Of a stretch of DNA of 32,428 bases, positions 1-32,428 are shown piece by piece. The notes beneath the pieces are model-generated. The model was not told the origin of the DNA. It saw nothing but the letters and a program-made list of their open reading frames with translations, and ran no database searches. The position numbers were made by a program, and so were the translations under genes. This stretch comes from Opitutaceae bacterium (GTDB taxonomy: Bacteria > Verrucomicrobiota > Verrucomicrobiia > Opitutales > Opitutaceae). The first letter of the stretch is position 1. Every line of letters starts with the position of its first letter. Where the stretch lies: positions 1 to 32,428 of the forward strand of contig JAEUGZ010000531.1 of the NCBI GenBank assembly GCA_016794725.1, in the 5' to 3' direction.

Positions 1-272
1 CGCTCCCGCATGGTGGACACCGTCAGGAGTTCGTCCGCTTCGTGGTAGGCCAACTCACGCGACTTCATGAACTCGGGGATGACGCCCACTACATACCCAC
101 CCTGCTTCTTAACCGAGCGCGCAACCGAACCCATCAGTCCGGAATGTCCACCGCCGTACACCAACCCCCAACCACGTTCCACCATCCCGCAGCCCAGAGC
201 CTCCGCGGCCGCGTAGTATTTCGGATCGAGAACCCGGCTCGAAGAACAATAGACGCAAAGTAGCTTGGGCAT
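1..272 (-). CDS. LOG family protein, N-terminal part (cut by window edge)
   Basis: Reading from the ATG at 272 down to the window edge gives about 90 residues beginning MPKLLCVYCSSSRVLDPKYY and containing VYGGGHSGLMG, then VVGVIPEFM. This is the N-terminal Rossmann half of the LOG (Lonely Guy)/TIGR00730 family; the GGGxxGxMG loop binds nucleotide phosphate. Family members hydrolyse nucleoside 5'-monophosphates to base and ribose 5-phosphate, and some release active cytokinins. The second signature, PGGxGTxxE, would lie beyond the edge and cannot be checked. The gene is divergent from gluQ with a 232-base gap. No strong Shine-Dalgarno is visible. Family assignment is confident; substrate is not inferable. 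Confidence 0.85.
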   Translation of the reverse strand, partial: MPKLLCVYCSSSRVLDPKYYAAAEALGCGMVERGWGLVYGGGHSGLMGSVARSVKKQGGYVVGVIPEFMKSRELAYHEADELLTVSTMRE

Positions 273-504
273 GAAGATGGGTGGGATAGTTAGGCGTCAC
301 TTCAATTCAAAATCAATGCGGCGAAGAGATCCAAGGGAGTAAGCATCTTCTACCTGGACGGCGCTGCTCACTCAGCCGCAGGCCATTCCCCCAACCTCCA
401 GAATCCCACAGCCTCCCGATTATCGTTAACCGATTGCGCCCCAAGATCCCGGCCTCCACTCTGGCCTCGGACTGTCTCAGGGTACAGATAACCAGTAGCC
501 AACC

Positions 505-1386
505 ATGAACTTTCCGAATGGTGCCTCCGTCTCCAAGGGTGAACACACGCCGTATCGGGGGCGCCTGGCTCCTTCCCCGACGGGTCATCTTCACCTCGGA
601 CACGTCCAGACTTTCTGGATCGCATCTCAACGTGCAATCCTGGCGGAGGGAGAACTCCTCCTCCGTTGTGACGACCTCGATTTTGCACGGTGCCGCGAGG
701 AGTTTGTCACCGGCTTTGTCGAAGATCTGGAGTGGCTGAACATTCGCTGGCTCCCGCCGATGGTGCGACAGCGGGACCGAATCGCCCTCTATCGGCATGC
801 GTTGGAACACCTCCACGCGGGAGGATATATCTATCCGTGTGATCGGTCGCGCCGCGACGTCCTCAACGCGGCCGGGGCTCCGCATGAAGGTCCGGGCGGT
901 GAAGACGACGAACCCATTTACCCTCCCGCATTTCGCCCGGATCCTGCTGCACCATTGACTCCGCTAGGAGATTCTATTTGGCAAAACTGGCGTTTCCGCG
1001 TACCCGACGGTGCTCAACTGACATTCGAGGACGGCAATCTGGGACGCCAGTGCGCCACGGCCGGGAGGGATTTCGGGGACTTTGTCGTATGGCGAAAGGA
1101 CGGCCTGCCCAGCTATCAACTGGCCAGCGTGGTTGACGACGCCTTGCTTGGAATCACTGAGGTCGTCCGCGGAGCAGATCTCGTCCGATCGACATTCCGG
1201 CAGCTCTTGCTTTTCAAGGCACTCAACCGATGTGAGCCGCGGTTCTTTCATTGCCCCTTGGTCCTGGACGACCAGGGAAACCGACTGGCCAAGCGCCACG
1301 AGGCGCTCAGCCTACGCACACTCCGCTCGGCCGGCGCGACACGGGAGGGACTGTTGGCTCGATTTGACGCGGCTCTTCGCCGCTGA
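505..1386 (+). CDS. gluQ: Glutamyl-Q tRNA(Asp) synthetase
   Basis: Class I aminoacyl-tRNA synthetase catalytic core of 293 residues without an anticodon-binding domain, the size expected of GluQ-RS and far shorter than GltX. The family activates glutamate and transfers it to queuosine at the wobble position of tRNA(Asp). Visible signatures are RLAPSPTGHLHLGH (HIGH motif, residues 20-33), the block DFVVWRKDGLPSYQLASVVD near 192-211, and a KMSKS-like RLAKRHEALS near 260-269. The zinc site of the E. coli enzyme is largely absent: only one cysteine (YPCDRSRR, about residue 112) remains in that segment. mogA follows 63 bases later on the same strand. Start chosen at the first ATG before the conserved core; the ribosome-binding site is weak. 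Confidence 0.9.
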   Translation: MNFPNGASVSKGEHTPYRGRLAPSPTGHLHLGHVQTFWIASQRAILAEGELLLRCDDLDFARCREEFVTGFVEDLEWLNIRWLPPMVRQRDRIALYRHALEHLHAGGYIYPCDRSRRDVLNAAGAPHEGPGGEDDEPIYPPAFRPDPAAPLTPLGDSIWQNWRFRVPDGAQLTFEDGNLGRQCATAGRDFGDFVVWRKDGLPSYQLASVVDDALLGITEVVRGADLVRSTFRQLLLFKALNRCEPRFFHCPLVLDDQGNRLAKRHEALSLRTLRSAGATREGLLARFDAALRR

Positions 1387-1449
1387 AGCACGCCCGTCTT
1401 GCCACGCGCCTGCTTGCTCCGGCACGCTGCGCGGAACCACTCTTTTTCT

Positions 1450-1977
1450 GTGATACCCACCCTCGGCGTACTTAACATCTCGGACCGTGCCAGCGCCGGC
1501 GTATATGAGGATACTCCCGGACAGGCCTGTGTCGCACTTTTGCGCGATTGGGTCACTTCTCCTTTCAATCTCGACTACTTGATCATCCCAGACGAGCAAC
1601 CGCGCATTGAAAGCGAGCTGCGACGCATGGCCGACCAGGTGGGTTGTGCCCTCGTGGTCACCACCGGCGGCACCGGACCCTCCCCCAGGGATGTCACGCC
1701 CGAGGCAACGATCACTGTTTGCGAGAAGCTGCTGCCCGGATTTGGAGAATTGATGCGATCCACCTCTCTGAAGTATGTGCCTACGGCGATCCTCTCCAGA
1801 CAGGTGGCCGGGATCCGGGGAAGGACGCTCATCGTAAACCTCCCAGGGCGACCCAAGGCGATTCGCGAAAACCTTGAAGCGGTGTTTCCGGCAATACCCT
1901 ACTGCATTGACCTGATCGGTGGCCCCCGCCTTGAGACGCATCCGACCCGGATGCCTTCCTTTCGCCCCAAAGGATGA
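1450..1977 (+). CDS. mogA: Molybdopterin adenylyltransferase
   Basis: Closely resembles E. coli MogA, which adenylates molybdopterin before molybdate insertion in molybdenum cofactor synthesis in the cytoplasm. The 175 residues contain LGVLNISDRASAGVYED at the N-terminus, TTGGTGPSPRDVTPEAT near 71-87, PTAILSRQVAGIRG near 111-124 and NLPGRPKAI near 130-138. The two aspartates important in MogA correspond to D48 (IPDEQ) and D81 (RDVTP). I chose GTG at 1450 because the protein then starts directly at the conserved first strand; an upstream in-frame TTG at 1399 would add 17 residues of no recognisable content. No other molybdenum cofactor gene is in the window. The gene is convergent with the MazG-like gene, with a 24-base gap. 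Confidence 0.92.
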   Translation: MIPTLGVLNISDRASAGVYEDTPGQACVALLRDWVTSPFNLDYLIIPDEQPRIESELRRMADQVGCALVVTTGGTGPSPRDVTPEATITVCEKLLPGFGELMRSTSLKYVPTAILSRQVAGIRGRTLIVNLPGRPKAIRENLEAVFPAIPYCIDLIGGPRLETHPTRMPSFRPKG

Positions 1978-2001
1978 TAAGTCGGCGGACCGCGCCGGCA
2001 G

Positions 2002-2376
2002 CTAAAGCTCGGTGTACTTGTCCGCCCGACCGCGTGCCTTTTCAACCGGATACTTCACCGCGTTGGCCGCCATTTTCTTCTCGATGGCCGACGCAACATC
2101 GATCCCTGACACATTGGCGAATTCAAGCGCGTAAATGACAATGTCGGCCAGCTCCTCTTCGATCTCGGCGCGCTTTCCCGGCTTCACCATCACGGCCGCT
2201 GATGCCTCAGGGCCAACCCAGAGAAAGTGCTCCATGAGTTCGGCGGCCTCAGCGGCAAGCGCCATGCTAAGATTCTTGGGGGCATGAAACTGCTCCCAAT
2301 CACGTTCTCGCGCGAACGCCAGTATCCGTCCTTTGAGATCTGCCAGAGTAGTCGTCGGGTCCGATAAATGCGGCAT
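2002..2376 (-). CDS. MazG-like nucleotide pyrophosphohydrolase
   Basis: A 124-residue all-alpha protein of the MazG/dCTP pyrophosphatase (RS21-C6/DCTPP1-like) type. These enzymes hydrolyse (d)NTPs to monophosphates and pyrophosphate, cleaning non-canonical or surplus nucleotides from the pool. The magnesium-binding helices are visible: the ExxE pair E43/E46 in AAEAAELMEHFLW and the ExxD pair E75/D78 in EIEEELADIVIYAL. DWEQFHAPKNLSMALAAE before them is the usual lead-in of this subgroup. It lies 35 bases downstream of the BASS-type transporter on the same strand, so the two may be co-transcribed. The nucleotide preference cannot be read from sequence. Confidence 0.88.
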   Translation of the reverse strand: MPHLSDPTTTLADLKGRILAFARERDWEQFHAPKNLSMALAAEAAELMEHFLWVGPEASAAVMVKPGKRAEIEEELADIVIYALEFANVSGIDVASAIEKKMAANAVKYPVEKARGRADKYTEL

Positions 2377-2411
2377 GGTTTAGGTCTGCCACTCCGAGGC
2401 GACGGCGGCAA

Positions 2412-3341
2412 TTACTTCCCCCGATCGCTCCATCTCCACCATCCGGCCAGAAGACTTCCAATGACCGAGTGTACGACGCTTGAAATCGCGCAGGGCACCG
2501 CAGTCAGAGGATCGGCAAAATGGCGCCGCGCCAACACCACTCCCAGGCCCGAATTCTGCATGCCCACCTCAATCGAAACTGTCCGCGCCACGTTCACAGG
2601 GTATCGAAAAAGTCGGGCCGCCAGGTAACCGAAAAGGAAACCGCCGGCGTGCACCGTGAAAACCGCCGCCAGAAGCCTCCACCCGCCACTCCGCACCGCA
2701 CTGGCGTTTTGCCCAACGATGCTCGCCACAATCAACGTGACTCCCAGGACGGAGACTAACGGCGCGGCGGGGAGGAGTCTCGCGACGACCCGGGGTGCCG
2801 CCTTGTTCAGCGCGAGTCCCGCCACCACCGGCAGCAACACCACCTGAAAGGTGCTCCCCAGCAGACCCCACGCATCCACTTCCACCAGCGCCCCCGCCAA
2901 AAGTTGAGTGAGAAACGGGGTCGCGATGACCGCCGCCAGCGTGGAACAGAGCGTCATGACCACCGAGAGGGCCACATCGGCGCGAGCCAGAAAAGTGACT
3001 ACATTCGAGGCTGTCCCTCCCGGACAGCAGGAAACGAGAATCAGGCCGACCGCATAGGGCGTATCCAATGCGAACACGCGGGCGACGCACCACCCCATGC
3101 ACGGCATAATCGTATACTGAGCGAAAAACCCCAGCGCAACGGGCCGCGGCATCACCGCAATCCTGCGAAAGTCGTCGATGGTCAAAGTCAGTCCCATACC
3201 CAGCATCACCAGCGCAAGCGTCGCAACAATCCAAGTACCCCCAAACCAGGTAAAAAGCCCTGGTTGCACCATCGCCAGACCAGCTCCTCCCAAGACCCAG
3301 AATGGGAATGCGTGCGTGAGGAGAGCGAGGGGCTTGCGCAT
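2412..3341 (-). CDS. Bile acid:sodium symporter (BASS/SBF) family transporter
   Basis: A 309-residue integral membrane protein with about ten hydrophobic segments, fitting the BASS/SBF family of sodium-coupled organic-anion transporters. A diagnostic segment is LVSCCPGGTASNVVTFLARA (about residues 102-121), the unwound-helix region around the sodium and substrate sites; a second family-like stretch is GMQNSGLGVVLARRHF towards the C-terminus. Bacterial relatives import bile acids, pantoate, pyruvate or other organic acids, and substrate cannot be assigned here. The ATG at 3341 is followed directly by the first membrane segment. A plausible -10 element lies about 40 bases upstream. The MazG-like gene follows on the same strand. 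Confidence 0.88.
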   Translation of the reverse strand: MRKPLALLTHAFPFWVLGGAGLAMVQPGLFTWFGGTWIVATLALVMLGMGLTLTIDDFRRIAVMPRPVALGFFAQYTIMPCMGWCVARVFALDTPYAVGLILVSCCPGGTASNVVTFLARADVALSVVMTLCSTLAAVIATPFLTQLLAGALVEVDAWGLLGSTFQVVLLPVVAGLALNKAAPRVVARLLPAAPLVSVLGVTLIVASIVGQNASAVRSGGWRLLAAVFTVHAGGFLFGYLAARLFRYPVNVARTVSIEVGMQNSGLGVVLARRHFADPLTAVPCAISSVVHSVIGSLLAGWWRWSDRGK

Positions 3342-3681
3342 CCGACACCGTGGTCAAAACCGCCCACCATCGTCACCGCTATTTTACAATAATCGAAATA
3401 CTTAAGGCTTGGCGCGGAGCCTGCTATCCCTATCGTCAGACCTGTTCCAAACCATGATCCGGGCTCAACACCATCTCCGCAGCCTCGCCGGCACTTCGAT
3501 TACGAAGGCCCACGAGCAACAATGCTGCGCCCAGATGTGTCCGGTCGTCACGAATTGGAATAAATCCAAATCCGACGCGGGCTCTCAGGCCTAACCATTC
3601 CGAACCATCGGATTTGCGTTTAGTCCACCTGAAGACGCCCCGCGGTCAATCGACCCCGAGGACGCAACCGCTTTCCCTCCC
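3342..3681. other. Intergenic region between divergent transporter and Hsp20 genes
   Basis: 340 bases with no convincing gene. Short open frames here have no recognisable domain and no good start context. The minus side carries a likely -10 for the transporter. Near the middle are an ATTGGAATAAATCCAA-like short inverted repeat and an 8-base inverted repeat (AAATCCGA at 3568-3575, TCGGATTT at 3608-3615, 32 bases apart). No CIRCE element (TTAGCACTC...GAGTGCTAA) is present, so classic HrcA control of the Hsp20 gene is not supported. Confidence 0.5.
3381..3386 (-). promoter_or_regulatory. Possible -10 box of the BASS transporter gene
   Basis: The minus strand reads TAAAAT here, one mismatch from the sigma70 -10 consensus, about 40 bases before the ATG at 3341. 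No good TTGACA-like -35 lies at normal spacing, so this is only a candidate. Confidence 0.3.
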
Positions 3682-4092
3682 ATGCATACGATCATCCATC
3701 CGCTCAAAACCGCCAGCCGCAGTCGCCGTGCCGGGAATTCGCATCAACAAGACGAATTCCGGAAACCGCACTACGACTGCACGGAGCGTTCGGATGCAGT
3801 GGAGCTCCAGGTCTACGTGCCGGGCGTGGATGCATCTGGAATTGAGATCACCGCCCGCGGTCCTGACCTGGTGGTTACGGCCCTCAAATCACATTTTGTC
3901 CGTGTCAACTGGCATGCACTTCACCTCGAAGGCGCTCAGCGCGACTATCGGCTGGTGCTGCGCCTCGGACACGGCCTGGATTTCGGGCTCCTGGAAGCCG
4001 GGATCCACAATGGAGTTTTGACCCTGAAGTTGCCAAAAAGGTCTCCCGTGAGGGAACCCGCGGTGGCTCCAGCTCTCAAAAGGGTAGCCTAA
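3682..4092 (+). CDS. Hsp20/alpha-crystallin family small heat-shock protein
   Basis: A 136-residue small heat-shock protein, expected to form cytoplasmic oligomers that hold unfolding proteins. After a basic, hydrophilic leader of about 35 residues comes an alpha-crystallin-like domain: AVELQVYVPGVDASGIEIT, DLVVTALKSHF, DYRLVLRLGHGLDF and GVLTLKLPK. The last is the usual final strand motif (GVLTIxLPK), followed by a short proline-containing tail. The domain is divergent: the canonical EINA/GVL loop is replaced by HALHLEGAQRDYRLVLRLG. From memory such forms are common in Opitutaceae-like Verrucomicrobia. Transcribed divergently from the BASS transporter. Family call is good, role inferred. Confidence 0.8.
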   Translation: MHTIIHPLKTASRSRRAGNSHQQDEFRKPHYDCTERSDAVELQVYVPGVDASGIEITARGPDLVVTALKSHFVRVNWHALHLEGAQRDYRLVLRLGHGLDFGLLEAGIHNGVLTLKLPKRSPVREPAVAPALKRVA

Positions 4093-4551
4093 GTCAGTCG
4101 CCTTTTCCACCGCTTCAGCGGTCCGTCAGTCCAAACCGGTTACGCCGCTTGGCACTTATGCGACCGCAAGCGGTGGCCTACGGCGGCCTGATTGTGCCGC
4201 ATCCGAGCGATTCCGACTCAAGTGAATGTCGGAACGTGTCGAACCTACGTAGAACTACCCTCGTCATGCCTATCTTTTACCAGCCCTCCCCCCTGCCGCC
4301 CCTCCGGCCCCAAGGCTCGGTACTCGTGGTCCCGCACTACGATGTTCAGTGGGCCCGTCCCATCTTTCGAGCGCCCTCGCTCCCCACTCCGTCGCAGCAA
4401 CACGCCGAAATTCCGTTCACCGCCTTGCGGATGCGCGAGGTGACGTTGCGTCCGCGGACCTAGAATCGCCTCGACGACTGCCTTTTCTCTGCGTGGGAAT
4501 TTGCCCACTCTTCCATCAGCCGCGCGCCTCCTCGAAGGAGTATCAAGGGAT
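4093..4551. other. 459-base gap between Hsp20 and rlmJ genes
   Basis: No recognisable gene. It contains a perfect 5-base-stem hairpin just after the Hsp20 stop (ACCGC/GCGGT at 4109-4122) without a T-run, further GCCGCTTG/CAAGCGG-type inverted repeats at about 4144-4175, and a small open frame annotated separately. The 3' end of rlmJ (minus strand) closes the gap. Confidence 0.5.
4266..4463 (+). CDS. Possible small uncharacterised protein (65 aa)
   Basis: Open frame from ATG at 4266 giving a proline-rich 65-residue peptide beginning MPIFYQPSPLPPLRPQG and ending MREVTLRPRT. About 51 of 65 codons end in G or C, like the real genes around it, which is the main argument for coding. Against it: no recognised domain, no clear ribosome-binding site, high GC genomes produce such frames by chance, and the opposite strand is also open over much of it. 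The frame stays open upstream to an ATG at 4149. I cannot assign a function. Confidence 0.2.
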   Translation: MPIFYQPSPLPPLRPQGSVLVVPHYDVQWARPIFRAPSLPTPSQQHAEIPFTALRMREVTLRPRT

Positions 4552-5421
4552 TCACGTCTCGCTCACGAGCCACACCAGCCCACCCTCGGCACCAGGCGCG
4601 ACTGCCAAAACAGAGGCCAGCCAGGTGGCAAGTCGGCGGACCTCTTCGTCCAGCCTCCACGGCGGGTTGACCACCACGAGTCCGCACCCACGCATTTTCA
4701 AGGGCGAGTCGGTTCCGGCCACCGCAATTTCGGCGACCCAGGTCGGCGGCAACTGACGGCTTCTCAGCTCGGAAAGAAACACGTCAATCCTCGCCCGGGT
4801 TGTCAGGGGATACCACACTGCCACCGTACACGCAGGCATTCTGGCCCTGATATCCTCCCAGGCTTCCACGATTGCCATCCACTCATTGGCATCCTCAAAC
4901 GGAGGATCGATCAGAACCAGCGCACGCTTTTCGCTGCATGGGAGCATCGACCGAACAGCAACATACCCGTTCAATGGCTGGACGCTGACACGCGGAATGC
5001 CACCCATCTCCGAGCTCAGCGCAGCGAACTCCGACGGCTGCAGCTCACACAACGCCATTCGATCCTGCGGGCGCAACCACCCTTTGGCCAACCACGGCGA
5101 GCCGGGATAAAATCGCAGTTCGTCGGTCAAATTTCCGCAGCGGCGGTCGAAGTCACGTACAGCGGCGAGGTAGTGCCCAACTTCCACGGGCATATCCGAT
5201 CGTCCCACAAGCCGGCCGATACCGGCAGGCCATTCCGGCGTGCGCGCCAAGGTCTCGCCATGCTGCGCCCGGGCCAGATCGTAGCGCCCACGGCCCGCAT
5301 GCGTATCCAGATAGAGAAACCCCTTATCTTTGCGCTGCAGACTTGAAATGAGCCGCCCCAGCACAACGTGTTTGAACACGTCAGCAAAGTTACCCGCATG
5401 ATAGTGGTGACGGTAGTTCAC
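4552..5421 (-). CDS. rlmJ: 23S rRNA (adenine(2030)-N6)-methyltransferase
   Basis: A 289-residue protein matching RlmJ (YhiR), the S-adenosylmethionine-dependent enzyme that methylates N6 of A2030 in 23S rRNA. It begins MNYRHHYHAGNFADVFKHVV, the characteristic family N-terminus, followed by FLYLDTHAGRGRYDL (SAM-binding motif I region), a family-specific helical insert, FYPGSPWLA, and the catalytic DPPFE motif in LVLIDPPFEDANEW near residue 170. Length is close to the E. coli protein (280). It lies 8 bases downstream of the YhcH-family gene on the same strand, probably co-transcribed. Confidence 0.93.
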   Translation of the reverse strand: MNYRHHYHAGNFADVFKHVVLGRLISSLQRKDKGFLYLDTHAGRGRYDLARAQHGETLARTPEWPAGIGRLVGRSDMPVEVGHYLAAVRDFDRRCGNLTDELRFYPGSPWLAKGWLRPQDRMALCELQPSEFAALSSEMGGIPRVSVQPLNGYVAVRSMLPCSEKRALVLIDPPFEDANEWMAIVEAWEDIRARMPACTVAVWYPLTTRARIDVFLSELRSRQLPPTWVAEIAVAGTDSPLKMRGCGLVVVNPPWRLDEEVRRLATWLASVLAVAPGAEGGLVWLVSET

Positions 5422-5429
5422 GGCAGGAG

Positions 5430-5939
5430 CTACACCCGAGCCGCCTTCACGACAGGGATCTTGACGACCACCTTCCGCACAAGGCGCGGTCCCACCACGG
5501 CAAGGGACGGACGGTGCGCGTCAACCGGAAAGAAAATCGCTGCCTGACCGGTCCCTACGCGCAGTGAGGAGGCACCCGACAGTGATCCATACAGAATCAA
5601 ATCCTTTTCCGGGGTGTGGTCTTCCTCCACCGTCAGCGCGCCGACGTCCGTCACCTCCATGCCTTCCTCCCCAGCCACCACCAGCTGGAGATCGATGAAG
5701 CGACGGTGCGATTCCCACTTCACGTCTGCGGACGGTTTGCTCTCGTACGCCTGCAACAGCGAGAACACGCCCCCCTCCAGCTCGACCCGCACCGTTTCAC
5801 CCACCCGCAAACGGGAAATTCGATCCGCCAAGGGGCTCCCTGCACTTAGGGCCTCCGCCGCGTGAGCGAAGGCCGTTTCAAACTCCGGACCACCCGCAAG
5901 TTGTTCTCGGATGGTTTGAAGTGCGCCAAAGAGTGCCAT
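5430..5939 (-). CDS. YhcH/YjgK/YiaL family protein (DUF386)
   Basis: About 169 residues from the ATG at 5939, fitting the YhcH/YjgK/YiaL beta-sandwich family, whose members are linked to sugar catabolism (sialic acid, 2,3-diketogulonate; EbgC). Family signatures visible are ESHRRFIDLQLVVAGEEGME and the metal-site region AIFFPVDAHRPSLAV; histidines in both are typical ligands. The N-terminus MALFGALQTIREQLAGGPEF aligns with family starts, which is why I prefer 5939 over a GTG at 5993 that would add 18 non-family-like residues. The ring-opening or epimerase-like role is an inference from relatives; no sugar operon surrounds it. Confidence 0.82.
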   Translation of the reverse strand: MALFGALQTIREQLAGGPEFETAFAHAAEALSAGSPLADRISRLRVGETVRVELEGGVFSLLQAYESKPSADVKWESHRRFIDLQLVVAGEEGMEVTDVGALTVEEDHTPEKDLILYGSLSGASSLRVGTGQAAIFFPVDAHRPSLAVVGPRLVRKVVVKIPVVKAARV

Positions 5940-6053
5940 CCCCGAGGCCAACGCCCCGACGCCGGGGAGGCAAGCCTGTGCACAGGGGCTCACCGATTCG
6001 GTTCAGTCTCACGTCTTGAATCAATCACGACACCTCGCCATGGTCATACCTCT

Positions 6054-6731
6054 ATGCACCTGATCAAATTTGTGTCGGTACTGCTCGTCGCAGCCGCCTC
6101 GGCTTTCGCCGCCGAATCGTTCGAAGGCAAGATCACGATGAGAATCACCTCCGACGGCAAGAGTCACGATCTCGCCTATGCGATCAAGGGCTCGCGGATG
6201 CGGATGGAAATGGCGGCAGACGGCAAGACCATGAGCACCATCCTGGATATGAAGGCCAAGGAAATGATGATGCTCATGCCGGAAGAGAAAATGTACATGG
6301 TGATGCCCCTGCGCGACGCCATGGACCAGGCGACTTCAGCTGCCTCGACCACCACCTTCGAAAAGACCTCGGAAACCGAAACGATTCTTGGATACAAGGC
6401 GACCAAGTACTTGGTGAAATCCAAGGACCAAAAGGAGCCGATCGAAGTCTGGGCCACGGAGGGGCTGGGTTCTTATTTTAACCCGAGCGACTTCGGACCG
6501 ATGGGTGGCAAGCGCAAGCCGGCCGCCTGGGAAGCAGAACTTCGCAGCAAGGGCTTTTTTCCGCTTCGTACAGTGATGAAGGGACGCAAAGGCCGCGAAG
6601 ACAAGATGGAGGTCGTAAACGTCGAAAAGACTTCACTGCCGGATTCTTTCTTTGCTCCTCCCGCCGGCTACAAAAAGTTCGAAATGCCTGGCATGGGAGG
6701 TCTGTTGCAGGGCTTGGGCGGAAAAAACTGA
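6054..6731 (+). CDS. Secreted DUF4412-like protein, methionine-rich
   Basis: 225 residues from ATG at 6054. Residues 1-20 (MHLIKFVSVLLVAAASAFAA) are a clear Sec signal peptide with an AFA-A cleavage site, so the product is periplasmic or exported. The mature part starts ESFEGKITMRITSDGK and resembles DUF4412 proteins; it contains a striking methionine cluster (13 Met between residues 49 and 90, including KEMMMLMPEEKMYMVMP). The rest is lysine-rich with ETETILGYKATKYLVKSKD, typical of the family. Function is unknown. An upstream open extension in frame lacks signal-like content and was rejected as start. The gene is divergent from the YhcH-family gene and followed by a long inverted repeat. 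Confidence 0.8.
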   Translation: MHLIKFVSVLLVAAASAFAAESFEGKITMRITSDGKSHDLAYAIKGSRMRMEMAADGKTMSTILDMKAKEMMMLMPEEKMYMVMPLRDAMDQATSAASTTTFEKTSETETILGYKATKYLVKSKDQKEPIEVWATEGLGSYFNPSDFGPMGGKRKPAAWEAELRSKGFFPLRTVMKGRKGREDKMEVVNVEKTSLPDSFFAPPAGYKKFEMPGMGGLLQGLGGKN

Positions 6732-6737
6732 CCACGC

Positions 6738-6778
6738 GGTTGCGCACTCACATGAGCGGGGCGCGGCGCTGCGCAACC
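6738..6778. repeat. 9-base inverted repeat after the DUF4412 gene
   Basis: GGTTGCGCA at 6738-6746 is matched perfectly by TGCGCAACC at 6770-6778, with a 23-base GC-rich loop that can fold further (CTC/GAG). It begins 6 bases after the stop codon. No T-run follows, so a Rho-independent terminator is not supported, but it may stabilise the mRNA 3' end. Confidence 0.5.
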
Positions 6779-6851
6779 CGCCGTGTCGCAATTCCCTTCG
6801 GCCGGCTGAATTCGAGTTTGCGGCCGCGGGCCGGCTCGTTTCGCTGCGGGC

Positions 6852-7673
6852 GTGGCCGTTGGCGTCGTTCGTATTCTGTCAGATCTGCACTACCGTGATC
6901 GCGGTGGGCTGCAGCGGCTGGAGGCACTCCAACCACTGCTGGATGGAGTATCGCAGGTGGTCCTAAATGGCGACACCCTCGAAGCACGCCATGCTGGGAG
7001 TCGCGAACTTCTGCAGGAAGTGCGCGAATTTTTCGGTCGCGTCTCACCTTCTGTCACTTTCATCGCCGGCAATCACGACCCGGATATCTCGCCACTCCTG
7101 GAACTCCAACTCGCTAACAACCTAGTCTGGATTACACATGGCGACATTTTCTGGCCAGACGTGGCTCCCTGGTCGCGCTACGCTCAGTGCATGAAGGACT
7201 TGATTGCGGAGGAACGCAACCGGCGTGGAATCACCGAGTCCTCAGGCGGTCTGGGCGATCTGCTCGCCTCCCACCGCGTTGCCAACCTGCGGCTCGGCGC
7301 TCGGTACGATCCGTCCAACCAAAGTGCTTCCGCTCGATTCATGCAACTTACCAGGACTCTTCTCCCTCCGACGCAGTTGCTGCGTATGGCGAAAGCGTGG
7401 CGCCAGGCCCCGGACCGGGCATTCGGCTGGGCGCGGAAACACAGACCCCAGGCAAAGTTTGTCCTCTTCGGACACATCCACGCTCCAGGTATCTGGAAAG
7501 ACCCTTCAACCCAGGTTGTTGCCATCAACACGGGGTCATTTGAATGGCCACTTCGAGGACTTTGTGTCGACGTTTCTGACACTGCGCTGATCGTGCGACG
7601 CGTCATACGTCGGAGGGACCACTACCTGGCAGGACCACCTTGCGCGACGTTTCCGCTGGCGGAAGGCAGGTAA
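6852..7673 (+). CDS. Calcineurin-like metallophosphoesterase
   Basis: 273 residues with the five metallophosphoesterase blocks in order: ILSDLHYRD (DxH, residues 8-16), VLNGDTLEA (GD), FIAGNHDPD (GNHD), WITHGDIFW (H) and VLFGHIHAP (GHxH). These build a di-metal site that hydrolyses phosphoesters. Spacing and the helical insert between the HGD and GHIH blocks recall the COG2908/LpxH-like group, but no lipid-A substrate can be claimed. The GTG at 6852 places the first strand (VVRILSDLH) at the N-terminus as expected; no ATG lies nearby. No signal peptide. A small uncharacterised gene follows 21 bases downstream. Confidence 0.85.
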   Translation: MAVGVVRILSDLHYRDRGGLQRLEALQPLLDGVSQVVLNGDTLEARHAGSRELLQEVREFFGRVSPSVTFIAGNHDPDISPLLELQLANNLVWITHGDIFWPDVAPWSRYAQCMKDLIAEERNRRGITESSGGLGDLLASHRVANLRLGARYDPSNQSASARFMQLTRTLLPPTQLLRMAKAWRQAPDRAFGWARKHRPQAKFVLFGHIHAPGIWKDPSTQVVAINTGSFEWPLRGLCVDVSDTALIVRRVIRRRDHYLAGPPCATFPLAEGR

Positions 7674-7694
7674 CTCAGGCTATCACACGTTCGC

Positions 7695-7943
7695 ATGAGC
7701 ATGGAATTTGGCTGGTGGGATAAGGACGAAACCGGAAAGAAGTACCAAATCCTTGCCGATATCCATGGTGGCAACGTGACCTGGACCCGCAAGCAGGGGC
7801 ATCACCAATCCTGGGAAACTCACCCGCCCACCGATCTGGATTGGGATCGGCTTTTGGACGAAGCCCGGCGTCGGGTGCCACGTCGCTTGCTCTCGCCAAA
7901 GCAATTCGCGGTGATTGAGCGGCTCCGTGAAGCCGCTCGTTAG
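7695..7943 (+). CDS. Small conserved-looking hypothetical protein (82 aa)
   Basis: 82 residues beginning MSMEFGWWDKDETGKKYQIL and ending in a basic, helical tail (RRRVPRRLLSPKQFAVIERL). It is tryptophan-rich (five Trp) with a compact first half of predicted strands and an acidic WETHPPTDLDWDRLLDEA segment. No signal peptide or membrane segment. I recall similar short proteins in Verrucomicrobia but cannot name a family. It follows the metallophosphoesterase by 21 bases on the same strand, and its stop codon overlaps that of the convergent Nudix gene (tail-to-tail overlap of 4 bases). A second ATG at 7701 is an alternative start. Confidence 0.65.
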   Translation: MSMEFGWWDKDETGKKYQILADIHGGNVTWTRKQGHHQSWETHPPTDLDWDRLLDEARRRVPRRLLSPKQFAVIERLREAAR

Positions 7944-8500
7944 ACTTCCTTCCTCACTTGCACGGGAGGGATCGCACAAAGGCGTGTCCAGATCAGGCGA
8001 AAGGGCGTGGTAAAATGCCGTGGTTCGTTCTTCACGGCGTCGGTGACTGCGTGGGGGGGAGACCAGGTGCCTGCGTCAATTTCCTCGGGATTGAGGACAA
8101 ACGGGCCCTCGTCTTCCATGCGATACACCCAGATAAACTCCCAGCCCGTCTCCGAACAGGCCTCAACTCGAAACCAACGTTCGGGCGGCACGGGCGACTC
8201 CAGGCCGATCTCCTCCGCCAGTTCCCGCTTAGCCGCCTCATCATAGCTCTCGCCAGCGTCGACGTGGCCCGAACAGGAGGCATCCCAAAGTCCAGGCGAA
8301 CGGTCTTTTGCCATCGAACGCTTTTGCAGGAACACGGCTCCGGAACGATTAAACACAAATACGTGCACCGCACGGTGAAGCAGCTCACGGTCATGCACTT
8401 CCCGACGAGTCGCCTGACCCACGACGCAGTCGTTCTTGTCGACCACGTCGAAAAGTTCCTCTAGGTTTTGCGCCGACGGAAGCTTGTCTTTGCTGGGCAT
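7940..8500 (-). CDS. Nudix hydrolase (YfcD/IDI-like)
   Basis: 186 residues with a complete Nudix box at about 78-100: G78, E84, then RELAEEIGL at 92-100, exactly the GX5EX7REUXEEXGU pattern. These Mg-dependent enzymes cleave nucleoside diphosphates linked to another moiety. The N-terminal block ELFDVVDKNDCVVGQATRRE and LLHRAVHVFVFN resemble isopentenyl-diphosphate isomerase-type Nudix proteins such as YfcD; substrate unknown. The ATG at 8500 is chosen because AAAGGA (minus strand, 8506-8511) gives a well-placed Shine-Dalgarno; the frame is open further upstream but there overlaps the divergent gene. Convergent 3' overlap with the 82-residue gene. Confidence 0.9.
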   Translation of the reverse strand: MPSKDKLPSAQNLEELFDVVDKNDCVVGQATRREVHDRELLHRAVHVFVFNRSGAVFLQKRSMAKDRSPGLWDASCSGHVDAGESYDEAAKRELAEEIGLESPVPPERWFRVEACSETGWEFIWVYRMEDEGPFVLNPEEIDAGTWSPPHAVTDAVKNEPRHFTTPFRLIWTRLCAIPPVQVRKEV

Positions 8501-8536
8501 GAATGTCCTTTGATGCGGCTCACCCTCCGTCACGCC

Positions 8537-9016
8537 ATGCCGAAAATCGATGTCAATCAAGTCGCAGAGATCCTCAAACGTAACAAGGTCGACCCCTCCC
8601 TTCTTCGTTTGCTCGTGGAGGAAATGAACGTTCTCGCCGAAGCGGCCGCACGTGCCGACGAAGACAAACCACCCGCCGTAAAAAAGCAATTTGTCATCCT
8701 GGTCAGCGACCCGGAGGACCGGTTTCCCAAACACGATTTTGCCGGCTGGGTGCTACAGATTCCGGAGAACGAGAGCGTAGCCACCACGCAGGAACGGATC
8801 TTCAAGGGCGTTTACGACTTCAATGCCACCAAGAAGGGCCGCTTGCTGCCCGTAAAAACGATTGGGGAGGCATTGGAGAGCGTACCCGCGAAACACTTCA
8901 AGGAAGCAGACGTTTGGGTGAAAACAAAGACACCCGTCTTGGTGTTAAGGACTGACAACGAAATCCCAAAAGACACGGACTCGACCAAGAGCGCCCGAGG
9001 CCACCGCTTGGAATAG
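8537..9016 (+). CDS. Uncharacterised protein (159 aa)
   Basis: 159 residues from ATG at 8537, starting MPKIDVNQVAEILKRNKVDP. The first 45 residues look helical (AEILKRN...LLRLLVEEMNVLAEAAA), then come strands such as KKQFVILVSDPEDRF and FAGWVLQIPE, and a lysine-rich C-terminus. No signal peptide, membrane span or known motif. It is divergent from the Nudix gene (36 bases between starts) and stops 10 bases before the convergent DUF192 gene. Good codon-position bias and tight packing support coding. An in-frame ATG at 8468 would overlap the Nudix gene. I do not recognise the family. Confidence 0.65.
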   Translation: MPKIDVNQVAEILKRNKVDPSLLRLLVEEMNVLAEAAARADEDKPPAVKKQFVILVSDPEDRFPKHDFAGWVLQIPENESVATTQERIFKGVYDFNATKKGRLLPVKTIGEALESVPAKHFKEADVWVKTKTPVLVLRTDNEIPKDTDSTKSARGHRLE

Positions 9017-9026
9017 CAGGGGACGG

Positions 9027-9569
9027 TCAGGGGCGCAGTCCGAACTTCGCCGGATCAAATCCGCGCGCCGCCAGAGCCTGTTGCAACGCTTTGAAATCAA
9101 TTCGTGCACCGGGAGTCACCCGATTCGAGCGAAACCAGCCTTGGTTGACTTCCAACGCAAATTGAAGGCTTTCGCTCTTGGACTTCACGGTCGTTTCATC
9201 GAACGGATAGAGGGGGTAAACCTCTCGCAACCGACCGTCAGCGTCAAAGAAGCCGATGTCGAGGGGCAGCGAAGTGTTCCGCATCCAGAATCCCAGCCCC
9301 TGGGGTCTGCCGTAGACAAACAGCATTCCTTCGTCCGACTTCATCGATTTCCTAAACATCAAGCCGCGCTCCATCTCATGTGAGTTTACGGCCAGCTGCA
9401 TGCGCACCACCTTGTCTCCCACTTGGATTGGAAAGTACTCGCTTGCTGGTTTGACCGCGTCCGTCGCCCCACCCCAGGACCCGACGACCAGAAACAAAAC
9501 GACGCCGGCTAAGAACGAGCCCCAGGCCCGGGATCGACCGACTGCGGAATGTGGGTTTGCGTTCTTCAC
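9027..9569 (-). CDS. DUF192 family exported protein
   Basis: About 180 residues from a GTG at 9569. A hydrophobic segment (AWGSFLAGVVLFLVVGSWGG, about residues 15-34) acts as signal peptide or membrane anchor. The remainder is a DUF192 (PF02643) domain: VRMQLAVNSHEMERGLMFRK, GMLFVYGRPQGLGFWMRNTS, LPLDIGFFDADG and QFALEVNQGWF are characteristic (family pattern around 'GLM.R..L....GMLF.F' and 'F.MKNT..PLDI.F'). Function of the family is not established. A further upstream GTG/ATG region to 9629 would overlap the divergent M24 gene, so the shorter start is preferred; the two genes are back to back with 17 bases between starts. Confidence 0.83.
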   Translation of the reverse strand: MKNANPHSAVGRSRAWGSFLAGVVLFLVVGSWGGATDAVKPASEYFPIQVGDKVVRMQLAVNSHEMERGLMFRKSMKSDEGMLFVYGRPQGLGFWMRNTSLPLDIGFFDADGRLREVYPLYPFDETTVKSKSESLQFALEVNQGWFRSNRVTPGARIDFKALQQALAARGFDPAKFGLRP

Positions 9570-9586
9570 GGTCCACTTAGCAAATA

Positions 9587-10762
9587 GTGTCTCAGGCCCG
9601 ACACAAACCCTCATTCGCCGTGCCCGCATCCTCCGACCAAGCCCTGCTCCTCTACGCCGATTCGGCCCACAATGCCGATATGCGTTACTTCAGCGGCCTT
9701 CATGTGCCCGACCCGTTCATCGCCCTCGCCGTGGGAGGTCGAAAGATCGGCCTCTTTAATGCGCTGGAATTCGGACGTGCACTCAAGGAATCTACACTCG
9801 ACGACGTGCTGGCGCTGGAGCCCTTCCGGGAACAAGCCAAGGAACGTTGGCCGGACTCCACGCCTGGTGTGGCTGACATTGTTCTCCTCGCCGCCGAGAA
9901 GTATCTCGTGGATCGCTTTGTCGTGCCCGAGGATTTTCCTGCCGGTCTCTTTGAAAAACTACGGCGACGCGGGCTCACGCTCGAAGTCGCCACCGGCTCG
10001 ATTCTCCCCGAGCGGGAATTCAAGAGCGCCTCCGAGGCTCGGGCCATTCGTGAGGGCAATCGCATTGCCGCGGCGGGAATCGCCGCCGCCGAAAAGGTCC
10101 TCGCCAAGAGTGCCATCAAAGGCGGTAAACTCCTCCATCGCGGCGAGGTTCTGACCAGCGAGCGTCTCAAATTCGCCATCGAGACAGCCTGTCTGGAAGC
10201 CGGAGGGGTCTCACTCGACACCATCGCCGCCGGCGGGGACCAAGCTTGCGACCCGCACAACCGCGGATCGGGTCCCCTTCGTCCCAATGAACTGATCATC
10301 GTTGACGTATTCCCGAGGTCGCAAACCACCGGCTACCACGGTGACATGACGCGCACGTTCTTGAGGGGTCGCGCCAGCGAGGCCCAGCGCGCGTTGGTCG
10401 ATGCGGTTCGCACCGCTCAAAAGGCAGCTCTGAAGCTCATTCGCGACGGTGTGAACGGACGCGACGTCCACAAGGCCTGCGTGGATGTCTTTACCAAACG
10501 CGGTTATGAGACCAAGGCCACTCCGACGGGTTCTGTCGGCTTTTTCCACGGCACAGGGCATGGCCTTGGTCTCGCCGTGCATGAGCTTCCACGGCTAAGC
10601 GGCGCCGTCGACTACACCCTCAAAACCGGTGCCGTCGCAACGGTCGAGCCAGGACTCTATTACCCTGGATTGGGGGGGTGTAGGATTGAAGACGTGGTCC
10701 AAGTCACCGCCACCCGCCCTCGCCTCCTTTCGAGTGCCCCCTACGACTGGGAGTTGGGCTGA
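9587..10762 (+). CDS. M24 family metallopeptidase (Xaa-Pro aminopeptidase-like)
   Basis: 391 residues in the creatinase/aminopeptidase P arrangement: an N-terminal domain, then the pita-bread catalytic domain. Metal ligands are recognisable: the two Asp in IIVDVFPRSQTTGYHGDMTR, His in HGTGHGLGLAVHE, Glu in VATVEPGLYYPG and Glu in GCRIEDVVQV. Family enzymes remove N-terminal residues preceding proline or cleave Xaa-Pro dipeptides; specificity is not readable. No signal peptide. GTG at 9587 is used here; GTG at 9620, just before PASSDQALLLYAD, is an equally plausible start. First gene of a co-directional run with hldA 13 bases downstream. Confidence 0.88.
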   Translation: MSQARHKPSFAVPASSDQALLLYADSAHNADMRYFSGLHVPDPFIALAVGGRKIGLFNALEFGRALKESTLDDVLALEPFREQAKERWPDSTPGVADIVLLAAEKYLVDRFVVPEDFPAGLFEKLRRRGLTLEVATGSILPEREFKSASEARAIREGNRIAAAGIAAAEKVLAKSAIKGGKLLHRGEVLTSERLKFAIETACLEAGGVSLDTIAAGGDQACDPHNRGSGPLRPNELIIVDVFPRSQTTGYHGDMTRTFLRGRASEAQRALVDAVRTAQKAALKLIRDGVNGRDVHKACVDVFTKRGYETKATPTGSVGFFHGTGHGLGLAVHELPRLSGAVDYTLKTGAVATVEPGLYYPGLGGCRIEDVVQVTATRPRLLSSAPYDWELG

Positions 10763-10775
10763 AGCCCGCGCGCTC

Positions 10776-11765
10776 ATGTCCATCTCGGCATACCGTACCC
10801 GTGCCTTGCTGCAGAAAATCCGCCAGAAACGGATCCTCGTGGTGGGCGATGTCATGCTCGACCACTACATCTGGGGAAATGCCACCCGCATCTCGCCTGA
10901 AGCACCGGTTCCCGTCGTTGAAGTGTCACGCGACAGCTACGTACCCGGCGGAGCGGCCAATGTGGCAGTGAACTGCACGTCCATGGGAGCAAACGCCGTA
11001 TTGGCGGGTTATATCGGATCCGACGATGCGGGCCTTCGACTTCGACAGGTGCTGGAGGAAAAAGGGGTCGAGACGCTTCCGCTGCCGGGCGGCGGGGCAA
11101 CCATCATCAAGTCTCGTGTGATTTTGCAGCACCAACAGCTATGCCGGCTCGATCGCGAGGATCCGCCCGAGGCCTATCACATCGAAGCCAAAACCGCGAC
11201 GAAACGCCTGCGTGCCGCCATTGAGGCCTGCGATGCGGTGATTTTTTCCGACTATGCCAAAGGCCTTGTCTCGGACGAATTGATCACTGCAGTGACGGCC
11301 GTGGCGCGGGAAAGGGGATGCATTGTCGCCCTCGATCCCAAACCCAAGCGCCCGATGCGATTTTCGGGACTCGACCTCGTAACTCCCAATCGAGGAGAGG
11401 CCGCCCAATTGGCCGGGATCGAATGGCGAAGCGGGCGGCCCTTTCCTTCGGAGGAGGTCTGCCGCAGGATCCATGAGAAACACCAGGTGAAGAATCTGGT
11501 CATCACCTTGAGCGAAGATGGCCTCCTGCTGAGCCGAGAGGGTCGGGTTGTCCGCCAGATCCCAACCGCGGCCCGGGAAGTCGCGGATACGTCCGGAGCC
11601 GGTGACACGTCGCTGGCTGCCATTGTTCTGGCGCTGGCCGTTGGTGCTGACCTTGAAACGGCTGCCCATTTCGCCAACGCGGCGGCAGGTGTCGTGGTGG
11701 GCAAGCTGGGCACGGCAACCGTTGTTCCAGCCGAATTGCTGGCCTATGTCTCCCACCGGCCCTGA
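10776..11765 (+). CDS. hldA: D-glycero-beta-D-manno-heptose-7-phosphate kinase
   Basis: 329 residues of PfkB/ribokinase fold matching the kinase part of RfaE/HldE. It phosphorylates heptose 7-phosphate at C1 on the way to ADP-heptose for the lipopolysaccharide inner core. Key features: RILVVGDVMLDHYIWGNATR (residues 19-38), VPGGAANVAVNCTSMG (GGAANVA near 58-64), FSDYAKGLV near 157-165, LDPKPKRP and the catalytic VADTSGAGDTSLA with D277 as the likely base. The usual second Thr of DTTGAGD is Ser here. The cytidylyl/adenylyltransferase domain of E. coli HldE is absent, so a separate HldC would be needed elsewhere. Starts 13 bases after the M24 gene stop. Confidence 0.9.
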   Translation: MSISAYRTRALLQKIRQKRILVVGDVMLDHYIWGNATRISPEAPVPVVEVSRDSYVPGGAANVAVNCTSMGANAVLAGYIGSDDAGLRLRQVLEEKGVETLPLPGGGATIIKSRVILQHQQLCRLDREDPPEAYHIEAKTATKRLRAAIEACDAVIFSDYAKGLVSDELITAVTAVARERGCIVALDPKPKRPMRFSGLDLVTPNRGEAAQLAGIEWRSGRPFPSEEVCRRIHEKHQVKNLVITLSEDGLLLSREGRVVRQIPTAAREVADTSGAGDTSLAAIVLALAVGADLETAAHFANAAAGVVVGKLGTATVVPAELLAYVSHRP

Positions 11766-11809
11766 CGTGGCGCAGACGCTTCCATTGCCTCGTCACGCCA
11801 TGGCCCACC

Positions 11810-12622
11810 ATGCCTGAGCTCGCCGAGGTCGACTACTTTCGCAAGCGATGGGACGTCGGACTGAACCACGACATCCAGTCGGTGCAGATCCACGAACGCG
11901 CCAGGGTATTCCGGGACTGCGACACGGAGGCCCTGAAAGCGCATCTGATCGGATCGAGCCTGCAAAGCTCGATGTCGGCCGGCAAACAGATGGTCTTTAG
12001 GACTTCGAAGCAGGCCTGGCTCGGAGTGCATCTCGGCATGACCGGTGAACTGTGCGTACAGAGTTCTGAACAGGCCCCCAGGAAGTCGGATCACCTGGTT
12101 TTATCGCTTGGGTCCTTGATGCTCGTTTTCTCCGATCCCCGCATGTTTGGGAAAATCGACTTTCATCAGGGTGCGCAAGCGCCGGAATGGTGGAGTCGGA
12201 TTCCTCCCGCTCTGATTTCCAGCGCATTCACCGTCGAGGCAGTCGCTGCATTTCTGAACCGAAGGGCACGCAGCTCCATCAAATCGGTCTTGCTCATGCA
12301 GGACCGATTCCCGGGCATCGGTAACTGGATGGCTGACGAAATTCTCTGGCGTGCGGCAATCCATCCCCGCTCCCTCGCCGGCCAGTTGACCGCTGCACAG
12401 GTCAGGTGCCTCCACCGAGAATGCCGGTGGGTCGCGCGCAGGGCGCTCGAGACCATCGGCACAACTATGGAAGATCCGCCGGCGACCTGGCTTTTTCCGC
12501 ACCGCTGGCGGGAGGGCGGCGTTTGTCCACGCTCGCGCACTGCACTGGTGCGCGAGACCATCGGGGGTCGAACCTCCTGCTGGTCTCCAGGTCGGCAACG
12601 TCTCTCCGTCGCGCTCCGATGA
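11810..12622 (+). CDS. Fpg/Nei family DNA glycosylase, zinc finger degenerate
   Basis: 270 residues of the formamidopyrimidine-DNA glycosylase/endonuclease VIII family, which excises oxidised bases and nicks the abasic site. The N-terminus [10 protein letters not shown] supplies the proline nucleophile (Pro2) and Glu3, although the usual PELPEVE reads [17 protein letters not shown] holds the beta-hairpin lysine, [13 protein letters not shown] and [12 protein letters not shown] are typical, and [19 protein letters not shown] is the helix-two-turn-helix. The C-terminal zinc finger is broken: C239 is kept, but the other three ligand positions align with Ser, Ser and Arg (C257 is out of register). 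The finger arginine in GGRTS is retained. Its last 4 bases overlap the tlyA start (ATGA). Confidence 0.85.
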
Positions 12623-13407
12623 GCAAGGCCGCGAAACTACGACTCGACGAGCTCCTGGTGGCACGGGGGCTGGCCGAGACTCGGGCCCAGGCAAAGGCGC
12701 TGATCATGGCCGGCAGCGTTCGGCTCGGAACTGAGAAACTGGAGAAACCGGGAAAAGAGCTTCCGGTCGATGCCGGGCCGCTGCACGTCGACCAGCCTCC
12801 CCGGTTCGTCTCCCGCGGTGGTGAGAAACTAGCCGCGTTTCTGGAGCGATTTCAAGTCTCGCTCCACGGTGCCCACCTCCTGGATGTAGGCGCATCGACG
12901 GGCGGGTTCACCGACTGCGCCCTGCAGGCGGGTGCTGCGGACGCCGTGTGCATCGACGTGGGTCGCGCCCAGCTTCACGCCAAACTCCGACGAGATGGCC
13001 GCGTGACCAATCTTGAGCAGCTCAATGCGCGACACCTGGAATCGGCACAGCTCCCTCGCGAGTTCTTTGATGTCATCGTCATGGACCTTTCGTTCATCTC
13101 GCTTAAAACGGTCCTGCCCGCGGTCTGGCCGCGCCTGCGAGACGGAGGTACGCTGATCGCTCTGGTTAAGCCTCAGTTTGAGGCAGGAAAGCACGAGGTG
13201 GACAAAGGGCGCGGAGTCATACGTGATGCCGCTGTCCGATTGGCCACGCTCGAGTCCGTGCGGACCTTTGCGTTGGCAAATCTCCCGCGATCCCGTTTGA
13301 TGGGAGAAATGGAATCCCCGATCACGGGCGCCGATGGTAATCACGAGTATTTGCTCGGCCTGACCAAAATGAGCGAAACACCCAACGTGCCGGGCCAACT
13401 AGTCTGA
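12619..13407 (+). CDS. tlyA: TlyA family rRNA (cytidine-2'-O)-methyltransferase
   Basis: 262 residues: an S4 RNA-binding domain (about 6-66, [20 protein letters not shown]) followed by an FtsJ/RrmJ-type methyltransferase domain. TlyA relatives methylate 2'-O of cytidines in 16S and/or 23S rRNA. The SAM motif is [16 protein letters not shown], and the K-D-K-E tetrad can be placed as K in [11 protein letters not shown] in [10 protein letters not shown] in LVKPQFEAG and E in [17 protein letters not shown] or nearby. ATG at 12619 shares bases with the TGA of the glycosylase gene, indicating translational coupling. nadK follows 47 bases downstream. Which rRNA sites are modified is unknown. Confidence 0.88.
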
Positions 13408-13454
13408 ATACGCTCTCTCCTGGACTCGTGCAGAAGCCTTACCCACACCAGACC

Positions 13455-14306
13455 ATGTCTCCTCTCAAGACGCTCGCTTTTGTGGTGAACCGGGACAAAA
13501 GCGGTGCCCCCGAACTGGCCCGCGCCCTCATGGACCTCGCAGCGGGTGCAGGTGTTCGCGTGCGTGCAACGGAGCAATTTCCCATCGATGAAGGCTACCT
13601 CGAAGGTTGCGATGCCTGCTGCGTCATCGGCGGCGACGGAACATTGCTCGGCGTGGTCCGCTCAGCGGCGCGATTTCACGTTCCCGTCATCGGCGTAAAT
13701 CGAGGAAGCTTGGGATTCCTGACCACGTTTTCGGCCGACGAGGCGCGAGGCCAGTTTGGAAGTTTGCTCCGAGGCGAGTTCAAGGTGGCCGAACGCTCGC
13801 TGCTCGATTGTTCGACCGGGCCGGGCCAGCATGACCTTGCCCTCAACGACGTACTGATCAAGGCGGAGGCCAATTCTCGGCTGGCCCAGCTTGAGGTTTA
13901 TGCAGATGGCCAGCTCGTGACTGAATACTACTGTGACGGTCTTATTTTCGCCACGCCTACGGGTTCAACTGCCTACAATCTGTCGGCTGGAGGCCCCTTG
14001 ATCCACCCGGCAGCCCAGGTTGTGGCGATGACGCCGATTTGTCCCCATACCCTGAGCAACCGTTCGATTATCTTCCGGCACGACGTAAAGCTGCAGGTCT
14101 TCAATCGAGGCAACAACGCCCGGTTGCTGGTGGCGATGGACGGACAGCGCAATCTGGTTAGCTGCGAAACGTCACCGGTCGAGATCTCGGTTTCCACGCA
14201 ATCTCTGCGCCTCGCGCAGCGATTGGACTATTCCCACTTTTCCGTCGTTCGCACCAAACTCAAGTGGAGCGGTGGAAACGAAGAACGGGCTTCCTCACCT
14301 GCCTGA
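13455..14306 (+). CDS. nadK: NAD kinase
   Basis: 283 residues of the ATP-NAD kinase family, producing NADP from NAD. Diagnostic motifs: VIGGDGTLLGV (GGDGT at 59-63, catalytic Asp61), LALNDVLIKAE (the NE/D motif), FATPTGSTAYNLSAGGPLI and MTPICPHTLSNRSIIF. The ATG at 13455 sits at the expected distance before the first strand (LAFVVNRDKSG); a GTG at 13428 would add nine residues. Last gene of the plus-strand run that begins with the M24 peptidase. The 72-base gap to the convergent EF-hand gene is mostly a hairpin. Confidence 0.94.
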   Translation: MSPLKTLAFVVNRDKSGAPELARALMDLAAGAGVRVRATEQFPIDEGYLEGCDACCVIGGDGTLLGVVRSAARFHVPVIGVNRGSLGFLTTFSADEARGQFGSLLRGEFKVAERSLLDCSTGPGQHDLALNDVLIKAEANSRLAQLEVYADGQLVTEYYCDGLIFATPTGSTAYNLSAGGPLIHPAAQVVAMTPICPHTLSNRSIIFRHDVKLQVFNRGNNARLLVAMDGQRNLVSCETSPVEISVSTQSLRLAQRLDYSHFSVVRTKLKWSGGNEERASSPA

Positions 14307-14325
14307 TATCTGGGGCCAGGTTGAA

Positions 14326-14357
14326 GGGACACCTGCTCGAGGTTGCAGATGTCCCTG
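14326..14357. terminator. Hairpin between convergent nadK and EF-hand genes
   Basis: AGGGACA (14326-14332) pairs with TGTCCCT (14351-14357), and inside it CTGC (14334-14337) pairs with GCAG (14346-14349), leaving an 8-base loop. Position between two converging genes suggests a transcript end for either strand, but no T-run follows on either side, so it is not a classic intrinsic terminator. Confidence 0.35.
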
Positions 14358-14378
14358 GCTAATCATCCTGCGCGACGC

Positions 14379-14723
14379 TCAATCGGAACCGGGTTTGGTC
14401 GCCGACGACTTCAGGAGTGACGACTTGGAAGCTTCGGCCTTCTCGCCCTTGTCGAGTTTGCCGTCGTGATTGGCGTCGAACTTCTCGAGTCGCTTCGCTT
14501 GCGCTTCGGCGCGACCCCGTTGGACATCTGCCTTCCATGCCGCCTTTTCGCTGTCGCTCAAGAGCCCGTCTCGATCCGCGTCGTACTTTCGTAGAATCGC
14601 CGGAGGAAGAGATTTCGCCTTTTCCTTTTCGGACGTGTCTTGGGCATTCGCGCTGAAACAAACGAGGGAGAAAGCCAGCAGTCGGAGACTGCCGCGGGAA
14701 CAGGATTTAATTGCAGTTTTCAT
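14379..14723 (-). CDS. Secreted EF-hand protein
   Basis: 114 residues from ATG at 14723. A signal peptide (MKTAIKSCSRGSLRLLAFSL then VCFSANAQ) ends near residue 29. The mature protein carries two canonical calcium-binding EF-hand loops: DADRDGLLSDSE and DANHDGKLDKGE, each with Asp/Asn at positions 1, 3, 5 and Glu at 12. Between them is a helical, Lys/Arg/Ala-rich linker. It probably binds calcium outside the cytoplasm; the partner is unknown, and such short secreted EF-hand proteins are frequent in Verrucomicrobia and Planctomycetes. An in-frame ATG four codons upstream (14735) is possible. The start codon lies within a perfect hairpin. Confidence 0.82.
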   Translation of the reverse strand: MKTAIKSCSRGSLRLLAFSLVCFSANAQDTSEKEKAKSLPPAILRKYDADRDGLLSDSEKAAWKADVQRGRAEAQAKRLEKFDANHDGKLDKGEKAEASKSSLLKSSATKPGSD

Positions 14724-14731
14724 GCAATTAA
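14707..14731 (-). promoter_or_regulatory. Perfect hairpin covering the EF-hand gene start codon
   Basis: TTAATTGCA (14707-14715) and TGCAATTAA (14723-14731) form a perfect 9-base inverted repeat with a 7-base spacer. In the minus-strand mRNA the A of the start codon is the last base of the 5' arm and the UG lies in the loop. It could hide the start region in the mRNA or be an operator; which is unknown. Confidence 0.45.
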
Positions 14732-14893
14732 ACACCAGCCGTCGCCGGCCTTGAGATCAATAGCAAATTAGATGCATAAACACCCCTTTTCAGGGCAAAC
14801 CCGTCCACCTCAACTTCGCATGATGAGTGAAGGACTAGAATCTCCGTCCAACTCACGTTCGGCAGGCCGGTGTCGCGGGCCCACCGGTGGCCA

Positions 14894-17461
14894 TTAGGCG
14901 GGGCGAACCACCACCTGAACTCGCTTCTCCGCCCTCAAATAAGTTCGGGCGAAACGGGAAAGATCGTCGATCGTCACGGACTCGATTCGCCGATCGAAGT
15001 CCAGCCAGTCGTTGACGGGCTGTCCGTAGAGAGCATTCAGAGCGGCCTGCATGGCTCGGCTTGCATTCGTCTGCATGGACTGCCGCTTAGCCGCTTTGAG
15101 TCGCACCTGGCACCGTAGCAATTCGGCAGGTTCGATCTGCCCCGCCGCCACTCGGGCAATCTCGGCGTCAATCTCGGCCAGCACCTCGTCAGCGTGAACC
15201 GGCGCTGTTCCTGCATAAAAGTAAAACAACCCACCGCGCAATCCGACGACCCGGCTGGATCGAACGAAGTAGGCGAGCCCTTTCTCCTCTCGGACTCGCT
15301 CGAACAACCGCGATGCCATTCCACTGAAGAGCTCGTCCGCGACGTCCGCAACATACATATCGGCGTCAATTGCGCCCGGTCCCGGAAACCCCTGGAACAC
15401 CACCGCTTGTTCGCGCGGCTGGAGGTCGACGGAGTTCCCGTTCGCCGCAGGACCATCAAACGGCACGGGGAGCGGAGGTGGGGACTTCCGAGGAAGTTTC
15501 GCGAGGAATTTCTTCAGGTGCGGCAGCAGCTCTTTGCGGGAAAAGGCACCGGCCACGGCCAGAACCGCATTCCCACCCACCACCACCTGCTGGTGGAGTT
15601 TGCGAACATCGGCGGGAGAGAGTGCCTGCAATCCGGCGGGATCGCCATGGGAGTCGATTGCGAGCGGATGGTCCCCAAAGAAACGTCGCCGCAGGAGCTT
15701 TCGGCCGTAGGTAACGACATCGTCCGCATCCTGCTGCAGATCGGCGAGCTGGGCTCCACGCTCAATGTCAAACGTCTGGGGCTGAAACGCGGGCGCGAGC
15801 ACGGCGTCTCCCAGCAGGTCAATGGCGCGGAGGGAATCAGTGGGAAGCACCTCCAGGGAAAGGCCAAGGGCATTGTTTCCTGCAAACGACCCAAACGACC
15901 CGCCCACCTCCTCGATACGCTGCGCCACCTCGGCCGCTGTGCGGCGGCGGGTGTCTTTCGTGAGCAAGGTCGCAAGCAGTGCCGACGCACCACGCCGATT
16001 CGGGGCCTCAAGGCTCGGTCCCCCCATGAAGGCCATTCGAAAATGCAGATTGGGAATCCGACTGTCTTCCTGTAGCAACAACCGAGCCCCATTCGGAAGT
16101 CGAATTTCCTCAAACCCCGGGGAACGCAAACGGACCGTCTCGACCGATGGAGCGCGCGGAGCCTGCGCCAAGGGGCTGATGGAGACCGCAGTCTGGGTCT
16201 GGGGAATGAGATAGGTCCGAGCCAAGCGAACGAGATCGGCGGACGACAGTTTCCGGAGTCGATCAAAGTAGGTTCGTGTAAACCACAGGTCACCCACCAC
16301 CACTTCCGCCGCTCCCAGACGAGACGCCTGTCCCGACATCGTCTTTCTCGTATTGATTTCACCCACCATCAATTGGCGGATGGCCTTCCGGATTTGCGCG
16401 GGTGAAAAGCCTCGTCGGGTCACCTCCGCGAGGGTGCGCTCGATGCACTGGGTCGCCCGTTCTCGGCGGCCTGCATCGCACGTGAAGGAAACGTAGAAGA
16501 GGCCGGCTGTCCCGGGATTCCAGCTCGTGGCATCAATGGAGTGAACCAAACGCGCCTTTTCCCGGACCGCTCGCCACAATACCGAGCTGTCACCCGCGCC
16601 CAGCACCATCGCCAACAGCTCCAGTCCGGGCGCGTCTTCATGAGCCAGGCCCGGAATCTGCCAGGCCAGCCCCGCCCGCGTGAGTTCAACTCCCTCGTAA
16701 CGGTGATCGGACCGCGAGGCCAGCGCACGTGGCTCCTCGGGAATGACCACCGGAGCCAGGCGTCCGCGAGGCAGGACGCCCAGGTGGCTGTCCACCAGGC
16801 GCCGAACGGCCTCAGGCTCGACATCGCCGACCACCACGACCACGGTGTTGTTCGGTACGTATCTACCCTTATAGTACGAATATAGCTCATCCCGGCCGAC
16901 CCCGGAAAAAATCTCCCGGTGACCGATGATGGGAAGCCGGTAGGGATGCACCTTGAAGGCCGCCTCGAAGAGCGTCTCACCCAGCCGCTGGTCCGGATCG
17001 TCGCGCCCCATGTCGATCTCGCGAAGAATCACGTTCTTCTCCCGCTCGACCTCCTCCGCCGGCAGGGTGGAGCGGAACACGGCGTCCGCCAGCACATCGA
17101 CCGCCACCCCGACATGTTCACTCGGCAGATCGATGTAGTAGACGGTGCGATCAAAGGTCGTGTAGGCATTGATGTAGCCTCCATGAGCCTGGACGGTCGC
17201 ACTGATCTCCCGTCCGGCTCTTTTCTCCGTTCCCTTGAAAAGCATGTGTTCCAGGTAATGCGAAAGCCCCGCGCCGAGGAGGTCGCCCTCGTGGATACTG
17301 CCCGTCTTGACCCAGACCTGGACGGATGCGAGTGCTGCAGAGCTGTCCCGCTTGACGATCAAGGTGAGTCCATTCGGCAGCACCCATCGGTCGATGCTCT
17401 CCTTCCAGAAAGACTCGAGCAAATGGAGGTCAGAGGAGGCGGACGGCTGGGACTTCGACAT
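14894..17461 (-). CDS. M16 family zinc metallopeptidase, two-domain (full length)
   Basis: 855 residues comprising two tandem M16 units, as in pitrilysin-like or bacterial PqqL-like enzymes. The N-terminal unit has the inverted zinc motif HxxEH (SHYLEHMLFKGT: H68, E71, H72) and the third ligand E148 in EREKNVILREIDMG, 76 residues later as expected. NAYTTFDRTVYYIDLP and RYVPNNTVVVVVGDV are typical. The C-terminal unit (from about residue 430) has ARLLLQEDSRIPNLHFRMAF and GLRGGLFYFYAG but no HxxEH, so it is non-catalytic. No signal peptide is seen, suggesting a cytoplasmic protein. It follows the Minf_1886-family gene and precedes the EF-hand gene on the same strand. Confidence 0.9.
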   Translation of the reverse strand: MSKSQPSASSDLHLLESFWKESIDRWVLPNGLTLIVKRDSSAALASVQVWVKTGSIHEGDLLGAGLSHYLEHMLFKGTEKRAGREISATVQAHGGYINAYTTFDRTVYYIDLPSEHVGVAVDVLADAVFRSTLPAEEVEREKNVILREIDMGRDDPDQRLGETLFEAAFKVHPYRLPIIGHREIFSGVGRDELYSYYKGRYVPNNTVVVVVGDVEPEAVRRLVDSHLGVLPRGRLAPVVIPEEPRALASRSDHRYEGVELTRAGLAWQIPGLAHEDAPGLELLAMVLGAGDSSVLWRAVREKARLVHSIDATSWNPGTAGLFYVSFTCDAGRRERATQCIERTLAEVTRRGFSPAQIRKAIRQLMVGEINTRKTMSGQASRLGAAEVVVGDLWFTRTYFDRLRKLSSADLVRLARTYLIPQTQTAVSISPLAQAPRAPSVETVRLRSPGFEEIRLPNGARLLLQEDSRIPNLHFRMAFMGGPSLEAPNRRGASALLATLLTKDTRRRTAAEVAQRIEEVGGSFGSFAGNNALGLSLEVLPTDSLRAIDLLGDAVLAPAFQPQTFDIERGAQLADLQQDADDVVTYGRKLLRRRFFGDHPLAIDSHGDPAGLQALSPADVRKLHQQVVVGGNAVLAVAGAFSRKELLPHLKKFLAKLPRKSPPPLPVPFDGPAANGNSVDLQPREQAVVFQGFPGPGAIDADMYVADVADELFSGMASRLFERVREEKGLAYFVRSSRVVGLRGGLFYFYAGTAPVHADEVLAEIDAEIARVAAGQIEPAELLRCQVRLKAAKRQSMQTNASRAMQAALNALYGQPVNDWLDFDRRIESVTIDDLSRFARTYLRAEKRVQVVVRPA

Positions 17462-17528
17462 GAATAGGAATTCGATTCGGCACTACATGGAAACCGGCCC
17501 GGATATCAACCGGTCCCGTCCGAAAAAT

Positions 17529-17969
17529 CTAGACTGCCTCTCCCACCACGGACTTTGGCCATCCGGCAGGACGCGGATGCTTGGGCAGAAACGGTTTCAC
17601 AAATGCATCCTCAAACGAGTAGATGTCCGAAAAGTCCTCGCGCCGGTCATTGTCCGTCTTCGAAAAGACGTTGTATTCGATCAGGCTGAAAACGATATCA
17701 CCGAAGTCCGTACACGCGCGTATCCCCCAGCCGTTCAGCACGGTGATGGCCAGCGGGCCAAACTGATCCAACGCATAGGCCCTCAGACCGTCGAGAAGCT
17801 CGGGCCCACTGACATGCAGCGAGCGCTGCGCTCGATCCAGGTCACGCTTCTTGAGCTCCTTCACTGCATGATCAAGTCCATGCCGGGTAAAGGTATACGC
17901 TTTCGGATCAAAGCGCGGATCTTCCTTGCAAATCAATTCTACGATCTCGTCGAAGTCCAAATCCTGCAT
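17529..17969 (-). CDS. Minf_1886 family protein (Verrucomicrobia/Planctomycetes-restricted)
   Basis: 146 residues without signal peptide or membrane span. The segments YTFTRHGLDHAVKEL, RSLHVSGPELLDGLRAYALD, FGPLAITVLNGWGIRACTDF and GDIVFSLIEYNVFSKTDNDR match the Minf_1886 family as I know it, a short protein reported only from Verrucomicrobia, Planctomycetes and relatives, with no known function. It is the best taxonomic marker in the window. It is first in a minus-strand run, 67 bases before the M16 peptidase, and divergent from the Fur-family gene. Confidence 0.85.
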   Translation of the reverse strand: MQDLDFDEIVELICKEDPRFDPKAYTFTRHGLDHAVKELKKRDLDRAQRSLHVSGPELLDGLRAYALDQFGPLAITVLNGWGIRACTDFGDIVFSLIEYNVFSKTDNDRREDFSDIYSFEDAFVKPFLPKHPRPAGWPKSVVGEAV

Positions 17970-18119
17970 GGGCGGTCAGTCGAGTTTGCAGAGGGAACAC
18001 GGTTCCGCAATCATCCGCTTGCATGCCGCTGGGAGATTGCACTATGTTACCGCTGTCAGTCACCTCTTGTAACGCAAGTCATAGCAATTAATTACCCCTT
18101 ATACGTAGATTTCCAAATT

Positions 18120-18139
18120 GCGTCACGGACCGGTGACGC
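18120..18139. promoter_or_regulatory. Perfect inverted repeat 20 bases before the Fur-family start codon
   Basis: GCGTCAC (18120-18126) and GTGACGC (18133-18139) form a perfect 7-base inverted repeat with a 6-base spacer, the shape of a dimer operator. It does not resemble the classical Fur box. Autoregulation or control by another dimeric regulator is possible; an mRNA leader hairpin is the alternative. Confidence 0.4.
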
Positions 18140-18159
18140 TTTCTTTCAAACCATTAACC

Positions 18160-18690
18160 ATGATCGATACTCCAGAAACAAATACCGTGCTCGCTTCGGA
18201 TTCTTCCGCCGCAGGCACTCCGATTGAAGTTGCCGTCGCTCGTTTGCGGGCTGCGGGATTGCGCATCACGCAACCGCGCATTGCGATCCTAAATGCGCTC
18301 ATCCGGCGGGAGCAGCCGGCGAGCATTGAGCAGATTCATAATGATCTAAAAGGGAACACCTTCTGCGATCTGGTGACGGTCTATCGCTGTCTGGCTGCGT
18401 TTGAAGAACTTGACCTTGTTCGGCGTTGTTTCTTCCACAACGGAACCAGTTTGTGGCAGATTAATCTCGCTGGCGAAACGACCTATCACGTGGTTTGCAA
18501 GGTCACCAATTCCATGGAGCAATTGGATCCGCAAACGACCGCCGATCTCAATTCGGCGATCAAGCGCGTGGAAGATGTCCTGAAGTCACGCGGCTATTCG
18601 GACATCGGCCACATGGTCGAGTTTTTCGCTGTGAGCCCCGGCGCCAAAGTAGAAGGCGCGGGCAAACTCGCAGTCGACGCCGGTATGTGA
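18160..18690 (+). CDS. Fur family transcriptional regulator, atypical metal site
   Basis: 176 residues. After a 20-residue non-conserved leader comes the Fur winged helix: VARLRAAGLRITQPRIAIL, ALIRREQPASIEQIHNDLKG and LVTVYRCLAAFEELDLVRRC, all typical. The dimerisation domain is unusual: where Fur/PerR proteins have HHHHLxCxxCG, this one reads TYHVVCKVTNSMEQLD, keeping one His and one Cys and lacking the CxxC zinc knuckle and its C-terminal partner. Later histidines are few (IGHMVEFF). It may therefore sense something other than Fe through an altered site; this is inference. It converges on the superoxide dismutase gene with a shared terminator, hinting at oxidative or metal stress. Confidence 0.85.
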   Translation: MIDTPETNTVLASDSSAAGTPIEVAVARLRAAGLRITQPRIAILNALIRREQPASIEQIHNDLKGNTFCDLVTVYRCLAAFEELDLVRRCFFHNGTSLWQINLAGETTYHVVCKVTNSMEQLDPQTTADLNSAIKRVEDVLKSRGYSDIGHMVEFFAVSPGAKVEGAGKLAVDAGM

Positions 18691-18716
18691 CCGGCATTCT
18701 TAATAATTAATACTTG

Positions 18717-18748
18717 AAAACCCGCTTCGAAAGGAGCGGGTTTTTTTT
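18717..18748 (+). terminator. Intrinsic (bidirectional) terminator between fur-like and sod genes
   Basis: AAAACCCGCT (18717-18726), loop TCGAAAGG, AGCGGG and then eight T (18741-18748). The stem and T-run make a strong Rho-independent terminator for the Fur-family gene; read from the other strand the stem is followed by four T, so it can also stop sod transcription. Confidence 0.9.
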
Positions 18749-18776
18749 GGACGTCGCGGGCCGTCGGGAACGCCTG

Positions 18777-19532
18777 TCAACTGCGGGCGAGCTGGAATCG
18801 CCGGTCGACCGCAGTCCAATTCAGGACTTTCCAGAATGCCTGCGCGTAGTCAGCGCGGCGGTTCTGGTAGGCGAGGTAGTAGGCATGCTCCCAGACATCG
18901 AGACCGATGAGCGGAAACGCAGCCTCTGAAAGCGGACTGTCCTGATTGGCCGTCGATGTGATCCGCAATTGTCCGGACTGGAACACCAGCCAGGCCCACC
19001 CGCTTCCAAAACGTTTCAGCCCGGCATCGACAAATTGATCCCGGAAAGCCTCCAATGAGCCGAAGGACGACCGGAGCGCGGCGCCAAGCTCAGTCCCGGG
19101 GCCCTGGGCACCGCCCGGTGTTAGTAATGTCCAGAAGAGGGAATGATTTACGTGACCACCGACATTGTTACGCACTGCTCCGCGGATTGACTCCGGGAGT
19201 GACCCCAGTTTCTCCAGAAGCGTCTCCGCCGACCACGCTTTCAGGTCAGGAAACTCCTGAAGGGCTCGATTGGCATTGTCGATGTACGTCTTGTGATGAC
19301 GCCCATGGTGAATCTCCATGGTCCGCGCGTCGATATGCGGCTCCAGGGCCGCGAATGCAAATCCCAGTGCTGGCAGGACAAACGGTTGAGAGGTCGAGGG
19401 CTTAACGGCAACCGGCGCGGCCCCCTGCACTGTACCCTGCCCCGCCAACGCAACCGCACCCACCCCACCCAACAGACGCAGCGCATCCCGTCGGGAGAAG
19501 TGGCCAGACTTGGGTTCCGGTGAAGACATCAT
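18777..19532 (-). CDS. Fe/Mn-type superoxide dismutase with Tat signal
   Basis: 251 residues from the double ATG at 19532. The N-terminus has a twin-arginine signal ([20 protein letters not shown]), so the folded metalloenzyme is probably exported through Tat to the periplasm. The mature part is an iron/manganese superoxide dismutase: [44 protein letters not shown] and [20 protein letters not shown]; metal ligands are His in EPHID, His in HVNHSLFW, Asp and His in DVWEH. GGHVNH and the ANQDSPL glutamine favour manganese-type chemistry over iron, though metal identity is uncertain. Lies 56 bases downstream of the ABC fusion gene, same strand. Confidence 0.9.
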
Positions 19533-19588
19533 GGGCCAGAGGTACTCCGAATCGGCAAAGTCGCAAGCCCGGGAAGCGGTCCCTGGAC

Positions 19589-22500
19589 TTACCTCGACGC
19601 CCCGCCGATTCGGATCCGCGGATCGAGCCAAAGCAGCAGCAAATCGCTGACGAGCGTGCCGAAGACCCCAAGCACGCTCATGACCATCAGCATGGACCCG
19701 GCCAGATAAATGTCTTCCGCCAGCAGCGCATCCAGCATCACCGGACCCACCATCGGCAAACTCAACACCAGCGCCACGATGGCTCCCCCCGAGACCAATT
19801 GCGGAAACAGCGCGCCAAGTCCGGAAACAAACGGGTTGAGTGCCAGGCGCACCGGATACTTGAAGAGCAGACGGATCGGCCTGACCCCCTTCGCGCGCGC
19901 GGTCGTAACATAGGGCTTTCTCAATTCGTCCAGTAGGTTGGCCCGCATCACCCGGATCATTCCCGCCGTTCCACCAAAACCCAGCACCACTACCGGTACC
20001 CAGACATGGCGCGCGAGGTCCAGCACCTTTCCCCAGGTCCATTCCGAACTCGTCGCATATTCGGGCGAGAAGAGGCCGGACACGGAAAGTCCCAGCCATT
20101 GGTTGGCGACGTACATGAGGACAATCGCGAGCAGGAAGCCGGGCACCGACATGCCGAGGAAACCAAACAGCGTCAATAGGTAGTCGCCCCACGAATACTG
20201 CTTGACGGCCGAAAATATGCCGGTCGGGAGCGCCAGCGCCCAGGTGAAAATCAACGTGGCAAGCGACACCACCACCGTCAGGGCGATGCGATCCCCCACC
20301 ACCGAATTCACCGATCGATTGTGCTCCATCGAAAGCCCGAGGTTGCCCTGCAGCAGACCCGCGTCCTCGGTCCGGAAACTGACAAACCAGTAAAGGCCGA
20401 CCCACCGGAGGTATCGCTTCGTCATGGATTCATTGAGATGAAAGTCGTTCCGCAGATCCGACACCATTTGATCCGAGGTCGATGTTCCCTGCATTTGGAG
20501 CTCCAGAACCCGTGAGTGGGCGAAATCCCCCGGAGGCAGTTGCACAATCACAAAGATGATCACCGACACGACGCCCAAGGTGGGCACCATCAACGCCAAC
20601 CGGCGTCCGATGAAGGGGTGCCGCGCCGCCGCCAGCACCAGCACGAGCAGCACCGAAGCAACCATGAGAACGCGAAGCACCGTCGAAAGCCAGGCCAGCC
20701 CGCCCGCAGTCTCACCCGGTTCGCCTGGTCTGCCTTCCCGGGCGAGCAGAATGGCGGGGTCGCCCTCCACCTTCAACATCGCCTCGCGCGTGGCAGCCAC
20801 AGTGGAGGGCGGGTCGGACGGCTGGTCCCAATAGTAGGTTTCCAGCCCACCATTCGCAGGCGACATCCAGATCGCACCCGTGATCACATTCTTCGGGACA
20901 TTCCTGAAGCCGTCCTTGACGACCACCAGTTGAGGAGGGGAGGTGGTCACGCTGATGTGCCAGACTTCCTCGGCATTGCTCGTTTGAATCTCCCGGAAGA
21001 GCGCAATCCGACGCGTCGGATCGGCCTCCTGAAACAACTGCTCGAGCCGTTCCATGTTGCGGCGCAGCGGATGCCCCGGGGGAGGCTCAAGCGACCCAGG
21101 CTTGTTCGCCCGCTCGTCACCATACACCCCGCCAAATTGATACCACTGCCCATAACCCGGGGCGAAAAACGACTCGACATAGGTGGGCACAAAGTTCCGC
21201 GACTCCACCAGCGGCATCGCCTCGCTCTCTCCGGTCCAGACCGTGAAATCGTGCTCGAACGCGGCCTTCTCTGCATAAAAGAGCGGCCGCGCCCGGATCC
21301 GCTGAATGCAGCGGATCCCCACCTTCGCCCAGTCATCCACCACAAATTGAGCCGGATCATTGCCGGTGAACTCGGTCATGTTCAGGTACCACGCCATCTT
21401 TGTTCCATCTGGAAACATCCGGTAGCCATCGCTGTCACGGGCGGTCAGTCCCAACTCATCCAGAATCGCATTGGCACGAGCGGGATCGTACTCGGTGAAA
21501 CTCTTGAACAGCGCTTCGCTGTAATAGTCCGATTGCGGCCCCGGATCGATCTGCGCCGGTTCGCCCTGGCCATTGAACAACGCCGCGATGATGTCCCTTC
21601 GGTTGATGGCGAGCGACAGCGCCTGTCGGAAGCGTTTATCGTTCAGAAACCTGACTTTCAAGGCCGTCTCCGGCCGGTCCGGATCAATGCGGCGATTGAT
21701 GACGGGGTAGATGGTAAACGGGGATCTTGTTCCCTGGTACCAATGGTAAACCGAGTATCCGTTCTTGCGCGCGGACCCCATCAGCAGAACATGGTCCTCA
21801 TAGCGCATGAAGCGGTCCTGCATGGAGAGATGTCCTCCGGACGCGGTCAGTCCAAACAGATTGTTGGGCCGGATGTCCATCACCAGCCGGTCCAGATAGG
21901 GCAGCTGGTTGCCGGCCCCGTCAACGGCGGCATAATAGGGATTCCGGACAAAGACGAACGGCGCGTTGGCGGTGTAGTTACGGTACACCCACGGCCAAAG
22001 CCTGGGGTGATCGGGGTTGTTCCATTGCCTGAGACGCTGATAAACCGCGCGGCTGCTGGAGAGCTGAAAGGCCTGCATGTGGCGCTGGATGAGCGCCTGG
22101 TCGCCCAGCTGCGGGTGAAACTGGCGAAGGTAGTGCGCCGGGGTGCAGTATTCCGAGTACTCCACCGGATTCTGAGCATAGGAGGCCAGACGCTCAATGA
22201 ACAGGGGATTTGGCTGCTGAAAAACAAACCTCACCGTGTAGTCATCGACCTTTTCCAGCGAACCCTGCCCCGCGGCATTGCGCAGCAACCGGGGCGCCGC
22301 CTCAAAAAAAAGCACCTCGTCCCGATACCAATAGACAAGATCGTCCGCCGTGAACGGCATCCCGTCGGACCAGCGCATGCCCCGGCGGAGCTCAAACGTG
22401 AACACCCGGAAGTCGGGTGACGCCTTCCAGGACTTGGCTGCGTGGGGCACAATTGGATACCCTTCAGGCGACCAGCGGACCAGATTCCCCCCGGAGAGGC

Positions 22501-22918
22501 GCCACGAAATGGTGTTGACGTCTGCATTCGACACCGCGAGCCGCTGCCAGGTGCCGCCAAACTTCCCCACCCCTTCCACTCCGACCAGCACCACCGGTTC
22601 TGGTCCCACCCTGGCAGCAACCGGCGGGAGCTTCCCCTCGCGGACCAGTTCGGCCAACACCGGCGCCTCTCCCTTCGGCCACCACGGCTCGCGGGGATCC
22701 TGCGAATAGACCACGTCCTTTTGGATCCGCGGCGGATTCTCACGATGCAGGGTCATCTCTCTCGACTTTTCGACCTCCGCCAGAGCACGCGCCTCGGGTG
22801 CCGGCGGCGGGGTGGTGACGTCGGGGCGAAAACCGAGGCCGAACAAGTAGAGGACCAACGTCAGTCCCAAAGCGGCCAGCAGGAATCCAAGAAGGGGCTT
22901 GATGACACTCGTTCTCAC
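19589..22918 (-). CDS. Fused solute-binding protein / DppB-type permease of an ABC peptide transporter
   Basis: About 1109 residues from GTG at 22918 (another GTG at 23002 is possible). A membrane segment (residues 6-28, [20 protein letters not shown]) anchors an extracytoplasmic family 5 solute-binding domain, roughly 80-720: [58 protein letters not shown] and [15 protein letters not shown] are typical of DppA/OppA proteins. After a second membrane segment near 743-762 comes a DppB/OppB-like permease (767-1109) with [31 protein letters not shown] and the EAA-type cytoplasmic loop [16 protein letters not shown]. The fusion is one continuous frame. No second permease (DppC) or ATPases (DppD/F) are adjacent; the next gene on this strand is sod. 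Confidence 0.9.
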
Positions 22919-23059
22919 GGGCTCACCCAAGGCAACCGTCGGAAGCGGGGGAAGCAACGCCCTTCGCCGGGCGGGGTGCTTAATGTTATCCCGGCACCTC
23001 ACTCGAGGCGCGGGAACCGGACTTGCGGTCCCGCGGCTGATCCGACAGGTTCGCGGGAG

Positions 23060-23923
23060 ATGTCAAACCCGGTCACTCGCCGCCAGGCGCTCGCTACGCT
23101 CACCGGCGCCGTGCTTGCCACGGCCGCCTCATCGTCACGCGGGAACACCCCCACCCCCCCCACAACCATGTCCTCGATCCGCCACTCCGTCTGCAAATGG
23201 TGTTACCCGAAGATTCCTCTGGCCGACTTGGCGCGCGCAGGCGCGAAATTCGGACTGCAGTCGATTGAACTGCTCGGTCCGAAGGAATGGCCGGTGGTCA
23301 AGGAATTCGGTCTGACTTGTGCCATTTCCAACGGGCCCAGCACGATCCCGGACGGATTCAACCGGCGGGAAAATCACGCAAAACTGATTCCTGCTTTTCA
23401 CGAACGCATCCGCGAATGTGAAGAGGCCGGCATTCCCAATGTCATTTGTTTCTCCGGCAACCGACGGGGTCAAAGCGACGAAGAAGGACTCGAGATCTGT
23501 GCCGAGGGGATCAAGCAAATCGTCGCCGAGGCCGAAAAACGCAGGGTGACCGTTTGCATGGAGTTGCTCAACAGTCGCGTGAATCACAAAGACTACCAAT
23601 GCGATCGCACTCCGTGGGGCGTGGAACTCTGCAAACGAGTCGGCTCCGAGCGATTCAAGCTGCTCTACGACATTTACCACATGCAGATCATGGAGGGTGA
23701 TGTGATTCGCACGATCCAAACCCATCACACCTACTTTGGCCACTACCACACCGGAGGAAACCCGGGTCGAAACGAAATCGACGAGACTCAGGAGCTTTAC
23801 TATCCAGCGATCATGCGGGCCATCAAGGAAACGGGGTATGCGGGATTTGTCGGCCAGGAGTTCATTCCCAAACGCGATCCGCTGACCTCGCTGGAGGAAG
23901 CGATCAAGCTCTGCGCGGTCTAG
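23060..23923 (+). CDS. Hydroxypyruvate isomerase-like TIM-barrel protein with Tat-like signal
   Basis: 287 residues. The first 30 (VTRRQALATLTGAVLATAAS) look like a Tat signal peptide. The rest is an AP-endonuclease-2/xylose-isomerase-like TIM barrel of the hydroxypyruvate isomerase (Hyi) type: CKWCYPKIPLADLARAGAKF, VTVCMELLNSRVNHKDYQ (first catalytic Glu), LLYDIYHMQIMEGDVIRTI, GHYHTGGNPGRNEIDETQEL and GYAGFVGQEFIPKRDP (second Glu). Hyi interconverts hydroxypyruvate and tartronate semialdehyde; for exported relatives the substrate is unclear. ATG at 23168 would give a cytoplasmic form. Divergent from the ABC fusion gene and followed by a hairpin before gatB. Confidence 0.85.
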   Translation: MSNPVTRRQALATLTGAVLATAASSSRGNTPTPPTTMSSIRHSVCKWCYPKIPLADLARAGAKFGLQSIELLGPKEWPVVKEFGLTCAISNGPSTIPDGFNRRENHAKLIPAFHERIRECEEAGIPNVICFSGNRRGQSDEEGLEICAEGIKQIVAEAEKRRVTVCMELLNSRVNHKDYQCDRTPWGVELCKRVGSERFKLLYDIYHMQIMEGDVIRTIQTHHTYFGHYHTGGNPGRNEIDETQELYYPAIMRAIKETGYAGFVGQEFIPKRDPLTSLEEAIKLCAV

Positions 23924-23955
23924 GCAGGCTCACCTCAGATAAGAAGCTCCACCGT

Positions 23956-23980
23956 GGGTTGGTTTTCGTCCAACCCCGTT
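23956..23980 (+). terminator. Probable terminator after the hydroxypyruvate isomerase-like gene
   Basis: GGGTTGG (23956-23962), loop TTTTCGT, CCAACCC (23970-23976), then CGTTTA. A clean 7-base stem in the 76-base convergent gap before gatB, but the T-run is short, so it may be weak. Confidence 0.5.
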
Positions 23981-23999
23981 TAGTCCCACCAAACGCTGT

Positions 24000-25454
24000 T
24001 CACAGCGCGGCGAGTAACCGCCGCAGCGTTTCGTCGACCAGCTTGGGATTGGCCTTGCCCTTGGAGGCCTTCATCACGGGCCCCTTGAAGGCGTTCAGCG
24101 CACTTTCCTTACCCGCCTTGAAATCCGAAACCGACTTTGGGTTTCCGGCGAGTGCATCGCGGCACCACTGCTCAAGTTCTCCCGCATTGGTTTCAGCCCG
24201 CAAGCCTCGGCGGTCGACAATCGCTCCCGGCAGTTCGCCCGTAGCAAACATCTCCGCGAAGACTTCGCGCGCCGCCGATGTCAAGAGTGTGCCGGAGTCG
24301 ATCAGCTTCACCAACTCGGCAACATGGATCGGAGTGAGCCGGGAGTCTGCCAATGCGACTTTCGCCGCGCCGAGCTCGCGCAGCAGATCATTGGCGATCC
24401 AGTTTCCCACCATTTGGGCGCGACCGGGGCCGGCCGCGGCCACGGCGGCTTCAAAATAGTCGCTCAACCCGCGATCAGGAACGAGCACGGATGTGATCGT
24501 ATAGGGAATCTGATAGTGCGCAATAAACCGACGCTGCTTCTCAAACGGCAATTCAGGACACGTCTCTCGTAGACGCTGTTTCCACGCTTCATCCACCTTG
24601 ACCGGCATGAGATCCGGATCCGGAAAATAGCGGTAGTCGTGCGCCATTTCTTTCGACCGAAGGGACTGCGAGGTTCCAGTCTGGCCATCATAGTCACGCG
24701 TCTCTTGCACAATGGTCCCTCCCGATCCCAGGACGGCCACCTGTCGACGGATCTCGTGGGCGATACCATCACGCACAAATGAAATTGAGTTGAGATTTTT
24801 CAGCTCAACTTTCGTCCCCAAGGTCGTCTGCCCCACCGGTCGAATCGAAATGTTCGCGTCACACCGCATCTGGCCCTTCTCCATGTCGCAATCCGATATG
24901 CCCGCATACACCATTGCCATCCGCAGCGAGGTCAAAAATGCGAACGCTTCCTCGGCCGAGTGCATCGCCGGCTCAGAGACAATTTCCATCAGCGGTGTGC
25001 CCGCACGATTAAAATCGATCAGGGAATCTGTGGCGCCGTGGTTTAATTTGCCCACGTCTTCCTCAAGGTGAATCCGAGTGAGGGGAATTTGTTTGTGCTC
25101 TCCCTGAATATTCCGGGCCGGGCCGGGCAGTTCGATCTCAACCGAGCCACCCCGGCACATCGGCTGGTCATACTGCGAGATCTGATAGTTCTTCGGCGAG
25201 TCGGGGTAGAAGTAGTTTTTCCGATCCCATTTGCAGACCGGAGCAATCTCACTTCCCAAGAGCAGGCCCGCCTTCACGATCGCGTCGATCGCGGCCTTGT
25301 TCATCACGGGCAGGACGCCAGGCAAGGCGAGGATCACCGGGTCCGTCAGGGTGTTGGCATCGTGGCCATAGCCCGCCGCCACGCGGGTGAACATCTTGGA
25401 CTGGGTCTTGATCTGAACGTGGACCTCAAGTCCGATGACCGCTTCGTAGTTCAT
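24000..25454 (-). CDS. gatB: Asp-tRNA(Asn)/Glu-tRNA(Gln) amidotransferase subunit B
   Basis: 484 residues, the usual GatB length. It starts MNYEAVIGLEVHVQIKTQSK and continues with the kinase-like core: RKNYFYPDSPKNYQISQYD, RIHLEEDVGKLNH, LIDFNRAGTPLMEIVSEP, MRCDANISIRPVG and KVELKNLNSISFVRDGIAHE. The C-terminal YqeY-like tail, ending NPKLVDETLRRLLAAL, binds tRNA. GatB activates misacylated Glu-tRNA(Gln) or Asp-tRNA(Asn) by phosphorylation; ammonia comes from GatA. Last gene of the translation cluster, 59 bases after gatA. Confidence 0.96.
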   Translation of the reverse strand: MNYEAVIGLEVHVQIKTQSKMFTRVAAGYGHDANTLTDPVILALPGVLPVMNKAAIDAIVKAGLLLGSEIAPVCKWDRKNYFYPDSPKNYQISQYDQPMCRGGSVEIELPGPARNIQGEHKQIPLTRIHLEEDVGKLNHGATDSLIDFNRAGTPLMEIVSEPAMHSAEEAFAFLTSLRMAMVYAGISDCDMEKGQMRCDANISIRPVGQTTLGTKVELKNLNSISFVRDGIAHEIRRQVAVLGSGGTIVQETRDYDGQTGTSQSLRSKEMAHDYRYFPDPDLMPVKVDEAWKQRLRETCPELPFEKQRRFIAHYQIPYTITSVLVPDRGLSDYFEAAVAAAGPGRAQMVGNWIANDLLRELGAAKVALADSRLTPIHVAELVKLIDSGTLLTSAAREVFAEMFATGELPGAIVDRRGLRAETNAGELEQWCRDALAGNPKSVSDFKAGKESALNAFKGPVMKASKGKANPKLVDETLRRLLAAL

Positions 25455-25513
25455 GGAGTCGATTCAGGTGCAGGCTAGATGGGCGATGGCAACGACTGGC
25501 ACGGTGTTCACCC

Positions 25514-26977
25514 CTAGACCACCGGGCGTCGCTGCCCCCATCCATGCGCCCGCTCGTAGGCGCTGGCGATACTGAGGAGTTCGGCCTCTTGGTAAGGTTG
25601 CCCGATCAGCTGCATGCCAATCGGGCGTCCATCCTGGCTAAAGCCGCAAGGCACGCTCACCGCCGGCAATCCCGCCAAATTTACACCAATGGTGTAAATG
25701 TCGCAAAGGTACATTGCGAGCGGGTCAGCCTTCGTACCTCTGCGAAAGGCAGGGGTGGGCGCTGTGGGGGTCAGGATCGCGTCAACGTCGCGATAGGCCG
25801 CGAGAAAATCATTTCGAATCAGTGTCCGGACCTTCTGAGCTCTAAGGTAATAGGCATCATAGTAACCACTCGACAAGACGTAGGTCCCGAGAATGATCCG
25901 ACGTTTGACCTCCGCACCGAAACCCTCCGCCCGTGACTTGAAGTAGAGGTCCACGGCATCCTTCGCGTCCTTTGAACGGTGGCCGTAGCGAACCCCGTCA
26001 AACCGGGCGAGATTTGACGAGCATTCGGCCGTCGCAATGATGTAGTAAGCCCCGACGCCGTACTCGGTGTGCGGGAGCGAGACGTCCTTTATCTCGCACC
26101 CTAGCGACTGGTAGAACGCAACGGCCTTTTGCACCGCCTGCGCCACTTCCGGGTCCAATCCTTCGCCGAAATACTCGCGCGGAATGCCTAGGCGCCAAGG
26201 TCCCTGGCGTCGCGCAATCTCTGCTCGGTAGTCGGGAATCTCCACCTGGTACGAGGTCGAGTCGAGGGGATCATGTCCGGCAATCACTCCGAGCAAGTGG
26301 GCAACATCATCGACGCTGCGCCCAAAGGGCCCGATCTGATCAAGTGACGAAGCAAACGCGATCAGACCGTAGCGCGAAACCAGCCCATAGGTGGGCTTAA
26401 GCCCCACCAGGTTGCAAAAGGCGGCGGGCTGACGGATTGATCCCCCGGTGTCAGAACCCAATGACGCAATCGCCTCCCCTGCGGCGACGGCCGCGGCGCT
26501 GCCTCCGGACGATCCACCCGGCACACAATCAAGAGCGTAGGGGTTTGCGGTGGCCTGAAATGCCGAGTTTTCTGTCGATGAGCCCATCGCAAACTCATCC
26601 AGATTCAGCCGTCCCCAGCAGATCGCTCCCGCATTACGCAGGCGTTTCACCACGGTCGCGTCATAGGGCGAAACAAAATGCTCCAGCATGCGACTGGAAG
26701 CCGTCAATGGCTGGCCAGCCACCGCAATCACGTCCTTCATCCCGATCGGAATTCCGTCAAGGGGTCCGAGAGCGCGTCCGGCGGCTCGCCGCGTGTCCGA
26801 GGCTCGCGCTTGCGCCATCGCATCCTCCCGATCATAGGAATTGAAAGCCCTCACTTTGGTCTCCACCGCCTCGGTTCGAGCAATGACGGCCTGGACGAGT
26901 TCGACGGAGGAAAGTTCACCTCGCGCAAGGGCCGCAGAGAGCGCTCCAATGCTGAGAAAGTAGGTTTCAGTGGACAT
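25514..26977 (-). CDS. gatA: Asp-tRNA(Asn)/Glu-tRNA(Gln) amidotransferase subunit A
   Basis: 487 residues of the amidase-signature family. The Ser-cisSer-Lys triad is present: K81 in DGIPIGMKDVIAVAG, S156 in CVPGGSSGGSAAAVAAGE and S180 in LGSDTGGSIRQPAAF. GLKPTYGLVSRYGLIAFASS and LDQIGPFGRSVDDVA are typical of GatA rather than other amidases. GatA hydrolyses glutamine and channels ammonia to GatB. Between gatC and gatB in the same strand (99-base gap from gatC, 59 to gatB), as expected for an operon. Start ATG at 26977. Confidence 0.96.
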   Translation of the reverse strand: MSTETYFLSIGALSAALARGELSSVELVQAVIARTEAVETKVRAFNSYDREDAMAQARASDTRRAAGRALGPLDGIPIGMKDVIAVAGQPLTASSRMLEHFVSPYDATVVKRLRNAGAICWGRLNLDEFAMGSSTENSAFQATANPYALDCVPGGSSGGSAAAVAAGEAIASLGSDTGGSIRQPAAFCNLVGLKPTYGLVSRYGLIAFASSLDQIGPFGRSVDDVAHLLGVIAGHDPLDSTSYQVEIPDYRAEIARRQGPWRLGIPREYFGEGLDPEVAQAVQKAVAFYQSLGCEIKDVSLPHTEYGVGAYYIIATAECSSNLARFDGVRYGHRSKDAKDAVDLYFKSRAEGFGAEVKRRIILGTYVLSSGYYDAYYLRAQKVRTLIRNDFLAAYRDVDAILTPTAPTPAFRRGTKADPLAMYLCDIYTIGVNLAGLPAVSVPCGFSQDGRPIGMQLIGQPYQEAELLSIASAYERAHGWGQRRPVV

Positions 26978-27076
26978 TCAAACAGGTTCTGCCTTCAGAA
27001 AACAGAGAGGCGGCCAAGGTGAAAGACACCCTGGACCTGGGGTCGAGTCTTGCGGTCCCTATTCCGTCGAAGTGCA

Positions 27077-27367
27077 TCATTCAACGACCTTGGGTACTGA
27101 AAACATCTGGTCTCGCTGCGCCGGAGCGTTCCGCAAGGCAGCCTCGGCCGTCAACCCGGGGGCGGCCTCGTCCTTGCTCCAGACATTGTACAAAGGAAAG
27201 GCGTGCGCCGTGGGCTCCACCCCGTCGACATTCACCTCTTTGAGCTTCGCAATATGCCCAAGGATTTCCCCCAATTGTGCCGCGTACTGTGCCTTCTCCC
27301 CCGGCGTCAGGGCGATACGGGCGAGATTCGCCACATGATCAATATCGAGGTCAATCGGCTGCGACAT
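27077..27367 (-). CDS. gatC: Asp-tRNA(Asn)/Glu-tRNA(Gln) amidotransferase subunit C
   Basis: 96 residues from ATG at 27367, 4 bases after the pheT stop, implying translational coupling. Characteristic GatC features are HVANLARIALTPGEKAQYAA at the N-terminus, EILGHIAKLKEVNVDGVEPT in the middle and LRNAPAQRDQMFSVPKVVE at the C-terminus. GatC is the small belt subunit holding GatA and GatB together. A frame extension upstream to 27403 overlaps the end of pheT and is not needed. Confidence 0.95.
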   Translation of the reverse strand: MSQPIDLDIDHVANLARIALTPGEKAQYAAQLGEILGHIAKLKEVNVDGVEPTAHAFPLYNVWSKDEAAPGLTAEAALRNAPAQRDQMFSVPKVVE

Positions 27368-27371
27368 GGTT

Positions 27372-29834
27372 TTATTTGCGGATCCCGTATCCGGTGGCGG
27401 CAATCAGCGACTCCTGCAAGGCCTGAAACGCACGATTGACCTCCTCGTCGGTCAAGGTCCGATCCTCCGCGCGGAATACCAGGGAGAACGCCAAGCTTTT
27501 TTTCCCATCCGGCACGCCCTCGCCACGGTAAACGTCGAACACTGAAATACGCTCCACCGCAAATGCGGTGCCGATCACCGCCCGAGCGGCCTTGGCCAAA
27601 GCCCGACGCGCTTCCTCGGAGGGAAGCGCTTCGTCCACCACGAGTGCCAAATCGCGCAACGCCGCAGGGAACTGACCAAAGGGTTTGTAGCGGCGGTGGG
27701 AGCCCTCGGCGGAAATCTTCTCCGGAAGCACCATCACCTCTCCACCATAGACACGCCCGCTGATACCCAGCGCCTTCATTGCCGCGACGTTGAGTAATCC
27801 AAACGAAGCCCGCCAGCCTTGGCTGAGGTCACCCGCACTGGCCGCATGACCCGCCTGCCACTGCCGGCACTCACCTTCGCTCACGGGACGCGTGAGCCGG
27901 ACCAGATCAATTCCCGCCAAGGCCGCGAGGGACTGGGCGTGGTGTTTGACGCTGAAGAAGTCGGTCTCCGTCCGACGCAACCAGGTCCGCTCCGCCACGT
28001 CTTCTGCCATGATGAAGCCAATGGCCACACACTCCAGCAAACGGCCGTCACGCTCATGAAACACGCGTCCAGATTCGCCCAGCAGCGAAACTGAAAGTCC
28101 TCTCGACTGGTTGAGCCTTAAAGACTCCACCAAACCGCCGAGGAGGCTGGCGCGCAAATGTGACTGATCCTCCACAAAAGGATTCGACAGTCCGAGTTTT
28201 TCCACGGTGGCTGACTCAACGGTGACCGCAGCTTCCCGCGCGGATCGCAGCGTATAGTTCACGCACTCGTGAAAGTCATGACCCACCAGATAGGCCATGG
28301 CCCTGCGATTGAACTCAACCACGGGATCGTCATTTTCCGGCAAGCCCGGCGAGGACACCGGCGCCACTGGAATTCGCTCCGTCCCATGCAGGCGCAAAAT
28401 CTCTTCCACCAAATCAATCGGGCGGTCCAGATCGTCACGCCAACTTGGAATCTCCACCGTCCACACAGGCCCAGTATCCAATTCGTCATCCCGTGCAAGT
28501 GTCAGCTCGAGTGACTCAAGAGCTGCCTTCATGTCGGTCAGAGGTATCTCAAATCCGAGCCGCTCCGTGACGAACCGAGGATGGAGCACGATTTCGCGCT
28601 GCCACGGAACATCTCCACCTACTCGAAAAGAGGGGCCGACGAGCTGCCCTCCCGCTGTCTGCAGAATCAAGCTGATGGCCCGCCGCGCCGCTTCAGGCAG
28701 CGCATGGGGATCGACCCCGCGTTCATAGCGATAGGATGAGTCACTGGAAAGGCCGAGTCGCTTGGTGGTGGCACGGATGGATTGCCGTTTGAAATAGGCC
28801 GCCTCCAGCACCAGGTCCGTGGTCGACTCATCGACACCCGAATTCACGCCACCCATCACACCTGCAATCACCACCGGCTTGGTCGCATCCGCAATGACCA
28901 GTGTCTGTGAAGTCAGGGTGCGCGGCTTGCCATCCAAGGTCACGATCGACTCTCCGTCGACCGCCCGTCGCACCACAATCGCGGAACCAGCCAGCTTGCG
29001 CGCATCAAACGCATGCAACGGCTGACCATATTCGAGCATGACGAAATTACCGACATCGACCACGTTGTTGATGGGGCGGAGTCCCACCGCCGTCAGCCGC
29101 TCCTGCAGCCAGGCAGGACTCGGACCGATCTTCACTCCGGAAATGATGCGCGCGAGGTAGAGCGGGCAATCCTCGACTGCGTCGACGCGGACGCCACCCA
29201 GTAGGTCGGACCGGACAGAATCTTTCGATGGGACAGCGGGTTCGACCATCACATCCGGGTAGTTGAGCGGCACGCGAAACCACGCGGCCAGTTCGCGCGC
29301 AATACCAAGGTGGCAGAGGCAATCCGGCCGATTCGGCGTGATCTCGATATCAAAAACGACGTCCCCCGGAGGCAGCACTTCATTGATCGGAAGCCCCAGC
29401 GCAGGTCTCTGCTCAAGGATGAGCAGACCCGAATGATCCTCGCCAATTCCCAGTTCCTTGCCCGAACACATCATTCCATCCGAGAGTTCTCCTCGAATCT
29501 TCGACTGCTTGATGACGAAATTTCCAGGGAGCACCGCGCCGGCGAGCGCGACCGGCACCCGGTCGCCCACCCGGTAATTCTGAGCTCCGCACACGATGGT
29601 TTTCACGCCGTGCGCCGGCCCCACGTCTACGGTACAAACCGATAACTTGTCCGCGTTGGGGTGCCGGTTCCGGGTCAGGACTTCACCGACAAACACGGAA
29701 TCCAGCTTGGGTGCTCCAGTCAGTTGCACAGACTCGACCTCAAAACCGAGGAAAGTCACGGCGCGGGAAATCTCGTCGTCGGTTTTACCTGCGAGATTGA
29801 CGTAGGATTGAAGCCAGTTTCTGGAGATTTTCAC
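27372..29834 (-). CDS. pheT: Phenylalanine-tRNA ligase beta subunit
   Basis: 820 residues, full length for bacterial PheT. It starts MKISRNWLQSYVNLAGKTDD, then a tRNA-binding (EMAPII-like) OB domain around 40-150 (VGEVLTRNRHPNADKLSVCT), the B3/4 editing region (LEAAYFKRQSIRATTKRLGL, SSDSSYRYERGVDP), B5 and the catalytic-like core (EEILRLHGTERIPV, ECVNYTLRS), and the C-terminal FDX-ACB anticodon-binding domain (FGQFPAALRDLALVVDEALP, ISVFDVYRGEGVPDGKKSLA). PheT pairs with PheS to charge tRNA(Phe) and to remove mischarged tyrosine. It lies between pheS and gatC, with a 57-base gap to pheS. Confidence 0.97.
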   Translation of the reverse strand: MKISRNWLQSYVNLAGKTDDEISRAVTFLGFEVESVQLTGAPKLDSVFVGEVLTRNRHPNADKLSVCTVDVGPAHGVKTIVCGAQNYRVGDRVPVALAGAVLPGNFVIKQSKIRGELSDGMMCSGKELGIGEDHSGLLILEQRPALGLPINEVLPPGDVVFDIEITPNRPDCLCHLGIARELAAWFRVPLNYPDVMVEPAVPSKDSVRSDLLGGVRVDAVEDCPLYLARIISGVKIGPSPAWLQERLTAVGLRPINNVVDVGNFVMLEYGQPLHAFDARKLAGSAIVVRRAVDGESIVTLDGKPRTLTSQTLVIADATKPVVIAGVMGGVNSGVDESTTDLVLEAAYFKRQSIRATTKRLGLSSDSSYRYERGVDPHALPEAARRAISLILQTAGGQLVGPSFRVGGDVPWQREIVLHPRFVTERLGFEIPLTDMKAALESLELTLARDDELDTGPVWTVEIPSWRDDLDRPIDLVEEILRLHGTERIPVAPVSSPGLPENDDPVVEFNRRAMAYLVGHDFHECVNYTLRSAREAAVTVESATVEKLGLSNPFVEDQSHLRASLLGGLVESLRLNQSRGLSVSLLGESGRVFHERDGRLLECVAIGFIMAEDVAERTWLRRTETDFFSVKHHAQSLAALAGIDLVRLTRPVSEGECRQWQAGHAASAGDLSQGWRASFGLLNVAAMKALGISGRVYGGEVMVLPEKISAEGSHRRYKPFGQFPAALRDLALVVDEALPSEEARRALAKAARAVIGTAFAVERISVFDVYRGEGVPDGKKSLAFSLVFRAEDRTLTDEEVNRAFQALQESLIAATGYGIRK

Positions 29835-29891
29835 GGGCGAGAGAGCTTTGAGTTTCCGGACATGATCATGCGCGCGGCCAGAGGTTCGCCC

Positions 29892-30935
29892 TCAGGCGAA
29901 CTGCTTCAGAAACCGCAGATCATTTTGGTAGAAAGTGCGGATGTCATCGATCCCGTATAACAGCATCGCAAGGCGTTCGAGACCCATGCCAAAGGCATAT
30001 CCGGTCCATACCTTGGAATCGTAGCCGACCCCGTCAAACACCACTGGATCGACCATGCCACAGCCGCCGATCTCAATCCACTCCTTGTTCACCTTGGGCA
30101 GATGCCGGGCGCTCAAGTCGACCTCAAAACTCGGCTCAGTGTAGCCGAAGTAGTGCGGACGAAAGCGCGTCTTCGTATCCTTGCCTAGCAACGAAGTGAA
30201 AATGTAGTCCAACAACGCCTTCAGGTCGCGAACCGTCACATTGCGATCGACGTAAAGACATTCCAATTGGTGAAAATTCGCCGAGTGCGTCGCGTCCGTG
30301 GTATCCCGGCGATAAACCCTTCCCGGCGAGACAATGCGGATGGGCGGCGAGCCCTTGAGCATGGTGCGGATCTGCACCGACGAGGTGTGGGTACGAAGCA
30401 GGTAGCGCTCGCCAGGGGTGCGCTTGCTGATGTTCCCGAAGTCGGCCGTGGCGGGCAGATAAAACGTATCCTGTGCGTCCCGCGCCGGGTGATCGGCCGG
30501 GGTGTTGAGCGCATCGAAACAATAGTACTCGGTTTCCACCTCCGGGCCATCAGCGACTGCAAACCCGACTTTGCGGAGGATCCGGCACATCTCTTCGCGA
30601 ACCTGGGTCAACGGATGGAGCGTTCCCGGCCCGCGGTCCGGTGAAGGAAGCGTGACGTCGATCGAGGGTCCCACCTGCGCCGCAATTTCAGCTTCGGCGA
30701 CTCGCGCCAAGGCCAGATCGAGTTCGGCGACGATGCGCACCTTTGATTCATTGATCAGCTTGCCCATGGCGGGCCGCTGCTCCTTGGGTACGGCGCCCAT
30801 TTGCTTCATCAGCGCCGTCAACTCTCCATTGGGCCCGACATATCGCGCCTTCGCCGCCTCGAGCTCGGGACGCGTGCGGATCGCGCCCAGTTCGGCCTGT
30901 GCCTTCTGTTGCAGAACGGTGAGTTGCTGTTCCAT
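29892..30935 (-). CDS. pheS: Phenylalanine-tRNA ligase alpha subunit
   Basis: 347 residues from ATG at 30935. An N-terminal coiled-coil arm (LTVLQQKAQAELGAIRTRPE) precedes the class II catalytic core: HPLTQVREEMCRILRKVGF, FDALNTPADHPARDAQDTFY, LLRTHTSSVQIRTML (motif 2 region), FHQLECLYVDRNVTVRDLKA, VNKEWIEIGGCGMVDPVV and TGYAFGMGLERLAMLLYGID (motif 3). It aminoacylates tRNA(Phe) together with PheT. The reading frame is open upstream to 31031, but that extension lacks family similarity and overlaps the terminator hairpin. A structured leader with a terminator precedes the gene. Confidence 0.96.
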   Translation of the reverse strand: MEQQLTVLQQKAQAELGAIRTRPELEAAKARYVGPNGELTALMKQMGAVPKEQRPAMGKLINESKVRIVAELDLALARVAEAEIAAQVGPSIDVTLPSPDRGPGTLHPLTQVREEMCRILRKVGFAVADGPEVETEYYCFDALNTPADHPARDAQDTFYLPATADFGNISKRTPGERYLLRTHTSSVQIRTMLKGSPPIRIVSPGRVYRRDTTDATHSANFHQLECLYVDRNVTVRDLKALLDYIFTSLLGKDTKTRFRPHYFGYTEPSFEVDLSARHLPKVNKEWIEIGGCGMVDPVVFDGVGYDSKVWTGYAFGMGLERLAMLLYGIDDIRTFYQNDLRFLKQFA

Positions 30936-31010
30936 GGAGAGGGTGAATGTGATTCGGAAGAAAGGGGGGCGGGGCCGGATTGTCAGGGTCCAAGCACCCG
31001 ACTCACCAAC

Positions 31011-31046
31011 AAAAAAAGGACGGCGCCTCAAGTTGAGACCCGTCCT
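31011..31046 (-). terminator. Intrinsic terminator/attenuator between rplT and pheS
   Basis: On the minus strand AGGACGG (31046-31040) pairs with CCGTCCT (31023-31017), with CTCAACTTGAG forming an inner stem in the loop, and a run of T (31017-31011) follows immediately. This is a strong Rho-independent terminator. Because the cluster continues with pheS, it either ends the rpmI-rplT transcript partly or acts as an attenuator. Confidence 0.85.
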
Positions 31047-31055
31047 CGGGAGTCG

Positions 31056-31106
31056 GAGCGACCCGCACGCGGATCGCTCTGCCAGGGGCGAGCCGGCCCG
31101 GCTCGC
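31056..31106 (-). promoter_or_regulatory. Two consecutive hairpins in the leader before the pheS terminator
   Basis: Just after the rplT stop, GCGAGCC/GGCTCGC (31088-31106) forms a 7-base stem, and GAGCGACCCG/CGGATCGCTC (31056-31079) a near-perfect stem with a 4-base loop. With the terminator they make three hairpins in a row. No Phe-rich leader peptide (as in E. coli pheM) is visible, so the mechanism is unknown. Confidence 0.5.
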
Positions 31107-31118
31107 GTTGTTTGGGAT

Positions 31119-31505
31119 TTAGGCCTTCGCCTTGGGGGCGGCAGCCTTGGTCTTCAACGCGTCTTGGGCCTTCTTGACCAGCGCGTTAAAGGCAGCCTCG
31201 TCGCGCACCGCGATGTCGGACAGGATCTTGCGATCCAGTTCGATTTGGGCGGCTTTCAGGCCCTCGATGAAACGACTGTAGGTGATGCCGGCATTGCGAC
31301 AGGCGGCATTCAATCGGACAATCCACAAACCGCGGATTGCGCCCTTCTTCTTCTTGCGATCGCGGTAGGCGTACTGCCAAGCGTGCTGAACCGCTTCTTT
31401 GGCATAGCGGAACAGCTTCGATTTGTTTCCGAAATAGCCTTTGGCGTACTTCAGAACTTTCTTACGGCGGCGGCGCGAGGCCGCTGCATTCGTTACACGA
31501 GCCAT
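31119..31505 (-). CDS. rplT: 50S ribosomal protein L20
   Basis: 128 residues, the normal length with a short Ala/Lys tail ([11 protein letters not shown]). Characteristic N-terminus [20 protein letters not shown] and core [59 protein letters not shown]20 assembles early on 23S rRNA and in many bacteria represses translation of its own operon. An AGGAAAA ribosome-binding site lies about ten bases before the ATG. Preceded by rpmI with an 88-base gap. Confidence 0.97.
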
Positions 31506-31593
31506 GTTAGGTTTTCCTTTATTTTAGTCGCCGGCGGGTCGGCTTGAGATAAATCACCCGCCTGGCGTAGGTTGGGAGGGAGTTCGGTACAGA

Positions 31594-31788
31594 TTACAGA
31601 CCGAACGGGAGGCAACGCTTCAGCGGGCGAGCATGCCCCTCGGCGACGAGCTTGTCCTTGTTCGCACGACGTTTGGACTTCGTGCTCTTGGACGCCAGCA
31701 GGTGCCGAAAGCCGGGGGTGCGGCGGATGAGCTTACCCCGGGCACTCAGCTTGAAGCGTTTGGCAACGGACTTTTTGGTCTTTTGCAT
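31594..31788 (-). CDS. rpmI: 50S ribosomal protein L35
   Basis: 64 residues, normal for L35. MQKTKKSVAKRFKLSARGKL then RRTPGFRHLLASKSTKSKRR and a basic tail fit the family. Usually found as infC-rpmI-rplT; here no infC is seen upstream, and rpmI instead has its own likely promoter 49-76 bases before the ATG. First recognisable gene of the translation cluster. Confidence 0.96.
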   Translation of the reverse strand: MQKTKKSVAKRFKLSARGKLIRRTPGFRHLLASKSTKSKRRANKDKLVAEGHARPLKRCLPFGL

Positions 31789-31836
31789 GGAGAACGGAAG
31801 AAAGCAGAGATCGCGGTCAGGGATGGCAAGGGCAAA

Positions 31837-31864
31837 ATCATAAGAGCGTGGAGGTCTACCTCAA
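31837..31864 (-). promoter_or_regulatory. Likely sigma70 promoter of the rpmI-rplT cluster
   Basis: On the minus strand TTGAGG (31864-31859) is separated by 16 bases from TATGAT (31842-31837). TATGAT has one mismatch to the -10 consensus and TTGAGG two to the -35. Predicted start near 31830 gives a leader of about 40 bases before the ATG at 31788. Confidence 0.6.
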
Positions 31865-32428
31865 GAATTTATGCAAACCAGATGTATTTAAGCCCACCCG
31901 GGAACGCATGGGCACGCTCCCAAGGCACATTCAACACGCCCTGTCACCTAGGCTGCGGTGGGCTGAACGGAGCCGTCTCCCGTCGCAGGCCAACCCCGGA
32001 TCGGAGCTACCGGTCTCGCAAGGGAACGGGCAGCATCCCGAGGCCCGGTTTGGCATCGGAACTCAATCTAGGGTCACGGAATTCTTCTCCTGCCGAGGAT
32101 CGGCATCGTGAATTCACAAACCACAGGGGGAGAAAAAACGACAAACGGTACTGGAGCGCCGGAATGCCTCCGTGGACAGTTGCACCCTATTTCCGCTTCC
32201 TCCCGTGGTGCCCGGGCTGATCTTGATCCATCGGGGTTCTCGATCGTCTCGACGCAAAAAAACGACGAGGGGGCTCGCAGCAGCCACCGAAATACCCGCA
32301 CCCGGACACGCCCGACGCGAACCTTGGAGCGGCACCCGGGTCCAAATTCAGGTGTGAAGCATTCGCTTCTCAAGAAACCCTTTCACCCCGATATGCTTGT
32401 ACCACCATAGAAACGGAGACGATTCGCC
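31865..32428. other. 564 bases upstream of rpmI without a recognisable gene
   Basis: No protein family, tRNA or known RNA could be recognised on either strand. Several short frames exist, including an Arg-rich 99-codon frame on the minus strand (32074-32373), but none shows coding character I trust. A T-run on the minus strand at 32262-32256 follows a short CGAG/CTCG stem, a weak terminator at best. At the very end, ACGGAG at 32412-32417 on the plus strand could be the ribosome-binding site of a gene starting beyond the window. Confidence 0.4.

Follow-up and report, generated by a model that had tools for sequence, protein, structure and literature searches.

The window, a 32,428-nucleotide stretch of DNA from an Opitutaceae bacterium, carries on its minus strand a fusion gene (22918 to 19589) that encodes a family 5 solute-binding receptor (SBP) and a DppB-type permease together. 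The gene was read as a single open frame of 1,109 codons, starting with GTG at 22918 and containing no internal stop. The stop-to-stop frame holds a further GTG upstream, at 23002, giving the 1,137-amino-acid frame on which the Pfam match numbering is based; the orthologue L030 can be extended at most about 9 codons past the 22918 start. Only 56 nucleotides downstream lies a gene for an Fe/Mn superoxide dismutase (SOD) with a twin-arginine-like signal (18777 to 19532, minus strand; Pfam Sod_Fe_N/C). The two genes are probably cotranscribed, and their adjacency and close spacing are kept in six other loci (L030, L032, L033, L048, L062, and L098). A convergent gene (18160 to 18690, plus strand) encodes a probable Fur-family regulator, as judged from its translation, and its synteny is kept in other loci. 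On the other side, a divergent gene (23060 to 23923, plus strand), conserved beside the fusion, encodes a 287-amino-acid TIM barrel isomerase-like protein with a secretion signal, the family name coming from a reading of the sequence. The order GatB, divergent isomerase-like gene, fusion, SOD, Fur, and M16 peptidase recurs, though with gaps, in a dozen Opitutaceae-type loci; at the window locus the syntenic block spans 14894 to 18690 and 23060 to 25454, on either side of the SOD and fusion genes.

The initial annotation had proposed that one uninterrupted frame joins a binding domain to a permease, and a search for the two Pfam domains that it had named bore this out: SBP_bac_5 (E value of 1e-49) and BPD_transp_1 (E value of 7e-27) both matched, with a weak BPD_transp_1_N match between them. 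From the N to the C terminus, the layout is a membrane anchor, a family 5 solute-binding domain, a disordered linker, a second membrane helix, and a DppB-type permease with its coupling loop. An AlphaFold model for which the window sequence was supplied together with 43 relatives had a mean pLDDT of 80.7, lower in the permease, and placed helices at residues 3 to 29 and 742 to 766, flanking a well-predicted two-lobed receptor at about residues 84 to 700; Kyte-Doolittle hydrophobic segments at 9 to 27 and 747 to 765, ahead of the DppB-type helices, agree with the model. Both membrane segments that the annotation had predicted before the permease are thus upheld. The anchor (22832 to 22912; this and the following coordinates are on the minus strand) lacks a lipobox and precedes the extracytoplasmic binding domain (20819 to 22669). 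The linker, residues 701 to 741 (20696 to 20818), is poorly conserved, and its residues 730 to 741, with pLDDT values below 50, are predicted to be disordered. Between the window protein and its orthologue in G009, a genome of the same genus, identity is 62% in residues 701 to 745 and 91% in the receptor; constraint is tight in the receptor and permease and looser in the linker and second helix. This helix (20621 to 20695) would be needed because the receptor has to be outside and the amino end of a DppB permease inside, so that the chain must recross the membrane. The B-type permease (PermB) frames of unfused relatives are mostly of DppB size, 328 to 370 codons, with no space for an extra helix. 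The fused permease domain, residues 768 to 1104 (19607 to 20617), matched the E. coli DppB structure 8z1v with an E value of 5e-23, and its best NCBIfam matches were Opp4B, Opp2B, NikB, and DppB, all under the model cutoffs. Its 25-residue cytoplasmic coupling (EAA-like) loop, at about residues 1005 to 1029 (19832 to 19903), is nearly invariant across alignments of the fusion family, in keeping with the DppB-like permease and EAA loop initially annotated.

The G009 orthologue, the nearest, is 87 to 88% identical over the full length, and comparison with it gave a dN/dS ratio of about 0.06 (dN, 0.087; dS, 1.45); judged from sequence, a frame of this length under such constraint is far beyond chance. 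All 43 relatives (42 to 87% identical) are uninterrupted, share the layout of the window protein, and can be aligned to it over their whole length. A second fusion in the window's own genome, on contig C504, is 62% identical. In a tree of PermB domains, the fused sequences group in a single clade (SH-aLRT of 99), outside which lie unfused sequences from Rhizobium, Roseomonas, Chloroflexota, Latescibacterota, and Bacillota; the receptor tree concurs, with support of 100 for one fused clade. No intact split copy was found within this clade, its only two split copies, L048 and L066, having frame breaks in draft genomes. The first of these (7070 to 10399 on contig C420 of G001), a same-genus orthologue, is split by frame changes and is either a draft error or a decaying copy. 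Evolutionary resplitting of the fusion is unconvincing for such cases. Unfused relatives have the gene order SBP, PermB, PermC (the C-type permease), ATPase, ATPase, and since SBP and PermB are adjacent in these operons, a single fusion of two neighboring genes is the simplest reading. By these trees and alignments, the fusion is a conserved, single-origin design in Verrucomicrobia and some other phyla. Its named hosts belong to Verrucomicrobiota (Opitutaceae/Opitutales), Lentisphaerota (Victivallis and another), Planctomycetota (Phycisphaerae and others), and Raymondbacteria, with one Spirochaetes MAG, and 18 of 241 genomes in an even draw of the window's phylum carry it. Plasmid records among the best matches listed held only unfused neighbors, mainly from Rhizobiales. 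At locus L043 (3621 to 4955 on contig C25 of G049), a truncated receptor-only copy lies directly upstream of a full fusion, which suggests tandem duplication and decay.

The receptor falls in cluster C and resembles SPH1118 and MelB by both sequence and structure. Its closest solved relatives by sequence are 5ipw (annotated as OppA), SPH1118, and AgpA/MelB. Structural Z scores were 42 for 5ipw, 40 for SPH1118 (7ver), and 32 for MelB (6epy), those of peptide, nickel, and chitin receptors were near 24, and the range over cluster C structures was 22 to 42. Fold and size match those of the SPH1118-GalUA complex 7veu (Z score of 40.5; rmsd of 2.2 over 593 residues). Among solved relatives whose ligands are known, the best are SPH1118 (oligogalacturonate) and MelB Atu4661 (raffinose and galactinol). 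SPH1118 of Sphingomonas sp. A1 binds pectin and unsaturated trigalacturonate, and its authors left peptide binding open (PMC9314435, PMC7055323). In the window receptor, Arg57, Arg438, and Asp483 of SPH1118 are replaced by W139, F517, and W561, at positions where most relatives also have aromatic residues; Arg466, Arg496, and Glu505 are retained, and Phe592 and Trp594 lie beyond the aligned stretch. The binding cleft thus appears to be sugar friendly rather than pectate specific. Pectate is not supported as the exact ligand, the key Arg57 and Arg438 being absent. Seven further, far more typical family 5 binding proteins, not of the fused kind and scoring about 300 to 320 bits, are encoded in the window's genome (G000 contigs C232, C293, C249, C179, C150, C87, and C379).

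Genes adjoining the fusions also bear on the substrate. The paralogue on C504 adjoins genes for a GH67 alpha-glucuronidase and a sulfatase, and other operonic copies lie beside GH2, GH3, GH5, GH42, GH95/65, heparinase-like, enolase-superfamily, and sialate esterase-like (SASA) genes, in a survey that covered the fusion loci themselves. On C504 (locus L029, 6561 to 12086), the fusion, a PhoD-like gene, the sulfatase, and the alpha-glucuronidase stand in a row on the same strand. No glycoside hydrolase gene neighbors the fusion at the window locus. Together, the sugar-binding solved relatives and the carbohydrate-active neighbors of operonic paralogues suggest an oligosaccharide more than a peptide as the substrate. 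The labels "DppA-type" and "peptide-type" in the initial annotation were therefore not sustained for the receptor, which belongs to a large SPH1118/MelB-like group with relatives among carbohydrate degradation genes; the permease itself is of the Dpp/Opp/Nik class. That the protein is nonetheless part of a peptide importer, a Dpp/Opp system with a tethered DppA for which the annotation as an oligopeptide transporter is right, seems unlikely. The class of the permease and ATPases, the OppA annotation of 5ipw, the syntenic M16 peptidase near the window copy, and a gene matching peptidase M14 that precedes one operonic copy all fit such an importer, but the nearest relatives with proven ligands bind sugars and carbohydrate-active genes surround the operonic paralogues. 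In addition, in an uncertain alignment that takes in the two DppA residues gripping either end of the dipeptide, Arg383 is not conserved (D, E, N, and others occupy its column in the fusion family), and Asp436 aligns with E in 20 of 44 sequences and with D in 3.

Operonic fusions are followed by PermC, ATPase D, and ATPase F, in genes that often overlap or nearly so. Near solo fusions, the window copy included, neither PermC nor ATPases were found within the stretches read, and they are missing from the locus of every SOD-linked relative. We searched for partners in 12 near relatives, including the window's own genome, and in 14 more genomes of the phylum. Cognate PermC-D-F cassettes lie elsewhere in the genome on G009 C48, G025 C71, G031 C25, G033 C50, G015 C23, and G001 C127. 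Neither the lack of partners at the window locus and their unlinked presence nor the breadth of the fusion family figured in the initial annotation. A cognate ATPase D was present in every fusion genome checked, and PermC accompanied all but the second set of the window's genome; in the 14 further genomes, PermC and ATPase D were found in 14 of 14. On contig C561 of the window's genome, the ATPase D gene opens at base 5, with F after it. Since these genes start at the contig edge and are colinear with the G009 C-D-F cassette (about 79% DNA identity), the second PermC was probably lost off the end of the contig. An orphan or decaying gene was discounted, given the dN/dS ratio, the intact coupling loop, and the unlinked partner cassettes.

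In GlnPQ and OpuA, members of another ABC class, a receptor domain is covalently joined to a permease that is homodimeric, so that each pore carries two or more receptors; the partner of the fusion described here would instead be a distinct C permease, and the presence of a cognate PermC in the genomes of the relatives tested suggests a heterodimer. A solo copy such as that in the window could have ceased to work with PermC, acting as a homodimer with two receptors per pore in the manner of GlnPQ and OpuA, or serving in sensing instead of transport. The bare loci of the SOD-linked relatives, together with the conserved association with SOD and the probable Fur regulator, lend this some appeal, but each solo-copy genome still has a cognate C-D-F cassette at another site, or the remnant of one at a contig edge, and the coupling loop is intact, and we consider such a departure quite improbable.

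Among close relatives of the query, to which the tallies are confined, fusions, PermC genes, and ATPase pairs numbered 1/1/1 in G025 and G055 and 2/2/2 in G009 and G031; they numbered 4/3/1 in G020, 3/2/1 in the single-contig genome G040, and about 4/1/1 in G049, where one fusion is truncated. The ATPases of G040 are unlinked, as are those of G072, also a single contig, where a fusion with PermC lies about 276 kb from ATPases D and F. The occurrence of several fusions per ATPase pair and of unlinked ATPases led us to propose, from gene counts, exchangeable modules on a shared motor: specificity might be changed by swapping receptor-plus-half-permease chains that compete for one C permease and one ATPase pair from other sites in the genome. 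We advance this tentatively, as a possibility slightly short of even. Common components serving several receptors or transporters are known: in Pseudomonas aeruginosa, DppA1 to DppA5 share DppBCDF (PMC4206461), and MsmK is a shared sugar ATPase (PMC4519317). The swapped parts in those systems are lone receptors or complete permeases, whereas here the receptor would come with half a permease.

One transcript and one frame could also yield a protein that is cleaved posttranslationally, leaving an anchored receptor separate from the permease. The poorly conserved, disordered linker could be cut, but no cleavage signal was recognizable and the N-terminal helix would keep the receptor anchored all the same, so we regard cleavage as very unlikely. 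An artifact in which an assembly error or frameshift merged two neighboring genes has a negligible probability: the window's genome is a draft of 641 contigs and unfused relatives have both genes adjacent in the same order, but the 43 uninterrupted relatives, from many assemblies, rule it out and exclude the stop or frameshift near 20600 to 20700 that would have overturned the initial annotation, while the fusions in G040 and G072, the extra helix of the fused forms, and the low dN/dS ratio also speak against it.

The reading that we favor as probable is a Type I ABC importer of the peptide/opine/nickel class in which the window gene supplies the receptor together with half of the permease, its partners being unlinked and oligosaccharides the most likely cargo. 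The chain would begin in the cytoplasm, cross the membrane once, place its binding domain in the periplasm, cross back through the extra helix, and run on into the B-type half-permease. Having caught its ligand, the tethered receptor would dock onto its own half-channel, which would pair with a separate C permease and the D and F ATPases, each transporter then holding a single receptor. For the window copy, the partners would come from a C-D-F cassette away from the fusion gene; in relatives with a few fusions per ATPase pair, the fusions may serve as interchangeable substrate modules driven by a common engine. The domains and helices support the earlier view of a tethered single polypeptide with two membrane segments and a receptor attached to a single half of the pore, and the altered stoichiometry (1:1) predicted on that model can fairly be inferred.

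By its domains and partners, as read from sequence, the system is of the peptide/opine/nickel class and departs from it in the fused receptor. It comprises a family 5 (cluster C) domain, a B-type permease with a coupling loop, a C-type permease, and two ATPases, the last three subunits being encoded next to the fusion in operonic relatives and, without linkage to the window copy, at other sites in fusion genomes. The usual Dpp/Opp/Nik receptor is separate, whereas here it shares a single frame with the permease in the window and in the 43 relatives. DppABCDF and OppABCDF of E. coli likewise have a family 5 receptor, B and C permeases, and two ATPases of the D/F kind, but the fusion merges the receptor and B permease into one polypeptide, adds a helix, and probably takes a sugar as its substrate. 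E. coli DppA is a free, diffusing periplasmic protein needed to activate DppBCDF, and the Dpp and Opp receptors of Mycobacterium tuberculosis stay bound (PMC12136057), so importers of this class can accommodate a permanently attached receptor. SPH1118 and MelB share the receptor fold and size but are separate soluble proteins. The naturally occurring MalE-MalF fusion of Licht et al. (2019), cited in PMC7756565 as transport competent, similarly joins a receptor to a single subunit of a sugar permease that is heterodimeric. It differs in belonging to the maltose family, with another receptor group and permease family. We found no described receptor-permease fusion of the peptide/opine/nickel class in open-access text, and domain databases may catalogue the arrangement. 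Receptor-permease fusions are already known from GlnPQ, OpuA, and MalE-MalF, and what is added here is the variant in this class.

The fusion extends the receptor-permease design to the Dpp/Opp/Nik importers. If the 1:1 stoichiometry is true, it would provide a natural one-receptor-per-pore transporter with which the need for receptor dissociation in transport can be tested. The gene tallies suggest receptor/half-permease chains on one common motor, a proposal that is directly testable, and Verrucomicrobiota and Planctomycetota genes annotated as peptide transporters may import oligosaccharides.
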